Assembly (NCBI GenBank): GCA_001899635.1
Contig: MKVQ01000016.1
Coordinates: 355,454-419,453, forward strand
DNA from: Myxococcales bacterium 68-20
GTDB taxonomy: Bacteria; Myxococcota_A; Polyangia; Polyangiales; Polyangiaceae
Direction of reading: 5' to 3'
DNA: 64,000 bases
A program made the position numbers and the translations under genes. This document shows, piece by piece, positions 1 to 64,000 of this stretch (position 1 is its first letter; each line of letters opens with the position of its first letter). The notes beneath the pieces are model-generated. The model worked only from the letters and a program-made list of their open reading frames with translations. It had not been told where the DNA came from and did not search any database.

Positions 1-175
1 CCAAACAACTCGTAGACGTCGGGGATGGCTAGAACGGATCGGAGCATCGACGCGCCGAGGATAGTCCCGGAGCACGAGGGGCGCCAACCTTTGGTCGCGC
101 TCCTTCTCTCCACGAAATCGGCACTACAGGCGGATCAGCGAGGCCCTCGTCCGTATCGCCACTCTCGGACACGGG

Positions 176-1000
176 TCACGAGGGCCGGCGGGCGATCGCG
201 ATGACGGAGGTCCCGAACGGCGCGTCTCGCCGCTTGGCGACACGCCGCGCTTCGCGACCGAGCGCCCACGTGAGGACGTCGTTCACGACGGGCACGGTGC
301 GGAGCTCCGAGACCACCTTCTCGCGCTCGCGAGCGGCATCCCCGCCCTTGAGGCTCGCGAGGCGGCGGCCGAGCCACATCATCGGGAAGAGCAGCGAGAA
401 GAGCTCCGTGACGTACTCGACCTGAAGCCCGGAGCGCTCGAGCGCGGCGCGGAGCCCGGCGACCTCGTAACGTCGGAAATGGCCCGAAGCCACGTCGAAG
501 TAGCTCCAGAGGCTCTGGCGTGCCGGCACCGTGAGGAGCAGCACGCCGCCTGGCGCAAGGAGCCGGACGACCGCATCGAGCGATGCTGTCTCGTCTGGAA
601 GATGCTCGAGGACATCGAACATCCCGACGAGCGCAAACGGGCCGGAGACCGGCGGTGCAGTGAGGTCACCCTCGACGACGCGGCAGCGGAGGCGCTTTCG
701 CGCGATCGCCACGGCGTTTCCGAACGGCTCCATCCCCGTGACGGCGTCGGCTCCGAACACGTCGACGAGCGTACGGGTCACGTTCCCCGTGCCGCAGCCG
801 ATCTCGAGGACGTTCGAAGGTTGCGGAAGGGACGGCTCGACCTGACGAAGGAGCGTCTCGATGACGCGCCGGCGCGCGCGAAACCAGAAATGCCGATCTT
901 CGGCGGCAGCGATCGGTGCGAAGAACTCGGGATCGTAGCTCAGCTCGTCGACGCCCGGGACGGTGCTCGACTTGGCTTCGCGCTTGTCACTCGAACGCAT
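176..1000 (-). CDS. Class I SAM-dependent methyltransferase
   Basis: A 274-residue soluble methyltransferase of the class I Rossmann fold. VLEIGCGTGN at residues 64-73 is SAM-binding motif I, FDVLEHLPDE (128-137) is the post-II/motif IV region, and LLAPGGVLLLTVPA (147-160) is the usual strand-5 motif. HFWFRARRR near residue 40 is common in methyltransferases encoded in polysaccharide clusters. The ATG start lies inside the 3' end of wecE (14-nt overlap), so it reads as the last gene of the rmlB-rmlA-wecE unit. A role in modifying the sugar or lipid-linked glycan made with that unit is inferred from position only; the substrate cannot be read from the sequence. Nothing recognisable follows in positions 1-175. 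Confidence 0.85.
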   Translation of the reverse strand: MRSSDKREAKSSTVPGVDELSYDPEFFAPIAAAEDRHFWFRARRRVIETLLRQVEPSLPQPSNVLEIGCGTGNVTRTLVDVFGADAVTGMEPFGNAVAIARKRLRCRVVEGDLTAPPVSGPFALVGMFDVLEHLPDETASLDAVVRLLAPGGVLLLTVPARQSLWSYFDVASGHFRRYEVAGLRAALERSGLQVEYVTELFSLLFPMMWLGRRLASLKGGDAAREREKVVSELRTVPVVNDVLTWALGREARRVAKRRDAPFGTSVIAIARRPS

Positions 1001-2111
1001 GGATCGCCTCGATGACCTTCATTTGATCGGCCTCGTCGAGATCCGCGTAGAGCGGAAGTCGCACGAGCTGGTCGCTCACACGTTCGGTCACGGGGCAGTC
1101 GCCCGCGCGCCCGCCGAAGCGGCGTCCCATGGGAGAGGTGTGGAGCGGCACGTAATGGAACGCCGCCTTCACGCCGCGTGCGTCGAGGTGCTCGATGAAG
1201 GCGGTTCGCCGCTCGAGGTTTGGCAGCAGGAGATAGAACATGTGGAACGTCTGCTCGCAGTGCGACGGCACGAGTGGCAGCCGAACGTCTCGCGCGGCCG
1301 CCCATGCGGACAACTCCTTCGCGTAACGCTCCCAGACGCGTCGTCGTCGGTTCTGGATCGCCTCGCGCGCCTCGAGCTGGGCGAGCAAGAGCGCACCGAG
1401 GACATCCGACAGAACATAGCTCGAGCCGATGTCGACCCAAGTGTACTTGTCGACCTGTCCCCGCAGGAAGCGGCTTCGGTTCGTCCCCTTCTCGCGCAAG
1501 ATCTCCGCTCTTTCGACCAACGTTGCGTCGTTGACGACGAGCGCGCCGCCCTCTCCGCACGAGAAGTTCTTCGTCTCGTGGAAGCTCTGCGTCGCGAGCC
1601 GTCCGAAAGTGCCGAGCGGTTTGCCACGCCACGTGCCGAAGAGGCCATGGGCATTGTCCTCGACGACGCTCGCCCCCGCGCGCGTTGCGATGTCGAGGAT
1701 CGCGTCCATCTCGCACCCGACGCCCGCGTAGTGCACCGGCACGATCGCCTTCGTTCGCTTCGTGACGAGCTGGTCGAGCCGACTCTCGTCCAGGTTCAAC
1801 GTGTCGGCGCGGATGTCGGCGAAGACTGGCTTCGCTCCGCGAAGTACATACGCGTTGACCGTGGAGACGAACGTGAACGACGGCACGATGACCTCGTCGT
1901 CAGGCCCCAGGTCGAGCAGCATGGCGCTCATCTCGAGTGCGTGCGTGCACGACGTCGTGAGGAGCACCCTCTCGGTGTCGAGCCCCTCTCGAAGCAGCGC
2001 CTCCGAGCGGCGACAGTAGGGGCCGTCACCGGAGACCCGGGACCGCGCGAGCGCATCCTTGATGTAGTCGAGCTCCCTGCCGGCGAGAGCTGGGCGGTTG
2101 AACGGGATCAT
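987..2111 (-). CDS. wecE: dTDP-4-amino-4,6-dideoxygalactose transaminase
   Basis: A 374-residue PLP enzyme of the DegT/DnrJ/EryC1 family, close to the WecE/RffA branch. It should transfer an amino group from glutamate to C4 of dTDP-4-keto-6-deoxy-D-glucose, giving dTDP-Fuc4N (dTDP-thomosamine). The motif FHETKNFSCGEGGAL surrounds the expected Schiff-base lysine, K181, and EDNAHG (151-156) carries the aspartate that pairs with the PLP nitrogen. Length matches the family (about 375). It starts with ATG 9 nt after the rmlA stop, and its last 14 nt overlap the methyltransferase gene. The two upstream genes make its substrate from glucose-1-phosphate, which supports the specific assignment over other DegT enzymes. 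Confidence 0.9.
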   Translation of the reverse strand: MIPFNRPALAGRELDYIKDALARSRVSGDGPYCRRSEALLREGLDTERVLLTTSCTHALEMSAMLLDLGPDDEVIVPSFTFVSTVNAYVLRGAKPVFADIRADTLNLDESRLDQLVTKRTKAIVPVHYAGVGCEMDAILDIATRAGASVVEDNAHGLFGTWRGKPLGTFGRLATQSFHETKNFSCGEGGALVVNDATLVERAEILREKGTNRSRFLRGQVDKYTWVDIGSSYVLSDVLGALLLAQLEAREAIQNRRRRVWERYAKELSAWAAARDVRLPLVPSHCEQTFHMFYLLLPNLERRTAFIEHLDARGVKAAFHYVPLHTSPMGRRFGGRAGDCPVTERVSDQLVRLPLYADLDEADQMKVIEAIHAFE

Positions 2112-2120
2112 CGGCTCACG

Positions 2121-3002
2121 TCACCGGCCGTCGTCGGCGAGTTGGAGGAGGTAGGCGCCGTACTCGGTCTTGTCGAGCGACCGGCCGAGGGCCGCAAGCG
2201 CGCTGGCATCTATGAATCCCTTGCGAAACGCGATCTCCTCGGGGCATCCGATCTTCAACCCCTGACGCGTCTCGACGGTCTGAATGAACGTCGAAGCCTG
2301 GAGAAGCGAATCAGGCGACCCGGTGTCGAGCCACGCCGTCCCTCGCCCGAGGATGGAGAGAGTGAGCTTGCCGCGCTCGAGATAAACACGGTTCACGTCG
2401 GTGATCTCGACCTCACCCCGCGCGGACGGCTTGATGGACTTCGCGATCGACACGACCTCGTTGTCGTAGAAGTAGAGACCCGGGACGGCGTAGTTCGACT
2501 TCGGCTTCACGGGCTTCTCCTCGATCGAGAGGACCTTGCCGATCTTGTCTCCCCGCTCGAATTCCACGACTCCGTATTGAGTCGGATCTTTGACGTAGTA
2601 GCCGAAGATGCGAGCCCCGTCCGTGAGCCGCGAGGCATCTTCGATTCGCTCGACGAACCCCGTCCCGTAGAAGAGGTTGTCACCGAGAACGAGGCAAACG
2701 GTGTCGCTCCCGACGAAGTCGGCGCCCAGGACGAACGCATCGGCGAGCCCGCGCGGCGCCGTCTGTTCGACGAAGGTGAGGTTGATGCCCCACTTCGCCC
2801 CATCCCCCAACATCTCCTCGAAGGCGGAACGATCACGTGGCGTGGTGATGACGAGGATGTCACGGATCCCCGCGAGCATCAGGGTGCTCAAGGGGTAGTA
2901 GATCATCGGCTTGTCGTAGATCGGCAAGAGCTGCTTGCTGATCCCGCGGGTGAGCGGATAGAGACGCGTGCCGGAGCCGCCGGCGAGGACGATACCCTTC
3001 AT
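2121..3002 (-). CDS. rmlA: Glucose-1-phosphate thymidylyltransferase
   Basis: A 293-residue cytoplasmic nucleotidyltransferase that makes dTDP-glucose from glucose-1-phosphate and dTTP, the first step of dTDP-sugar synthesis. The N-terminal signature [18 protein letters not shown] is complete, with GGSGTRL at residues 8-14. Further family landmarks are [25 protein letters not shown] and the EEKP motif. The ATG at 3002 was chosen over an upstream in-frame start because the protein family begins exactly at MKGI. This ATG overlaps the rmlB stop in an ATGA arrangement, so translation is probably coupled. Product inhibition by dTDP-rhamnose is typical of the family but cannot be judged here. Confidence 0.95.
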
Positions 3003-4114
3003 CGCTGCGTCGACTCTTGGGTGGAGCTCTTGGCGTAATACGCCGCCTGGAAACGGCGATGCTCCTCCGTCGCAACGCTCCTCCGCCACGCGTCGTTCGC
3101 CAGATACCAACGAACTGTTTCGACGAGGTGTGTCTCGAGGGTCCGTGTCGGGGCCCAGCCGAGCTCGCGGCGCGCCTTCGAGGAGTCGATCGCGTAGCGG
3201 AAGTCGTGGCCCTTACGATCGGGGACGTACGTCATCAGCTCACGCGAGGTCCCTCGAGCCCGCCCGAGCTCGGCATCGACGAGGTCGGCGATCCGCTCCA
3301 CGACTTGCTTGTTCGAGAGCTCCTCGTCGCTGCCGAAGAGGTAGCTCTCTCCGGGACTGCCCGTCACGAGGGCCTGCCAGACCGCGTCGGCGTGATCGTC
3401 GACGTGGATCCACTCACGCACCTGCTGCCCCGCGCCATACACCGGCAGCATCTTCTTCTCGGCGGCATTGGTGATCATCAGCGGGATGAGCTTCTCTGGC
3501 AGCTGCCGAGGTCCGTAGTTGTTGCACGTGTTCGTGATGATCGCCGGGAAATCGTAGGTCCTCGCATACGAGCGCACGAGCAGATCGCTCGCTGCCTTCG
3601 ACGCGGCGTAGGGAGAGTTCGGCGCGTACGGAGAGGACTCCGTGAACCGCCCGGTCGGCCCGAGCGCGCCGTAGACCTCGTCCGTGGAGACATGGACGAA
3701 TCGCGTCGGCTCGGAGCGATCGGCCTTCGCCCACGCACGTCGCGCGGCGTCGATGAGGACGAAGGTGCCGTTGACGTTCGTCCGGACGAACGCATCCGCC
3801 GACTCGATGCTGCGATCGACGTGCGACTCTGCAGCGAGATGGAGCACCGAATCGATGTCGTGTTCGGCGAAGAGCTTCTCCAGAAGGCTCCGATCGCAGA
3901 TGTCGCCCTGAACGAACCTGTAGCGAGGGTCCAGTTCAACGCCGTCGAGATTGGACAGGTGGCCCGCATAGGTCAGAGCGTCGAGGACAACGACTCGCGT
4001 TAGGTGCTTTCGTGCTCGCTCTCCGAGCACCGTCCGCACGACGCTGCTGCCGATGAAGCCGGCACCGCCGGTGATCAGCAGGTTCCTTGGCTGAAACACT
4101 CGTTTCTCGACCAT
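2999..4114 (-). CDS. rmlB: dTDP-glucose 4,6-dehydratase
   Basis: A 371-residue extended short-chain dehydrogenase that converts dTDP-glucose to dTDP-4-keto-6-deoxyglucose. The NAD-binding GGAGFIGSS lies near the N-terminus, the catalytic Thr-Asp-Glu is in [10 protein letters not shown], and the YxxxK pair is in [10 protein letters not shown]. Genes rmlC and rmlD for rhamnose synthesis are absent nearby; wecE follows instead, pointing to Fuc4N rather than rhamnose as product. The ATG at 4114 is preferred; a TTG four codons upstream is possible and neither has a strong Shine-Dalgarno sequence. It is the first gene of the four-gene minus-strand unit, so the promoter should lie in 4115-4400. Confidence 0.95.
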
Positions 4115-4538
4115 TTGAGGCCGCAATGGTAGCCGAACCGACGCAACGGCGCACTGCCTGCGGCCCCGTGTACGACCAGACCGGCGCCGTCATCCTCGAT
4201 CCTGACGCGCCGGTCCGCGAAGCCCGACCCCGACGCCGCTGACCGCGGGCACTCGCCCCTCGTCACGATGCTTCAGGACATCCGGCAACTACGCTGACAC
4301 GGGGGATGCGTCGCGCGGCGTGCGTCCGTCGATGCCACCGGTTCAAGCAGCGGATACAGAGCCGACGCAAACACGAGGCCGCCGCTGACCGGAGGCGCCT
4401 ACGCGCCGGCTCTTGCGACGCTTCTCCAACGACCGAACGCCGCGAATCCCTCGCCCGAGCATGGAACGCTTCAGCCGACGTCCCAATAGGCCGTCGGCTG
4501 AAGCTCACCGCTAGGAGTTTGGGCCGAGAGCTGGCCGT
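4115..4538. other. Intergenic region upstream of rmlB
   Basis: About 420 bases without a convincing gene. It should hold the promoter of the rmlB unit (reading left) and the 3' end and terminator of the protease gene at 4539. The short open frames here have Arg/Ala-rich translations without family signatures and look like high-GC noise. Confidence 0.6.
4468..4504 (-). terminator. Stem-loop after FG-GAP protease gene
   Basis: A perfect 12-bp inverted repeat (gcttcagccgac at 4468-4479, gtcggctgaagc at 4493-4504) with a 13-nt loop, starting 34 nt beyond the stop of the minus-strand protease gene. There is no clear U-run on the transcript side, so it is a terminator-like or mRNA-stabilising hairpin rather than a textbook intrinsic terminator. 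Confidence 0.5.
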
Positions 4539-6383
4539 TTAGAGGTCGAACCTCCCGGCACACCACTGCGTGGAGTCAATCCAGCCACCGCCCGTACCCC
4601 AGGACTGCAACTGAAACGACGCCCCGGTCGAACGACGCACAGCGAAGGTGTTGGTGCCGGAATTGGGCCACACCGTCGCAAGGTCCGTCCGCCCGTCACC
4701 ATCGAAGTCTCCCGCCGTCCACTTCGCGTAGTCCATCCAGCCGCCGCCGGACGAGTCCCACTGAGACCATCCACTGAACGAGCTGCCCGTGGTGGGGTAC
4801 ACCGCGACCTTCGCTGTCCCGCCCGAGTTCCACGCAGCTGCAAGGTCCCAATACGGCTTTCCGTTCACCGGATTGACCCGACCAGTGAACTTTCCGGCAA
4901 GCCACTGCGTGGTGCCCATCCACCCGCCTGCCGAATTGAGCCAATGCACCGGCGTAGAGAACGACGAGCCCGTCGATGGACGGATCGTGATCGTGTTCGT
5001 GCCGCCGTTGTTCCAGATCGCCGCGATATCATCGAGCCCGTCTGCATTGAAGTCACCGACAGCCCAACGCGTGTCCGGCCAGCCGCCCTGCTGCTTGGCC
5101 CATTGCTGAGGCGCCAAGAAGGTCGACCCGTTGGACGGGAACAGCGTAATCGACGTCATCTTCGGCGCCCCGGTCGTCGGAGTCGGATTCGACGTACTTG
5201 CAGGAGCGTCCTGATCGGGCCAAACGATCGCAAGATCGTCGTAGCCATCGCTGTTGAACTTTCCGGCAAGAACTCGCATTCCGCTCTGGAACGGAAGCTG
5301 CCGGGCCGCCCAGTTCGAGACCGTAAAGGAGCTCCCCGTGGAGAGGCGCACGGCGATCGTCGCCATGCCGAATTCGTTCCAAACCGCGGCGAGGTCCGTC
5401 AGGCCGTCCCCATTGAAGTCGCCGGCCGCCCACTTCGCCGAGTCCATCCAGCCGCCGCCCGAATTGTCCCACTGGCTACCGCTGGTAAAGCTCGTGCCCG
5501 TGGAAGAATATTCGGCGACCTTGGTCGTCTGGAACCAGTTCCATGCTCCGCTCAAGTCGCTTCGGTATGCGTTGGGAGCCGTCTGGCACGGGTCGGTGTT
5601 CGCCGTCGACGACCCCGCCATCATCTGATTCACCCAATCTCGAACGTACGTTGCTCTGACGTGGTCTGCCGCGAGCACAGTCAGGGCGGTGCTCGGCGGC
5701 GCGTATGACGTATATCCGAGGCCGCTCTCGACCCCACTAATATTACCGCTCGCATCGAAGCACGGTCCTCCCGAGTCACCCTTCCACTGGATCTGGCCAG
5801 CCCCGTTGGGATCGATGTTGTATCTGCGGGAACTCGACGTCGAAGCCGTCTTGAGCACAGCCGTTCTCAACGTCCCGAAACCAGAGCCGGAAGGCGTGCC
5901 GGATCCGTCGTAGAACGCGGCGTTGTGGCCGTAGCCATAGCAGGTGAGCGTCTGGTTGGCGGTCACATATGTGCTCGACAGAGCAGCGGATGCCGTCCCC
6001 AACGGTGCGGAGAGGTGAATGAGCGCGACATCCACCGAGTCGTGACGACCGCCTGGCGGCGGTGCCTCAGGATGACGAACAACCCAGTTCGCATTTACCG
6101 TCGCACCAGCAGACGTCGTCACCGGGAAGCTTGCAGGTCCGGTTGCCCCCACACAATGCGCCGCCGTCAGAACCCAACGATTGGAAAGCAGAGTACCGCT
6201 GCAACCATTGGCCACGTTCACGACTGTTCTGGCCAAGGTGTCGCTGGCACCCGGGGTGTTCCCATTGATGATCGCGTCTTGAGAAATCCCGACGTCTTCG
6301 GACGACACAAGGTCTGCAGCGCAACCAGAAGCCGTAACCGCCGTCACCAGCCCGATGAAACCAATAATCGACCTGACTCGCAT
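4539..6383 (-). CDS. Secreted trypsin-like protease with FG-GAP repeats
   Basis: A 614-residue exported serine protease of the S1 (trypsin) family with a repeat C-terminus. A signal peptide ends in a lipobox-like TASGC (Cys21). The propeptide-cleavage-like IINGN (about 38-42) precedes the protease domain. The catalytic triad is complete: H76 in LTAAHC, D118 in SVDVALIHL, S204 in GDSGGP. From about residue 270 come repeats of roughly 60 residues with a Ca-binding-like GDFNGDGLTDLAAVW signature (five clear copies plus partial first and last ones), expected to fold as an FG-GAP/VCBS beta-propeller. A paralog lies at 10683-12587 on the other strand. It probably degrades or binds extracellular protein or sits on the cell surface; the substrate is unknown. 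Confidence 0.88.
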   Translation of the reverse strand: MRVRSIIGFIGLVTAVTASGCAADLVSSEDVGISQDAIINGNTPGASDTLARTVVNVANGCSGTLLSNRWVLTAAHCVGATGPASFPVTTSAGATVNANWVVRHPEAPPPGGRHDSVDVALIHLSAPLGTASAALSSTYVTANQTLTCYGYGHNAAFYDGSGTPSGSGFGTLRTAVLKTASTSSSRRYNIDPNGAGQIQWKGDSGGPCFDASGNISGVESGLGYTSYAPPSTALTVLAADHVRATYVRDWVNQMMAGSSTANTDPCQTAPNAYRSDLSGAWNWFQTTKVAEYSSTGTSFTSGSQWDNSGGGWMDSAKWAAGDFNGDGLTDLAAVWNEFGMATIAVRLSTGSSFTVSNWAARQLPFQSGMRVLAGKFNSDGYDDLAIVWPDQDAPASTSNPTPTTGAPKMTSITLFPSNGSTFLAPQQWAKQQGGWPDTRWAVGDFNADGLDDIAAIWNNGGTNTITIRPSTGSSFSTPVHWLNSAGGWMGTTQWLAGKFTGRVNPVNGKPYWDLAAAWNSGGTAKVAVYPTTGSSFSGWSQWDSSGGGWMDYAKWTAGDFDGDGRTDLATVWPNSGTNTFAVRRSTGASFQLQSWGTGGGWIDSTQWCAGRFDL

Positions 6384-7073
6384 GGCTCAACGCTCCAATC
6401 TTGGTGTTCGACTCGTTCGACGGAACGAGTCGTGCCGGGCGGCGAGCCGACGTCTCGCACGAGCTCCCCCTCTGCACAAATCCCCCTCGCACGAGCGACT
6501 TCGCACGGAACGGTCGCCCATCGAACCGGTTACGTCAATCGTCAAAATCGATCATTCCGATCAAAACGGGCGATGCAACTTTTGCACAGCTCAGTCCCGA
6601 CGAGGTGAGCGAGGTCGAGCGCGCGCAGCTTCCTTCGTCACGGGTTCGACACGGAATGCGCGCTCCAACGTGCTCGACGGAGCCTTCGTCGAGAGCGGCC
6701 TCAGGGATCGCGACGAGAGCGGCCGAGCGCATCCAGTACTGCGCACTGCTGCGTGACAGCTGGCACTATTTTGAGGGGGCTCGGTTCACCGCCCCCGTGA
6801 CCGAGTCGCGATTCGGTCACGGGCGGAGCGGGCTGCAGCGATCGCACGGGAGCGAAAGGGGGATGCAAGCACGCTCTCGGCTTCTTACTTCGCGACCATC
6901 ACGGTGCCGCGGCGCGAAGCGAATGCGTACGGCGGTCCATCGAGTTGGGCATCGGCATCGAAGGGGCAAGGAGCGTCCCTCGAATGGCTGAAAGCCGAGC
7001 GGGCCACCACGTCACGAGCGCTCCACTTCGTTTGGAGCCAGCCCGCAGCCGTCGGGTATCTCTCATGGGAGTG
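6384..7073. other. Intergenic region, 690 bases
   Basis: No convincing gene. The part next to 6384 should contain the promoter of the minus-strand protease gene; it is locally AT-richer (around 6530-6590) than its surroundings. Open frames across 6401-6991 lack any family feature and were not accepted. One strong hairpin is listed separately. Confidence 0.55.
6789..6826. terminator. Strong hairpin in intergenic region
   Basis: The arms cccgtgaccga (6794-6804) and tcggtcacggg (6813-6823) pair perfectly over 11 bp with an 8-nt loop, and pairing can extend outward across a small bulge. It lies about 250 bases downstream of the minus-strand lipoprotein gene that ends at 7074 and about 400 bases upstream of the protease gene. 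It may end transcription from the lipoprotein gene; no U-run is visible. Confidence 0.35.
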
Positions 7074-7799
7074 TTAGAAGCACGGGGCCTCGTACGAGAC
7101 CTTGTCGCGCTCCTCGATCGTGCCGTCGGGACGGATGAAGAGCACGATGCGATTGCGTTGGCAGGCAGAGCCGTTGGAAGCGAGCACTACGAAGCCGTCG
7201 GCCTCCTGACGGAGCCACTCCCTCGTGCACTCGACACGGTACGACGCCGCTTCGGCGTACATCAATGCGGCGACAGCCGAGTCGACGGTCGGAAGAGCCG
7301 TCTTCAGCTCGCCGAGGTTCGAGATCTTCCCAACGGTGTCGCCCTTCGAGTAGACGAGGTAGAAGCCCTTCGGACCGCCGATGGACGTACCGACATCGTA
7401 CGGGAACAGCACTTCGTGGTTGCTCGATAGACCCGCCAGGCCCGACGTACAGGCCGACACATCGGCGGCGCGCTCGCACGGCGTGCCGAGTGACAACAGA
7501 GGGTAGGGGCTCGCCTCCGGGTCCGACGCGGCGATGGGGCGGCGCTCTAGAAAGTCGTACCCCGCTGCCTTGCGAAGCGCGTCGAAGATCTCCTCGGCCG
7601 GCAGCGGCCGGTTTGCGACGCCCTCGCCAGGACAGCTGAGCGGTTTGGAGAGCGGTCCACCTGCATCCACCGATTCGCGAGCATCCGTGTTCCCGTCCCC
7701 AGCGCCGGCGGGCCTCGATGCCCCCTCTGTGGATCCGCATGCCGAGATCGCACCGGCAATGACAAGACTTCCCACCACAAGCCTGAGGCACCCGTTCAT
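7074..7799 (-). CDS. Unknown exported lipoprotein
   Basis: A 241-residue protein of unrecognised family. From the ATG at 7799 it begins with a lipoprotein signal, LRLVVGSLVIAGAISAC, whose lipobox ISAC places the acylated cysteine near residue 21. A 40-residue Gly/Ala/Asp-rich linker follows, then a folded region with six or so cysteines (LSCPGEG, GTPCERA, VSACTSG, RVECTRE, SACQRN, EAPCF) that probably form disulfides in the periplasm or outside. A TTG six codons upstream is possible but would put extra residues before the signal. It lies alone, downstream of a 480-base gap, with no operon partner. Confidence 0.7.
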   Translation of the reverse strand: MNGCLRLVVGSLVIAGAISACGSTEGASRPAGAGDGNTDARESVDAGGPLSKPLSCPGEGVANRPLPAEEIFDALRKAAGYDFLERRPIAASDPEASPYPLLSLGTPCERAADVSACTSGLAGLSSNHEVLFPYDVGTSIGGPKGFYLVYSKGDTVGKISNLGELKTALPTVDSAVAALMYAEAASYRVECTREWLRQEADGFVVLASNGSACQRNRIVLFIRPDGTIEERDKVSYEAPCF

Positions 7800-8283
7800 G
7801 GCAAGGACTGGGTGCAAAGAAGGTACCGAGCACGCTTGCCATTGGCGATCACGGGAATCGTGGCGGGAGCTCGTTCAATCGTCGTGCAGCATTGGAGCAG
7901 GGCGACACGACGACGGCCGATCTCGATGTCGTAGCTGGCTCATGTCGGCACTGCACCCTAGACGTGCAGAGCTTCGAGAGTCGTCGCCGCCGCCTACACA
8001 ACGCCTCGTCCGAATCGCCCGCCTCGGCCACCCGCTCCCTTCTTCAAGCTCAGCCAGAGCGGCGCCCTCACCTCGCCGGGCCTAGGTAATTGGCTTGGCG
8101 CTCCAGCGCCGCGAGCATCTCGAGGAGGCCTCCGTCGAGGCGTCGGAAGCGAATACGTCGATCGACGACGGCCTCTTCTCGGCGAGAGTCAACCAGCGAG
8201 CAGCGCGCGGCTACGCGGAACAGTCCCGCGCGCTCCCGATTCGAAGCGTTCGTGAAGGAGCCGCTTCGAATCGGGAGTTTCGG
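7800..8283. other. Intergenic region between lipoprotein and AgmX/PglI-like genes
   Basis: About 480 bases. The right end carries a perfect 16-bp inverted repeat. On the minus strand, the frame of the upstream AgmX/PglI-like gene stays open for 68 codons beyond its stop, ending near 8080 (tail QANYLGPAR); this could be chance in GC-rich DNA or a decayed segment. No other coding signal was accepted. Confidence 0.45.
8233..8277 (-). terminator. Perfect 16-bp hairpin after AgmX/PglI-like gene
   Basis: ctcccgattcgaagcg at 8233-8248 and its exact reverse complement at 8262-8277, with a 13-nt loop. It begins 6 nt beyond the stop of the minus-strand gene that ends at 8284, so it is probably a transcript-end hairpin for that gene. 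No U-run follows on the minus strand. Confidence 0.55.
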
Positions 8284-9816
8284 TCACTCGCCGGGGCTGA
8301 GGACGATCGGGTAGGTCACCGTCGCGACGCCGCCTTCGGGCTGCGGGAACGAGAGGTTGTTGAAGCTCCGGACGACGCAGCTCACGACCTCCTGGCTCGC
8401 GATGTCCGAGCCCGCGTCCTGCGCCTGGGCGACCGCGCCGTCACGACCGATGACGAACCTCGTCACGACGCGACCGTTGAGGCCCGGGTTCGTGCGGAGG
8501 CCGGCCTCGTAGCAGAGACGGAAGCGGCCGAAATTCTGGCGGACGATGCGCTGGATGACCTCGGCCGGGATGCGTCCGTTCGTCTGGACCTCGGGGTTGC
8601 GGATGCGCGGCGCCTTCGCGACGTGACCGCCGGCGCCGGGGCCGCGACCGTTACCCCAGCCGTCCTTGTCGCCCTTGCCGTAGCCCCACTTGCCCGGCCC
8701 GCCGCCGCCGCCGCCGACCGTGTTGCCGACGCCGTCGATGCCGATCCCCTCACCTTTGCCGCCGCCGCCTTCACCGACGCCCCAGAGGCCGAGGCCGTAG
8801 CCCATCGCGTCGTTCGCATCGGCCCCGAACATGGCGCCGATCTTGTTCTCGGCGTCCTGCCCGAGCTGCGTCTCCGTCGCCCACGGGCTCGACGGTCCGG
8901 TCTCCGGCGCACCGGCACGGAGGATTCCGACGAGGCCGCCGTGCGCGGCGAGATCGAGCTCCTCGCGCCGCGCGAGCCGCGCCTGATCGTCCGAGCCCTT
9001 GAACGCCATGTGGCCCTTCGTCGTAACGGGCTTCGTCGTCCCCGCCTCACCGCTCTCGCCCTTGTGAGGCTCGCCGCCCTGGCTGCCACCGCCCGAGGGA
9101 TCGTCCGAGGAGACCTCCTGCTCCTTCAGCAGCTCCTGCTCGCGCTCGGCCGACGCGTTCAGCATCGCCTGCATCTTGAGCACCTGCTCGCGGCTGATCC
9201 CTTCGGCATCGTCCGCGTTCATGCTCGGCATGAACATCGCGAGCGATGCGACGATCGCCGCGTGGCCCGCGAACGAGAGACCGATGAACGCCGCCGCGCC
9301 CGAAGCGAGCGAAGCGAGGAAGCCGATCGGGACCTTCTTGCCCGCGCGCACCGACGCGATCTCGATCGTGATGGCGTCGAGCTCGATCGTGACGCTCATG
9401 CCCTCGCTCAGCGCGATCTCCTCACCGCCGTTCGCCGCGCGCGGATGCACGCCCTTCGCGCACACCGTCGCGCTCGCGCCCTGCGGAACGATCGCGTAGC
9501 TCGTGCCCGCGCGGCTCTCGACGATCGGCGTGCGCACGGCTTCGGGCAGGACGAAGTCGCCGCCCTCGCCGATCGCGAAGCCCTTTCCCGCCTCGAGGTG
9601 CGAGAGCGAGAGCACCTGCGCTCCCCAGCGCACGCGCACCTCGACCGCATCGAGATGCGACTCGACCTCCTCCGCCGCCACCGCGGGTCCGCTCTGGACG
9701 AGGGCGTAGGACGCCTCGCGCGCATCCGCCACGTCCTCGATCTCCACGAGCGTGTCGTCCGAAGCGCTGAAGGGGTTGTAGGGGCGGAACGGATTGGCGA
9801 ACGCGTGGGTGGTCAT
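8284..9816 (-). CDS. AgmX/PglI C-terminal domain protein (TonB-like)
   Basis: A 510-residue envelope protein. Residues 1-160 look soluble and lack a signal peptide, with a segment (about 55-130) resembling a forkhead-like or cyclic beta module. One or two hydrophobic segments at about 163-197 should span the inner membrane. A Lys/Glu-rich coiled part (220-250) and a long Gly-rich region (about 345-400) follow. The last 95 residues match the AgmX/PglI C-terminal domain, a TonB-like fold: IQRIVRQNFGRFRLCYEAGL, then GRVVTRFVIGRDGAVAQA and two cysteines. In Myxococcus, AgmX-like proteins were tied to adventurous motility and envelope complexes; family membership is supported here, the role is not. 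It is monocistronic and followed by a strong hairpin. Confidence 0.8.
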   Translation of the reverse strand: MTTHAFANPFRPYNPFSASDDTLVEIEDVADAREASYALVQSGPAVAAEEVESHLDAVEVRVRWGAQVLSLSHLEAGKGFAIGEGGDFVLPEAVRTPIVESRAGTSYAIVPQGASATVCAKGVHPRAANGGEEIALSEGMSVTIELDAITIEIASVRAGKKVPIGFLASLASGAAAFIGLSFAGHAAIVASLAMFMPSMNADDAEGISREQVLKMQAMLNASAEREQELLKEQEVSSDDPSGGGSQGGEPHKGESGEAGTTKPVTTKGHMAFKGSDDQARLARREELDLAAHGGLVGILRAGAPETGPSSPWATETQLGQDAENKIGAMFGADANDAMGYGLGLWGVGEGGGGKGEGIGIDGVGNTVGGGGGGPGKWGYGKGDKDGWGNGRGPGAGGHVAKAPRIRNPEVQTNGRIPAEVIQRIVRQNFGRFRLCYEAGLRTNPGLNGRVVTRFVIGRDGAVAQAQDAGSDIASQEVVSCVVRSFNNLSFPQPEGGVATVTYPIVLSPGE

Positions 9817-10682
9817 GGTTGGTCTTGGCGCAGGGCAGCAGGGACCACTCCGCCTGGGCGGGCGGTGGGTCGGGTTGGCGGTTGTCGACGATGCGCTCGC
9901 GCGTCGTTTTCAGCGTGTCAGCGTCGTCTCAGGAGGAGAGACAGGGCTCCCCCGAAAAGGTTCCCACGAGGTGGCCGTCACCCGTTTGGATGACGCACGA
10001 TCATCTCGAGACCTCCCCTTTGTGGGTGAAGCGAGAGGCGAGCTCGCAAAAGTGCGTGCTGCGATGTGTCGGCCATGGGCACGGACGTCCGACCGCGGGA
10101 CGGTGCGGCAGCGGCTTTCGCTCGCAAGGAGCATCGGCCATTCTGGAGGCGCTCGTAGAGGTCGCGATCCCGGAGCCGTCGAAGGCGAGAGGCTTCAGCG
10201 AATGGCTCCACTCGCCGAGAAGGATGCAGAGCGCAGCGCTCCGCACTTCGTTCCGGTTTGGTCCGTCGCCCAGCCCACGAGTCGATCGAATGAGAGCTTC
10301 ATCTCGAGCGGCTCGAGCGCGGCGTAGGTCTCGACGCTGCTCGGGATCCACGTCGCGTCCCGGAGGGCAGGACAACGGCGCGGGCCTCGCGCACCGACGA
10401 CAACGAGGACGGCCTCGGGCCCTCGTTCGGCGGAACCTCGCGCTCGCCTACGACGGTCATGACGCCCCCGCGGTCGAGCCCGAGTGAGATCCGTAGGAGG
10501 CAGCTCTTTCGGCAAGGGCACATTCAACCCGACGGTCCGAAGAGCCCTGACACGCGACGAGGGGGGCTCCCCAGCACGCAAACCGCCATAGACACTCCTC
10601 CCGCTTAATGTTCTTTTCGCTTTGGTCGGATCCGTTGCTTTTCGAGCTTCGGCCGCTCAACCATCACGAGAGGGGAGCCAAG
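9817..10682. other. Intergenic region with possible gene remains
   Basis: About 866 bases without an intact gene. The left part should hold the promoter of the AgmX/PglI-like gene, the right end the promoter and ribosome site of the second trypsin gene. The middle seems to contain a frameshifted remnant on the minus strand, listed separately. Confidence 0.5.
10130..10523 (-). pseudogene. Possible decayed gene, unknown family
   Basis: Three different minus-strand frames give protein-like text that runs on from one to the next: first GLDRGGVMTVVGEREVPPNE up to VLPSGT (about 10480-10373), then DATWIPSSVETYAALEPLEM to WATDQTGT (about 10359-10240), then EVRSAALCILLGEWSHSLKP and AFDGSGI (about 10245-10160). 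Two frame changes would be needed. No family is recognised and no start with a good ribosome site was found. This is inferred from the look of the translations; it may be chance. Confidence 0.3.
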
Positions 10683-12587
10683 ATGGTCTTCGCACGCACG
10701 ATGCTGTTCGTGAGCGCATGCGCGTTGGGCGCATGCCTAGCAACACCGATTGATTCAGCATCTGAGACGCTCAGCGAGGTTCAATCTCCGATTATCGGAG
10801 GTGTCGAACCCGCAAGCAATGATGCGCTAGCAGCCCGAGTCGTCCGCGTCGGCACCTGCAGCGGGACGCTCGTTGCACCCCGGTGGGTGCTCACCGCGGC
10901 CCACTGCGTTCCACGGACCGGACCGCTGACGCAGGTCGTGCGCTCCTTCTTCGGAGACGAGGTCATGGCGAACTGGGTCGTGCGGCACCCCGAGGCGCCT
11001 CCCGTTCCTGCGAGCGGCGACGAGCCGAGAGGCGACTCTGTCGATGTCGCTCTCGTGCACCTCGCGAACCCGTTGCCCAACACGACCTCAGCAACGCTCG
11101 CGAGCACGATACCTTCAACCGGCACGAGCCTCACCTGTTATGGATGGGGAGACAACCTGGTGTTCTTCGACGCCAACGGAGAGCCCACTGGAGATGGAGC
11201 CGGCACGCTCCGCCGAGGCACGGTCACATACCACGGTTGGGCCCCCGACACGCGACGTTACGAGCTCATACCCAATAGGACGAATGCCATTCAATGGCTT
11301 GGTGACTCGGGTGGCCCATGCTTCAACGCAGAAGGCGCGATTACCGGCGTGCAGAGCAAGCCGCGCTCGAGCGGTACGCCTGGGGGGCCTCTAAATGTAC
11401 TATCGGCCCATCAGGTTCGCTCCGACGAGATTCGTCCGTGGGTCAACGAGACCATCGCCGGATCGTCCGCCTACAACACGGATTCCTGCCAGACGGCGCC
11501 CACCTACACGAACACGGGAACGACAGATCGACGGCGCTTCGACCTCGCGGCTCCATGGAATTGGTATAGCACAACGAAGGTCGCCGTTTACCCAAGCAGC
11601 GTGACGACAAACTCGTTCCTCTACCACGGCCAGTGGGACAACCTCGGCGGTGGGTGGATGGACTCTGCAAAGTGGACCGCCGGCGATTTCGACGGCGATG
11701 GGGTCACCGACCTCGTCGCGCTGTGGAACGACTGGGGCATGGGAACCGTCGCTCTGCGGCGCTCCAACGGAAGTAGCTTCACTGGTCCGATCTGGCCGGG
11801 GACGAACCGAGTGGTTCCATTTGCGCCCGGCATCCGACTGCTCGCCGGCAACTTCAACGGCGACGCATTTACGGATCTCGCCATCATCTATCAAGACTTC
11901 GATCACCCAACCACGGTCACAAATCCCACACCACGGGGCTCATATAATTGGTACCGCACAACATCGATCGCGGTACTTCTCTCGACCGGCTCGGGCTTTC
12001 TCCCCCCACAGCGCTGGGCCACCCAGGCCGGCGGCTGGGCCAACGCACGCTGGACGGTCGGCGACTTCGACGGAGACGGGTTCGACGACATCGTCGCCAT
12101 CTGGAACAACAACGGCGTCAACACGATCACCGTGCGCCGGTCCAACGGTTCTTCTGGCTTCCTGTGGCAGCAACACTGGCTCGTCAACGGCGGCGGGTGG
12201 AGCAGCAACACGCAATGGCTTGCCGGGAGGTTCCGGAACCCTGGAGCCGTCAATCCCGTCACAGGCAAGGCATGTCTGGATTTGGCCGCTCCGTGGAACA
12301 ACGGCGGCAAGGCCTACGTTGCGATCTATCCGTCCAATTGCTCCGCATTTACTGGCTGGACGAACACTTGGGACCTGTCGGGCGGAGGCTGGATGGATAA
12401 CGCCAAGTGGACCGCCGGCGACTTCGATGGGGACGGCCTCACCGACCTTGGAACGGCGTGGCCATACTACGGCAACGTCAAGCTCGCAGTTCGCCGCTCA
12501 ACAGGCTCGTCCTTCCAACCTATGGACTGGGGGGGCTCGGGCGGGTGGGTCGATTCGACTTCCTATTGCTCCGGACGATTTAACTAG
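10683..12587 (+). CDS. Secreted trypsin-like protease with FG-GAP repeats (paralog)
   Basis: A 634-residue paralog of the protease at 4539-6383 with the same order of parts. The start ATG at 10683 follows the Shine-Dalgarno-like gagagggga; an earlier in-frame ATG (10608) would place the signal peptide internally. The signal ends in the lipobox LGAC (Cys18), and IIGG (37-40) marks the probable activation site. The triad is H74 (LTAAHC), D121 (SVDVALVHL) and S209 (GDSGGP). The C-terminal 350 residues hold W-rich repeats such as GDFDGDGVTDLVALW and GDFDGDGFDDIVAIW, an FG-GAP/VCBS propeller. Several Cys pairs are conserved with the paralog. Surface-attached or secreted protease; target unknown. 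Confidence 0.88.
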   Translation: MVFARTMLFVSACALGACLATPIDSASETLSEVQSPIIGGVEPASNDALAARVVRVGTCSGTLVAPRWVLTAAHCVPRTGPLTQVVRSFFGDEVMANWVVRHPEAPPVPASGDEPRGDSVDVALVHLANPLPNTTSATLASTIPSTGTSLTCYGWGDNLVFFDANGEPTGDGAGTLRRGTVTYHGWAPDTRRYELIPNRTNAIQWLGDSGGPCFNAEGAITGVQSKPRSSGTPGGPLNVLSAHQVRSDEIRPWVNETIAGSSAYNTDSCQTAPTYTNTGTTDRRRFDLAAPWNWYSTTKVAVYPSSVTTNSFLYHGQWDNLGGGWMDSAKWTAGDFDGDGVTDLVALWNDWGMGTVALRRSNGSSFTGPIWPGTNRVVPFAPGIRLLAGNFNGDAFTDLAIIYQDFDHPTTVTNPTPRGSYNWYRTTSIAVLLSTGSGFLPPQRWATQAGGWANARWTVGDFDGDGFDDIVAIWNNNGVNTITVRRSNGSSGFLWQQHWLVNGGGWSSNTQWLAGRFRNPGAVNPVTGKACLDLAAPWNNGGKAYVAIYPSNCSAFTGWTNTWDLSGGGWMDNAKWTAGDFDGDGLTDLGTAWPYYGNVKLAVRRSTGSSFQPMDWGGSGGWVDSTSYCSGRFN

Positions 12588-12612
12588 CTAGTCGACCATC
12601 TCGCGGAAACCG

Positions 12613-12637
12613 AGCTCGCCCGGTTATCGGGCGGGCT
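12613..12637 (+). terminator. Stem-loop after second FG-GAP protease gene
   Basis: agctcgcccg (12613-12622) pairs with cgggcgggct (12628-12637) over 10 bp with one G-T pair and a 5-nt loop, 25 nt after the stop codon. No T-run follows, so it is a terminator-like hairpin. Confidence 0.4.
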
Positions 12638-12678
12638 GTCGGAGGAGTTGTCCGGTCCGCGGATGTCACGAGGAGCGC

Positions 12679-14058
12679 TCAGGGGCGCTTCACGGCGCCG
12701 AGGTCCACGCGGCCGTAGACGTACGTGATCTCTCGGCTGTAGACGCCGCGGGGATCGAGGCTGCGCATCCGGAGGTGGCGCGGGCTTCCGAGCCGCGTCA
12801 CCTCGGAGAGGACATTGCCGGTCATGATGGTGGCGAGCACCTCACCCGTGCCACCGTCGTCGCCTTCACCGGCCGGGCGTCCGACGACGAGCGCGCAGCG
12901 TCGTGGTGCGTCGGTGCAGCCCATCACGATGACGAGCTCTTCGTTCGCGACGGGGATCCACGACCATGCCTGGAGCGACTTCGGGGCCATCGAGGGCGAG
13001 CCGTCGATCCCCGCAGCCGCGCTCGCGATCAAGGGCGCCCACGACGCAGCGAGCGATGCGGGGGCGACCGTGAGGCCGGGGGTGCCGCGGAGCTCGAGCG
13101 CCACCTCCGCCGCGTTCTTCGTGCCGGCGCAGCAGCGGAAGCCCATGGTCGGCGACTTCTTCGACGGCGAGCGCGCGATCGCGTTCGAGCAGCGACCGAC
13201 GAGCTCGCCCGCGACGGAGTTGCCTCCGCGAAGGACGCCTTGCGCGGCGTCGCGTGAGCCGCGCCCCCAGGCGCTCGACGTCCACTCCCAGACGCCGCCG
13301 TGCATCTCGGCGACACCGAAGCGGCTCTTGCACTGAGCGTGCTCTCCCGTCGGGCGACGCGACGCCTGCTCGAGCGCGATGCCGGTCCCGCAGACGTCCT
13401 TGCGGTACACGTCGCCGTACTCGTACGTCGTGTTGTCCGGTCCCTTGCACGCGCGCTCCCACTCGAGCTCGGTGCAGAGGCGCTTGCCCTTGCTCGCGCA
13501 GTGCTGCTCGGCCTCTTCACGTGTGACGTTGGAGGTGGGGATGGCGTTCGGCTCGTTCGGCCACGGAAGGAGATCGATGTAGAAGCCACCCATCTCGACG
13601 GGCGCGCCCGCCATCTCCTCGTCGGCGACGCGTGGTGTGCGCTCCGCGGGGGTGCCCGCGCGAAGCGTGCCTGCGGGAATCCAGGCCATGCCCGGGCGGG
13701 GCGGGCCAGGATCTGCGCTGCTCGCCGAGGCCGCCGGCCAGGCGGTGATCGTCGCATCGGACTCCCCGCTCGAGGAGGAGGAAGACGACGTCGCGTCCCG
13801 CGATGCCGCGTCCTTCTGGCACGAGGAGCACGCGACGTTGGCGAGCGACGCCCCGATCGTGACGGCCGCGAGAATCCATGCAGGGCCCGCGTGCAGGTTC
13901 GCACGCGGGCACGCCCTCGCTCGCGACTCGGGCAGGCGCGCGTGCAGGTTCGCACGCGGGCACGCCCTCGCTCGCGACTCGGGCAGGCCCACGTTCGACA
14001 GAGGCCCTCCGAGACGAGGCTTGTCGGAACGAGGAGATCGTCTGATGCCCGATCCCAC
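12679..14058 (-). CDS. SUMF1/FGE-sulfatase-domain envelope protein
   Basis: A 459-residue protein. After an odd 55-residue N-terminal stretch containing a 17-residue tandem repeat comes a hydrophobic segment, GPAWILAAVTIGASLANVAC, that looks like a lipoprotein signal. A Ser-rich linker is followed by a formylglycine-generating-enzyme-like (SUMF1) domain at about 120-315: GMAWIPAGTLRAGTP, EWERACKGPD, GGVWEWTSSAWG, LRGGNS, MGFRCCAG. The catalytic Cys pair of true FGEs (CxxxxC after RGGS) is not present, so it is probably a binding or structural SUMF1 protein. The C-terminal 140 residues are unrecognised. GTG start at 14058 with AGGAAAG just upstream, 7 nt from the stop of the NtrC-type gene, suggesting coupling; the true start could be nearer the hydrophobic segment. 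Confidence 0.7.
   Translation of the reverse strand: MGSGIRRSPRSDKPRLGGPLSNVGLPESRARACPRANLHARLPESRARACPRANLHAGPAWILAAVTIGASLANVACSSCQKDAASRDATSSSSSSSGESDATITAWPAASASSADPGPPRPGMAWIPAGTLRAGTPAERTPRVADEEMAGAPVEMGGFYIDLLPWPNEPNAIPTSNVTREEAEQHCASKGKRLCTELEWERACKGPDNTTYEYGDVYRKDVCGTGIALEQASRRPTGEHAQCKSRFGVAEMHGGVWEWTSSAWGRGSRDAAQGVLRGGNSVAGELVGRCSNAIARSPSKKSPTMGFRCCAGTKNAAEVALELRGTPGLTVAPASLAASWAPLIASAAAGIDGSPSMAPKSLQAWSWIPVANEELVIVMGCTDAPRRCALVVGRPAGEGDDGGTGEVLATIMTGNVLSEVTRLGSPRHLRMRSLDPRGVYSREITYVYGRVDLGAVKRP
13888..13988. repeat. Exact 50-bp direct repeat, two copies, 51-bp period
   Basis: Positions 13888-13937 and 13939-13988 are identical over 50 bp. In the minus-strand gene they encode two copies of a 17-residue unit (LPESRARACPRANLHAR-like). 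Each copy holds an inverted repeat around aggttc (gcgtgc/gcacgc; 9 bp of pairing in the left copy), so each can form a hairpin. The exact identity suggests a recent duplication. Confidence 0.9.
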
Positions 14059-14065
14059 TTCTTTC

Positions 14066-15502
<1,437 letters not shown>

Positions 15503-15535
15503 GGCAGGCGCCGAGTCTATCACGAGCCGGGTCTC

Positions 15536-15567
15536 GTCGCGTGGTCGCGTGGTCGCGTGGCCGCGTA
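15536..15567. repeat. 8-bp tandem repeat in divergent promoter region
   Basis: Three exact copies of gtcgcgtg (15536-15543, 15544-15551, 15552-15559) and a diverged fourth (gccgcgta). They lie in the 86-bp space between the NtrC-type gene and the divergent membrane protein gene, where they might vary promoter spacing by slippage or serve as repeated binding sites. Confidence 0.75.
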
Positions 15568-15588
15568 TGCTGCTCTCCGGCGGGGACG

Positions 15589-17280
15589 ATGGGGCGCGGG
15601 CTCGACGCGAAGACCAGACAGGTTCGGAGAACGCGGCGGATCGAGGCCGTCGCGCTCGCGTTGCTCGCGGTTCTACCAATCGTCCCGTACCTGACGACCT
15701 TGATCCGGACCGGCGTCCCGCGCTTCGAGCTCTTCGGTGACTGGGCTGGGCTCGAGCAAGCGACCCGACAGGTCTCGAGCGGCGAGACGCTCGTTGGCGC
15801 GCCGTCGCGCTTCGATTGGAGCCACCCTGGGCCGTTCTTCTTCTACGTCGCGGCCCCACTGTCGTCGCTCTTCGGCACCGCGAGCACGGGGATCTACGTC
15901 GCCGCCTGTCTGGTGAACGCCGCCTCGGCCGCCACGGTGGTCGCGTGCACGCGGCTCTTCGCGAGGCGCCCGCACGCGATCGCGGCGTTCCTCGTCGTCC
16001 TCGCGTGGTTCGTTGCGTTCGGCAACGTGGCTGCAAACCCCTGGAGCCCGCTGCTCGTCGTCTTGCCGCTCGTCGCGTTCCTCGTCACAGCCGCGCTCTT
16101 TGCGCGAGGGAAGAGCGCAGCCGTCTACCCCACGGTCGTGTTCGGCTCGTTCGTGACCCAGACGTGGGTCACCGCCGCGGGCGCCGTGGTGGTCTGTGGC
16201 CTCGTCGCGACGGCGGTCTTCATCGTCGGCGCACGCAGGCGCGGCGTCGTCGCCCCGAACAAGCACTGGCTCGCCCGGGACGATGGGTGGCGGCTCGCCA
16301 TCGCCGCCTCGCTCCTCCTCGTGATGTTCGTCCCGCCGCTCGTCGACCAGATCACGTCACCGGTTGGCAACATCACCAAGCTCTGGCGTTTCTTCGTCCG
16401 CCGCGAGACGCCTCTGAACCCGATCGGCGTCGCCACGCAGCACTGGACGGAAGCGACCGCGTGGCTGCCCTCCCGCCTCGTCGGCCGGGCGATGCTCACG
16501 GATGGGCTCGTGCCCCTGATCGCACGGCCGGAGCCGCTCCCCAGCGGCGTGACGATCACGACGAAGACGATCGCGATGGCGCATGTCGGCGCAATCACGA
16601 TCGCAGGGCTCGTCGCGCTGCGCCGGCGAGACGTGGTGAGCATGTCGCTCCTCGCGTTCGGTGCGCTCGCGAGCGCGATGACGGTGGCCTCGCTCCAGAC
16701 GATCATCGGGCCGGCGCGTCACTACCTCGTGTTCTGGGCGACGGCGTCGAGCACGGTCGCGTGGATGGGCGTGCTCTCGACCCTTCTGTCCTCGGTCGCC
16801 GCCGCAGCGAAGAACGTCCCGCGACTCAGCGCGGCCCTCGTCCCTCTCCTCATCGTACTGGGCTTGGCCGGAGCCGTGACGACGACGTCGCTGCAACGCC
16901 AATGGTTCGCCACTCACCCGATCGCGCCCGGGAGTCGGCCGGCGATGCGAGAGGATCTCCACGCGATCCACGTCGCACTGAAGGACCGGCTCGTCCGCGA
17001 CGGGAGCACGCCGCTGATCCATCTCGAAGGCTCCTCGGACGTTGCGAGTGCGATCATCCTCGAGCTGGAGAAGGACCACGCCGATGTCCGGATCTCCGAG
17101 GACGATCGCTGGGCATTCGCCGGAGGCCGTGGCGGCAGGGCGCTCGCGAACCCGCTCCACCTCTGGTTCGCCACGTCCGCGATGCCCCTACCGATCGCGG
17201 AGTGCCTCTCGCTCGTGTCGAAGAGCGGCGACATCGCGATGTACGGCGCCCCTGCCGCCGTGACCACCTGCCCGAAATGA
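15589..17280 (+). CDS. Polytopic membrane protein, GT-C glycosyltransferase-like
   Basis: A 563-residue integral membrane protein with about ten hydrophobic segments spread over residues 15-430 and a soluble C-terminal part of about 130 residues. After the first membrane segment, FGDWAGLEQATRQ and SRFDWSHPGPFFFYVAAP resemble the first extracytoplasmic loop of GT-C (PMT/ArnT-like) glycosyltransferases, where an acidic residue and a HPGP-type motif are usual. It would use a lipid-linked sugar and act at the outer face of the inner membrane; donor and acceptor are unknown. The ATG at 15589 was chosen as it starts shortly before the first membrane segment. It is divergent from the NtrC-type gene and convergent with another GT-C-like gene. 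Confidence 0.65.
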   Translation: MGRGLDAKTRQVRRTRRIEAVALALLAVLPIVPYLTTLIRTGVPRFELFGDWAGLEQATRQVSSGETLVGAPSRFDWSHPGPFFFYVAAPLSSLFGTASTGIYVAACLVNAASAATVVACTRLFARRPHAIAAFLVVLAWFVAFGNVAANPWSPLLVVLPLVAFLVTAALFARGKSAAVYPTVVFGSFVTQTWVTAAGAVVVCGLVATAVFIVGARRRGVVAPNKHWLARDDGWRLAIAASLLLVMFVPPLVDQITSPVGNITKLWRFFVRRETPLNPIGVATQHWTEATAWLPSRLVGRAMLTDGLVPLIARPEPLPSGVTITTKTIAMAHVGAITIAGLVALRRRDVVSMSLLAFGALASAMTVASLQTIIGPARHYLVFWATASSTVAWMGVLSTLLSSVAAAAKNVPRLSAALVPLLIVLGLAGAVTTTSLQRQWFATHPIAPGSRPAMREDLHAIHVALKDRLVRDGSTPLIHLEGSSDVASAIILELEKDHADVRISEDDRWAFAGGRGGRALANPLHLWFATSAMPLPIAECLSLVSKSGDIAMYGAPAAVTTCPK

Positions 17281-17388
17281 TCCGCGACGTCACCGACAGC
17301 GAGCACGCGCGTCCGGATCGCGAGGGTCACACGGTCCCATCCGGCACATCGCCAGCGCGATCATCGTCGAGCCGAGCGTGCCGTCGCG

Positions 17389-19227
17389 TCAGCGGCCGGC
17401 CTTTCGCTCGTAGATCCAGATGCGACGGCCGGTCGTGCCGTGGATCTCCAGAATGGGGAACTGCGACTCGAGCTCGTACTTCGACTCGTGCGCGAACGCG
17501 AACGCGTCGGTGCCGAGCATGAGGCGCTCGAACCACTGCGTCGACGCCTCGTCGCTCGCGCTCCGATGCTGCGTCGGAGGGAGCTTCCGCCCGGCGAGCA
17601 AAACCGGATCGGGGTTGATGAGGTACCGCCAAACCCACCCGGTGCTGACGACGACCCAGCGCGCCTCGCGGGACGGCGCGTCCTCGAATGGCGCCTGGAC
17701 CTCCTCGACCCCGGGGATCGGGTTCCGCTTGTCGGTCGCCTCGGGGCCGACGCGGATCACGCGGGCGTGCTCGGGGAATCGCGGGAGGTAGACGTTGAGC
17801 CCGTAGGTCTCGATCGTCTCGCCGGGACGCACGTGGGTCCGGAGCCACTCCTCGGCGTCGTAACGCGGATCGAAGAGCAGGTTCACGTCGACGGAGACGC
17901 ATGCGAAGAGCGCGAGCGCGAGGTCGACGGTCACGATGCCCCGACCGACGACGCGAACGACTCGACGCGCCGCGAACGAGAACGCCTCGACCGCACGCCC
18001 GCCGTAGACCGCGAAGAGAAGCGCTTGCGGCATGAGGAAGCGCGCGTCGGTACGGAGCGAGGACCAGTTGAACGTGACCGTGAACGAGATCGCGGCCAGG
18101 AGCGGAAGGACAGATGCCGCGAGCTGAGCGCCGCGACGCGGCGCTGGCGTGCGCCACGCGAGGACGAACGCGTGCACCAGCCCGAGCGCGATGAGCGGGC
18201 CGAGCACGTTCGGGTACTGCAGGTGGAAGAGCCGAGCGGCGTCCACGACGATCCCGAAACGGCCCGACCAGTCCCGCGTGTATCCGACGAAGTCCTGGCT
18301 CGCGCTGCCCGTGAGGAACCGCACGCGTGCAGCGAAGCCGGTCGGGTTGAGGATCACCGCATCGACGACGGAGAAGAGCGCGATCGCGACGGCGACGGCG
18401 ATCGCCCCCTCCTTCAGGACGCGCCCGCGATGCTCGCGCACGCCCCACGTGATCCAGATCGCGAACGCTACGGGGAGCGAGAGGATGAACAGCCCGTACG
18501 CCTGGTCCTTCGTCCCGACGGCGAGGACGGCGAGGACGAGTGCGCGGCGGAGGAGACGCGGCTCCTGTCGCGTGATGGCGCGCGTGAAGACGAGAAGCGC
18601 CCACGTACCCCAGAACAGGTAGGGCACGTCGAGGTTCGTCGTGTGCGCGTAGTACGTGAGCGACGCGTTGAGACCGGCGAACGCCGCCGTGCACCACCCT
18701 GCCCGACGCACGCGTTCGTCCGAGAAGCCGCCGGCATGCTCACCGTCCTTCCCGTCTTTGCCCGCAGGCGAGACCCCGAGCTCGTGCGCGCGGAGCTCCT
18801 CGGCGATCCGCGCGAGGAAGAGGACGATGCCGAGCGACATCAGGAGCGACACCGACCGCGCGACGTACGCAGTCGACGTCATGTACGGGACCTTCAGGGC
18901 CTCGGCGACGAGATCGGGCAGCGCGAACGACGGCGCTCGCACCGCAGCGACCAGGATGACCGGCAGCGTCAGGATCGCCAGGAGCGCGAGGTGCACCGGC
19001 GGATAGGTGTAGAAGCTCCCCGGCGTGTAGGTCGCCGCGAGTCCCGGGAGGAAGTCACGGGGAGCGACGCCGTCGTTGTCCCAGCCGTCCGATGCCGGCA
19101 GGCCCCAGCCGATGCCGACGACGTGCAAGAGCCCGACGACGAGGAGGATCCACGCGAGCGGCGATCGCGCGAGGGCACGAAGGCGGCCCGGCGCGAGGTG
19201 ATGACGGAGGAGACTCGGGATGCGCAA
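17389..19227 (-). CDS. GT39-like membrane glycosyltransferase
   Basis: A 612-residue polytopic protein with about twelve membrane segments. After the first one, the loop DGWDNDGVAPRDFLPGLAAT and FYTYPPVHLALLA fit the GT39/ArnT pattern: an acidic first-loop site and a tyrosine-Pro-Pro ahead of the second membrane segment. The last 170 residues are soluble. It probably moves a sugar from a polyprenyl-phosphate donor to a lipid or protein outside the inner membrane. The start used is a TTG at 19227 without a clear ribosome site, so the N-terminus may differ by some residues. It is convergent with the GT-C-like gene at 15589; the two are not obvious close paralogs. Confidence 0.7.
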   Translation of the reverse strand: MRIPSLLRHHLAPGRLRALARSPLAWILLVVGLLHVVGIGWGLPASDGWDNDGVAPRDFLPGLAATYTPGSFYTYPPVHLALLAILTLPVILVAAVRAPSFALPDLVAEALKVPYMTSTAYVARSVSLLMSLGIVLFLARIAEELRAHELGVSPAGKDGKDGEHAGGFSDERVRRAGWCTAAFAGLNASLTYYAHTTNLDVPYLFWGTWALLVFTRAITRQEPRLLRRALVLAVLAVGTKDQAYGLFILSLPVAFAIWITWGVREHRGRVLKEGAIAVAVAIALFSVVDAVILNPTGFAARVRFLTGSASQDFVGYTRDWSGRFGIVVDAARLFHLQYPNVLGPLIALGLVHAFVLAWRTPAPRRGAQLAASVLPLLAAISFTVTFNWSSLRTDARFLMPQALLFAVYGGRAVEAFSFAARRVVRVVGRGIVTVDLALALFACVSVDVNLLFDPRYDAEEWLRTHVRPGETIETYGLNVYLPRFPEHARVIRVGPEATDKRNPIPGVEEVQAPFEDAPSREARWVVVSTGWVWRYLINPDPVLLAGRKLPPTQHRSASDEASTQWFERLMLGTDAFAFAHESKYELESQFPILEIHGTTGRRIWIYERKAGR

Positions 19228-19313
19228 GGTTCGTGGGCTCGCCGCGCCTGTTCAATCGCGAGCCTGCCGATCGTGACGATGACGACGAACGGTGGCGGCG
19301 CGGCGAGTACGGG

Positions 19314-20447
19314 TCAGAGCGAGAGCTCGTAGAGCTTCACCATGTCGTCGCGAGTGCACGGACGCGGGTTCGAGCGATGGCACGCATCTTCGATCGCCTT
19401 GTCGGCGAGCTTCGGGATGTCGGCCTTCGTCACGCCCTCGACAGCGAGGCCGCTCGGGAGGCCGACCTTCTCGCGAAGGGCGCGGAGCCCATTCGACAGG
19501 CTCGTCGCGGTGAGGTCGACGATGCGACGGACCCGCTCGACGCGATCGGGGACGGTGACGTTGTTGAAGTCGACCACCGCGGGGAGGCAGAGCGCGTTCG
19601 CGAGCCCGTGGTGGAGGTTCTTCTCGCTCGAGAGCGGGTGCGCGAGCGAGTGGCAGACGCCGAGGCCCTTCTGGAAGGCGACCGCGCCCATCATCGCGGC
19701 CTTCATCATCGCGCCGCGTGCGACGAGATCGGCCCCGGCAAGGGCGGCACGCGGGAGGTGCTTCGCCGCGAGCTCGATGCCCATGAGCGCGATTCCATCC
19801 GCCATCGGGTGGTCGCCGAGCGAGAGATAAGCCTCGATGCAATGCGTGAGCGCATCGAAGCCCGTGGCCGCGGTCACACGGGGAGGCATCGAGACGGTGA
19901 GCTCCGGATCGAGGATCGCCGCCTTCGCCATCAGGTGCGGGCTGAAGATCACCGTCTTGCGCCCCGTCGCTTCGAGCGTGATGACGCCCGAGCGACCGAC
20001 CTCGCTGCCGGTGCCGGCGGTCGTCGGCACGTTGATGATCGGCGGGACGTTCGAGGTGATGTGCGCGTCACCGCCGATCGCGTCGTCGTACTCCTCGAGC
20101 GGGCGATCGTGCGTCGTCTTGAGCGCGATGAGCTTGCCGGCGTCGAGCGGCGAGCCGCCACCGACGGAGACGATGATGTCGGCGCCGTGCGAGCGGTAGG
20201 CCGCAACGCCGTTCGTGACGTTCTCGAGGACCGGGTTCGGGTCGACGCGATCGAAGACCAGCGACGGAATGCCGGCCCCCTCGAGCACCTCGCGGACCCG
20301 CTCGGCGATCTGGGCCTTCACGACGCCCGGGTCACACACGATGAGCGCACGCGTGCCCGACGCACGGCGGACGTGCTCGCCGAGGACGGAGATCGAGCCG
20401 TTGCCGAAGACGACGGTGGTGGGGAAGCTCCAGGTGACGTTGGACAT
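19314..20447 (-). CDS. Iron-containing alcohol dehydrogenase (group III)
   Basis: A 377-residue NAD(P)-dependent dehydrogenase. GGGSPLDAGK (96-105) binds the cofactor, PTTAGTGSEVGRSGVI is the next family landmark, and the metal ligands are expected in TGFDALTHCIEAY and in the two histidine-rich stretches CHSLAHPLS and NLHHGLANALCLP. It should interconvert an alcohol and an aldehyde. The ATG at 20447 is preceded by AGGAGTCCTC, a good ribosome site. The glutamine-synthetase-family gene lies 232 bases upstream on the same strand, and the pair may act together in degrading an amine or amino alcohol such as a polyamine or ethanolamine; that link is inferred. Confidence 0.9.
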   Translation of the reverse strand: MSNVTWSFPTTVVFGNGSISVLGEHVRRASGTRALIVCDPGVVKAQIAERVREVLEGAGIPSLVFDRVDPNPVLENVTNGVAAYRSHGADIIVSVGGGSPLDAGKLIALKTTHDRPLEEYDDAIGGDAHITSNVPPIINVPTTAGTGSEVGRSGVITLEATGRKTVIFSPHLMAKAAILDPELTVSMPPRVTAATGFDALTHCIEAYLSLGDHPMADGIALMGIELAAKHLPRAALAGADLVARGAMMKAAMMGAVAFQKGLGVCHSLAHPLSSEKNLHHGLANALCLPAVVDFNNVTVPDRVERVRRIVDLTATSLSNGLRALREKVGLPSGLAVEGVTKADIPKLADKAIEDACHRSNPRPCTRDDMVKLYELSL

Positions 20448-20679
20448 GAGGACTCCTGCGAGGGTCGGCTCGCCTCGCCCCCCGACCAGGCGGGGACCCG
20501 AGGCAAACCCGTCGGAACAGCCCGAATGCGCGCGAGGGTAGATCGCCGCGTGCGCGGTTGCCAGCCAGCCGAGAGGCCCCGTCGAGCGCGGCCCGATCCC
20601 GCGTGACTCGGGGCTCGTCCCCCCGGCAATCCGAGGTCACGGCTGGGCTTGGCGCTCGCCCGTGTCGCTCGGCGGGCGC

Positions 20680-22056
20680 TCAGATCGACTCGAAGTAGCG
20701 CCGGAGCTCCCAGTCGGTGACGGCGCGGTCGTATTGGCGGACCTCCCACTCGCGCGTGCGGACGTAATGATCGACGAACCCTTCGCCGAGGATCTCCTTC
20801 GCGCGCTTGCTCGCGGCGAGGGCCGCGGTCGCGTGCTCGAGCGTACGCGGGAGGGGCGCCAGCCCATCTCCCGACGAGGCATCGCCGCGCGCCTCGGGCG
20901 GCGGCTCGATCCCGTTCTCGATCCCCCAGAGGCCCGACGCGAGGCAGGTCGCGATCGCGATGTACGGGTTGATGTCCGCAGCGGTCTGCCGGTACTCCAC
21001 GCGCGTCGAGCTCGGGCTTCCGGGGATGACGCGGATCGCACACGTGCGGTTCTCGACGCCCCACGACGCCGTGAGCGGCGCCCACACGCCGGGCACGTAG
21101 CGCTTGTAGGCGTTGATGGTCGGCGAGTAGAGCGCCGTCAGCTCGGGCATGAGCGCGATCTGTCCGCCGATGTAGTGGCGCGCCTTCGCCGAGAGCTTCC
21201 CCTCCGCCTCGTCGTCGTGGAACACGTTGCGCGGCGCCGCGCCGGGCTGGCTGACGCTCCAGAGCGACTGATGGAGATGACCGCTCGAGCCGGGGAGGTC
21301 GTGACTCCACTTCGCCATGAACGTCACCGAGAGCCCGTGCCTCGCGGCAAGGCTCTTCATCTGCGTCTTGAAGAGCGCCGCCTTGTCCGCCGCGCGGAGC
21401 GCCTCGTCGTAGCGGATCGCGACCTCGTAGACGCCCGGTCCGGTCTCGGTGTGGAGCGCCTCGAGGTCGATTTCGAACCTGGACATCTCGTCGAGGATCG
21501 CGTGGCAAAAATCGCGGTTCTGCTCTGCGCGTAGCCAGGAGTAGCCGAACATCCCGGGTGAGAGCGTGCTCAGGTTCCGGAAGTCCTTCTGCTCGAGCGT
21601 CTCCGGCGTCTCCTTGAAGACCCAGAACTCGAGCTCCGCGCCGAACGTGGCCTGGTAGCCCTTCTTCGCGGCCTCGGCGAGGACGCGCTTCAGGAGCGAG
21701 CGCGGGCACGCCGGGTGGCCGCGGAAGCCGCTGCCGCTCTTCTCCACGAAGTCGACGAGGAAGGCCGCGGTATCCGGCTCGGCGGGCAGGACACGGAACG
21801 TGTCGAGATCGATCACGGCGTGGGCATCGGGGTAGCCCGAGTGCCAACCGGTGACTTTCGCGTTGTCGTAGAGGACGTCGGCGATGTCCCAACCGAAGAT
21901 GACGTCGCAGAAGCCGAAGCCCGGCTCGGCGATGCTCCAGAACTTGTCGAGCGAGACGTATTTCCCGCGAAGGACGCCGTCGACGTCGAAGCCCCCGACC
22001 TTGACCTTCTTGATCCCCTGCTCTTCGAACTTCTGCTTCAGCGCAGCAACGTCCAT
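20680..22056 (-). CDS. Glutamine synthetase family gamma-glutamyl ligase
   Basis: A 458-residue ATP-dependent ligase of the GlnA fold. Family motifs are FGAELEFWVF (the metal-binding ExE), TGPGVYEVAIRYDEAL, SGHLHQSLW in place of the usual GSGMHxHxS, INAYKRYVPG and VEYRQTAADINPYIAIA. The absence of the adenylylation-site region, the short length and the tail TDWELRRYFESI fit the gamma-glutamyl-amine branch (PuuA, GlnA3/GlnA4-like) rather than the ammonia-assimilating enzyme. It would join glutamate to an amine such as a polyamine or ethanolamine. The Fe-dependent alcohol dehydrogenase follows in the same direction, which fits an amine-degradation role but does not fix the substrate. Confidence 0.85.
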   Translation of the reverse strand: MDVAALKQKFEEQGIKKVKVGGFDVDGVLRGKYVSLDKFWSIAEPGFGFCDVIFGWDIADVLYDNAKVTGWHSGYPDAHAVIDLDTFRVLPAEPDTAAFLVDFVEKSGSGFRGHPACPRSLLKRVLAEAAKKGYQATFGAELEFWVFKETPETLEQKDFRNLSTLSPGMFGYSWLRAEQNRDFCHAILDEMSRFEIDLEALHTETGPGVYEVAIRYDEALRAADKAALFKTQMKSLAARHGLSVTFMAKWSHDLPGSSGHLHQSLWSVSQPGAAPRNVFHDDEAEGKLSAKARHYIGGQIALMPELTALYSPTINAYKRYVPGVWAPLTASWGVENRTCAIRVIPGSPSSTRVEYRQTAADINPYIAIATCLASGLWGIENGIEPPPEARGDASSGDGLAPLPRTLEHATAALAASKRAKEILGEGFVDHYVRTREWEVRQYDRAVTDWELRRYFESI

Positions 22057-22163
22057 GCATCAAACGCTACAGTGACGGAACCGAGCCGTCATCAAGCTGT
22101 GCCGTAAGCCGCATGACGAATGGCGAATGGCGCCCATGTGCGACTCGGAGGGCGGCTGACGCG

Positions 22164-23261
22164 TCAAGGACGCTGGAATGCGGTGGCGATCTCGACGAGG
22201 ATCAGGATCACGATCGTGAGCTCGAGGAGCTGACCGCGTGACACCTCGACCTCGCCCTTGAGGAGCTCGTAAGCGCGACCGACGAGCGCGAGCTTCGCCT
22301 CGACGCTCTCGCGCCACTGCGGGACGCGGAAGCGATCGATCGCGGCGAGGTAGACGCGTGCGAGGTAGAAGTCGCCGACCGACTTGATCGCGTTGTCGAC
22401 CCGCTCGGTGCACTCGGTGAGCTCCATGAAGCTGCGGAGCACGTGACGCGTGAGCGCGCCGAACGGACTCTTGAGGATGCGCGGCGCCGTCTCGACGTAT
22501 CCGTAGAGGCGCGCGAGCTCGCGATCGAGGAGGCCGTCGTAGTAGCGAAACTCGAGGAGCTGACAGGTCGCGAGCTCGAGGACGAGCGGCACGAGCCTCG
22601 AGCCGCTCGGCTCGACCACGAGCGCGCTGTTCCAGTCGAGGACGACGAGATCCTCCGCGAGGTAGGAGAACGCGTTGCGGAGGACGTCCTGACGCGTCGC
22701 CGTGCTGAGCGGCTTCGCGCTCGTCTCGCCGAGAAGCAGCTTCGCGGTCGTCTCCGACTGCATGAGCGCCTCCACGCTGCTCGAGCGCCCGAGCTCCTGG
22801 ACGAAGACGATCGTGTAGCTCTCCGCCCCTCGCCACGCGTGCGGCTTCTCGATGCTCGAGGCGAGCTTCGCGACGATCTCGTCGAGATGTTGCGCCCCGC
22901 GCTCGTCGAGGACCGGCGAGTCGTAGATCGCGTCGCACACCGGGACGAGCTGCGCCAGCGGCGTGTCCGGCTCGATCGGGACCTCGTAGCAGACGGAGAC
23001 GACACCGAAGTGGAAGATGCGGGCCGAGACCTGCGCCTGGAGCGGGCGCTCGATGCCGGGGACGGCGAGCTCGCACGGGGAGAGCGCGATCTCGACCGCC
23101 GGCACGGCGATCACGAGGCCCTCGGCGAGCGGGCCACCAAGCTCGACGCGCTTCGCCGACGGCACGAGCTTCTCGGCGACCTCGAGCGCGATCGTGTCTC
23201 CCGCGTCGAAGACGCGATAGGCGAGGAGCGACCCTCGAGCGACGGAGAGGACGTCGTTCAC
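22164..23261 (-). CDS. RMD1/YagE (DUF155) family protein
   Basis: A 365-residue protein. The middle and C-terminal parts match the RMD1/DUF155 pattern: YLAEDLVVLDWNSALVVEP, ELATCQLLEFRYYDGLLDRE, then a helical segment rich in Arg and Glu and a single C-terminal membrane helix (LLELTIVILILVEIATAF). Eukaryotic members are mitochondrial membrane proteins needed for translation or meiosis; bacterial roles are unknown. GTG start. It lies between the glutamine-synthetase-like gene (107 bases downstream) and a polytopic membrane protein gene (57 bases upstream), all on the minus strand, so co-transcription is possible. Confidence 0.75.
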   Translation of the reverse strand: MNDVLSVARGSLLAYRVFDAGDTIALEVAEKLVPSAKRVELGGPLAEGLVIAVPAVEIALSPCELAVPGIERPLQAQVSARIFHFGVVSVCYEVPIEPDTPLAQLVPVCDAIYDSPVLDERGAQHLDEIVAKLASSIEKPHAWRGAESYTIVFVQELGRSSSVEALMQSETTAKLLLGETSAKPLSTATRQDVLRNAFSYLAEDLVVLDWNSALVVEPSGSRLVPLVLELATCQLLEFRYYDGLLDRELARLYGYVETAPRILKSPFGALTRHVLRSFMELTECTERVDNAIKSVGDFYLARVYLAAIDRFRVPQWRESVEAKLALVGRAYELLKGEVEVSRGQLLELTIVILILVEIATAFQRP

Positions 23262-23318
23262 GACCAGTCGAGTATCTCGCGTCCGGACGGCGCGAGCACT
23301 GACGAGGGATGCCGCGCT

Positions 23319-25199
23319 TCAGAGCGTCAGATCGCGCACGTCGATCGGACCGCCCTTCGTCGTCACCATGCGGCGTACGAGCGTCGCGCCGAGGGCATCG
23401 TTCGGAGCGAAGGCCCGGAGATCGTCGAGCGCTCGAGACAGGAGCTCACGCTCGCCGGTCGCGGCCATTCCGATCGCACGGGCACGGAGCAGCGTCGCCG
23501 TCGCGGACGCAAGCTCCGCATCGCTCTTCGCCACGGCGATACGGACCAGCCGCTCCTTCGTGGGGAGAAAGGCTTCGAGCGCCTTCTTGCGCTCGCTCGC
23601 ACCGCGCGGCTCCGTCTCGAAGCGGGACATCAGGCCGGCGGGGATGAGATGGCGGGAGAGGGTGCGATCCCATCTGGGGTCGAACACCGCGAGCACCGAG
23701 CGCTGCCCTCCGAGCTCCGAGAGCGAGAGCTCCTCGGGGCGGATGCCGAGCGCGATGTCGCGATAGAGAGGCGCGAGCTTCGGCTCGGCGATCAGCGCCC
23801 GCTGGCCTTCTCGTCCCTGGACGTCGTACGCGGGGACGATCACGAGGTCGCCGCGCATCTGTCCGACGGCACGCGCGCTGGCGATCCGGCGCATCGTCCC
23901 GCGATCGGGGACGAGGATCACGGACGCCGGTGGAGCGGAGCCCCACGCGATGTCGTTCCAGATCGCCGACGCATGAGCTGCGCGCGCGTCACGACGCGCC
24001 GTCGTCTCGTCGATCGAGCGGACCGGCAACACGAGCTCGAGCACGACGACGAGCGCTGCGCTCGCCTCCGCGAACGGGACCCGGGCGCGCGCGATCGCGA
24101 GCACGAGCGCTCCGAGCATCGTCGCACCGAGGACGTACGCGGCGAGAACGCCGGCGAGGACCACTGGCGCGAAGCGAGAGGGCCCCGACGCCGCTCCGAG
24201 CTGAATCGCGAGGACGGCCACGGCGACGACGAGCACGAGCGGGAGCGCACGCCTCCGGGCGTCCGCCACGAGGAGCGAGAGCACCGCGCCGCCGGCGCAG
24301 ACGAGGAGGAGCGGCTTACCGATCTCCGCAAGCGCGAACGACGCCGGCGTCAGAGTGCCTGCGCGCTCCAGAAGCGTGAACAGCGGCCCCGCCACGCTGA
24401 CCTCGGGCGACCGCTTCGCCAGGGCGACGCCGATCACGAGGGGCAGCAGGCCGAGCGCAAACGCACACGCGCCGTGGAGGGCGACGCCTCGATTCCAGCG
24501 GAGCTCCTTCTTCTTGCGCGCCGCGCGCAGCTCTGTCCCGATCCGGGGCAGGACCGCCGCCAGCGACGCGAGCAGCACGAGGGGGTCGTAGCTCGCGGAG
24601 AGCCCGAGGACGAGCATCATCGGCGGGACAATCCGTGGCGCCGTCCCTGCGCCGGCGTCATCGGACCGCATCATGCCGAGGCGCACTGCCAGGAGGACGA
24701 GCAGCGCGCCGGTCACGGCCCCGCCGGGGGCGGCGGCTTCCGCCTGCCACGCCGGTGCGAGCAGCGCGGTCAGCACTGCCGCGGCCGCCACCGCCGAGAG
24801 CAGGCGCGACGAGGCCTCGGCGTTTCCGATCGGCTCGCCCTTCCCCGTCCCCCCGCCCTTCGCCGAACGAGAAAAGAGCCGGTTCAGAGCGGCCGGGACG
24901 TTCCGGACGAGCTCACGCGCGAGGTCGAAGGCGAGCGCCCCGCAGATCCCCGCGACGAGCGCGCTCGCGAGTCCGCTCCTGAGGGCTCGCGTGCCGAGCG
25001 GCAGGAGCAATGCGGGCGCGGCGACGACGAGGTCCAGCGCGCGAAACGCGCCCCCCGGACCGGCGAAGCCTGCGCCGACGGTCCGCACGATCTCCAGATC
25101 GTGAGCCGCGGCTCCAGCCGAGGTCGCACCTGCGGCCGCGAGGGCTGCAGGCAGACCCGCCGAGAGCGCGCGGAGGGCGGCGTCGAACCTGCTCTTCAT
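23319..25199 (-). CDS. Polytopic membrane protein, unknown
   Basis: A 626-residue protein. Residues 1-420 contain about ten hydrophobic segments with Ala/Leu-rich composition; residues 430-626 are soluble and begin with a stretch (AWGSAPPASVILVPDRGTM, MRGDLVIVPAYDVQG) that recalls the C-terminal domain of DUF2723-type membrane glycosyltransferases, where each protein reads out an energy-like or substrate loop. The N-terminal GT-C motif of that family (GxxHPTGYP) is missing, so the assignment is weak. The ATG at 25199 is preferred because an upstream extension to 25358 would run into the aspS promoter. It is divergent from aspS. Confidence 0.6.
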   Translation of the reverse strand: MKSRFDAALRALSAGLPAALAAAGATSAGAAAHDLEIVRTVGAGFAGPGGAFRALDLVVAAPALLLPLGTRALRSGLASALVAGICGALAFDLARELVRNVPAALNRLFSRSAKGGGTGKGEPIGNAEASSRLLSAVAAAAVLTALLAPAWQAEAAAPGGAVTGALLVLLAVRLGMMRSDDAGAGTAPRIVPPMMLVLGLSASYDPLVLLASLAAVLPRIGTELRAARKKKELRWNRGVALHGACAFALGLLPLVIGVALAKRSPEVSVAGPLFTLLERAGTLTPASFALAEIGKPLLLVCAGGAVLSLLVADARRRALPLVLVVAVAVLAIQLGAASGPSRFAPVVLAGVLAAYVLGATMLGALVLAIARARVPFAEASAALVVVLELVLPVRSIDETTARRDARAAHASAIWNDIAWGSAPPASVILVPDRGTMRRIASARAVGQMRGDLVIVPAYDVQGREGQRALIAEPKLAPLYRDIALGIRPEELSLSELGGQRSVLAVFDPRWDRTLSRHLIPAGLMSRFETEPRGASERKKALEAFLPTKERLVRIAVAKSDAELASATATLLRARAIGMAATGERELLSRALDDLRAFAPNDALGATLVRRMVTTKGGPIDVRDLTL

Positions 25200-25287
25200 C
25201 GGGACCGGCACTTGGTTTACCCTGTCCGGCCCTGGCTTTCCCACTTTAGAGACGATTCGAGGCACGGCCTCGCGAGGAGAAGACACC

Positions 25288-27171
25288 GTGGCACGCTTCA
25301 TCGACGAGCTGAAACGCACCCATCGTTGCGGCGACCTGCGCGCGAACAACGAGGGCAACGAGGTCGTCCTCTTCGGCTGGGTCGCGAGTTACCGCGATCA
25401 CGGCGGCTGCGTCTTCGTCGACCTCCGCGATCGTGACGGCATCACTCAGGTCGTCTTCGATCCGAACGTCTCCGGGTACGGCGATCTGCCCAAGAAGTCG
25501 TACGAGCAGGCACAGGCCCTGCGCTCGGAGTGGGTCATCGGCATCCGCGGCATCGTGAAGAGCCGCGGCGCGATGAAGAACCCGAAGCTCCCGACCGGCG
25601 AGATCGAGGTCCACGCCCTGGAGATGACGGTCTTCAACAAGGCCGACACCCCGCCCTTCGAGATCGCCGACGACATCGACACCGGCGAGGAGAAGCGCCT
25701 CCAGTACCGCTTCCTCGACCTCCGCCGCGCGCCGCTCCAGCGGACGCTCCGCGTGCGTCACAAGATCAACCAGATCGTCCGCCGCTACTTCGACTCGCAG
25801 GGCTTCCTCGAGCTCGAGACGCCGTTCATGGTGAAGTACACGCCCGGCGGCGCGCGCAACTTCCTCGTCCCGAGCCGCATGAACGCGGGGAAGTTCTACG
25901 CGCTCGCGGAGAGCCCGCAGCTCTTCAAGCAGCTCTACATGTGCGCGGGCTTCGATCGCTACTTCCAGATCGTGAAGTGCTTCCGCGACGAGGCGCTCCG
26001 TCTCGATCGCCAGCCCGAGTTCACGCAGATCGACGTCGAGATGTCGTTCGTGAACCAGGACGACATCTTCGCCACGATGGAGGGGATGATCTTCTCCGTC
26101 TGGAAGGAGGTCCTCGGGATCGACCTGAAGGAGAAGTATCCGAGCGGCCGCTTCCCGCAGATGCCCTTCGAGGAGTCGATGGGCAAGTACGGCAACGACA
26201 AGCCGGACCTCCGCTTCGGCCTGCCCCACACGGACGTGACGGGGCTCGTGGTCGACCACGCGGGCGGCGGCGTGCCGTTCTGGAAGGACATCGCCGACAA
26301 GTTCGCGAGCGGCGCGTACCGCAAGGATCTGCCCGCCGAGATCGTGAAGGCGATGCGCGTCCCGGCGGAGCACGCGACGAAGCTGTCGCGCGCCGAGCTC
26401 GACAAGCTCGAGGACTTCGTCAAGGGCATGGGCGCCAAGGGCCTCGCGCGCGCGAAGATCGACGCGCAGGGCAACTGGACGCAGTCGCCGCTCGCGAAGA
26501 CGATCTCGCCGGAGCTCCGCGCCAAGATCAACGAAGCGACGGGCGCGGCGGAGAACGACCTCGTCTTCTTCCAGTTCGGCAAGGAGGCGATGGTCCAGAC
26601 CGTGATGGCGAACCTCCGCGTTCACCTCGCGAAGAAGCTCGGGCTCATCCCCGAGGTCGGCCACGGCGGCAACTTCGAGCTCCTCTGGGTAGTGAACCCG
26701 CCGCTGTTCGAGTACGACGACGAGAAGAAGACGTGGGCCGCCGCGCACCACGCCTTCACCCGCCCGCACGACGACTGCGTCGACCTGATCGAGAAGGACC
26801 CGGGCAAGGTGCTCTGCTGGCGCTACGACCTCGTCCTCAACGGCTTCGAGATCGGCGGCGGCTCGATCCGCCTCCACGATCCCGAGGTGCAGGCGAAGGT
26901 CTTCCGCGCGCTCGGCATCTCGGACGAAGAGGCGAAGCAGAAGTTCGGCTTCCTCCTCGACGCCCTCCGCTACGGAGCGCCCCCGCACGGCGGCATCGCG
27001 GTCGGCATGGACCGGCTCGCGATGCTCCTCTCCGGCGCGGAGAGCCTCCGCGACGTCATCCCCTTCCCGAAGACCCAGAAGGGTCAGGACCTGATGACGG
27101 ACGCGCCGAACAAGGTCGATCCGGAGCAGCTCCGCGAGCTCCACGTCCGCGTCGTCGAACCCCCGACCTGA
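25288..27171 (+). CDS. aspS: Aspartyl-tRNA synthetase
   Basis: A 627-residue class II synthetase that charges tRNA-Asp (possibly also tRNA-Asn; a discriminating or non-discriminating type cannot be read here). An N-terminal OB-fold anticodon-binding domain (about 10-115: GDLRANNEGNEVVLFGWV) is followed by the catalytic core with FRDEALRLDRQPEFTQIDVE (motif 2) and GGIAVGMDRLAMLL (motif 3). The bacterial GAD insertion lies between, at about 300-435. GTG start at 25288 with GAGGAGAAG upstream. A strong intrinsic terminator follows at 27197. As a housekeeping gene it marks this part of the window as core chromosome. Confidence 0.97.
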   Translation: MARFIDELKRTHRCGDLRANNEGNEVVLFGWVASYRDHGGCVFVDLRDRDGITQVVFDPNVSGYGDLPKKSYEQAQALRSEWVIGIRGIVKSRGAMKNPKLPTGEIEVHALEMTVFNKADTPPFEIADDIDTGEEKRLQYRFLDLRRAPLQRTLRVRHKINQIVRRYFDSQGFLELETPFMVKYTPGGARNFLVPSRMNAGKFYALAESPQLFKQLYMCAGFDRYFQIVKCFRDEALRLDRQPEFTQIDVEMSFVNQDDIFATMEGMIFSVWKEVLGIDLKEKYPSGRFPQMPFEESMGKYGNDKPDLRFGLPHTDVTGLVVDHAGGGVPFWKDIADKFASGAYRKDLPAEIVKAMRVPAEHATKLSRAELDKLEDFVKGMGAKGLARAKIDAQGNWTQSPLAKTISPELRAKINEATGAAENDLVFFQFGKEAMVQTVMANLRVHLAKKLGLIPEVGHGGNFELLWVVNPPLFEYDDEKKTWAAAHHAFTRPHDDCVDLIEKDPGKVLCWRYDLVLNGFEIGGGSIRLHDPEVQAKVFRALGISDEEAKQKFGFLLDALRYGAPPHGGIAVGMDRLAMLLSGAESLRDVIPFPKTQKGQDLMTDAPNKVDPEQLRELHVRVVEPPT

Positions 27172-27196
27172 CCTCGCGGCCGATCCGCCCCCGCCA

Positions 27197-27238
27197 CGAT
27201 GCGCCGTGACCTCTCCGAGGTCCGGCGCATCGATATTT
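27197..27238 (+). terminator. Intrinsic terminator of aspS
   Basis: cgatgcgccg-gacctc pairs with gaggtc-cggcgcatcg over 16 bp with one bulged base (27207) and a tcc loop, followed by atattt. It lies 25 nt after the aspS stop. This is the clearest rho-independent terminator in the window. Confidence 0.8.
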
Positions 27239-27350
27239 CACCTGTCCAAAGCTGCTCCTCGCTCGACCCCCCAGGAGCGCTCGCCGCTCGCGGAGGTGTT
27301 GACCAGCTCTGCAGGCTGCAGTCTCCTTCTCGTTCAGTACGAGAGGACTC

Positions 27351-28013
27351 ATGGGAAAGGGGCTCGCGCGCGCTGGCTGGCGTATGACGGATGACGGACT
27401 CCGCGCTCGTTTGCCGACGAGTCGGGCGCTCCCGGCGGTGCTCTTGGTGCTCGTCGGCTGCGGCGTGGCGCTTTTCGCGCGCTTCATGGCAGTAACCTAC
27501 GGCCCGCGCTCTTGGTGGTTGCTGTACGTGGCGGCCGTGATCGCCTTCGCGGCCTACTGCGGCCTTCGCGGCTTGTTGAACAAGACGGACATCGCGTTTT
27601 CGGCGGGCGTCTTCCGGTGTGAGAGCGGGGCGCTCTGGCCGCGCGAGGAGTACACCGTCGCGATGAGCGATCTCGTGAGCTTCGAAGGAAGACCGCCGAG
27701 CCACTTCAAAGACGTCGCCCATGTCGTGGCGCACTTGCGTAGCGGGAACGTCGTGAGGCTGCCCATACCCATCGCCGATACGGCAATCATCTTCGGGCCC
27801 GCACTCGCCAAGGAGGCCGCGGAGGCGCTCGACGCGATGCTCGATACGGCGCGGCGCACGCCTAGCGGCTATCGCGCCGTCGCAGGAGGTACGGAGGCGA
27901 GACCGAGGACGGCAGGGCCGCCTTCGATGGCTCCGCTCGCCGACCCGGACCCGGTGAGCGAGGACAACGACGCCTCGTCCTCGCACGGCTCCGGTGCTCG
28001 CGGAGCGAGGTAG
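27351..28013 (+). CDS. Small membrane protein, unknown
   Basis: A 220-residue protein. The ATG at 27351 follows GAGAGGACTC, a good ribosome site. Two hydrophobic segments at about 26-45 and 52-70 should span the inner membrane. The next 100 residues (ALWPREEYTVAMSDLVSFEG and VAHLRSGNVVRLPIPIAD) look like a small beta-rich domain of the bacterial PH-like type that often follows two membrane helices; this is a guess from pattern. The last 45 residues are disordered. It is followed within 80 bases by a small lipoprotein gene. Confidence 0.65.
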   Translation: MGKGLARAGWRMTDDGLRARLPTSRALPAVLLVLVGCGVALFARFMAVTYGPRSWWLLYVAAVIAFAAYCGLRGLLNKTDIAFSAGVFRCESGALWPREEYTVAMSDLVSFEGRPPSHFKDVAHVVAHLRSGNVVRLPIPIADTAIIFGPALAKEAAEALDAMLDTARRTPSGYRAVAGGTEARPRTAGPPSMAPLADPDPVSEDNDASSSHGSGARGAR

Positions 28014-28089
28014 GGCGAGTCGCCATTCGCGAGCACGCCTGACGGGTCCGCGCTTGACCCGGGGCGCTGGGCGAGTGTTAGCTGAGCGC

Positions 28090-28590
28090 ATGCGCGTTCC
28101 CGCCTGGCTCAGCGTCCTCGCCCTCGTCGCGTCGTCGATTGGCTGCAAGGACGCGGCGCAGATCGTCACGGAGAAGAGCGTCTCCGCCGCCAAGGAGACG
28201 TCGAAGGGGATCGCCGAAGGCATCGAGAGCGGCCGAAAGTCCGGCGAGTCCATCGACGGAGCGACGATCGTGTCCAGCGCCGCCGATCTCGCGGGCAAGG
28301 GGACCGTCAGCGTCTACAGCGTGAGCACCCCGGACGGCGGGACGAACAGCGAGGTGACCCTCGCGTTCGAGAACACCACCGACAAGCCCCTCCGTCTGAC
28401 GAAGCTCGACTTCATCGTCATCGACAAGGAAGGCTTCTCGAAGAAGCCCCACGGGGCAGCGTCGGAGCTCACGGTCCCGCCGAAGGCAAAGGACAAGCTG
28501 ACGTTCCAGGTCGACGAGAAGGCCGCGAAGCTCGCAAAGGTCCGCTACTGGGACAAGGACCTCGAGATCGGCGCCGACGCCCACAAGTAG
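28090..28590 (+). CDS. Small lipoprotein, unknown
   Basis: A 166-residue exported protein. MRVPAWLSVLALVASSIGC is a lipoprotein signal with the acylated cysteine at 19. Residues 20-60 are helical and charged (KSVSAAKETSKGIAEGIESG), and residues 75-160 look like a beta-sandwich of the FxxF/LEA-14 type (VTLAFENTTDKPLRLTKLDF, then ELTVPPKAKDKLTFQV). The ATG at 28090 was chosen because it begins the signal peptide. Function unknown. The 1-kb repeat-rich noncoding region follows. Confidence 0.75.
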   Translation: MRVPAWLSVLALVASSIGCKDAAQIVTEKSVSAAKETSKGIAEGIESGRKSGESIDGATIVSSAADLAGKGTVSVYSVSTPDGGTNSEVTLAFENTTDKPLRLTKLDFIVIDKEGFSKKPHGAASELTVPPKAKDKLTFQVDEKAAKLAKVRYWDKDLEIGADAHK

Positions 28591-28780
28591 GCCACCACGC
28601 GTAGGCCACGGGACATCGCGCCTTCTCACGTAGGCACGCGCCGGACATCGCGACGATCAGGAGACGACAACCTTCGAGCGCGCGGTTGTCCGTCGTGACG
28701 CTCTCTCTCGTAGGAGAGAGAGAGAATTTTCACAGGGAGACAGGGAGACAGGGAGGAAGAGGGCCCTCCTTCCTTCTCGA

Positions 28781-28837
28781 CCTGGACCCTCGTGGGGCTC
28801 CCAGAATCGCTGCGCGATTCTGCTCGCAGAAGCGAGC
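28781..28837 (+). repeat. Hairpin-bearing repeat, copy 1
   Basis: Core cctggaccctcgtggggctc (28781-28800), then a hairpin with arms cagaatcgc (28802-28810) and gcgattctg (28814-28822) around a 3-nt loop, then a second small hairpin gctcgc/gcgagc (28822-28837). The core is shared with copies 2 and 3. Confidence 0.7.
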
Positions 28838-28869
28838 CTCCCTTTCGACCTACCAGGTGGTTCAGCAGA

Positions 28870-28908
28870 GGCAATGGCGTCATTGCCGGCTGCCCAGCTC
28901 GCCTGCAG
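28870..28908 (-). repeat. Hairpin-bearing repeat, degenerate copy
   Basis: On the minus strand a diverged core (ctgcaggcgagctgggcagc) is followed by a hairpin with arms ggcaatg (28870-28876) and cattgcc (28881-28887) around gcgt. The stem sequence differs completely from copies 1 and 2 but sits at the same place after the core. Confidence 0.5.
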
Positions 28909-29145
28909 CCGCGCACTCGCGACCTTGCACCACGGCTCGAGAAGAGCACTGGCGTCACCCCGCCTCCGAGTGACAGCTCTCGTGGGAAGAGGGGGTGAGA
29001 GTTTCCACGGGGACACGGAAGCTGACTTGTTCGAGCCAGGCTCGATGGCTCGGCGCACGAACCGTCGCGGACACTCATCAAGCGCACCTCCTTCCACGGC
29101 ATGGCCTCTCTCGCGGAGGCGTGTCGCGGGGGAGATGCGCGGCGG

Positions 29146-29195
29146 TGTCACCCATGTCCTGTCACTCAACTGTTACCGATGTCCTGTCACCGCCC
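29146..29195. repeat. 25-bp tandem repeat, probable insertion-sequence end relic
   Basis: Two copies of a 25-bp unit beginning tgtcaccc and tgttaccg (29146 and 29171) share atgtcctgtcac exactly. Tandem TGTTACCCATGTCC-like units are familiar from the terminal regions of some insertion sequences. No transposase gene is present, so this would be a solo end. The link to a specific IS family is from memory and unverified. Confidence 0.4.
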
Positions 29196-29316
29196 CCTGG
29201 TTCCTCCATGAAGACCAAGCGATCGATTCATACAAGCACAGCCACACGCTTGCACTGTGCACGCAAGCAATCTCCCGAAGGTCTCGGGCCGGAGCTTGGA
29301 AGGCGCACCGTTTGGG

Positions 29317-29335
29317 GGAGGCCCATGATGCCTGG
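29317..29335 (-). repeat. Repeat core, degenerate copy
   Basis: Reading leftward, ccaggcatcatgggcctccc resembles the core of copies 1 to 3 (cctgg-n-cctcgtgggcctc). No matching hairpin is visible after it. Confidence 0.4.
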
Positions 29336-29356
29336 AAGCGAGATCTCCCTTTCCGA

Positions 29357-29397
29357 AGGAAATGCGAAGCATTTCCTGAGGCCCACGAGGCACCAGG
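29357..29397 (-). repeat. Hairpin-bearing repeat, copy 2
   Basis: On the minus strand the core cctggtgcctcgtgggcctc (29397-29378) is followed by a hairpin with 9-bp arms aggaaatgc (29377-29369 as read) and gcatttcct (29365-29357) around a 3-nt loop. The loop size and stem length equal those of copy 1, but the stem bases differ on both sides, keeping the pairing. Confidence 0.7.
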
Positions 29398-29510
29398 TCG
29401 AAAGTGAAGAAAGGCTCTCTTGCTCCCTGTCTCCCTGTTAAATTCTCTCTCGGAAAGGCCGACCGAACGGCGACCTCGCCGTCCCACGCGTCGACTCCGT
29501 CAATCAGCAC

Positions 29511-29528
29511 AGCCCACGAGGCACCAGG
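29511..29528 (-). repeat. Repeat core, copy 3
   Basis: On the minus strand cctggtgcctcgtgggct is identical to copy 2 over 17 bases (cccacgaggcaccagg on the plus strand). What follows is diverged and no strong hairpin is seen. Confidence 0.65.
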
Positions 29529-29585
29529 TTGAAACCACTGCGGCCCCAAGTTTCGATGCGCGGGGGTGCCACCATCCCGCGACCG

Positions 29586-30020
29586 TCAGGGGACGGTAAC
29601 CTCCGGAGGGGCGGTCGTCGTGGGGACGAATTCCTTGTAGAGTACATTCGTCGAGGCGTCGCGGACGCGCCACGGATGGGTGACGAACGTCTGCTGCACC
29701 CGCGTCTCGCCCGGACCGAGCACGTGGTAGCCGACCTCCTTGCAGCCGTAGTCGACCCAGAAGAGGCGGACCGAGCGATCGGTGAACGCGTTGCGGAACG
29801 GGAGGTTCACGGCCTGCGAGCTGTTCTGCGAGCAGGTTCCCGAGGGCTGCGCCGTGGGCGCGGGCGCGGGCTGGCCCGAGGTCCCCGATGCTCCGGAGCT
29901 GCCGATGCCCGAGGAGCCCTGGTCCAGATCCGTCGGGTTCGGATCACCTTCGAGACAACCGGTGAGCAGGAGCGACGCGACGAAGATCGTCCAGCACGAG
30001 CGATGACGAGCAGCGAGCAT
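29586..30020 (-). CDS. Lipoprotein with VHL-beta-type domain
   Basis: A 144-residue exported lipoprotein. TIFVASLLLTGC is the signal with acylated Cys22; residues 28-62 are a Ser/Gly/Pro linker. Residues 70-125 resemble the von Hippel-Lindau beta domain: VNLPFRNAFTDRSVRLFWVD, then YHVLGPGETRVQQTFVTHPW and VRDA, with the family's conserved order of Asn/Arg strand, W-D turn, LxPG, and HxW. In animals this domain reads hydroxyproline; in bacteria its ligand is unknown. Cys63 and Cys93 may form a disulfide. The ATG overlaps the stop of the CHAT gene by one base (TGATG), so it is almost certainly made with it. Confidence 0.8.
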   Translation of the reverse strand: MLAARHRSCWTIFVASLLLTGCLEGDPNPTDLDQGSSGIGSSGASGTSGQPAPAPTAQPSGTCSQNSSQAVNLPFRNAFTDRSVRLFWVDYGCKEVGYHVLGPGETRVQQTFVTHPWRVRDASTNVLYKEFVPTTTAPPEVTVP

Positions 30021-33000
30021 CAGAACGTTCCTCCGAGAGAGAACGAGGCGAGCGTCGACACCTGACGCCTCGCGCTCGCACGCGCCTCGTCACCGTCGAG
30101 CGAGACGGTGACGGGCATCTTCAGCTCCTCGAGGCCGGCGCGAAGGACGAAGCCATCGAGGTCGAGCGAAAGCGCCGCGCCCGCGGTCTCCTGGTCGATG
30201 AACCATTTGCCGTACTGCCCGCGGAGACCGATGAACGAGGAGGAGCCCGTGCGGATCCCGAGGAGGGCGATCGCCGGAAGCGTCACGCCGTACGTTCGGG
30301 CGTCGCCGAGGACGAACGTGTTGTACGTCGCTTGCCCGCCGGCGAAGAGCTGGAAACTCGAGCCGCGATAGCCGAGCGCAAGCTCGTATCCACTCCGAAA
30401 GCCGCCGGCCAGGCTTCCTTCGTCGGTGCCGCTCGCGTACTTCGTGCCGTCGCTCGTCCGGAGCCCGGCGAAGAGCGAGAGGAGCAGCTCGTCGTGCAGA
30501 CCGAAGCCGCGGCCGCCTTCGAAGAGGTTCGAGAGGAGTGCGTATTCGAGCTGGAGGCTCACGAGCCCGGCTGCGCGATCGGGCTGATCGCGCAGGTTCG
30601 TGATCGCCATGTAGTGCATGCCGAGGAGCGCGGAGCTCACGAACGCCGGATAGGGGGGCTCGTATTGCGAGGACGACGATCGATCTCTGGCCGGAGGAGC
30701 ATCCCGCGCGACGATCGGCGCCTGGAGATCGAAGCTCATCGGGGACCACTCTCCCGACGGGATGAACGCCGCCCAGAAGTAGGGATGCTGCGTCTCCTTC
30801 TTCCCGAGCATCGCGAGCTGCACCTTGCGGAGGGCGGCGGCGCGGCCGGTCCCGGCCTTGAGGTCGCGGTAGAAGGCGATCATCAGATCGCGCGTCGCCT
30901 CGTCGTCGACCTTCCACAAGCTCATGAGCTGGCTCTCGGAGCCCGCGACGACGAGCGCGCGCCGGAGGCCGTAGACACCTTCGCCCACCTCGGTCTCGCC
31001 CACGCCGGTCTCGCACGCGGAGAGGACGACGAGCCGCGTGCCCTCGAGGTTCATGCTCGACGCCTCGAGCGCGGTGAGGAGCCCCTCTGCGTTCGAGCGC
31101 TGATTCGCGCCGGCGAGGGCGAGGCCCGAGCGGACGAGAGGGTTCGCGGAGCGGGACGGCGGGACGGCGACGGGGTCGCCGGGGTCGTACTCGAGCGAGC
31201 GCGTGTTCGACGGGCCCTGCTCTCGTTCCCGCTTGAGAAAGAACCCGTGCGTCGCCACGTGGAGAACGACGGGGCTCGACACGCCTGCGAGCCGCGCCTT
31301 CGTCGCATCGGCTCGAGTGACGTTCGCCGCCGCGAGGAGGTCGGCGATCGCCTTCGCCTCTGCCGCCGTGCCGGGCAGCGCGGGGAACTTGGCGTTGTCG
31401 AGATCGCCCGCGCTCGCCTTGGCGCTCGGGTCGGCCGCACCGGCTGCGCCGTCGAACGCGGGATCGCCGAACACCATTGCTTGCGTGTTGGCGCGCTTCT
31501 GGGCGCTCGCGGCGGCGATGCGTATGAGATCGCGCCCGCTCGTCACGTAGGTGATCTCGCGGGACTGGACGAGGAACTGTCCCCGCTCGTCCACGAGGGT
31601 CGCGAACGGAACGAGGTTGAGGTCGTCGTCAGGCGAGACGATCAGCCGTGCGTCGCTCGACCGAAGGTGCTTCGCGATCGGCGCGATGACGAGATCGTGG
31701 ACCTGCTTCGCGTGAGGCAGGACGTCTCCATGATCGGCGAGGGCCCAGCGCAACTTGCTCACCGCACGACCGATCGGCAACGCATCACCGAGATCGACCG
31801 CGACCGGCTCACCCGTCTTGTGGAGGACGAACGCGACGAAGCGGACCTCCTTCGTCGCGAACACCGGGCTCGAGGTGTCGCGCGCGTGATAGTAGACGTA
31901 CTCGACGAGCGCGCTGTCGTCCGGGATCGCCGCCTGGACCGCCTCGATCGTGACCGGCTTCGACTGCGCACCGTAGAGCGGGCTCGCCGCCACGAGCTTG
32001 TTGCCGATCTCGTCGTGCTCTGCCTCGAGCTTCGCGAGTAGCGATGCTGGATCGACGCCGGGGACGCCGCCCGCCCCGCGAAGGCCGAGGGCCGCGATCT
32101 GACGGCGAAGCTCGAGCTGCCGTGCAGCAAGCGCCTTGTCCGCAGGCTGGTCGAAGAGCCGAGCGACGCGCGCAGCATCGGCCGACGCATCGAGCGAGCG
32201 CCCCTTTCGCCGGAGGATCGTCTCGAGCGCGAGGCGCACCTGGGCGCGGCCGCCGCCCTCGCCGTTGCCTCCCATCGACAGGAGGTCGTAGGCCTGGCTC
32301 GCAACGAGCCGGAGGTGCGCTCGCTTCTGCGCATCGCCGCTGACGGAGAGGATGCGATCGAGGTATCGCTCCTGCGCGTCGGCGGCCTTCTTCGCTAGCG
32401 CGGTCGCCTCGTCCTTCCTGCCCTCGGCCCATCGGACCTGCGCGAGCTCGTGCGCGGCAGACGCGAGGAGGCCGGGGCTCGTTCCGTACTGCTTCTCGGT
32501 TCGTGCAAACCGGCGCGCGGCGATCTCCCCCGCGAGCTTGGTGTCCTTCTTCGCGAGCGCCGTCCGGATGCACGCCGGCTCGGCCTCCTCCGTCACCGCC
32601 GGCTGGTTCGCGCTGACGGCGATCGAGCACGCGGCCTCTGCCACCGCGTCGCCCTCCGCGTTGCGGAACTGCCCATCGAGCACCCTCGCTAGCTCGTTCG
32701 CGACGCGCACCATCCGCAGCGGGTCGACGGGGCGGAGCCCTTTCACGATCCCCATCGCCTCCCGGAGCGTCGCCTCCCCCGCCGCGAGGTCGCCACTCCC
32801 GGTGAGCAGGCCGGAGAGCGCGAGCAGTCGATCGACGAGCATCCCCGAGGCCGGGCTCGTCTTCCGCGTGATCTCGACGCATCGGCGCTGCGTCGCGAGC
32901 GCCTTCACGACCTCGGCGCGCATGATGTAGTGCGTCGCGAGAAACTCGTACTGATCGGCGACGTCGGCGCTCTCGCCGAGAGACCGCTCCATCTTCGCGA

Positions 33001-33622
33001 TGACGTCTCTGCGAAGCGACTCGCCCTTGGAGAACTGCTGCGAGTGGTCGTAGAGGCTCGCAAGGACTCCCGTCACCAGGAGATAGTTCTTCGGGCTCAC
33101 GTCGCTCTTCTCGACGTCCGGCAGCGCCTGCTCGAGCAGGCTCGCCGCGCCCGTGAAGTCGCCGCGCTTCGTTGCCTCGAGCGCCGCCGCGAGCTTCGGC
33201 ATCGCCTTGTTCAAGCTCGGATCAGCGGCGCGCTCCGGCGGCGGCGTCCACTTCCGGCGCGCGGCCGCCGCACGAGCCTCGACCGCCTCGAGCTTCGCCG
33301 TCTCGCCGAGCGCCTTGTAGAGGTCGAGGAGGATGGCGCGGTTCGACGTCGAGTAGTCGCTGTCCGGTCCGGTGGTCCGCTCGATCTCGCCGAGCGCTTC
33401 GTCGATCATCTGCAGGCCCTCGCGGACCTTCTTCTCCTTGAGCAGCTTCCGGCCTTCGGCGGCCTTCTTCACCGCAGCCTCGGCGGCCGCCATGTCCTCC
33501 GGACGGACGTGGACCGTCTTCTTCTGGGGAGGATCGGCCGCATTCGCGGGAGCGGCGGCCACGGCAGTGAGGAACGCGACGAGCGGCGGCGCGATTCGCG
33601 CGAGGATCGAGCGCTGCCTCAT
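30020..33622 (-). CDS. Exported CHAT protease with outer-membrane barrel-like C-terminus
   Basis: A 1200-residue protein. Residues 1-29 are a signal peptide (LVAFLTAVAAAPANA). Residues 45-470 are helical and TPR-like, with repeated Ala/Leu pairs. A CHAT (caspase-fold, clan CD) domain spans about 560-960 with the catalytic His792 in VVLHVATHGFF and Cys870 in VVLSACETGVGE, and the family ending HPYFWAAFIPSGEW. Residues 990-1200 alternate polar and hydrophobic residues in short strands (GYELALGYRGSSFQLFAGGQ, SFIGLRGQYGKWF) and end in a C-terminal Phe, as outer-membrane beta-barrels do. The ATG at 33622 overlaps the upstream stop (ATGA). It would be an outer-membrane-anchored caspase-like protease; I know no described example of this fusion. 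Substrate and whether the protease faces in or out are open. Confidence 0.85.
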   Translation of the reverse strand: MRQRSILARIAPPLVAFLTAVAAAPANAADPPQKKTVHVRPEDMAAAEAAVKKAAEGRKLLKEKKVREGLQMIDEALGEIERTTGPDSDYSTSNRAILLDLYKALGETAKLEAVEARAAAARRKWTPPPERAADPSLNKAMPKLAAALEATKRGDFTGAASLLEQALPDVEKSDVSPKNYLLVTGVLASLYDHSQQFSKGESLRRDVIAKMERSLGESADVADQYEFLATHYIMRAEVVKALATQRRCVEITRKTSPASGMLVDRLLALSGLLTGSGDLAAGEATLREAMGIVKGLRPVDPLRMVRVANELARVLDGQFRNAEGDAVAEAACSIAVSANQPAVTEEAEPACIRTALAKKDTKLAGEIAARRFARTEKQYGTSPGLLASAAHELAQVRWAEGRKDEATALAKKAADAQERYLDRILSVSGDAQKRAHLRLVASQAYDLLSMGGNGEGGGRAQVRLALETILRRKGRSLDASADAARVARLFDQPADKALAARQLELRRQIAALGLRGAGGVPGVDPASLLAKLEAEHDEIGNKLVAASPLYGAQSKPVTIEAVQAAIPDDSALVEYVYYHARDTSSPVFATKEVRFVAFVLHKTGEPVAVDLGDALPIGRAVSKLRWALADHGDVLPHAKQVHDLVIAPIAKHLRSSDARLIVSPDDDLNLVPFATLVDERGQFLVQSREITYVTSGRDLIRIAAASAQKRANTQAMVFGDPAFDGAAGAADPSAKASAGDLDNAKFPALPGTAAEAKAIADLLAAANVTRADATKARLAGVSSPVVLHVATHGFFLKREREQGPSNTRSLEYDPGDPVAVPPSRSANPLVRSGLALAGANQRSNAEGLLTALEASSMNLEGTRLVVLSACETGVGETEVGEGVYGLRRALVVAGSESQLMSLWKVDDEATRDLMIAFYRDLKAGTGRAAALRKVQLAMLGKKETQHPYFWAAFIPSGEWSPMSFDLQAPIVARDAPPARDRSSSSQYEPPYPAFVSSALLGMHYMAITNLRDQPDRAAGLVSLQLEYALLSNLFEGGRGFGLHDELLLSLFAGLRTSDGTKYASGTDEGSLAGGFRSGYELALGYRGSSFQLFAGGQATYNTFVLGDARTYGVTLPAIALLGIRTGSSSFIGLRGQYGKWFIDQETAGAALSLDLDGFVLRAGLEELKMPVTVSLDGDEARASARRQVSTLASFSLGGTF

Positions 33623-34701
33623 TTGGTGTGCTCGAACGCGAACACCTGGACGATCACCGAGTCGGCCGCCTCGGTCCGGGCGCGGAACGACGCCGGCGCG
33701 ACGGCGGGCGCGCTCTTCGCGTCTCCGTCGTCGAGCTCGAGCCCGCGCGAGCGGATGCAGCGCGTGGGCGCGGCGTCGCCCTCGTCGAGCTCGAGCGCAC
33801 GCGTGCATCCCTTCTGCGTCGACGACTTGTCCTCGGCGCGCGTGACCTGTGCGAGCGCGCCCGAAGGCGCAGCGCCGCCGCCGGCCTTCGCAAGCGCTCC
33901 GTCGAGCGAGACGACAGGATCGAGCGACGCGACCAGATACGCCCGCTCGGTGCCGATGTCCTTGTCGTTCAGCTTGAAGCTCGCGGAGCCGGGCGGGAGC
34001 CGCAGCGTCGTGCCCGCGGCGAGCGGGTTCTTCGTCGCGATCCGCGCGTCGGGGAAGAGGACGTTGACCTTCCCATCGGGGCTCTTCTGGAACAGGTAGA
34101 CGTACGCGCTCTTCGACGGCCGCACGACGAAGGCAACCTTCGTCCCGGTCGGGAGGCTCTCCCCCTGCGCGATCGCCTTCGGCGCGGAGTCGCTCGGTCG
34201 CTGCGCCTCGACGGCGAAGTCGAGCGCGAGCTCGCGGCGCGCCTCGTCGGGGACGAGCTCGGTGTACGCCTTTGCGAGCGCCTTCCGCCGGGCGTCCTCG
34301 TCGGTCGCGCCCTTCACCTCGTCGAGGAGGTCCGGGACCTTGCTCATGCGACGACGCAGGTTCTCGCTCCGCGTCGCGTAGGTGGCCTTGTCGACCACGC
34401 ACTTGTTGTACTCGTCGCACAGCCTTCGCGACTGGGCGGCGTATTGCTCGGTCTCCTTGTCGATCGCGCGGAGGGCGGTCTCCTCGGTCTTCGCGTTCGC
34501 GCCGCCGAGGCCGATCGCGGAGAAACCACCCTCGATCTTCCGCCCGTCGTAGCTGAACTCGCTTTGGCAATCGAGCTGTGGGCGCTCCTCGCCGCCGCAG
34601 GTGGGCGCCGAGCGAGCCTCGGGGGACGGACCGCAGGCTGCCACGATCGAGAGGGATACGGCGACCGAGAGAACGGAGAAGGCACGCGCAGGACGGATCA
34701 T
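33619..34701 (-). CDS. DUF4384-domain lipoprotein
   Basis: A 360-residue lipoprotein, signal LSVAVSLSIVAAC with Cys23. Residues 50-165 are helical and charged with a Cys pair (C95, C101). Residues about 180-260 match DUF4384: GTKVAFVVRPSKSAYVYLFQ, then DGKVNVLFPDARIA, NPLAAGTTLRLPPGSASFKL and YLVAS. DUF4384 proteins are usually found beside peptidases or in envelope stress and secretion loci and read as sensor or adaptor domains; the exact job is unknown. The last 90 residues are low-complexity (two copies of ALELDEGDA/GLELDDGDA). It is the first gene of the three-gene unit and its stop overlaps the start of the CHAT gene, so it is probably a partner of that protease. Confidence 0.85.
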   Translation of the reverse strand: MIRPARAFSVLSVAVSLSIVAACGPSPEARSAPTCGGEERPQLDCQSEFSYDGRKIEGGFSAIGLGGANAKTEETALRAIDKETEQYAAQSRRLCDEYNKCVVDKATYATRSENLRRRMSKVPDLLDEVKGATDEDARRKALAKAYTELVPDEARRELALDFAVEAQRPSDSAPKAIAQGESLPTGTKVAFVVRPSKSAYVYLFQKSPDGKVNVLFPDARIATKNPLAAGTTLRLPPGSASFKLNDKDIGTERAYLVASLDPVVSLDGALAKAGGGAAPSGALAQVTRAEDKSSTQKGCTRALELDEGDAAPTRCIRSRGLELDDGDAKSAPAVAPASFRARTEAADSVIVQVFAFEHTK

Positions 34702-34797
34702 CGAACCCTCGAGTCTACCGAACCCGCCTGTCCCGACGGCGCCCGCGTCCCCGCATGTTCATGCGGTACGAGCCGGTGCGACGAACCGCGAGGCGCC

Positions 34798-36282
34798 TCA
34801 GTCCGGGGCGCACACCGCCCTGCGCGGCGGCGTCGACGGATCGAGGAAGTAGTCCGTGACGATCCCCCGGACGCAGTCACTATGAAGGAGCGCGACGTGA
34901 CCGCCGCCTTCGTAGGTGAGGAGGTGAGAGCCGTTCGCCAGCGCACCGACGAGACGCACGCCGTCTTCGTGGGGCGTGAGCGGATCGTACGTGGCCGCCA
35001 CGACGAGCATGGGCGCGGCCGACGGCGCCGAGATTGCCGGAGCGGGCTCTCGACGGTGAAAGGGCCAGCCCACCGCGAGCGCCCACGGGATCGACGCGCT
35101 GTTCGCCGAGCGTGCTCGCGCTCGAAGGGCGTCGAGCGACGAGCGCAGGTCGGCCATCTTCGTGCCGGGCGCGAAGGGCAGCTCGAGCGCCCCGATGGCG
35201 ATCTGGCCCTGTACGCCGTCGTCGTAGCTTCCGTCGGCGCGCTTGCCGGCGGCGGCATCTGCGCGTGCGTGAAGGGCGCTGCCGTCTCCTGCTTCGGCCT
35301 TCGCGAGGCCCGCGGCGAGCGAGCTCGGCTCGTCCGCGCGAAGCTCTGCAGTGATGGCCAGCGCGGCGTCGGTGCTCGAGAGCGAGCGCGAACCGTCGAC
35401 GAGGATCTCCCCGCGGGAAGCTCGCGCGAGGACGGCGTCGAACGCCTGCGCGACTGCAGCCCCTCCCTCGCCGCCGTGGAACGCGCAGGACGGATCCGCG
35501 CCGCACGTCGTGAAGAAGCGATCGAGCGCGGCGTCGTGGGCCTTCGCGCGAGACTCGATGCGGGCGAGATTGTCCGCCGGCAAGAAGACGGGCGCGTCGA
35601 GCACGAATGCGCCAACGCGATCGGGGAACAGCGTCGCGTAGGTCGCGCCGAGCCAGGTCCCGTGAGAGAGCCCGAGGTAGTCGAGCTTCGACTCACCGAG
35701 GGCCTCGCGAATGCGGTCGAGGTCCCGCGCTGCATTCTCCGTGTGGAGGCTCTCGAGCATCGCATCACCTGCGGAGGCACGGCAGCCTTCCGCGAGCGTT
35801 CTCGCGAGCTGCTCGAGGCGCGGGGCGGCGAGAGGCGTCTCGAGCGTGAGGTCCGCAGCACGCAGCTCGTCGAAGAACGCGTCATCGACGCATGCGAGCG
35901 GCGCGCTCCGTCCGACGCCGCGCCAGTCGAACGCCACCACGTCGTAGCGCTCGAACACACGCGCGAAGGCGAGGCGGAGCATCCCGTACTCGTCGACGAG
36001 ACGATCGACCATCGGTGCCCCCGGGCCACCGGGGTTGACGACGAGCGCTCCGAGGCGCGCCTCGGGATCCCTCGCCGGTGCGCGAATGACCGCGATCGGG
36101 ATCGTCGGTCCGCCTGGCGCCGAGTAGTCGACGGGGACGTTCACCGTCGTGCACTCGAACGTGTCGTGGCAGGGCTTCCACTCGGTCCTGCGTGCCCCAC
36201 TCGCAGCTTCGTCACCGTCGCAGCCCGCAGCGAACGCGAACGCCAACATGGCGACGAGCGCGCTCGTGCTGCGCGTCGCCAT
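34798..36282 (-). CDS. Exported alpha/beta hydrolase, TAP-like aminopeptidase
   Basis: A 494-residue lipoprotein hydrolase (signal AMLAFAFAAGC, Cys21). The layout fits the Streptomyces tripeptidyl-aminopeptidase/proteinase family: VVNPGGPG (81-88) at the oxyanion hole, FDWRGVGRS, the nucleophile elbow GLSHG with Ser206, the probable Asp in ATYDPLTPHEDG, and the His in GGGHVALL within a C-terminal TAP-like domain. It should cleave short peptides from N-termini or related esters or amides outside the cytoplasm. The ATG overlaps the stop of the NarL-type regulator by one base (TGATG), so the two are co-translated, which is unusual for a response regulator. Confidence 0.85.
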   Translation of the reverse strand: MATRSTSALVAMLAFAFAAGCDGDEAASGARRTEWKPCHDTFECTTVNVPVDYSAPGGPTIPIAVIRAPARDPEARLGALVVNPGGPGAPMVDRLVDEYGMLRLAFARVFERYDVVAFDWRGVGRSAPLACVDDAFFDELRAADLTLETPLAAPRLEQLARTLAEGCRASAGDAMLESLHTENAARDLDRIREALGESKLDYLGLSHGTWLGATYATLFPDRVGAFVLDAPVFLPADNLARIESRAKAHDAALDRFFTTCGADPSCAFHGGEGGAAVAQAFDAVLARASRGEILVDGSRSLSSTDAALAITAELRADEPSSLAAGLAKAEAGDGSALHARADAAAGKRADGSYDDGVQGQIAIGALELPFAPGTKMADLRSSLDALRARARSANSASIPWALAVGWPFHRREPAPAISAPSAAPMLVVAATYDPLTPHEDGVRLVGALANGSHLLTYEGGGHVALLHSDCVRGIVTDYFLDPSTPPRRAVCAPD

Positions 36283-36926
36283 CAGGCTCGCGGAAAGGCC
36301 AGCGACACAGCCTCGGTCTTCGAGCAGACGTGGAGCTTGCGGTACATGCTCCTCACGTGGTGCCGGACGGTGTTCACGCTCAGCGCGAGCAGGCTGGCGA
36401 CCTCGTCGTACGTTGCGCCCTTCGCGAAGAGCTCGATGATCTCCCGCTCGCGCTCACTGAGGCTCGATACGTCGGGCGCGGGCTCGAGCTCCCGCTTCTT
36501 CGGAGCTCGGACCCGGAAGTCGTCGAGCAGACGACGCGCGATCGTCGGCGAGATCGGGGCGCCGCCGTCGACGAGGACGCCGAGCGACTCGGCGACCCGG
36601 CCCGCGGAGGCGTCTCCCTTGAGGAGGTAGCCGCCTGCGCCGGCGGCGATCGCCTCGTACACGCGCTCGTCGTCGTCCCAGATCGTGAGGACGAGGACGC
36701 TCATCCCGCGCTCGACGGCGACGGGGATGAGCGGCAACGCGCTCCCGTCGCGCAGCTCGAGATCGAAGACACCGACCACGGCATTGGTGGTCTGGATCGC
36801 CTTGCGGGCGCTGGTCAGGTCCGCGGCTTCGGCGACGACCGAGAAGCGCGCGCTTGCCTCGATCTGCTCGACGACGCCGCGACGGACGACGGGGTCGTCT
36901 TCCAGTACAACCACTGCGTCAGACAC
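36282..36926 (-). CDS. NarL/LuxR-family response regulator
   Basis: A 214-residue two-domain regulator. The receiver has acidic residues LEDD (8-11), phosphoacceptor D55 in GVFDLELRDG and K103 in YLLKGD. The C-terminal helix-turn-helix is of the LuxR type: LSEREREIIELFAKGATYDE, then SVNTVRHHVRSMYRKLHV. The GTG at 36926 was chosen because it begins at the receiver's first strand; an upstream extension has no ribosome site. It is divergent from a sensor kinase, 49 bases away, whose second module is of the NarX/DegS type, the normal partner for this regulator class. The shared spacer contains ccacc-a-ggtgg (36948-36958), a possible operator. Confidence 0.9.
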   Translation of the reverse strand: MSDAVVVLEDDPVVRRGVVEQIEASARFSVVAEAADLTSARKAIQTTNAVVGVFDLELRDGSALPLIPVAVERGMSVLVLTIWDDDERVYEAIAAGAGGYLLKGDASAGRVAESLGVLVDGGAPISPTIARRLLDDFRVRAPKKRELEPAPDVSSLSEREREIIELFAKGATYDEVASLLALSVNTVRHHVRSMYRKLHVCSKTEAVSLAFPRA

Positions 36927-36975
36927 GCGCGGGATCTTATACTGCCGCCACCAGGTGGTGGAAGTAGCGGTCGCC

Positions 36976-39321
36976 ATGCATCCAGCGGATGACGCGCTCG
37001 AGCGGGCATTTCGTTCCGAGCGCGCCGAGACGATGCGCACGCGGCTGCGCTGGCTCTGGGGCATGACCTTCGCGGTCTGGGTCCTCAGCTTCGTCGCGTT
37101 CGATCCCGCGTCCTTCTCGTCACGTGCGCACGCCGCCGCCGTCCGCGGTCCGGAATGTGCGGTCGCGCTTGCGCTCTGGCTGTGGCTCCGCAAGCCCAGA
37201 GACCTCCGCGCGCTCGAGCTAGCTACGATCGTCGCGTTGACCGTCGTGTCCGCCGTGACGGCGTACGGCCTCTCGCTCGTGCCCCCCGGCAAGCTGCCAT
37301 TCAAGGCCGCGAGCTTCTCGATCTCGATGCTCGTCGCCTGTTCGCTCGCCTCCCTCCGGTGGCAGGCAACCGCCGCGACCGGGCTCTTGACGGTCCTTGC
37401 GCTGTCGACGCTGCGCTTCCGGGGCGAGAACGACGTCTTCATGGCCACGATGACCGTCTTCGGGTTCGCCTACCTGGCGCTCATCGCGGCGGCGGTGGCG
37501 CGCGACCGTCTCGTCAAACGCGAGCTCCAGAGCCGGCTCGCACTGGCCGAAGCGAACACGAAGCTCCGCCGTGACGACGAGCTGCGACGGCGACTCTTCA
37601 CGAACCTCAGCCATGATCTCCGCACGCCTCTCGCGGTCGTACGCGGCGAGGCAGAGCTCCTCCGCAAGACGGCTCGCTCGGACGACGAAGTCGATGCGCT
37701 GAGCCGGATCGGATCGAACGCACGGGCGCTCGCGAGCCTCGCCGATCAGCTGCTCGACCTCGCACGCCTCGAGGCCGGACAGCTGACGCATCGGCCGCGG
37801 AGCTGCGACGTCACCGGCGTGGCGCGCGAGGTGGCCGCGCTGCTCGCGCCTCCGGCCAGGCAAGGTGCGCGCGTCGTGGTGACCTCGAAGGCAGAAGCCA
37901 CACCGAGCGTCGTCGCGCTCGTCGATCCAGAGCACCTCGCCCGCATCCTCACGAACCTCGTCGCCAACGGCCTCCGGCACGCCCGCACCACCGTGACGCT
38001 GGCGCAGCGCCGTGAGGGCGATCGCGTCGTCATCGACGTCATCGACGACGGGCCCGGCGTGCCCGAGGACAGACGCGAGGTCATCTTCCAGCGCTTCGTC
38101 TCGTTCGACTCGGACGGGAGCACCGCGTCGGGGATCGGGCTCCCCCTCGCCCGCGAGCTCGCGATCACGAACGGCGGATCGCTCGAGCTGCTCGGCGACT
38201 CGCAGGCGACGACGTTCCGCTTGACGCTCCCCGCGAGCAACCAGCCTCCCGACGCGCATGAAGCCATTGCCGACGCGCTGAAAGACACGGCGCCGCCGCC
38301 CGAGACGAGCCCCTCCGGGCGCGCGGCGGTGATGTCACGCCCGGGCGCGCGACACCGGCTCCTCGTCGTCGAGGACAACCCCGACATGGCGGCGATGCTT
38401 TGCCGCGTCCTCGGACATCGATTCGACGTCGAGCATGCCGCGAGCGTGTCGGACGCGCGCGTCCACCTCGAAGACGCGACGGCGCCGGTCGATGCCGTCC
38501 TCTCGGACGTCCTCCTCCCGGATGGGACCGGGTACGAGGTCCTCGCGGCCGTGCGCAGTCGGCGCGATCTCGAAGCGCTGCCGTTCTTGCTCGTCTCCGC
38601 CCTCGGTGAGCCCGAGGAGCGCGTGCGCGGTCTCGACGCGGGCGCTGACGACTACGTGGCCAAGCCCTTTGCGCCCGAGGAGCTCGAGACCCGGATCACC
38701 AGAGCGATCGAGCGAGCCGAAGCCCGGAGGCGCGCGATCGACGCACAGCGCGAGGCGCTCCTGATGGAGATCCACGACGGCGTCAGCGCGAGCCTGTCCC
38801 GCGCAGCGATGCTCCTCGCAGATCGCCGCACCGCCACGACGTCTGCGCAGCGTGCGCGCGAGGCGATCGCCGACGGCCTCGAAGAGGTGCGCGCGATCGC
38901 GAAGCTCCTCGCTCCGCGCGCGAGCTCGTTCGACATCCTCTGCGCCGAGGTGAGACGCGCGATAGCCGACGCATGCGCGGCCGCTTCGATCCGGTTCGAG
39001 CTCGAGACGAACGCTCCGCCGGAGGTCATCCCCCTTTCAGCGCCGGTCGCCCATGCGCTTCGGCGCGCCGCACGCGAAGCGACGACGAACATCCTCAAGC
39101 ACTCCGGGGCACGAAGCGTGAAGTGCCGCCTCGTCACCACCGTCGACGCGTTCGTCCTCTCGATCGAGGACGATGGGCGCGGCTACCCGCACGCGATCGA
39201 GAACGGCCAGGGCCTCGGCATCATGGAGCGTCGAGCCACGCGCCTCGGAGGCCACGTCGAGAGAGGCAACCGCCCCGAAGGCGGCGCATTCGTTCGCGTG
39301 ACGATCCCTCGTGAGCGCTGA
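36976..39321 (+). CDS. Hybrid sensor with two histidine kinase modules
   Basis: A 781-residue membrane sensor. About five to six hydrophobic segments occupy residues 27-175. A HisKA-type kinase follows: H213 in TNLSHDLRTPLAVV, N-box NLVANGLRHA, G boxes DDGPGVPED and GIGLPLA. A receiver domain lies at about 460-575 (D511 in VLSDVLLPDG, K563 in YVAKPF). Then a second kinase of the NarX/DegS class (HisKA_3): H600 in LLMEIHDGVSASL and a second ATPase with ATTNILKHSG and DDGRG. Two kinase classes in one chain with a receiver between them is uncommon. The start ATG is at 36976. The divergent NarL-type regulator is the likely target of the second module. Confidence 0.9.
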   Translation: MHPADDALERAFRSERAETMRTRLRWLWGMTFAVWVLSFVAFDPASFSSRAHAAAVRGPECAVALALWLWLRKPRDLRALELATIVALTVVSAVTAYGLSLVPPGKLPFKAASFSISMLVACSLASLRWQATAATGLLTVLALSTLRFRGENDVFMATMTVFGFAYLALIAAAVARDRLVKRELQSRLALAEANTKLRRDDELRRRLFTNLSHDLRTPLAVVRGEAELLRKTARSDDEVDALSRIGSNARALASLADQLLDLARLEAGQLTHRPRSCDVTGVAREVAALLAPPARQGARVVVTSKAEATPSVVALVDPEHLARILTNLVANGLRHARTTVTLAQRREGDRVVIDVIDDGPGVPEDRREVIFQRFVSFDSDGSTASGIGLPLARELAITNGGSLELLGDSQATTFRLTLPASNQPPDAHEAIADALKDTAPPPETSPSGRAAVMSRPGARHRLLVVEDNPDMAAMLCRVLGHRFDVEHAASVSDARVHLEDATAPVDAVLSDVLLPDGTGYEVLAAVRSRRDLEALPFLLVSALGEPEERVRGLDAGADDYVAKPFAPEELETRITRAIERAEARRRAIDAQREALLMEIHDGVSASLSRAAMLLADRRTATTSAQRAREAIADGLEEVRAIAKLLAPRASSFDILCAEVRRAIADACAAASIRFELETNAPPEVIPLSAPVAHALRRAAREATTNILKHSGARSVKCRLVTTVDAFVLSIEDDGRGYPHAIENGQGLGIMERRATRLGGHVERGNRPEGGAFVRVTIPRER

Positions 39322-39357
39322 GGCGACGACGCGGCAAGCGACGAGGCGGCGTCTATC

Positions 39358-40095
39358 TCACTCGACGACGTGGAAGACCAGGTCGTGCCGCACGCCACCG
39401 CCGAGGACGGAGACGGTCGTGGTACCGGGGTGGTTCGCCCGCGCGTATTCGGCCGGCGCCGATCCCGCGAGCCGAACGCGCGGACCGACGACCTGCTCGT
39501 TCTCGTAAGCGCCCTGGATCGCGGCGCTGGTCGCGATCAGCGCCTCGCCGCTCGCAGAGCGCGGCGTCGTGCGGATCTCGACGTCGCTGTCGACGGCGAG
39601 CTCGAAGGTGCCGCTGGCCGTCGGAGCGATGGTTCCCGGCGAGCCGTCTCGCGAGGAGGTCGCCATGACGACCGTCTCGAGCGATGCCGCATCACGCACC
39701 TTGACCGTGATCCGATCGAACACCGTTCCGGTCCAGTCGTCGAAGACCTCGAGGTCGGCGTCGCCGGCGGCCTTCGTGATGACCGCGATCCCATCGCGGC
39801 AACCTTTGTGACCGATGAAGCGGCACCGCGTGCTCACCTCGAAGTCGGCGACGTTCGGCGCCGTCGAGCGGACCTGGAAAGCGACGCGCGGGTGAACTCC
39901 GTGCACGTCGATGTCGAGGAGCGATCCGGCGAGGACCTCGCGATCGATCGAGCAGCCCGAGCAAGCGCCGACAGTGGCGTACTCGAACCGCAAGGTGCCG
40001 AGCTGCCCCTCGATGCCGGGTCGCTCGTCACCGCAGGCGGCAACCGACAACGCGGCGAAGGCAATCACGGGGAGAGAGAAGCGGCGAAGGAACAT
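39358..40095 (-). CDS. Unknown lipoprotein
   Basis: A 245-residue exported lipoprotein (signal LPVIAFAALSVAAC, Cys21). The rest is beta-rich, with two similar parts of about 100 residues each that look like Ig-like or bacterial surface sandwich domains (RVAFQVRSTAPNVADFEVST; GTFELAVDSDVEIRTTPRSA). A CSGCS motif near residue 45 and Cys pairs suggest disulfides. No family was recognised. It is convergent with the sensor kinase gene and stands alone. Confidence 0.72.
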   Translation of the reverse strand: MFLRRFSLPVIAFAALSVAACGDERPGIEGQLGTLRFEYATVGACSGCSIDREVLAGSLLDIDVHGVHPRVAFQVRSTAPNVADFEVSTRCRFIGHKGCRDGIAVITKAAGDADLEVFDDWTGTVFDRITVKVRDAASLETVVMATSSRDGSPGTIAPTASGTFELAVDSDVEIRTTPRSASGEALIATSAAIQGAYENEQVVGPRVRLAGSAPAEYARANHPGTTTVSVLGGGVRHDLVFHVVE

Positions 40096-40487
40096 GACAA
40101 GTAGGAGGCGAAGTAGTCGCCCTCCTTACCACCGGAGCAAGCGCCGTTCCACGTGAGATCGGCGCCAGGAGAGCGCAAGATTCCGATGCTGGCGATGCAC
40201 CCATCGTTTCACTGTGAACGAATGGATACGGTACGTCCGTGAGCGAGGATCGTCGCCTTCGACATGGGTATACGTCCAGAATCCGCCGGAATCGCAGCCC
40301 CATCGAGCCGACCGGCGCCGATTCCCGAGGCACCTCGGCGGCCCTCACGATGCGCGCGCCGCGATCGGTCGATGGGCGTGAGGCGACCGATTTCATTGGC
40401 CTTTGTCGTCCACCGCGGGTGGCGGGCGTTCGCGAGCGCATGCCTCGGCTTGACTCCGCGAGTGTGCCCCGGCATCAGCGTGGCGGG
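40096..40487. other. Intergenic region, 390 bases
   Basis: Divergent spacer between two lipoprotein genes; it should hold both promoters. AT-richer around 40175-40290. No repeat, RNA gene or convincing open frame was seen. Confidence 0.5.
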
Positions 40488-40874
40488 ATGAGACGCCAGC
40501 TCCTTGCTCTGGGCGCTGCTCCGTTGGGGGTACTCGTCGTCTACGCCTGCGGGGACCCGTCTCACGTGTACGAGGGGCGACTCTTCGTGGAGCACCGCGC
40601 GTGCCTCGGGACGACCGCAAGCGTCGATGTCGTCGAGGGCGAACGTGCCGGCAACTGCGGACCGACTTGCCTCGCGCAGCCGCTCGCGGATGGCGGCCGG
40701 ACGATCTACGTCTCGACGATGTGCGCGCCGTACCCGTTCGCGTTCGACGCCTCCGGCAGCGATCCGGCGTGCACACCGGCGCTCGACGCGCTCGCGCGCA
40801 ACGACACCTGTCTCGCCGACGGCGGCTCGTCGAGCCCGCCGCCACCCCCGCCGGCAGACGCCGGCGGCGACTGA
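40488..40874 (+). CDS. Small Cys-rich lipoprotein, unknown
   Basis: A 128-residue exported protein. LLALGAAPLGVLVVYAC is a lipoprotein signal. The mature part has six cysteines in about 70 residues (HRACLGT, GNCGPTCLA, STMCAPY, PACTPA, DTCLAD), so it is likely disulfide-stabilised, and ends in a poly-Pro tail followed by DAGGD. The ATG at 40488 was chosen as it starts the signal peptide; upstream in-frame extensions lack coding character. No family recognised. Confidence 0.65.
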   Translation: MRRQLLALGAAPLGVLVVYACGDPSHVYEGRLFVEHRACLGTTASVDVVEGERAGNCGPTCLAQPLADGGRTIYVSTMCAPYPFAFDASGSDPACTPALDALARNDTCLADGGSSSPPPPPPADAGGD

Positions 40875-40884
40875 TTTCGAGCAG

Positions 40885-41871
40885 TCAGCGGCGGAGGAGC
40901 GCGCGAAGCGCGGCGAGCGGATCGAAGCCGAGCGTGCTCGACACGTCGCGAGCGCCCACGGCCTCCCCGAGGCGCTTTCGCGCGTGGGCCATGAACGGCT
41001 CGAGCTTGCGAAGCGTGCTGCTCTGACCGGCGACCGCACGGAAGCTCTCGAAGGCGAAGCGTGCCCCGTCGGCGCCGAGCGCGAGACGGATCCCGACCGG
41101 CATCGGCGAGAGGATGATGTCTCGCACGACCGCGGCTCGTCCCCACGCGCCCGGTCGTGCGTCGACCTGGAGCTCGCGGAAGCGATCGACCTCGGCGAAG
41201 CATCCCATCGCCACCGGCGCGTATTGCTCCTCCACGGCGCGCGCGACGTGACGGTAGTCGCGCCGCCAGTCGCCGGAGATGAGGCCCATGCGGAGCCGCA
41301 CGTCCTCCGGTCCTGCGAGGACGTCGAAGGCATCGCCGCGCCGGCGAGCGACGCCCGCGGTCCAGAGATCGCCCTCACGGAAGACACCGAGCACCATCGC
41401 ATGCCCGTCCGGACAGACCGTGTCGAGCGCGCGGCGCACCATCGTCTCGGTCGGCTGCGGGACCCCATGCAGGCGCATCGGCCAGCGCTCGATCGCGCCC
41501 TCCTGCATCATCTCGCGCGCGATCGTGACGACGAGGAGCGCCTGCGCCGTGAGGTCGTCGGTCCGGCGCAGCCTCGCACCGAAGCGCTCCATGATCTCCT
41601 CGAGCGCGCCGCTCTCGGCCGAGAGCGCCCAGCTCGCGTGATGCGCCTCCGCAAGCTCCGCGAGCGGTATGGGCCACGGCCCACGCGGATCGAGCCTGCC
41701 GGTCCGCGTATGGAGGAGCTTTCGGAGGCGACCGCCTTCGTGGATCGCGATCACACCGCCGCGCGGGCGCGTCAGCTCGCGATCGGGCGTCGCCCGCGGC
41801 TTCCACAGGTGGAGAAAGCGCGTCCAGGTCTCGGTCGTCCAGCCCTCGAAGCGCACGTCGGGGGTGAGCAC
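40885..41871 (-). CDS. Conserved-looking cytoplasmic protein, unknown
   Basis: A 328-residue protein without signal peptide or membrane segment. It has the composition of a real, folded protein (GWTTETWTRFLHLWKPRATP; RGDAFDVLAGPEDVRLRMGL) but no motif I can assign. GTG start at 41871. Convergent with the small lipoprotein gene, 10 bases away, and divergent from a small membrane protein gene. Confidence 0.65.
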   Translation of the reverse strand: MLTPDVRFEGWTTETWTRFLHLWKPRATPDRELTRPRGGVIAIHEGGRLRKLLHTRTGRLDPRGPWPIPLAELAEAHHASWALSAESGALEEIMERFGARLRRTDDLTAQALLVVTIAREMMQEGAIERWPMRLHGVPQPTETMVRRALDTVCPDGHAMVLGVFREGDLWTAGVARRRGDAFDVLAGPEDVRLRMGLISGDWRRDYRHVARAVEEQYAPVAMGCFAEVDRFRELQVDARPGAWGRAAVVRDIILSPMPVGIRLALGADGARFAFESFRAVAGQSSTLRKLEPFMAHARKRLGEAVGARDVSSTLGFDPLAALRALLRR

Positions 41872-42119
41872 GCCCCTACGCTACCTGCCGCCCCGGCAAG
41901 CGCGGTCGACTTTTTGGCGGGAGGACGTGAGCCGCGCGCTCAGCCGCGCTGCCGGAGGTTCGTCGAGACGCTCGACCGAGCGGCCGCCTCGCTTTGTCGC
42001 CCTGCGATCCACATGGTCTACTGTCCTCGCCTGCGGGGAGGGCTCGCGCCCGAACCACCCAATGGGCTCTTCGGCCCTCGTCGAGAGGACTCTCGACCCA
42101 ACGAAGCAAGGAGCAGTCG

Positions 42120-42692
42120 ATGCAAGGAGGATGGCAGCCGCCGCCCGGTGGCGGAGGATACGGTCCGCCGGGAAGTTACGGGGCACCACCGACGGCAGGC
42201 GGCTACGGCGGCGCTCCATCCCAGATGCCGGGCCACGCGCCGCCGGGTCCGTACGGGGCTCCGCAGGGCGGGCCTCCCGGGATGCAGGGGATCACACCCC
42301 AGTACGGCACCTACGAGTTCAACCCCTACGAGAACTCGATCATCGAGAAGACCGCGAGCCGCGCGAAGCTCTGGGGAATCATCTCCACCACGATTGGAGC
42401 GCTCCAGATCGTCGGGAGCTGCGGCATGTTCGCGAGCGCGCACCTTGCGACCTATCTCCCGGCGGGCATCGTCGCGATCGTCGTCGGCGTGACGTTCATC
42501 GGCGCAGGCAACTCGCTGAAGGCCGTCGTCACGACGCAGGGCAACGATCTCATGCACCTGATGCAGGCGATGCAGAAGATGAGCAGCGCCTTCATCATCG
42601 AGATCGTCTGCGCGGTCATCGGTTTCGTCCTGGCCGTCGTCGCCATGATCATCGTCATGTTCGTCCTCGTCGCGGCCGCGGCCACGTCGTAA
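42120..42692 (+). CDS. Small membrane protein with Gly/Pro/Tyr-rich N-terminus
   Basis: A 190-residue protein. Residues 1-65 are a low-complexity Gln/Pro/Gly/Tyr tail (YGPPGSYGAPPTAGGYGGAP), presumably cytoplasmic. Three hydrophobic segments follow at about 88-108, 112-130 and 160-188, with a Gln/Met-rich helix between the last two. AAGGAG lies 7 nt before the ATG at 42120, a good ribosome site. Such tails are common in small actinobacterial and myxobacterial membrane proteins of unknown role. The next gene begins 11 nt after its stop. Confidence 0.7.
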   Translation: MQGGWQPPPGGGGYGPPGSYGAPPTAGGYGGAPSQMPGHAPPGPYGAPQGGPPGMQGITPQYGTYEFNPYENSIIEKTASRAKLWGIISTTIGALQIVGSCGMFASAHLATYLPAGIVAIVVGVTFIGAGNSLKAVVTTQGNDLMHLMQAMQKMSSAFIIEIVCAVIGFVLAVVAMIIVMFVLVAAAATS

Positions 42693-42703
42693 GAGTCACG
42701 GTC

Positions 42704-43669
42704 ATGACCGTCACAGCCGAGTCGCTGTTCGCCGAGCTCTTCCTTCCGCTCTACCCCGAAGACGCAAGGAGCGACCTCGGTCGCGCGCGAAGCGAGGACG
42801 CAAACCCGGCCGACAACCCGAACATCGTCGCGCACCTCGACGAGGCCGCGCGCATCTTCGTCGAGATGGCGCCCACGGCGCTCGGCGTGGCCGCGAGCAC
42901 GCTCGACCTCGATTTCAGCGATGCGAGCGTCCATCGCCTGAGCGTGGCGCTCACGCCGGAGCGACGCGATCGTCTCGTCGGGCAGGGGGCGCGAGGCACA
43001 CCGGACAACGTCCTCTTCAACTTCGTCGTGCACGGAGCGGCGTATGTCGGTGCCTGCATCGTGCGCTCTCACGGCGGGACGTGGGCAGTGCGGCGTCCGC
43101 TCTGGGAGAGCCTCGTCCACCTCGTGTCGCGCGCCGGCGAGGCTGACCTGCCGGTGTTCCACTGGTGGCTGAAGTCGCTCGCCGATCCGAGCGGGGACTC
43201 GGCCCAGCCCTCGCTCGCGGATCGGTACCGCGCCTACGTCGAGGTGCCCTGCGCGAAGCCGGAAGAGCTGCCCATCATTGCGCCGCCCGACCGGGCACTT
43301 CCGAAGATCGCGAAGGGGGTCCGCTACGACCTCTTCTACAAGTACCTCAAGGCGCACCTTCCGGAGCTCCGCGACGTGGGCGAGGCCTTCCCCTCCCCCG
43401 AGCGCTTCGCCGACTACGAGCTCGCGTCGCTCTCGTTCGACCTCGTCGGCGACGGGCGCATGCTCGTCATCCACGGACCGACGAAGCACGGACTCCACGC
43501 GTTCTGGCTCACGAAGGAAGGCTTCGAGAAGGGCGCCTTCTGGCCCTGCGATTCGTTCCCCGCACCGATGCTCCGCGTGAAGGGCACCGGGCCGGACCAG
43601 AAGATCGAGGTCCTCCTCTCGCGTGACGGAAAGCAATCCGTCATCGAGCTCCTCTGGTGGGGTCCGTGA
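42704..43669 (+). CDS. Unknown cytoplasmic protein in kinase unit
   Basis: A 321-residue soluble protein of unrecognised family. It has no signal peptide; features include a Trp-rich middle (LPVFHWWLKSLADPSGDS) and a conserved-looking C-terminal beta-rich segment ending IELLWWGP. It starts 11 nt after the small membrane protein gene, and its stop overlaps the start of the NtrY-like kinase in a GTGA arrangement, so the three are probably one transcript. Confidence 0.68.
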   Translation: MTVTAESLFAELFLPLYPEDARSDLGRARSEDANPADNPNIVAHLDEAARIFVEMAPTALGVAASTLDLDFSDASVHRLSVALTPERRDRLVGQGARGTPDNVLFNFVVHGAAYVGACIVRSHGGTWAVRRPLWESLVHLVSRAGEADLPVFHWWLKSLADPSGDSAQPSLADRYRAYVEVPCAKPEELPIIAPPDRALPKIAKGVRYDLFYKYLKAHLPELRDVGEAFPSPERFADYELASLSFDLVGDGRMLVIHGPTKHGLHAFWLTKEGFEKGAFWPCDSFPAPMLRVKGTGPDQKIEVLLSRDGKQSVIELLWWGP

Positions 43670-45405
43670 GGAAGAGCGCCGGCCTCGGCCGGATCTGGAA
43701 CCTCCTCGTCGGCAAGACCGAGCGTCGCCTCGCGATGGTCATCTTCGTGACGACGATGGTGCCCCTCGCGGCGGCGCTCTACCTCGGCACACAGATGTTC
43801 AGACGCGCCTCGGCCGTCTGGTTCAATCCGGAGATCGGCGCGCAGCTCGATCGCGGCGTCGACGTCTACAAGGACTACGTCAAAGCGATCAAAGACGACC
43901 TGAAGCACCAGACGGTCGCCATCGCGTCCGATCCGGTGCTCCGCGAGGCGGCGAAGCGGGGGAACGTCGAGACGCTGGAGTCCGAGCTCGACACGCTCTT
44001 TCCGAGCTTCACGAGCCTCGTGGAGCTGCGCGTGCTCCGCGCACCGCCGACGAACCCGGCGCCGCCGTACGACCCCGCCGAGCTGAGCGCGAAGACGATG
44101 GCGCACCGCGACCGCGGCCGCCCGGTCAACGCGACGACGGAGAAGAGCCTCAGCCAGATCTATCCGCTCACCGAGGATCTCGACGGCCCGTGCGTCCTCG
44201 CGACGTACGCCGTCTCGAGCAAGCGCCTCGACGAGCTCGAGAGCGCAGGCGAGGTCGTGAAGCGCTACCACCAGATCGAGGCCTCGCGCTCGGACGTGTA
44301 CCAGGGGTACCTCAACGTCTACGCGCTTCTCCTCGGCGTCACGCTCGTCCTCACGGTGCCGCTCGGCATCCTCCTCGCGCGCGGTGTCACGCGACGCATC
44401 AACCGCCTCTCCGCCGCGATCAACCTCGTCGCCGCCGGCGATCTGACCGTGCGCGTCCCCGTCACCGGCTCCGACGAGCTCACCGATCTCGCGCGCACCT
44501 TCAACCGCATGATCGGCGAGATCTCGCAGTCGCGCTCGCGCATCGAGTTCCTCCAGCGCATCGGCGCATGGCAGGACATGGCGCAGAGGCTCGCGCACGA
44601 GATCAAGAACCCGCTCACGCCGATCCAGCTCGCCGTCCAGGAGTGCCACCGCAAGTACGGCGGTGACGACACGAGATACCGGATGCTCCTCGACACCACG
44701 CTCGAGATCGTCGAGGAGGAGGTCGGTACGCTCCGGCGGCTCGTGGGGAACTTCTCGAACTTCGCCCGCCTCCCGCACGCGGAGCTGGTGGAGGCGAACC
44801 TCTCGGACTTCCTCCGCGACTGCGAGAACCAGCTCGGTCATCTCGAGGACCCTTCGCTCGGCGAAGGATCGGCCGACGCCGAGCCCATCCCCTCGCAGAA
44901 CGTCGAAATCCGGTGGGAGGTCCCGGACGAGGCGATCGAGGTCGCGATCGATCGCCAGATGCTGCGCCGTGTGGTCGTGAACCTCGTGCGCAATGCGGTG
45001 CAGGCGATCCGCGATCACCACGCGCGGACCTCGCTCCCCGACGCGCTGGCGAGGGTGCCCTCCGGCGAGGTGCTCGGGCGCATCGTCGTGACCGCCTCGC
45101 GCGAGGGCGACGGCGCACGGATCGTGGTCGAGGACGACGGACCGGGCATCGCGGCGTCGATGCGCGGCCGCATCTTCGATCCGTACTTCACGACGAAGGC
45201 AGACGGCACCGGCCTCGGCCTCGCGATCGTGAAGAAGATCGTCGTCGAGCACGGCGGCGAGATCGACGTCGACGAGAGCAAGACCCTCGGCGGCGCGCGC
45301 TTCACGCTCCATCTCCCCGGCACGAAGATCCTCGCCATCGCCGCCGCCGCACGCGAGGCCCGCGAGCGCGCACGCCAGCAAGGCGTCGAGACGGGCGTGA
45401 GCTAG
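43666..45405 (+). CDS. NtrY-like membrane histidine kinase
   Basis: A 579-residue sensor. Membrane helix 1 (22-42), a periplasmic region of about 170 residues, membrane helix 2 (217-239), a HAMP linker (240-290), then HisKA with H311 in DMAQRLAHEIKNPLTPIQLA, the N box VVNLVRNAVQAI, and G boxes DDGPGIA and GTGLGLAIV. The HEIKNPLTP form and HAMP layout fit the NtrY class, which usually partners an NtrC-type regulator. None is adjacent; the NtrC-type regulator at 14-15.5 kb is a possible but unproven partner. The GTG at 43666 overlaps the upstream stop. Confidence 0.9.
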   Translation: MRKSAGLGRIWNLLVGKTERRLAMVIFVTTMVPLAAALYLGTQMFRRASAVWFNPEIGAQLDRGVDVYKDYVKAIKDDLKHQTVAIASDPVLREAAKRGNVETLESELDTLFPSFTSLVELRVLRAPPTNPAPPYDPAELSAKTMAHRDRGRPVNATTEKSLSQIYPLTEDLDGPCVLATYAVSSKRLDELESAGEVVKRYHQIEASRSDVYQGYLNVYALLLGVTLVLTVPLGILLARGVTRRINRLSAAINLVAAGDLTVRVPVTGSDELTDLARTFNRMIGEISQSRSRIEFLQRIGAWQDMAQRLAHEIKNPLTPIQLAVQECHRKYGGDDTRYRMLLDTTLEIVEEEVGTLRRLVGNFSNFARLPHAELVEANLSDFLRDCENQLGHLEDPSLGEGSADAEPIPSQNVEIRWEVPDEAIEVAIDRQMLRRVVVNLVRNAVQAIRDHHARTSLPDALARVPSGEVLGRIVVTASREGDGARIVVEDDGPGIAASMRGRIFDPYFTTKADGTGLGLAIVKKIVVEHGGEIDVDESKTLGGARFTLHLPGTKILAIAAAAREARERARQQGVETGVS

Positions 45406-45557
45406 GTCGCACGCTGCTCCGGGCGCCGACCGCGGAGACGACGGCGGCGAACATGTCAGGGAAGCCACACCCTCGCGTCTCGAGGCCCGTGGTGCGGTCG
45501 CCTGCACCCGCAGAGAAAATTGGTTCAACGCGGCCTGCTGGCCGGTGTTAACGGGCG

Positions 45558-46169
45558 ATGATGGGCCAGCTCGTGCCAATCAGAGAGCCACGCAAGGCTT
45601 CGGCCGACCGGCTGGAGGATCGCACCGACGAGGAGCTCATGGCCCTCGTGCGCCTCGGGACGCGCGCGGCCTTCCGGGTCCTCGTCGTGCGCCATGCGGA
45701 GAAGGTCGCCGGCTTCTGCGCCCGCGTGACCGGGGTCCGAGCGGCGGCGCCCGAGGTGGCGCAGGAGGTCTGGCTCGCGATCTGGGACACGCGCGATCGC
45801 TGGGAGCCCCGCTCGACGTTCCGGTCGTACCTCTACACGGTGGCCTTCACGCGGGCGCGCAATCACGCTCGCTCGCGCCGTCGGATGGCGGCGGTGTTCT
45901 CCTCCGAGCCGCTCGAGGCGGACGCCGCGGCCGGATCGGGGAAGCTCGAGATCGACCGCCTGCTCGAGCGCGAGCGGCGCGAGCGCGTGTTCAAGGCAGT
46001 GGGGGAGCTGCCCGAGTCGATGCGCGAGGCGGTGATCCTGCGCTTCGTCGATGACCTCTCGTACGAGGAGATGGAAGCGATTCTGGCGGCGAACGCATCG
46101 ACGTTGCGGTCGCGCGTGCACCATGCGCTCGCACGTCTCAAGGAGCGACTCGGAAAGGAACGCCGATGA
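45558..46169 (+). CDS. ECF RNA polymerase sigma factor
   Basis: A 203-residue sigma-70 family protein of ECF size. Region 2 lies at about 35-108 (VAQEVWLAIWDTRDRWEPRS, then FRSYLYTVAFTRARNHARSR) and region 4 at about 145-200 (LPESMREAVILRFVDDLSYE and ASTLRSRVHHALARLKERL); regions 1.1 and 3 are absent. It should direct RNA polymerase to its own promoter and a few others when released by its anti-sigma. It starts with ATG ATG at 45558. Its stop overlaps the next gene (ATGA), whose product has a zinc anti-sigma motif. The third gene encodes an exported caspase. Confidence 0.9.
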   Translation: MMGQLVPIREPRKASADRLEDRTDEELMALVRLGTRAAFRVLVVRHAEKVAGFCARVTGVRAAAPEVAQEVWLAIWDTRDRWEPRSTFRSYLYTVAFTRARNHARSRRRMAAVFSSEPLEADAAAGSGKLEIDRLLERERRERVFKAVGELPESMREAVILRFVDDLSYEEMEAILAANASTLRSRVHHALARLKERLGKERR

Positions 46170-46984
46170 CCTGCCCTCGACACGATGTCCTGATCGCGCT
46201 CGGCGACGGCGAGCTCCCGGAGAGCCAGGCGCGGTCGGTTCGCGCCCACGCCGGCGGATGCACCCGCTGCCAGTCGGAGCTGGCGGAGCTCGACGCGATC
46301 GCCGACGATCTGCGCGCGCCGATGCCTGGCGCGCTCGGTCGGCGGAGCGCGGAGGACTTCGCCGATGAAGTGCTCGCGAAGCTCGACGCACGGAGGACCG
46401 AGCCGCGGGAGAGTCGGATTCCACGGTGGATCGGCCTCCTCGCCGCTGCAGCCGTTCTTCCGCTCGCGGTCACCGCAGCCCATCACCTCGCGCAGGCGCC
46501 GCGCGCCACGAGTGAATGGACCGCACGGGGCGGGTCTAGCGCACCGGCGACGATGCGCACGCTCGTCACGTTCGGGCGTGTGTCGGGGACGACGTTCGAG
46601 CCCCTCGCCGACGGCGCGCGACTCGAAGCCGATGCGCTGCTCGCCGCGGAGATTGGCGGAACCGAGGGCCCGCCGCGGTTCCTGCTCGCGTTCCTCGTCG
46701 ACGGAGCGGGCGAACGTCACTGGATCTACCCGTCGTACGAGCCCGGCGCACCGCCTCCGTCTTCCATCGCGCTGCCGGTCACCGTGACGCCACGCGTCCT
46801 CGGCTCGATGGTGCGCCTCGATCGACCGGCGTCCGGCCGGGCACGGCTCGTCGCGATCGTGCTCCAGCGGAGCGAGAGCGTCGACTACATCGAACAGGCT
46901 CCGCGGGGCGAGCTCTCCTCCGAGCAGCTCGAGGCCCACTATCCGGGCGCCCTCGTCATCACCACCAGCGTGGAGGTCCCTTGA
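46166..46984 (+). CDS. Membrane anti-sigma factor, zinc-binding type
   Basis: A 272-residue single-pass protein. The cytoplasmic part has a zf-HC2/ZAS-type anti-sigma motif (C3, then H28, C32 and C35 in HAGGCTRC). A membrane helix follows at about 88-106. The outer part (about 130-265) has a pattern like DUF4384: a Gly-rich start (FEPLADGARLEADALLAAEI), then FLLAFLVDGAGERHWIYPSY and IALPVTV. By its place and motif it should hold the ECF sigma of the gene just upstream and release it on a signal sensed outside. The caspase gene begins 2 nt after its stop. Confidence 0.85.
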   Translation: MTCPRHDVLIALGDGELPESQARSVRAHAGGCTRCQSELAELDAIADDLRAPMPGALGRRSAEDFADEVLAKLDARRTEPRESRIPRWIGLLAAAAVLPLAVTAAHHLAQAPRATSEWTARGGSSAPATMRTLVTFGRVSGTTFEPLADGARLEADALLAAEIGGTEGPPRFLLAFLVDGAGERHWIYPSYEPGAPPPSSIALPVTVTPRVLGSMVRLDRPASGRARLVAIVLQRSESVDYIEQAPRGELSSEQLEAHYPGALVITTSVEVP

Positions 46985-46986
46985 TT

Positions 46987-48888
46987 ATGCGCCTCGCCAT
47001 GATCACGACTGCCTTCGTCCTCGTGTTCTTCCTGCCGGCGATCGCATGGGCGACGGAGACGCGTCTCGCGATCGTCGTCGGTAACAACGGGAGCTCGACG
47101 CTCGGTCGCGCCGAGCTGCGTTACGCAGACGACGATGCGGCGAAGTACGCCGCGCTCTTCGCCGGGGCGAGCCAGCGCGAAGACGATGTCGAGATCATCG
47201 CGCGGTTCGACGCCGACACTGCGCGCCTCTTCCCGGCACAGGCGAAGAAGGCAGTTATTCCTACCCGCGCAGCCCTCGATGCAGCGGTGGCGCGGACCGC
47301 TGCGAAGGCGCACACCGCCCAGCAGCGCGGCGAACGGGTCGTGTTCACGTTCGTCTTCGCCGGTCACGGCGACGTCGAGAACGGCCGCGGGTTCCTCGAG
47401 CTCGAGGACGGCCGCTTCTTTCGTGAGGACCTCGAGGCCTTGCTTGCTCGGATCCCCGCCGCGCGTGCCCATGTCCTGCTCGACGCCTGCAACTCGGTCT
47501 ACATGCTCGTCGCTCGAAAGCCCGGTGGGACCAAGTTCACGACGCCGGAAGAGATCCAGCGCTCGATGACGGCGCGACTCGCGCACGTCGGGACGTTCGT
47601 TTCGACGAGCGCCGACGCCCAGGTGTACGAGTGGTCCCGGATCGAGAGCGGTGTCTTCTCGCACAGCGTCCGCTCCGGTCTCTCCGGCGCGGCGGATCTC
47701 GACGGCGACGGACGGATTACCTACGGCGAGCTTCGCGCGTTCGTTCGCATCGCTGCCGAAGGTGTCCCGAACGTGCGCTTCCGTCCGCGTCTCTACGCCC
47801 GCGGTCCGGGCGGCCGCGACGACGAGGTCGTGTTCGAGCCCCGCGCCGCCGGTGCAGGCCGAAAAATCGAGCTCGCGCCGGCGGCGGAGCGCCGGGTGAC
47901 GGTTCTCGATTCGAACGAGGTGCCCTTGGTCGACGTGAAGGTCGAGCGTGGATTCGGAACGAACGTCTACGTTCCGGACTTCGGCGGTGGGTCGGGGCGC
48001 CGGACGTTCACGCTCGTCGAGCAGGAGGACGGTCACCCCGAGCAGCGCGCCCTCCTCGAGCCTTCGCCCGACGACGTCCTCACCGTCCGCGCCGAGGCGC
48101 CTGACACACTCGCGGCGCGAGCGGCCGGGCGACCGTTCGACTTGCTCTTCGCCGTCCCGTTCGGTCCGCGCGCGGTCGCAGCACTACCTGCCGAGAAGGC
48201 GGAGGAGGACGTCTACGGCGTGTCGAGCGAGGACCGCCAGCGAATGAAGAGCCTCTTCGACGCCGCCGCCGGAAACAGCCGTGACAAGCGCGTGACCGAG
48301 GGCATCGGTTCTCTTGCGCTCGCCGTGACGGCGATCGGCGTCGGCACGGCGGCGTGGGTGACTCCGTCGACTCCGGACGCGCGGGACACGAAGGACATCG
48401 TGGGCGGCGTCTTCATGGGCCTCGGCGCGCTCGGCCTTCTCGGCTCGACCCAGCTCCTCATGCCGAGCGACATGGAGCAACGGCGTGACGCCTACGTCGC
48501 GTCGCTCAGTGCACGGCCGCACGCGATCGATCTCGCGGTGCGCGACGCCGAACGCGAGCTCCTCGAATGCGCCGTCGTCGCGCGGAGAGAGCGCATCACC
48601 GAGGGTGTGATGAGCTTCGTCCTCGGCGCGCTCGAGATCGGCGGCGGGCTCACGCTCGCACTGACGACGGACGACTCCAGCCTCCAGTGGCTCGCCGGCG
48701 GGCTCATGGCCGCCGGCGTAGGGTCCGGCCTCGTCGGCGTAGGCCGTCTCTCCGTCCGCAGCGAGGAGGAGCGCATTGCGGAGCTGTGGCGGACGGAGCG
48801 CGCGCTCTCGCCCTCTCCGCCGCGCACCTCACTCCGACTCACGCCACGCGTGGGCCTCGGCGCCCTCGGGGTCTCCGGGTCGTTCTAA
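46987..48888 (+). CDS. Exported caspase-family (C14) protease with membrane segments
   Basis: A 633-residue protein. A signal peptide (ITTAFVLVFFLPAIAWA) is followed by a caspase/metacaspase p20-like domain: TRLAIVVGNN, RYADDDAAKYAALF, His127 in FVFAGHGDVENG and Cys168 in HVLLDACNS. DLDGDGRITYGE (about 237-248) is an EF-hand-like Ca-binding loop. Residues 300-400 are beta-rich; the C-terminal 220 residues contain about four hydrophobic segments. It is third in a unit with an ECF sigma and its anti-sigma, so its expression or activity is probably tied to an envelope signal. The start used is ATG 46987; a TTG two codons upstream is possible. Substrate unknown. Confidence 0.88.
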   Translation: MRLAMITTAFVLVFFLPAIAWATETRLAIVVGNNGSSTLGRAELRYADDDAAKYAALFAGASQREDDVEIIARFDADTARLFPAQAKKAVIPTRAALDAAVARTAAKAHTAQQRGERVVFTFVFAGHGDVENGRGFLELEDGRFFREDLEALLARIPAARAHVLLDACNSVYMLVARKPGGTKFTTPEEIQRSMTARLAHVGTFVSTSADAQVYEWSRIESGVFSHSVRSGLSGAADLDGDGRITYGELRAFVRIAAEGVPNVRFRPRLYARGPGGRDDEVVFEPRAAGAGRKIELAPAAERRVTVLDSNEVPLVDVKVERGFGTNVYVPDFGGGSGRRTFTLVEQEDGHPEQRALLEPSPDDVLTVRAEAPDTLAARAAGRPFDLLFAVPFGPRAVAALPAEKAEEDVYGVSSEDRQRMKSLFDAAAGNSRDKRVTEGIGSLALAVTAIGVGTAAWVTPSTPDARDTKDIVGGVFMGLGALGLLGSTQLLMPSDMEQRRDAYVASLSARPHAIDLAVRDAERELLECAVVARRERITEGVMSFVLGALEIGGGLTLALTTDDSSLQWLAGGLMAAGVGSGLVGVGRLSVRSEEERIAELWRTERALSPSPPRTSLRLTPRVGLGALGVSGSF

Positions 48889-48945
48889 GCCAGTCCGCCG
48901 ACATCGTCGCGATGCGCTCGTCTGCCGGGCGGCGCGCTCAGGCCA

Positions 48946-50754
48946 TCATTTCAGGGGCGGGCCTTTCACGTCGTGAAGTGATCGGCTTCCCTGCCCGGCC
49001 GCGTAGCCGTAGCTCGCGTACACGTCCATTCCCCAGACGTGGAGCGAGAAGGGGCCTTCACTGTACGCCTCGTGCCGGCCGTTGCCGCACGTGCCGCCGG
49101 GGTGCTCGACAGGCGCGTTTCGCTTGGTCAGGTAGACCCACACGAACTCGTGCGTTCCACTTTTGTCGAGTGGCTGCCAGCCCGTGAGCTCGCCGGCGCA
49201 CTCGAGCGTGACGGGCTTGAACCCCGTCGCAGTTCGCTTTCGGACCACGGTGAGCGTCGTGTCCTGGTACGTGTAATCCGCAAAGAAGATGTAGCGATTG
49301 AGGAACTGCTCCGACGGGACGACGTTGACGAACTCCGGATCGCCGAGTGCGGCGCCGGGGACGGCCGCCAGCCCCGTCATGTGCATCGCGGCATGGAACG
49401 GGTGCTCGGCGTCTTGCGATCGGACCGCCATGAGCTGGTTCGTCGTGAACGTCGCGACCTGGCCGGCCTCGAGCGTCTCGGGAGCCGATCCCGGGCGGAC
49501 GGGGTCGTAGGTCAGCTTCGTCCCGTTGGCGGCTCCGACGAGGCGCCACGGCACGGCCTCGCGCGCCGTCGTCGTCCCCACGCCGAAGTCGTTTCGGGGA
49601 CGGTACGGCACGAGCGCGTATTCGCTGCCCCACTGCGAGACCGCGGGGGTCTGCTGACCGGTCACGTCGCACGCGAACGCGCCTGAAGGAATGTTCGTGC
49701 ACTCCGATCCGCCGAAGAGGCCGACCGGCTTGTTCGACTCGATCGGGCTGCCCGAGGGGTCGTCCTTCTGCTTTATCTGGAGGACCTCGCCGGCGCGAAG
49801 AGTCCAGGTAGCCGCGGTGCCTCGCGGGACAGCCTCCACGTCGCGCCCGCTCACGAGGTTGACGTTGGGCCGCATCGTGACCTCGGTGCCGTCTTCCTTC
49901 GCGACGATCTGGAGGAAGAGCCAGCCGAGGTTGTTCACCGTGGGCACATTGTGTCCGGTCGTCCAGGGGTTGACCGCGATGTAGCGCGTGTCCCATGCCG
50001 ACGTGGGGAGGAGGAGCGTCGCCGCGGGGAAGAAGGCCTTGGCCCCGCCGTAGGGCCAGATCGAGTAAGCGCTCACCGGCGCGTCGGTCGTGAGGAGGAA
50101 CGCGCGGGTCCGTCCGGTCCCGTGGGTGATCGGATCTTTGGCGAGCACCGGAGTGACCGGGCACGGGACGGCGCCTCTGGTATCGACCCCCGCGAGGAAA
50201 ACGATCCCGACGCGACCGGGAGCGATGGGGCCGACGACCCGCTCGTACTCGATCTCCGAGCCCTTGAGCTCGGCATAGTAGGTCGAGCTGCCGACGTCGA
50301 TCGGCTCCCCTCCGAGCGTCGCGCTGACCGTCACCGGGCGGTCCCACACGTTGGCGATCGTCGCCGCCAAGCACGACCCCTGGACGTTCTCGTTGACCGC
50401 GTCGGGGGGCAGGGTCGCGAACGCGCACCCGATCGAGCCCTTCGAGAGCTCGGCGCTCTTGCAGGCCTCGATGCAAGCGCCGTCGCCACAGCCGAAGTCG
50501 GGACCGCAGACCTCCTCGACCGCTTCGGTGCCGTCGCACTCGACGCGGAGGACGCGCTTCAGATCGCCCGAGCACAGCAGCTTCGGCGGGCACTCCGGCG
50601 TTCCGGCATCGACGTCCGCGCTGAGCTCGGGCGGCTTCGGTGGCGCGTCGAACTCTGCGCGGCCGCTGCCGCAGGCGCCGCTGGCGAAGGCAGCACCGGA
50701 GAGCAGGACTCCGACGCCGACGAGGGGACGCAAGTCGCGCACGTTCGACCTCAT
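48946..50754 (-). CDS. IgGFc-binding-like surface lipoprotein
   Basis: A 602-residue exported protein. Signal VGVGVLLSGAAFASGAC with lipobox SGAC. A Cys-rich stretch (ECPPKLLCSGDLKRVLRVEC to CIEACKS) precedes a large beta-rich region of the IgGFc-binding N-terminal type: ARAFLLTTDAPVSAYSIWPY-like text (RTRAFLLTTDAPVSAYSIWP), GGAKAFFPAATLLLP, LGWLFLQIVAKEDGTEVTMR, VGLFGGSECTNIP, DYTYQDTTLTVVRKRT. Bacterial members are surface proteins of unknown ligand; no IgG binding is implied. Its ATG overlaps the stop of the RCC1 gene (ATGA). It is the last gene of the eight-gene minus-strand unit and ends 57 bases from the convergent caspase gene. Confidence 0.82.
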   Translation of the reverse strand: MRSNVRDLRPLVGVGVLLSGAAFASGACGSGRAEFDAPPKPPELSADVDAGTPECPPKLLCSGDLKRVLRVECDGTEAVEEVCGPDFGCGDGACIEACKSAELSKGSIGCAFATLPPDAVNENVQGSCLAATIANVWDRPVTVSATLGGEPIDVGSSTYYAELKGSEIEYERVVGPIAPGRVGIVFLAGVDTRGAVPCPVTPVLAKDPITHGTGRTRAFLLTTDAPVSAYSIWPYGGAKAFFPAATLLLPTSAWDTRYIAVNPWTTGHNVPTVNNLGWLFLQIVAKEDGTEVTMRPNVNLVSGRDVEAVPRGTAATWTLRAGEVLQIKQKDDPSGSPIESNKPVGLFGGSECTNIPSGAFACDVTGQQTPAVSQWGSEYALVPYRPRNDFGVGTTTAREAVPWRLVGAANGTKLTYDPVRPGSAPETLEAGQVATFTTNQLMAVRSQDAEHPFHAAMHMTGLAAVPGAALGDPEFVNVVPSEQFLNRYIFFADYTYQDTTLTVVRKRTATGFKPVTLECAGELTGWQPLDKSGTHEFVWVYLTKRNAPVEHPGGTCGNGRHEAYSEGPFSLHVWGMDVYASYGYAAGQGSRSLHDVKGPPLK

Positions 50755-52154
50755 TCGAAGACGACCTTCGCCGGCTCGGGGTGAGGTGTCAGCGTCGAGT
50801 CGACCGTGCCCTGTCCGCGCTCCCCGTAGACGTTGCCACCCCAGCAGTAGACCTCTCCGCTCTTGAGGAGCGCACAGGTCGCGCTGGTGCTGGCCGCGAC
50901 CTGAACGGCGTACCCTTGGAGCGCGATGCCACGGAACTTCGCGCTGCTCGTCACGTTGGCCGGAGCTCCGATCTGGCCGGCATTGTTGGCGCCGGAGCAT
51001 GCGACCGTTCCGTCCGTCAATCGAACGCACGTGTGCGCCGCGGACACCGCGACCTGCTGAGCAAAGACGTTCTCGCCGGTCTCGACGGTGGTCTCGGCGG
51101 GATAACGCTCCTCGTCCGGAAGGCCGGTTCCCAGCTGGCCCACGTCGTTCTTGCCCCAGCAATAGAGGTGCCCCCGCGCGACGACACACGTGACGGCGTC
51201 CGCCGCCTGGCGACCAACTGAGCTCACACTCGTTACGTCCGTCGGGGTCGCGAACGCGGTCGGCAGCGTGAAGCTCAGCGAGGTCCGACGGCCGGCCGTC
51301 GCGCCCCAGCTGACGAGGCGTCCGTCCTTCGTGAGTCCGAAGGCGGTCTTGTAGCCGAGCGAGATGCGCGTGAGCTCGAGCCCTTCCCGCTCGGCGAGGG
51401 CAGGGCCTTGCCACACGTTCAGACCGGTCGTTGCGGCGTCGGGGCGCGCGAGCAATTGGTTGGTGTTCGAGCCCCAGCAGTAGAGGTCTCCACCATCCGA
51501 CGCGACTGCGCAGCCGTTGGTCGGGCCCAGGGCGACGTGCGCGATGGGGACGGAGACCGCGATGTCCGTTGGCGTGTGATGCTCGAGGCTGTCGCGCGTC
51601 ACCGCGGGAGTGGTCAGGCCGAGCTGCGCGTTGGAGTTGTCACCCCAGCACTGCACGCGTTCGTCGGCGAGTCGCGCGCAGATGGCCGACGAGCCGGTGT
51701 TGCCCGTGCCGGCGCTCGACGCGATCTCCGTGGCGTCGTTGATCCCGACGACCGGAGCAGGACGCGCCGACGACGCGCCTGCGCCAGGACCGCGGCCGAG
51801 GGTGCCCAGGTAGTTGCGGCCCCAGCACTGGATCGTCCCGTCGGACATCCGCGCGCAGAAGGAGTTCGCTGAGCCCGCGAGCTGCGTCACGCACGGGGTC
51901 GTCGCGCACACCACCGGCTCATCGGAGAGATCGACGTCGGGTATCGGCGGCTCCGCGTCCGGTCCCGCGTCGACGATGACGTCGACCTCGGCGTCGCTCT
52001 CCGCAGGAGGCGACGCTTCCGGACGCTCCCCCGCGTCGTTTTCGTCTCCTTCGACGAGCGCCGCGCGGGGCTCTGCGTCTCCACACGCGACGAGACATGC
52101 CACGGCGACGGACGTTGCAGCTACACCGAGAACGAGCACGCGATTGCGATTCAT
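50751..52154 (-). CDS. RCC1-repeat surface lipoprotein
   Basis: A 467-residue lipoprotein (signal SVAVACLVAC). After an acidic Ala/Asp linker come about seven RCC1-type blades, seen as QCWGRNYLGTLGRG, QCWGDNSNAQLGL, YCWGSNTNQLL, SWGATAGRR, YCWGKNDVGQLGTG, CSGANNAGQIG and YCWGGNVYGERGQG, expected to form a seven-bladed propeller with extra cysteines. In eukaryotes RCC1 repeats bind nucleotide-exchange or chromatin partners; in bacterial surface proteins the ligand is unknown. It lies 18 bases after the upstream propeller gene and overlaps the next gene by 4 nt. Confidence 0.85.
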   Translation of the reverse strand: MNRNRVLVLGVAATSVAVACLVACGDAEPRAALVEGDENDAGERPEASPPAESDAEVDVIVDAGPDAEPPIPDVDLSDEPVVCATTPCVTQLAGSANSFCARMSDGTIQCWGRNYLGTLGRGPGAGASSARPAPVVGINDATEIASSAGTGNTGSSAICARLADERVQCWGDNSNAQLGLTTPAVTRDSLEHHTPTDIAVSVPIAHVALGPTNGCAVASDGGDLYCWGSNTNQLLARPDAATTGLNVWQGPALAEREGLELTRISLGYKTAFGLTKDGRLVSWGATAGRRTSLSFTLPTAFATPTDVTSVSSVGRQAADAVTCVVARGHLYCWGKNDVGQLGTGLPDEERYPAETTVETGENVFAQQVAVSAAHTCVRLTDGTVACSGANNAGQIGAPANVTSSAKFRGIALQGYAVQVAASTSATCALLKSGEVYCWGGNVYGERGQGTVDSTLTPHPEPAKVVFE

Positions 52155-52172
52155 TGCCGATCTTCCTCGTGC

Positions 52173-53438
52173 CTACTGCGCGACTTTGTGCAGCGCGATG
52201 CCTGCACCTACAGCCCAGATGTCGTCAGGTCCCGAGCCCCAAATGGCATGGATCGCCTTCTGGACCGGGCGGCCGTCTAGAGAGACCGCGGCGAGGCGCC
52301 AGTTCAGACCATCCCAGCGACGGAGGCGGCCAAACTGTCCAGCGAGCCAAAACTCGCTCGGGGAGGCGGCCCACGCCGCGGTGAGCCCATTCGGCGTAAT
52401 CGGTCCGGTCGAGAACAATGTCCGGGTCCACGTGAACGGCGCACCCGCGCCATTGCTGACGCCAATGTGGACGTAACTTGTATTGTTGAGGTCGCTCGTG
52501 AAGCCGACGAGGTAGGCCTGCGTCGGCGAAACGGAGAAGCCGAACATCTCGTTCTTGGTCTCCGAAATAGGCGTGTGCGCTGGCTGCTCCGTTCGCCAGC
52601 TCGACCCGCCGTCGCCGGTCGGTACACGATGAGCGACCTTTCCTTGAATGATCGCGGACGGGGTGCGAACTCGTCCCGAGACCCAGATGTCGTCCGCGCT
52701 CGTCCCCCAAACCGCGTCGAAGTGGGCGGGGAGCTCGGTCGAGAGCGGATCGACGGTAAAGCCGGAGCCGCTGGGTCCGGCATAGTGCAGGAGGTAGCTC
52801 GGGTCGGCGTTGTCGACACGGTGAGGCACCGACGCAACCGCGTAGACGTCCGTCGCGCTCGTGCCCCAGATCGAGCGAATCGTCACTTCGGTCGTCACCT
52901 TCGTCCAGGTGATCGAGCTCGGGTTCGGACCCGTGCCATGCAAGAGCACGCCCGGCTCGATGGTGTTACCGCTCGGCGTCGCACCTCCGCCCGCCCAGAG
53001 ATCCGTCGGCCCACTTCCCCAGATCGCGTAGAGCGGGACTCCCGCGGCATAGCTCTTTACCCACGCCGTGCCGTTCCAGCGGAGGATGTTGCCTTCGTCG
53101 CTGACGGTCCAGACGGTGCCCTGCCCGTCCCCCCACAGAGCGCGGAGCGTCTGATTGTCCGGCACGATGACGTGACACCAGCCTTCGTCCGTGCACCTCT
53201 TGCCGGTGCCGGAGTCCTCGACGTCTGCGTCGAGCTCATCGCCGATGCCACTGTCGACAGGGCCAGCGTCCGCGAGCTCGGATGAGGAGGCGTCCTCCCC
53301 GGAGATGGGCGCCGGCGCAGCGGCGTCTTCGTCCTCCGAACCGACCACGCCGAGCACACTGCCTTCACTACAGGCGACAGCGCCGATACCGATCGATGCC
53401 GCCACTGCGGCGAGTCGCAGATGCCACCTTGCGCTCAT
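52173..53438 (-). CDS. Seven-bladed propeller lipoprotein
   Basis: A 421-residue lipoprotein (signal AAVAASIGIGAVAC). An acidic Ser/Asp-rich linker is followed by about seven repeats of the form WGSGPxDIWAVG (ALWGDGQGTVWTVS, AIWGSGPTDLWAGG, SIWGTSATDVYAVA, AVWGTSADDIWVSG, GFSVSPTQAYLVG, AAWAASPSEFWLAG, AIWGSGPDDIWAVG), which should close a beta-propeller. Function unknown. Its ATG overlaps the stop of a paralogous propeller gene (ATGA), so the two are co-translated. Confidence 0.82.
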   Translation of the reverse strand: MSARWHLRLAAVAASIGIGAVACSEGSVLGVVGSEDEDAAAPAPISGEDASSSELADAGPVDSGIGDELDADVEDSGTGKRCTDEGWCHVIVPDNQTLRALWGDGQGTVWTVSDEGNILRWNGTAWVKSYAAGVPLYAIWGSGPTDLWAGGGATPSGNTIEPGVLLHGTGPNPSSITWTKVTTEVTIRSIWGTSATDVYAVASVPHRVDNADPSYLLHYAGPSGSGFTVDPLSTELPAHFDAVWGTSADDIWVSGRVRTPSAIIQGKVAHRVPTGDGGSSWRTEQPAHTPISETKNEMFGFSVSPTQAYLVGFTSDLNNTSYVHIGVSNGAGAPFTWTRTLFSTGPITPNGLTAAWAASPSEFWLAGQFGRLRRWDGLNWRLAAVSLDGRPVQKAIHAIWGSGPDDIWAVGAGIALHKVAQ

Positions 53439-54673
53439 TTCGTATCTCCGTGCGTCCCGGACTGCGGCCCGGAGTAGCGTAGGACGATGCCGTCGCCGAC
53501 AGCCCAGACGTCCGCGGGGCCACTACCCCAGACGCCGTACAGGTGACGCTGGTCGGCCTTGGGCAGCGCCGCCCTCGACGGCTTCCACTCCGTGCCGTCG
53601 TAATGGAGGATCGTTCCGTTCTCGCCGACGGCCCACACGTCGTCGGCCGCCGCGGCCCAAACACCACGGAGGTTCTGGCTCGTCGGAGAATCGACGCCCT
53701 CCCAGGTCGCGCCGCCAGTGTAATGCTGGATCGCTCCACTGTTGCCGACGGCCCACACGTCGTTCGGGCCGGTGCCCCAGATGGAATTGAGGACGGAGAA
53801 GGTCGCCGTATCCAGCTCGGTCCACGTCGGCATGCCGCCATCCATCGCGGACGCACCGTTCGTGTGGCTAGCGAAGGAGGTGGTCGTCGTTCCCTTGGAG
53901 CCGACCATCCAGACGTCGTTCGGGCCGGAGCCCCAGATGCCGTAGATGACGTTGGTGTTGCCGAAAGTGTTCAGGGGCGTCCACCCCACGCCGCCGTCTC
54001 CCGGGCGCGTCCTCCAGCTCGTCTCGAACTGCCCGGCTTTGGCCAAGCGGTGTTTCCCGCTGATCCACACGTCCCCGGGCCCCGTCGCCCACACCGCGAA
54101 GAGCGGGCCGACCGAGGCTGGCCCCAGTTCGTTTTCGAAGATCGGCGTCTCGCGAACGAACGTGGCCGTGCCGTTCGAGAACCCCGTCGAGCGGTAGATG
54201 AGGCTCGCCGTGGAGACCACCCAGATGTCGTTCGGCCCGGTCCCGTAGACCGACTGGAGCGAGTAGTTCGTGTCGATCGGCGTCGACGTCCAGGTCGTTC
54301 CGTCCCAATGGATCACGCTCCCTTTTGCACCGACGGCCCAGACGTCGTTCGGCCCGCTGCCCCAGACGCTCGAGAGTCCGAGCCCGGACGAATGGCCCGT
54401 CGCCACTGGGACCCACTCGGGTTCGGCGCAGCCGTCCTCGGACGCTTCACAAGCATCCACCTCGGCATCGACGGCTGCGTCGCGTCCGTCTTCGAACGTA
54501 CCGGCGTCGTTGCCAGCGTCTTCACCGGCGCTCGCGTCGACGGACGGCGAAGCGTCGTCCTCGCTCGAGTCGGCCTCTGCGCAGTTCGCGATGAACGCTC
54601 CGAGCCCGAGCAGCGCGACGAGCGCCATGCCGGGGGCGGCGCGATGCGCGCCCTGTTCGGTGACTCGCCTCAT
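53435..54673 (-). CDS. Seven-bladed propeller lipoprotein (paralog)
   Basis: A 412-residue paralog of the next gene downstream. The signal peptide (MALVALLGLGAFIANC) ends in a lipobox-like IANC. Seven repeats match WGSGPNDVWAVG (SVWGSGPNDVWAVG, SVYGTGPNDIWVVS, AVWATGPGDVWISG, GIWGSGPNDVWMVG, SIWGTGPNDVWAVG, GVWAAAADDVWAVG, GVWGSGPADVWAVG). The ATG at 54673 is preferred because it overlaps the stop of the Cys-rich gene (ATGA); the frame is open further upstream inside that gene. Surface binding role inferred. Confidence 0.82.
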   Translation of the reverse strand: MRRVTEQGAHRAAPGMALVALLGLGAFIANCAEADSSEDDASPSVDASAGEDAGNDAGTFEDGRDAAVDAEVDACEASEDGCAEPEWVPVATGHSSGLGLSSVWGSGPNDVWAVGAKGSVIHWDGTTWTSTPIDTNYSLQSVYGTGPNDIWVVSTASLIYRSTGFSNGTATFVRETPIFENELGPASVGPLFAVWATGPGDVWISGKHRLAKAGQFETSWRTRPGDGGVGWTPLNTFGNTNVIYGIWGSGPNDVWMVGSKGTTTTSFASHTNGASAMDGGMPTWTELDTATFSVLNSIWGTGPNDVWAVGNSGAIQHYTGGATWEGVDSPTSQNLRGVWAAAADDVWAVGENGTILHYDGTEWKPSRAALPKADQRHLYGVWGSGPADVWAVGDGIVLRYSGPQSGTHGDTK

Positions 54674-55854
54674 TTCGTCACCACTCCTGCGTCGCTCTCG
54701 CATTCGACCATCACGCACACGCCGTTGATGCAAGGCTGGTCGGGAGCGCACCGATTCCCGCACGCCCCGCAGTGACGCGGGTTGAGCGATAGGTTCGTCT
54801 CGCACCCGTTCGTGATATCGCCGTCGCAGTCCCCCCAGCCGGGGGCACACTCCGTGACGCAGAAGCCGTTCTGGCAGCTGGTCGCGGTGTGAGCGCCGCC
54901 TCCGCAGCGGTTTCCGCAGGCCCCGCAATGGTTGGTGTCCGTGAGGAGATTGGCGCAGGTGTTGGCGCCACAAAAGGTCTCGTGCGGATCGCACGAGCAC
55001 ACGGGGACGTTCCCCTTGTCGGGGCGGATGATGCAGCGCTGCCCGGGAGCGCATCGATTCCCGCACGCCCCGCAGTTGTTCACGTCGTTCGTGATGACGA
55101 CCTCACAACCGTCGGTGAGGTCCTCGTTGCAGTCCGCCGTCGCCGGGGTGCATTCAAAGTGCCCGCACTCGGCGTCCTTGCAGACCTGCACCATGTTGCG
55201 CGGCGCCTGCTTGGGCGGGCAGGCGTTCGAGCACGCGCCACAGTGCCTCAAGGTAGTATCCAGATTGACGCACTCCGTTCCGCACCAGACCTTCGGCGGC
55301 AAGCACTCCGAGGCGCACACTCCGGCCGTGCACGCGCGCGTGCCGTTGGCGAGCGTGGGGCACACGATTCCGCAGCCTCCGCAGTTTTCGAGATCCCTGG
55401 ACGAGTCGCTCTCGCACCCGTCATCGATGATCCCGTTGCAGTCCTGGGCGCCGGCGGGACACGTCACCACGCACTTGCCGTCGACGCATCGTTCGAGCAG
55501 GCCGAGCCCTGGATAGGTAGGGCACGCGTTCCCGCACGCGCCGCAGTTGGCGTCGTCCGTGAGGAGGTTGGTCTCGCACAGGTACGAGGTTGCCCCGCCG
55601 GCCTTGGGGCACGTGTCGAAGGGGAACGGGCACTCCGTCGCGACACACATCTGGACATCGGGCGACGGGAGCGCGCTCGCTCCATCGGCGCTCGCGTCCT
55701 CGGTGGGCGGGACGAATCCGACCGTGCCGGTGCTCGCGTCGGGAGCGTATTCGGCGCCAACGTCGCGCACGGGCTCGACGCAGCCGAACACGAGCGCGAG
55801 CGTCACCGAGGAAATGAAGGCCGTGCCGAGGATCTTTCTCGTTCGTTCGTTCAT
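54670..55854 (-). CDS. Cys-rich repeat surface lipoprotein
   Basis: A 394-residue lipoprotein (signal FISSVTLALVFGC). The mature part has about eight Cys-rich modules with the motif NCGACGNRC or HCGACSNAC, preceded by LxTDxN, and spacers such as DCNGIIDDGCE and DCDGDITNGCE. These disulfide-linked repeats are frequent in myxobacterial surface proteins and are sometimes mislabelled after unrelated enzymes. Function unknown; a structural or adhesive role is likely. It begins 24 bases after the TPR-like gene and overlaps the next propeller gene by 4 nt. Confidence 0.85.
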   Translation of the reverse strand: MNERTRKILGTAFISSVTLALVFGCVEPVRDVGAEYAPDASTGTVGFVPPTEDASADGASALPSPDVQMCVATECPFPFDTCPKAGGATSYLCETNLLTDDANCGACGNACPTYPGLGLLERCVDGKCVVTCPAGAQDCNGIIDDGCESDSSRDLENCGGCGIVCPTLANGTRACTAGVCASECLPPKVWCGTECVNLDTTLRHCGACSNACPPKQAPRNMVQVCKDAECGHFECTPATADCNEDLTDGCEVVITNDVNNCGACGNRCAPGQRCIIRPDKGNVPVCSCDPHETFCGANTCANLLTDTNHCGACGNRCGGGAHTATSCQNGFCVTECAPGWGDCDGDITNGCETNLSLNPRHCGACGNRCAPDQPCINGVCVMVECESDAGVVTK

Positions 55855-55878
55855 AGCGACCTGGGAAAAGAAGAAGGC

Positions 55879-56640
55879 CTAGAGCTGTGCCGCTCGCCGG
55901 ACCGAAGGCGCGAGCGGGCTCGTCGGGTACGTCGTGAGGAACGTCGCTGCCGCGCGCTTGGCCTCCGCGTCGTGTCCGAGGCGCGCGAGCGCGTCGATGG
56001 CGATGGCGTCTCGCTCCTCGCGGAACGAACCACCGGCGAAACGTCGATTGCCGTCGGCGACCATCGACAACGCCTTCTCCGGATCGCTCGCAGCAACGCG
56101 ACGGAGCGAGCCGAGGTGGCGTGTCTCTTCGAGCGGGTCGACCACGGTTGGCGCGGAGGGCGCCGGAGGCGGATTCACCTGCGCGGTGACGGGAGGTCGC
56201 GCAGTGCGCGCGACGGGAGGAGAAGTGGGAACGGTCGGAAGCGATTTCACGGAGAGCGTGGGAATCTCCGGGGTCTCCGGCATCTCCGGGGTCTCCGGCG
56301 GCGCCATGACGGGCGCGGCCTCCGTGACCAGCGGCTCGACGGCGGCATCGTCCCGCCCGAGCCACGTCATCCCGACGCCCGCGCCGACGATCAGGACGGC
56401 GAGCCCAACGACGCCGGGCGTCGACCTCAGCCACTTGCCACCCGAGGGGGTAACGGGTGCGGTTGGCTTCGTCGAGACGTCGGCCGCGGTGAGCGCCGCG
56501 TTGAAACGCTCGAGGCCCTTCGCCTCGTCGTAGTCGACGCGGAACGCACGCTCGCGACCGAGCGCCTCGCGAAGGTCCAGCGGCTCGTCCAGATCGTCAC
56601 CCAAGCGCACCGGATCGATGTCCTCTTCGTCAGCGCTCAT
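55879..56640 (-). CDS. One-TM protein with TPR-like C-terminus, ECF partner
   Basis: A 253-residue inner-membrane protein. Residues 1-70 are cytoplasmic and acidic (DYDEAKGLERFNAAL at 37-51); a membrane helix lies at about 75-95; a Pro-rich linker (PEMPETPEIPTLSVKSLPTV) leads to a helical C-terminal part (about 175-253) resembling TPR or half-TPR repeats, seen next to ECF sigmas in myxobacteria. No zinc anti-sigma motif is visible. It could bind the sigma with its N-terminal tail and sense through the periplasmic part; this is inference. Its ATG overlaps the sigma stop (ATGA). Confidence 0.72.
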   Translation of the reverse strand: MSADEEDIDPVRLGDDLDEPLDLREALGRERAFRVDYDEAKGLERFNAALTAADVSTKPTAPVTPSGGKWLRSTPGVVGLAVLIVGAGVGMTWLGRDDAAVEPLVTEAAPVMAPPETPEMPETPEIPTLSVKSLPTVPTSPPVARTARPPVTAQVNPPPAPSAPTVVDPLEETRHLGSLRRVAASDPEKALSMVADGNRRFAGGSFREERDAIAIDALARLGHDAEAKRAAATFLTTYPTSPLAPSVRRAAQL

Positions 56641-57302
56641 TTCGTTTCCCTCACGGAGAGGGGATCGCGCGTGAGCCGCGCGTACTCCCGACGAAACTCC
56701 TGCCTCGCGGCCCTGAGGCGCGAGTACACGGTCACAACTGGGATCCCGAGGCCAGCCGCGATGGACTCACACGACTCTTCCTCGATCTCGAACAGGATGA
56801 AGAGCGTGCGCTTCTCGAGGTCGAGCGCCTGCAGCGCGCGTCCGACCAACGTGAGCGACTCCGTCGCGCGCACGACGTCCTCCTGGCTCTGCGAGGGAGC
56901 CTCGGCCGACGAGAGCGCCGTCTCGTCGAGGACCTCCGGGTGGCGACGCCGCGTGCGACGGTCGTGGGAGAACACTCGGAGCGCGATGCTCGCGAGCCAG
57001 GTCGTCGGCTTCGCGGCGTTGCTCGTGGAGCCGCCGAGACGATGAGCAACGAGGAAGACCTCTTGAACGAGGTCATCGATGCTCTGCGGAGGCGCGCCGA
57101 GACGAACGAGGAACGTGGCGACGAAGCGCGCGTGCTCTCGAAAGAGCACGTCGGCGCCGACGATTCCTTCCGACACGGGAGCCTGCTCTCTGCCCTGGCC
57201 TGGACCTGAGGCTTCCGTCATGGCCATGTGCCACGGCGGGCTCGGATCATTCAGTTTCGTATAGTGCCCCGCCTGCACCGCGGGCACCACCGAAGTCGCC
57301 AT
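56637..57302 (-). CDS. ECF RNA polymerase sigma factor
   Basis: A 221-residue ECF sigma. Region 2 is seen at about 55-120 (IDDLVQEVFLVAHRLGGSTS, WLASIALRVFSHDRRTRRRH) and region 4 at about 155-205 (LQALDLEKRTLFILFEIEEE, IPVVTVYSRLRAARQEFRRE). The ATG at 57302 is used; ATGs at 57227 and 57221 would give a shorter N-terminus more typical of the family, and no start has a strong ribosome site. It lies 46 bases after an outer-membrane protein gene and overlaps the TPR-like gene. It probably controls the whole minus-strand unit. Confidence 0.88.
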   Translation of the reverse strand: MATSVVPAVQAGHYTKLNDPSPPWHMAMTEASGPGQGREQAPVSEGIVGADVLFREHARFVATFLVRLGAPPQSIDDLVQEVFLVAHRLGGSTSNAAKPTTWLASIALRVFSHDRRTRRRHPEVLDETALSSAEAPSQSQEDVVRATESLTLVGRALQALDLEKRTLFILFEIEEESCESIAAGLGIPVVTVYSRLRAARQEFRREYARLTRDPLSVRETK

Positions 57303-57348
57303 GACCGTTACTGCCCGGCGACGGCAGGTTTGGTGTGTTTATTTTCGG

Positions 57349-58452
57349 TCAGAGCTCGAAGTAGAGCCCGACCGCGGCGGCACCTCCCAGAACGGGGACA
57401 GTGAGCACGGCCGTTCTTGGGACAGCTCGAGCCTGCGCGTCACCCCCCAAGCCGACGACGCCGATCTGCGCTCGTCGCAGGGTCACGACGAGGTCCGTCG
57501 CGAACAGCAAACCCCAGGAGAGGCTCGCCCCGTTGCCGGCGACGGGGATCCGCACCTCACCGCGCAAGGGCATCGCGAGCCAGGGCCGCGAGGGGGTGCG
57601 ACCATCGAGGAAGCCGAGGCCTCGCGTCTCCACCAAGCCCCAGCCGAGGCCGAGGCAGGCGCGGAGCTCGATTCGCCACGCGGGGCTCGCGGCGCACGCG
57701 TCGGCGCGTCCGGCATAGAGCCGGGTCTCGACCTCGCCCGATCCGAGTGGTGAGGTGGCGGCCGTCGCTGCAACGATGGCCGTGCGTGTCTCGAGGTAGC
57801 GAGACCACCGAATGTCGATGCCGGCGCTGAAGAGCGGCCTTGCTCCCGGAAGCGCGGTCCACAAGACCCCAGCTTCTCCTCTCAGAGTGGCCTGGTGCCC
57901 GGTGCGTCGGGCGCTCCTGCGTGTCGGACCAGGAGAAGGCCGAGCCGGAGACCGAGATCGAGAGACAGGTGAGCGCGCGGGTGAAGGGGGGGGTGAAGGC
58001 ACCGGCAACGGCACGGCGTCCGGCGTGGTGGCCGGCTCCTCCTCCGCGCCGAAGAACGTGGCTTCGACCGCCACGGCAATCGACAAAGCGAGCGCGGTCC
58101 TGAGCTCCGTGCATCCGGAGGGGAGGTTTGTGACCTTTCGTTGACCGACGAGGACGCCGTCTCGATGGAGCCCGTAGACGACGGCGCCCTCGTCCCTCCT
58201 CACGGCGATCGAGATCCGGCGGTCGATCTCTTCGTGTCCGAGCCATCGCGCGACCGCCGGGACGAGGCTCCCGGCCTCCAGGCACTCGTCAGGCTCGACC
58301 GCGAAGGCTTCGGCGAGCGGGCGTTTCGGGGCGTCGTCAGCGGCCGCGGCAGGCGACGAGATGCACGCGGCTGCAATCGCGATGCACGTGAAGCCACCCC
58401 AGCGATGGCGCAACACTGCTGACAGTAGATACGCAAAGCTCCGTCGCGACAA
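57349..58452 (-). CDS. Outer-membrane protein, first gene of ECF unit
   Basis: A 367-residue exported protein. The N-terminal hydrophobic region GGFTCIAIAAACISSPAAAA is a signal peptide. Residues 45-130 form a small soluble domain with two cysteines (DECLEAGSL, PSGCTELRTALALSI), a Pro/Ser/Arg-rich linker follows (150-185), and the last 180 residues look like amphipathic barrel strands ending GLYFEL. Proteins of this layout occur next to ECF sigmas in Polyangiales, from memory. The start is uncertain: a TTG at 58452 or a GTG at 58416 nearer the signal. It precedes the sigma gene by 46 bases on the same strand and is probably co-transcribed. Confidence 0.65.
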   Translation of the reverse strand: MSRRSFAYLLSAVLRHRWGGFTCIAIAAACISSPAAAADDAPKRPLAEAFAVEPDECLEAGSLVPAVARWLGHEEIDRRISIAVRRDEGAVVYGLHRDGVLVGQRKVTNLPSGCTELRTALALSIAVAVEATFFGAEEEPATTPDAVPLPVPSPPPSPARSPVSRSRSPARPSPGPTRRSARRTGHQATLRGEAGVLWTALPGARPLFSAGIDIRWSRYLETRTAIVAATAATSPLGSGEVETRLYAGRADACAASPAWRIELRACLGLGWGLVETRGLGFLDGRTPSRPWLAMPLRGEVRIPVAGNGASLSWGLLFATDLVVTLRRAQIGVVGLGGDAQARAVPRTAVLTVPVLGGAAAVGLYFEL

Positions 58453-58550
58453 GCCGACGACGCCGTACGGGTGAGCTCATGGCGAACGGACTCGTGCCGG
58501 CGTTGGAAGAGGTCAGCTGTGCACCACGCTCCGTCCTGTCGGCACGCGCT

Positions 58551-60038
58551 TCACTCTCCGATGCGGCTGCTCGTGAAGATGCCGAGCGCCGGACCGATGG
58601 CGAAGGTCACGAACAGGAAGCGCGCCGCCGTCGACACGCCTGCGACCTCGAGGGAGCTGCCGAGCCCGCCGAGGTTCGCCACCATGCCCGCAAGCGCTGC
58701 GCCGAGGGACGTCGCGAAGAGCTGGACGGTCGTGAGCGAGGACGACGCGACGAGCGCCTCGTCTTCGCGAGCGGCTCCGAGCACCCGCGTGAGGAGGTGC
58801 GGCCAGGCGAGACCGACGCCGAAGCCGACGGCGACGAGCGCGAGGCACGTCGGCGCGAGCTGCCAGAACGAGCCGGCGCTCGGACGAGGGACGAGGACGG
58901 CGAGCGCGCACATGCCGGCGAACATCAGCGCCGGCGCGAGCCTGAAGACCCGAGAGACCCGCTTGCCCGTCGCGCCCGCGCTCGAGATGGAGCCGAGCGT
59001 CCAGCCTGCAGCCATGAGCGCCGCGAGATAACCAGCCGCGAGCGGCGACTGACCATGCAGCGTCTGGAAGAACAGCGGCATGAAGATCTCGCTGCTCGTC
59101 ACCGTCACGGCCAAGAGGCACATCGTCGCGTAGAGCGCCCAGAACGGCGACGTGAGCTGGAAGGCCCCGCGTGGAAGGAGTCGTCGCGGCGAGCGCTTCT
59201 CGACGAAGACGAGGAGAACGCTCACGACACCGGCCACCGCGATGCCCGCGGCGTTCCACGCGACGCTCGTGCTCACGCTGCCGGCCGAGAGCGCGAGAAC
59301 GGCCGTCATGAGGAGGCTGAGCTGCGTGACCGCGATGGGGGAGCCCGCGCCCGCGCCTGCGCCCGCGCTTCGCTTCGGCAAGACGGTCACGGCGAGCGCC
59401 GTGAACAGGATCGTGATCGGCAAGAGTGACCAGAAGGCCGCTCGCCAGGCGCCCATCTCGGCGAAGACACCACCGACCGCAGGGCCGATGAGCGTGGCGA
59501 TGCCCCACATGCCCGACAGGATCGTCATCGCTCGCGGCCACAAGCGCTCTTCGAAGACGAGGCGGATCAGCGCGTAGGGCAGCGCGAAGAGCAGTCCGCC
59601 TCCGAAGCCCTGGATGGCGCGCCCGACGAGGAGCATCGCCATCGACCACGCACCGGCGCAGATGAGCGCTCCGAGCCCGAAGACGATGGCCGCGACTGCA
59701 TAGGCGGCTTTCGAGCCGAACCGCTCCAAGAGCTTGGCAGACAGCGCCGAGCCGACGATGGAGGTCACGACGAAGAGCGCCGTGCTCCACGCGTAGTACT
59801 CGAGCCCCCCGATGTCGTGGACGACGGACGGAAGGATGGTCGTCGCGACGTAGATGTTCGTCGCGTGAAGACCGACGCCGCCCGCGAGGACGAGCGACCG
59901 AACGGCGTTCGCCCCGGAGAAGAGCTCGCTCCAGCTCGCCTCCGACATCGCGCCCGTAGGCGGGGCCTCTTGCCGGGCCGGGGCGATCGGCCGGATCTCG
60001 GGATCGAGCGGCTCGACGTTCGAATCGATCCTGTTCAC
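58551..60038 (-). CDS. MFS transporter
   Basis: A 495-residue polytopic protein of the major facilitator superfamily, probably DHA-type drug/proton antiporter (about 12-14 membrane segments). The loop 2-3 motif is seen as GSALSAKLLERFGSKAAYAV, and motif C-like GIATLIGPAVGGVFAEMGAW lies after the fifth segment. It would export a small molecule using the proton gradient; the substrate is unknown. The start is uncertain: GTG at 60038, or ATG at 59948 closer to the first membrane segment. It follows the frameshifted oxidoreductase gene on the same strand by about 100 bases. Confidence 0.82.
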   Translation of the reverse strand: MNRIDSNVEPLDPEIRPIAPARQEAPPTGAMSEASWSELFSGANAVRSLVLAGGVGLHATNIYVATTILPSVVHDIGGLEYYAWSTALFVVTSIVGSALSAKLLERFGSKAAYAVAAIVFGLGALICAGAWSMAMLLVGRAIQGFGGGLLFALPYALIRLVFEERLWPRAMTILSGMWGIATLIGPAVGGVFAEMGAWRAAFWSLLPITILFTALAVTVLPKRSAGAGAGAGSPIAVTQLSLLMTAVLALSAGSVSTSVAWNAAGIAVAGVVSVLLVFVEKRSPRRLLPRGAFQLTSPFWALYATMCLLAVTVTSSEIFMPLFFQTLHGQSPLAAGYLAALMAAGWTLGSISSAGATGKRVSRVFRLAPALMFAGMCALAVLVPRPSAGSFWQLAPTCLALVAVGFGVGLAWPHLLTRVLGAAREDEALVASSSLTTVQLFATSLGAALAGMVANLGGLGSSLEVAGVSTAARFLFVTFAIGPALGIFTSSRIGE

Positions 60039-60134
60039 GAGCGGAGACCTAGCGTTCGTGACGCGCGGCCGCAAAAGCCATGACGAAGCATTGGCGCCCT
60101 GCCAATTCGTCGGAGCTTCGCGGCTGAGCTCGGC

Positions 60135-61179
60135 TCACGCCGGTCGAGACACGCGGAGCACGAGCTTGCCGGTCGTCGTACCGCTCTCGAGCGCGCGATG
60201 GGCGTCGGCGACGCGCTCGAAGTCGAACGCACGGGTGGAGGGCGGACGGATCTTCTTCTCGGCCACGAGCTGCATCAGACGCTGCATGGCCTCGGCGAGG
60301 AGCTCCTTCTCCTCGAAGAGGTAGGAGAGGTTGAACGCCATGACGCTCTTGTTGTCGTTCGTGAGGTCGAGCGGATTGAAACGTGGCGTGCGGAGCCAGT
60401 CGACCGCGAGCTTCGGCCAGCTCGGCGTCCCGGCGCCTCGTCGCATCATCGCGGCGAAGCCGTAGATGACGAGCCGGCCGGTCGAGCGAAGATGCGCGTA
60501 GCTCTCCGCGAGCGTGGAGACGCCGTTCGCGTCGAGGATGACGTCGTAGCCCTTCGGAGCAAGACGCTCGGCCGCGCGCCAGAGATCCTCCGAGCTCTTG
60601 TCGATCACGTGGGCGGCGCCCCACTCCTTTGCCGCGGCGACCTTCTCCGGCCGTCCGACGACGCCGATCGCGTTCAGCCCCGCGTGCGCGCGCGAGCTGG
60701 AGAAGGGCACCGCCGACGCCACCGGCTGCCGAGTGAACGAGGATCGTCGACCCTTTTCGCGGATGCGCCAGCTCGAAGAGCGCGTAGTCGGCGGTCAGGA
60801 AGACGACGGCGAAGCCGGCGGCGGCGTCCATGCTCCAGTCGTCCGGGATGGCAAACGTCTGGTGCTCGGGGACGGCGACGCTCGTCGCATAGCCGTCGAA
60901 GCGCGTGAGGGCGATGACACGATCGCCGACCGCGCGCGAGGTGACGCGGGAGCCGACCTTGTCGATTCGCCCCGCGACCTCGAAGCCGGGCGTGATCGGC
61001 CAGCCGACGTACTCCTTCGCCGACGCGTAGAGGCCCATGCGCACGATGCAGTCGGCGTAATTGACGCCGATCGCCTCGACCGCGACGCGCACGTCGTGGT
61101 CCCCGCAGTCGGGATCTGCGGCCTCCTCGAGCTCGAGTCGTTCCCAGCCACCGGCCTTGTGGATGCGTACGCGCTTCAC
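60135..61179 (-). pseudogene. VAT1-like medium-chain oxidoreductase, frameshifted
   Basis: A zinc-independent medium-chain (MDR) oxidoreductase of the VAT-1/quinone-reductase type, split between two frames. The first part (GTG 61179 to about 60690) reads KRVRIHKAGGWERLELEEAA, then VEAIGVNYADCIVRMGLY, GFEVAGRIDKVGS and the cofactor motif HSAAGGVGGALLQLARA. The second part, in another frame to the stop at 60135, reads LNAIGVVGRPEKVAAAKEWG, FNPLDLTNDNKSVMAFNLSY and GTTTGKLVLRVSRPA. The shift lies in an alternating CG run (about 60680-60700). Both halves are otherwise intact, so it may be a recent mutation or a sequencing error. Confidence 0.8.
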
Positions 61180-61204
61180 GCGGCGGCATCCTAGCGCGCC
61201 GTCG

Positions 61205-62680
61205 TCAGAAGTGGCCCGACACCCGGTACGAAGGGTTGTCTCGCTGGGCCGCGGTGCAACCGGCGACGTTACGCTTCGACACGATGAACATGATTGTCGT
61301 GTCGTCGCCGTACTTGCTCGAGCCGCTCGGATTGATCCGGCACGTGCCGCTCCCGTTCGTATCGCAGTCGTAGGTATCCTTGTTCGTCTCGATTCGTAGA
61401 TGGTAGCAACTCGGGAACGCGCTGCCCGTCACCGTCAGCGTGTAGTCGATGTTGTTCACGCAGAGGATGCTGCCCGTCCCGCGGACCTTGTAGAAGTCGG
61501 CGGCCGACCCGGTCGCGGGGTCGAAGCCGGTGATCCCCGGCGACGCGTGGATCTCGGAGTCGCTCGGCAGCCGTGCTGCCGAGAGCGCGGTGGAGGGCAT
61601 CGTCAGGATGTCGTCGTCCTTGCAGCCGTGGTCCCCGAGATTGGTTGCGTTGTTCGTGTCGTGATTGCCGACGTACGGATCGGAGACCTCGCAGCCGTTG
61701 TTCTTGTCGTTGTCTACGTTGTACTTCTCGCCCTGACACGAGAAGGTGCAGGCGGCCTGGGTGCAGCCGACGTTGGCGTTCGGCTTCGTGTGGCCCGGGC
61801 AGACGTTGCCGCACGTTCCGCAGTTCTCGGGCCCCGAGACCGCCTGGGGGCAATACTCGGTCGTGCAGCCCGCCGGATCGGTCGCCGAGCAGGTCATCTT
61901 GCAGACCGGCGCCTGCGCCCCGCAGCTGTCGTAGCGCGTCGAGGCCGCGAGGCAGGTCCGCTGTCCGACGCACTTGCCAGCCGCGTTCGTGCGCGTGCAG
62001 GTCTGAGGAGTCGCGACGCGATCGCAGAAGCCGCCGAGTGCATCGAGGCAGCTCAGACCGCCGGAGGGACGACAGACCTTCGCGCCCGTGCCGTCGAGGG
62101 TGGTGTCGACGCAGGCGTAGTCGGGCGGGCACGCGTCCTGCCCGGCGATCGTGCAGTCGACGTGACACGCCTTGACGGTGTCGCCGGCGGCAACGCCGCA
62201 CTTCTCGGAGAGCGATCCGCACTCGGCGTCGCTGCTACACGTCTTGCAATGCGCGGGGCTGCGCGGGACGCAGAAGCCGGCCGCCGCTCCGGGCGTGGCC
62301 GGATCACAGAAGAAGTTGTCGGAGCAGTCCGCCTGCGCGGTGCACGGCGTCACGCAGACCGACGTCGAGCCGCCGGCGAGGACGGCCTTGCACTCGCCCG
62401 ACATGCAGTCGTCCGCCTTCGTGCAGGGGAAGCCGGCGGGATTGCCGCCCGGCGCGACGTCGATCGGGACGTCCGACGCCGCGTCGACCGGTGTCTCGGG
62501 ATCAATCGGGACGACGCCGCCGCCGTCATCGATCGGAGACGTGGGCCCGCCGCTGCTGGTCTCGCCGCTTCCGCCGTCCTCATCGAACCCGAGACGACCG
62601 CCGTCACCGGCCGCCGTTGCGCACGCCGCGAGCAAACAGGCACCCGCCATCGCGAACGCGATGGAGTCTCTCCGCCTCAT
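61205..62680 (-). CDS. Cys-rich repeat surface lipoprotein
   Basis: A 491-residue lipoprotein (signal FAMAGACLLAAC). After a Gly/Asp-rich linker, residues 85-340 have many Cys modules, including EGF/dickkopf-like CTKADDCMSGECKAV and NCGTCGNVC repeats akin to those of the protein at 54670. The last 150 residues have few cysteines and look like a beta-sandwich with an acidic start (DILTMPSTALSAARLPSDSE; DFYKVRGTGSILCVNN), comparable to pre-peptidase C-terminal type domains. Surface role inferred. The ATG at 62680 begins the signal; the frame is open upstream. It follows the chL-type gene after 14 bases, suggesting one transcript. Confidence 0.82.
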   Translation of the reverse strand: MRRRDSIAFAMAGACLLAACATAAGDGGRLGFDEDGGSGETSSGGPTSPIDDGGGVVPIDPETPVDAASDVPIDVAPGGNPAGFPCTKADDCMSGECKAVLAGGSTSVCVTPCTAQADCSDNFFCDPATPGAAAGFCVPRSPAHCKTCSSDAECGSLSEKCGVAAGDTVKACHVDCTIAGQDACPPDYACVDTTLDGTGAKVCRPSGGLSCLDALGGFCDRVATPQTCTRTNAAGKCVGQRTCLAASTRYDSCGAQAPVCKMTCSATDPAGCTTEYCPQAVSGPENCGTCGNVCPGHTKPNANVGCTQAACTFSCQGEKYNVDNDKNNGCEVSDPYVGNHDTNNATNLGDHGCKDDDILTMPSTALSAARLPSDSEIHASPGITGFDPATGSAADFYKVRGTGSILCVNNIDYTLTVTGSAFPSCYHLRIETNKDTYDCDTNGSGTCRINPSGSSKYGDDTTIMFIVSKRNVAGCTAAQRDNPSYRVSGHF

Positions 62681-62694
62681 ACTCCAAGCATGAG

Positions 62695-63831
62695 CTATCT
62701 CAGGCGAGTCGTCGACGTTTCTGTGTCGTTCGGGAGCCAGACGAAGCGGTCGATCAGCACCGTGGAGTCGAACTTCGGGTCCCCGGTATCCCAGATCAGG
62801 AGCTCCAGGGTCATCACCTCCCCCGGCGTCACGGCGGCTTGCGTCGTGAGCCACCCCGTGGCGCCACCGCCGGTACTGAGCTGTCCGTTGCAGTACAGAC
62901 CGGGGACGTAGAAGCCTGTCTCCTCGAGCTCGGCGACGTTTCCGCCGCAGGTCGAGGTCTGGAAGATCGGCGGCTGCCCGCGGCATCCGGTCTGGGTTCC
63001 GACGGTGCAACGGTCGAAGAAGGCGCTGTTGACGCTGATCGGGCGCTGCATCGCGTCGAACGCCACGTTCTCGGCGACACCGCCGTTGAACGCCGAGGAC
63101 TTGAGCCACATGACGAACCCGTCGTTGAAGCGGCTGCAGACGTAGTCGGGCCACTCACCCGAGTAGAAGTCGAAGTCGAGGGAGAAACCGCGCGCGTTCT
63201 TCGGGACGTCGATCGTGAGCTTCACGCTGATGGCGTCGAAGATCTGGTCGCTGACCGCGCAGCCTCCAACCGCTTTCGGATAACCGGGAGGAGCAGCGCC
63301 GAGCGTCGGCGTCCCGCCCTGCATCTGGACCCCCTGCTTGAAGCAATGCGTGAGCGAGGAAGGGTCGCAGGTCGTCGCCTGGACGTCGTCGAAGGGACGC
63401 GCCCAGCCGGTGCTGAGCACCCCGAGCTTCGTGCCTTCGCGCGGCCGGATCACTTTGCCGAAGGCCGGAAGGATGCCGTGCTGCCCGTCGGCCGGCGCCG
63501 CGGTCGCGGCATACCCGCGCGTGAACGTCGCCGAGCGCACGCCCTTGCAGAGGCCGAGCGCCTTCGCGAACGCGGCGGCATCGGAGAAGACCGGGAGATC
63601 CGCATCGCAGGTGGGCGTGTTGTCGATCAGACCGTCGCCGTCGTCGTCGCAGCCGTTACCTGGAATGTCGAAGTTCGCCGGATCCGAGGGACACGGGCCC
63701 GCAGCATCGCCGAAGGTCGCCGGCGGCACGCCCGGCCCCGCGTCCGCGGCCGGGTCGAACCCCGAACGCGAGTCGGAGCCACAAGCAGCCACCACGAGCA
63801 GCGCGAACCCGATCGTCCTGGCTCGGAGCAC
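62695..63831 (-). CDS. Choice-of-anchor-L-type surface lipoprotein
   Basis: A 378-residue lipoprotein. The GTG at 63831 gives MLRARTIGFALLVVAAC, a lipoprotein signal with Cys17, preceded by GAGGATT; a TTG nine codons upstream is less likely. PGNGCDDDGDGLIDN (about 50-65) is a Ca-binding-like loop seen in many secreted myxobacterial proteins. Residues 190-370 match the choice-of-anchor L pattern: SLDFDFYSGEWPDYVCSRFN, DGFVMWLKSS, NVAFD, GWLTTQAAVTPGEVMTLELL and DSTVLIDRFVW. Such domains are found in surface or adhesin-like proteins with varied sorting signals. Probably co-transcribed with the Cys-rich lipoprotein gene. Confidence 0.8.
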   Translation of the reverse strand: MLRARTIGFALLVVAACGSDSRSGFDPAADAGPGVPPATFGDAAGPCPSDPANFDIPGNGCDDDGDGLIDNTPTCDADLPVFSDAAAFAKALGLCKGVRSATFTRGYAATAAPADGQHGILPAFGKVIRPREGTKLGVLSTGWARPFDDVQATTCDPSSLTHCFKQGVQMQGGTPTLGAAPPGYPKAVGGCAVSDQIFDAISVKLTIDVPKNARGFSLDFDFYSGEWPDYVCSRFNDGFVMWLKSSAFNGGVAENVAFDAMQRPISVNSAFFDRCTVGTQTGCRGQPPIFQTSTCGGNVAELEETGFYVPGLYCNGQLSTGGGATGWLTTQAAVTPGEVMTLELLIWDTGDPKFDSTVLIDRFVWLPNDTETSTTRLR

Positions 63832-64000
63832 GAGACAATCCTCGCACGTCTCGTCCAAAAAGCACTCGCGGTTTGCCGCTCATCGAGAGTCGAGAGCTGT
63901 GGTGGGGCCTTCGCGCGGGCATCATCGAGAGCCCGAGGCCGGCGGCGCGCGGGCGGGGCGGTCGACGACCTCCCCCTCGTCATCCAACGATCTGCCGCGG

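Follow-up and report, generated by a model that had tools for sequence, protein, structure and literature searches.

Eukaryotic separase has securin as its regulator and cohesin as its substrate. To our knowledge, the characterised CHAT/separase proteases other than Csx29 all act inside cells. Csx29 is likewise described as acting inside cells, with Cas7-11 and RNA as its partners; it has a pseudo-caspase/caspase layout and is activated via a change in its TPR domain (PMC10028731). At the level of titles and beginnings of abstracts, with subscription journals mostly outside the coverage, no outer-membrane or MYXO-CTERM CHAT is described among the papers listed by the literature searches. The words ‘CHAT’ and ‘caspase’ are also absent from the main text of the study on myxosortase, which reports that MYXO-CTERM proteins are found at the cell surface (PMC11980579).

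The locus described here lies in a window of 64,000 nucleotides, which is the whole stretch of DNA that was analysed. Three genes on its minus strand form a unit, namely: P0003, a DUF4384 lipoprotein gene of 360 aa (34701-33619; Pfam PF14326, 1.7e-16, 60.5 bits vs. a cut-off of 27); P0001, a TPR-CHAT-barrel gene of 1200 aa (33622-30020; assigned by its Pfam CHAT match, structural model and dN/dS); and P0002, a VHL-beta lipoprotein gene of 144 aa (30020-29586; Pfam PF01847, 1e-10, 41.9 bits vs. a cut-off of 21). Read by eye, the lipobox-like stretches of P0003 and P0002 end in IVAAC and LLTGC, respectively. The first-pass annotation had the CHAT gene coupled to both lipoprotein genes by short overlaps, and this is borne out, with coordinates and lengths that check: the DUF4384 stop/CHAT start junction is CCAAATGAGG (ATGA overlap) and the CHAT stop/VHL start junction is TTCTGATGC (TGATG overlap). 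The host is a Labilithrix-group bacterium from soil.

Both overlaps are kept in all three genomes that have a close copy of P0001, i.e. the window's own, G003 (loci L032, L035 and L004) and G006 (L033, L034 and L003). The earlier expectation that the neighbours would be conserved together holds for these three genomes but not further out, where VHL was never found beside a CHAT gene and where the stretches examined around the distant barrel-CHATs (G002, G033 and G117) contain neither DUF4384 nor VHL. The three-gene unit is confined to the three close genomes, with VHL as a local addition, while DUF4384 reaches further. In a search of 183 genomes, full-length relatives of P0003 are present in 16, all of which also have some CHAT match (hypergeometric p of 6e-4, by genus within family, from counts read by hand and related genomes that are not independent). 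P0003 matches at 1e-5 occur in 21 genomes; the five with short weak matches were not counted as full-length, and among these G118 has no CHAT match while G028, G042, G051 and G090 have weak ones. In the same search, a DUF4384 relative is absent from G117 (73% complete) and from G011, which has a barrel fragment. An anti-sigma-like protein at 46166-46984 was considered as a look-alike of the DUF4384 lipoprotein and dropped because it shows no meaningful BLASTP similarity and no Pfam DUF4384.

A possible fourth gene (34798-36282, minus strand) lies on the same strand, 96 bases upstream of the DUF4384 gene, and encodes a TAP-like alpha/beta hydrolase (Pfam Abhydrolase_1, 5e-22, and Abhydrolase_4, 2e-19) that by eye is a lipoprotein. 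Also by eye, a look-alike is found upstream in G003 (L035) and none is seen directly upstream in G006 (L034); its membership in the unit is uncertain. All three proteins of the unit gave zero PADLOC matches at E up to 0.1, on which ground a defence-system identity was rejected. Across the three genomes, purifying selection acts on all parts except the signal peptide, a fast-evolving region. The dN/dS is 0.19-0.32 in the TPR and CHAT parts, where the CHAT region (0.19-0.22) is the most constrained part of P0001, 0.30-0.38 in the barrel, 0.26-0.29 in VHL and 0.20-0.29 in DUF4384. It should be noted that in alignment A2 the L034 row begins one codon ahead of the start ATG, and the L035 row two codons past it.

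P0001 begins with MRQRSILARIAPPLVAFLTAVAAAPANA-ADP, which reads by eye as a signal peptide (residues 1-28; 33539-33622, minus strand) with a proposed cut after ANA, in keeping with the earlier annotation; the N-termini of its relatives look similar. A simple signal-peptide rule is also passed by 14 of 20 control CHATs (see below), and hence this rule alone cannot separate CHAT classes. Residues of about 40-565 (31928-33505, minus strand) form a TPR-like alpha superhelix in the full-chain model, where TPR-like helices had been proposed. The corresponding Pfam signal is weak (TPR_NPHP3, 1e-4, below its cut-off), as are the kinesin-light-chain TPR matches (best E 1.5e-4).

The CHAT protease region spans residues of about 570-958 (30749-31915, minus strand), as judged from Pfam, alignment, model, Foldseek and motifs, and Pfam CHAT (PF12770) matches residues 637-958 at 1.1e-80 (271.7 bits vs. 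a cut-off of 24). The two catalytic residues named in the first-pass annotation, H792 (codon 31249-31247, within VLHVATHGFFL) and C870 (codon 31015-31013, within VVLSACETGV), are invariant in 12 of 12 aligned sequences, i.e. the window's own and 11 relatives of our choice. The full-chain model has a mean pLDDT of 67.1, with values below 50 in the active-site loops and in residues 1144-1200. Foldseek places human separase at ranks 1-3 (9hn5_A, E 3e-10, TM 0.25) and Csx29 at rank 4 (8eey_B, E 2.4e-9, TM 0.25 over the query); these matches range from E 3e-10 to 3e-9, but their TM-scores over the query reach only 0.2-0.3. As modelled, P0001 has the TPR-CHAT layout of the Csx29/separase type, in which a superhelix is followed by a separase-like caspase fold. 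NCBIfam returned zero families for P0001 at E up to 1, and so no Csx29 or TIGR03901 match.

The last ~207 residues of P0001 (about 994-1200; 30023-30643, minus strand) are predicted to form a ten-stranded barrel whose last residue is Phe (AlphaFold2; pLDDT 71.6, pTM 0.66). The model was built on 7 sequences, one of which is a fragment, and its pLDDT falls below 50 at model residues 1-34, 100-109 and 219-226. DSSP gives 11 strand stretches, of which 149-155 and 158-165 are read as one bent strand. The best structural matches are the outer-membrane proteins OmpT, Pla and OpcA (Z 16-18; 18.1 vs. pOmpT and 16.5 vs. OpcA), and water-soluble barrels match as well, with Z up to 12.4 (2fr2). The model thus agrees with the Phe-terminated barrel proposed earlier, and depicts the C-terminus as an outer-membrane beta-barrel of at least eight antiparallel strands. 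No lumen helix is present in the model, and the linker ahead of the barrel is poorly resolved.

Pfam at E up to 1 gives no family for this barrel or for four other beta tails, and the tail fragment of L069 has a Pfam match only beneath its cut-off. Of 377 Myxococcota genomes searched with the barrel profile, 15 further ones have matches in other proteins, and the barrel also forms the C-terminal end of longer non-CHAT proteins elsewhere in Myxococcota (Pfam run on 3). At these loci, 8 of 13 readable frames end in Phe (13 of 16 loci used; L148 and L161, whose frames were misassigned, and the stop-broken L155 were left out). The barrel-CHATs end in Phe in the window, G003 and G006 and in Tyr in G117; the terminal aromatic is not kept throughout the beta tails, since those of L036, L045 and L069 end in Pro, Asp and Leu, respectively. 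The tail of L037 (the second copy in G033), whose length and ending had suggested a barrel, was rejected as a homologous one because a profile comparison gives no support for homology (hhalign probability of 0.3% vs. the A1 barrels); it is a different beta-rich tail. With L037 excluded, there are six homologous barrel-CHATs and one fragment (L069).

An independent line of evidence comes from the other CHATs of the order. Among 65 listed matches of at least 132 bits, 61 strong CHATs were classified and four fragments (three from G156 and one from G049) left out. MYXO-CTERM-like surface-sorting tails are present in 27 of these 61, vs. 0 of 20 weaker control CHATs, which were hand-picked among listed matches scoring some 82 to 107 bits; the background in neighbouring ORFs is 13 of 371. 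TIGR03901 matches 6 of 10 tails tested, with 3 exceeding its cut-off. The strong CHATs thereby support an envelope location, and the statement in the first-pass annotation that CHAT proteases are cytoplasmic fails as a rule in this order. P0001 itself lacks the Cys motif, membrane helix and Arg-rich end of a MYXO-CTERM tail, having instead the barrel end and no TIGR03901 match. In trees, the barrel-CHATs adjoin or sit among MYXO-CTERM-tailed CHATs (a 60-row tree without L053, and a 47-row tree from which 14 long-branched or truncated rows were left out). For the 7 beta-tailed rows, the 47-row analysis neither rejects a single origin (p-AU 0.451) nor demonstrates one (18% of bootstrap trees).

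On balance, we hold it moderately probable that P0001 is a periplasm-facing, outer-membrane-tethered and regulated separase/Csx29-like TPR-CHAT protease with lipoprotein partners. An even-stranded barrel whose chain ends at its last strand usually has both termini in the periplasm. With ten modelled strands and the chain ending at the last of them, the 990 N-terminal residues would therefore be periplasmic by this rule. Judging from its N-terminus, P0001 would be exported through Sec; the modelled barrel would insert into the outer membrane, and the TPR superhelix and CHAT protease would hang in the periplasm. By analogy with Csx29, the TPR arm may sense or dock a partner and turn the protease on, while the two lipoproteins (DUF4384 and VHL-beta), whose expected place is the outer membrane, may act as activator, brake or substrate presenter. 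The likely outcome would be cue-triggered and specific cleavage of a single envelope protein, or of a small number of them, rather than bulk digestion. The MYXO-CTERM-tailed relatives would represent the same kind of enzyme, placed at the cell surface by myxosortase. Of the earlier idea of an envelope-anchored CHAT with two lipoprotein partners, the anchoring agrees with the export signal and barrel model, whereas the two lipoprotein genes are conserved as neighbours in three genomes only.

Alternatively, the TPR-CHAT part could lie outside the cell, with the barrel as a surface anchor, and act on neighbours, matrix or prey. Many of the nearest barrel-less relatives carry MYXO-CTERM-like tails, and the cell surface is where proteins with such tails are reported to reside (PMC11980579); a conserved place of action would put P0001 there too. 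However, the inter-strand gaps add up to 42 residues on the side that would face outwards, vs. 20 on the other side (with two stretches merged), and the model is without a lumen helix, though its linker is poorly resolved. The usual rule for ten strands, moreover, puts the N-terminal part in the periplasm, and nothing found points to prey. We regard this alternative as unlikely and no longer follow the first-pass suggestion of action on surface or prey proteins.

P0001 might also be a structural outer-membrane repeat protein whose CHAT part has no protease activity. Such a role would fit the same barrel ending longer non-CHAT proteins in other Myxococcota (Pfam run on 3), as well as the failure of 13 of 61 strong CHATs to show the His or Cys pattern in a crude motif test. 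Yet in this test 7 of 7 beta-tailed CHATs pass both motifs, and the invariance of H792 and C870 in all 12 aligned sequences and the low dN/dS of the CHAT region (0.19-0.22) likewise argue for a working protease, which makes a purely structural role quite improbable. Type V systems have an N-terminal passenger and a C-terminal barrel, a layout that P0001 shares, and the barrels of EspP, Hbp, EstA, BrkA and AIDA-I are present in the fold-match lists. A barrel of this kind would move the TPR-CHAT part across the outer membrane, after which the part would be cut off and released. The autotransporter barrels listed in the structural comparison have a Z of 8.9, vs. 16-18 for OmpT, Pla and OpcA, and the modelled barrel has ten strands rather than twelve and no lumen helix, although the linker ahead of it is poorly resolved; we consider such release very improbable. 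Finally, a small tail-less CHAT clade without a clear signal peptide (L041, L042, L081, L088 and L098) is probably cytoplasmic, but that P0001 is likewise an ordinary cytoplasmic CHAT, with its signal peptide and beta-rich tail over-read, is extremely improbable given the barrel model, the fold matches, the barrel homologues elsewhere and the MYXO-CTERM-like tails of its relatives.

For Polyangiales as a whole, we tentatively propose, with a confidence just short of even, an extracytoplasmic branch of the separase/Csx29 family that would use interchangeable anchors (barrel, MYXO-CTERM tag or lipidation) and cut envelope proteins on cue, with dedicated DUF4384/VHL-beta partners. If true, this branch would amount to caspase-like signalling outside the cytoplasm, either periplasmic or at the cell surface. 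Many genomes of a single order have a regulated protease core fitted with anchors for the outer membrane and the surface, and an extracytoplasmic role of the caspase fold in multicellular bacteria therefore becomes testable. The defined partner lipoproteins and the myxosortase-dependent sister group offer targets for knock-out and comparison.

Among known systems, prokaryotic metacaspases/orthocaspases have been discussed as caspase-fold proteases with a possible extracellular placement (PMC3501461), and DUF4384 is described as one of their accessory domains (PMC7475262). They are not CHAT proteins, however, and their DUF4384 domain lies within the protease, whereas it forms a separate lipoprotein beside P0001. 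A target of the Thiohalocapsa diversity-generating retroelements (DGR) has a CHAT effector, again in a multicellular bacterium, but the DGR 2 target is predicted to be cytoplasmic, unlike the exported P0001 of our reading (PMC10907252). Myxosortase-sorted MYXO-CTERM proteins, such as TraA, resemble the strong CHATs in the tails that 27 of the 61 carry; in P0001, the barrel replaces this tail. OmpT/Pla and OpcA are ten-stranded outer-membrane proteins. They share the fold of the P0001 C-terminal domain (Z 16-18) at 6-9% identity, a comparison of fold alone that claims neither omptin activity nor adhesion. Eukaryotic separase has a helical superhelix and a caspase-fold protease in common with P0001, but its location differs and no securin or cohesin counterpart is seen at P0001; the adjoining genes that were examined encode the DUF4384, VHL and TAP-like hydrolase proteins. 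In both Csx29 and P0001, a TPR superhelix precedes a separase-like CHAT protease that has a His-Cys pair, and P0001, which has no NCBIfam match, differs from Csx29 in its signal-peptide-like start and its C-terminal barrel.

The CHAT protein P0001 (1200 residues; gene at 33622-30020, minus strand; Pfam CHAT 1.1e-80, residues 637-958) is encoded between the genes of two lipoproteins on the same strand, namely a DUF4384 lipoprotein (34701-33619, minus; Pfam DUF4384 1.7e-16) and a VHL-beta lipoprotein (30020-29586, minus; Pfam VHL 1e-10). The three genes overlap end to start (junctions ATGA and TGATG), as the first-pass annotation had described, and both overlaps are kept in G003 and G006, the nearest relatives among the genomes searched (78-79% identity). 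Purifying selection acts on all parts of the unit except the signal peptide. VHL adjoins CHAT in only 3 of the 22 VHL-bearing genomes, namely these two and the window's own. The latter (11.9 Mb, 52 contigs) has a single CHAT match (E up to 0.001). Directly upstream of the DUF4384 gene lies a TAP-like alpha/beta hydrolase gene (34798-36282, minus), whose product is a lipoprotein by eye; a look-alike is found upstream in G003, and none was seen directly upstream in G006.

Residues 1-28 of P0001 read by eye as the signal peptide proposed earlier. In the AlphaFold2 model of the full chain (mean pLDDT 67.1; weak near the active site and the C-terminal end), helical repeats at about residues 40-565 are followed by an alpha/beta region (570-958) and, after a linker, by strands from 994 onwards. 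The repeats agree with the TPR-like helices of the first-pass annotation. A sequence search of solved structures (E up to 0.1) matched the TPR part alone; apart from two bacterial kinesin-light-chain-like proteins, the hits are kinesin light chains (best 1.5e-4). Foldseek placed human separase at ranks 1-3 (9hn5_A, E 3e-10) and Csx29 at rank 4 (8eey_B, E 2.4e-9). These superpositions are loose (TM 0.25 over the query, rmsd > 15 A), as expected from the long superhelix and the weak model. Rank 11 is the transmembrane anti-sigma factor DdvA (8rot_A, E 2e-8, TM 0.19), probably matched through the helical repeats. Neither of the proposed catalytic residues, H792 and C870, varies in an alignment of 12 sequences (the window's own plus 11 chosen relatives). 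Furthermore, a crude test found both His and Cys motifs in 48 of the 61 strong CHATs of the order Polyangiales (classified PF12770 matches), among them 7/7 with beta-rich tails.

No Pfam family covers the C-terminal domain. We modelled residues 960-1200 together with six relatives, one of them a fragment (pLDDT 71.6, pTM 0.66). DSSP assigns 11 strand stretches, of which 149-155 and 158-165 read as one bent strand, giving ten strands. The top structural match is pOmpT (Z 18.1; 182 residues, 2.9 A), followed by Pla (16.7), OpcA (16.5) and OmpT (16.1), all of them ten-stranded outer-membrane proteins. A Legionella porin (15.7) and a designed transmembrane barrel (14.0) come next; soluble barrels reach at most Z 12.4 and the listed autotransporter barrels 8.9. 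Foldseek alone puts OpcA first (E 4e-5, TM 0.47). The model favours the predicted outer-membrane barrel.

A profile search of 377 genomes of the phylum found the domain in 15 others, mostly ending longer frames (L148-L163). Three of these proteins, tested with Pfam, gave neither CHAT nor any other named domain above cut-off, and the final residue is Phe in 8 of 13 readable frames. By eye, their N-terminal halves are repeat-like. CHAT matches occur in 9 of the 10 such genomes asked, always on other contigs. The barrel is therefore a module with a life of its own, here fused to CHAT. At one locus (L044:3960-9585, minus), the frame of a MYXO-CTERM-tailed CHAT overlaps with the end of the protein encoded upstream, which lacks a Pfam match and itself has a barrel-like stretch at its C-terminus (GTLGASF); here anchor and CHAT may be neighbours rather than fused.

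Envelope CHATs are common in the Polyangiales. PF12770 matches 77 of 183 genomes (E 1e-10), and 27 of the 61 strong CHATs carry a MYXO-CTERM-like tail, i.e. a Cys motif (mostly RGCAC/RGCGC), then a hydrophobic stretch and an end rich in Arg, the layout given in PMC11980579. Such tails occur in 0 of 20 weaker control CHATs (Fisher p 8e-5) and in 13 of 371 neighbouring ORFs (p 1e-16 versus strong CHATs). When 10 tails were run against NCBIfam TIGR03901, 6 matched at E up to 1, 3 of these over its cut-off; this model has 28 matches in the window's genome (E up to 0.01). A signal-peptide rule is passed by 22 of the 27; of the rest, L040 and L093 have one by eye, and L050, L051 and one of L083 are short or cut frames. 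The rule has no discriminating power, because 14 of 20 controls, several lipoprotein-like, pass it too. In trees with poorly supported deep branches, beta-tailed CHATs fall adjacent to or among the MYXO-CTERM-tailed ones, and a tail-less clade (L041, L042, L081, L088, L098; SH-aLRT 99) is without a clear signal peptide. Within it, L081 (G141:C7) differs from its relatives in having, by eye, a membrane helix at the N-terminus and a CPCGS motif. Four further CHATs are lipoprotein-like (L053, L058, L061, L101; L061 by eye). One genome has four CHAT genes in 28 kb (L080 and L083; G148:C1, 3292009-3319791), three with MYXO-CTERM-like tails; as the test for the His motif fails in all four, some of them may lack activity. 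Downstream of another CHAT, a short ORF (L047:10135-10488) is built from a tandemly repeated unit about seven residues long (EVLDRRQ).

The domain order, the modelled barrel fold, the conserved catalytic pair and the conserved coupling are established by computation. P0001 would be exported, its barrel inserted in the outer membrane, with the protease probably on the periplasmic side, since both ends of the chain lie inside when the strand number is even and the chain stops with the last strand, and since the summed gaps between strands are 42 residues on the outer side versus 20. Exposure of the protease at the surface stays the main rival because the MYXO-CTERM relatives are expected there; the strand count and the longer outer-side gaps speak against it.

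Regarding the lipoprotein partners, 16 of the 183 genomes encode a full-length DUF4384 relative (E < 1e-30). A strong CHAT match, of at least 150 bits, accompanies it in 15 of them, and a CHAT fragment in the sixteenth, G054. This co-occurrence has hypergeometric p values, too small given relatedness, of 6e-13 (order) and 6e-10 (family) when counted by genome, and of 3e-5 and 6e-4 when counted by genus. DUF4384 and CHAT share a stretch in six genomes, namely that of the window (G000), G003, G006, G016, G054 and G128; the CHAT is lipoprotein-like in G016 and G128, the genes face each other in G128, and in G054 they are separated by a kinase-like gene and the contig end cuts the CHAT gene off. 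Counting against partnership, two distant genomes with barrel-CHATs (G002, G033) have DUF4384 relative and CHAT on different contigs, and the 183-genome search found no DUF4384 relative in G117 (barrel-CHAT) or G011 (barrel fragment). At L052 and L135, DUF4384 genes adjoin Ser/Thr-kinase-like genes, named by eye.

The window holds a second caspase-fold unit (45558-48888, plus), whose three genes overlap by four bases at each junction: a sigma-factor-like protein by eye (45558-46169, plus), an anti-sigma-like protein that has a membrane helix and weakly matches zf-HC2 (46166-46984, plus), and an exported-looking Peptidase_C14 protein with an additional weak EF-hand match (46981-48888, plus). 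PMC3501461 reports that four metacaspase operons of Myxococcus contain sigma factors.

The CHAT family is already known; what is new is its place and its anchor, and among the literature matches listed, none describes an outer-membrane CHAT or one with MYXO-CTERM. In Csx29, the catalytic residues shift their position in response to a change of the TPR domain (PMC10028731). By analogy, the TPR arm of P0001 may sense a partner and switch the protease, and the DUF4384 and VHL lipoproteins would be the natural candidates for such a partner, for a brake or for a presenter of substrates. Extracellular roles have already been proposed for some prokaryotic metacaspases (PMC3501461), which belong to a different family from CHAT.
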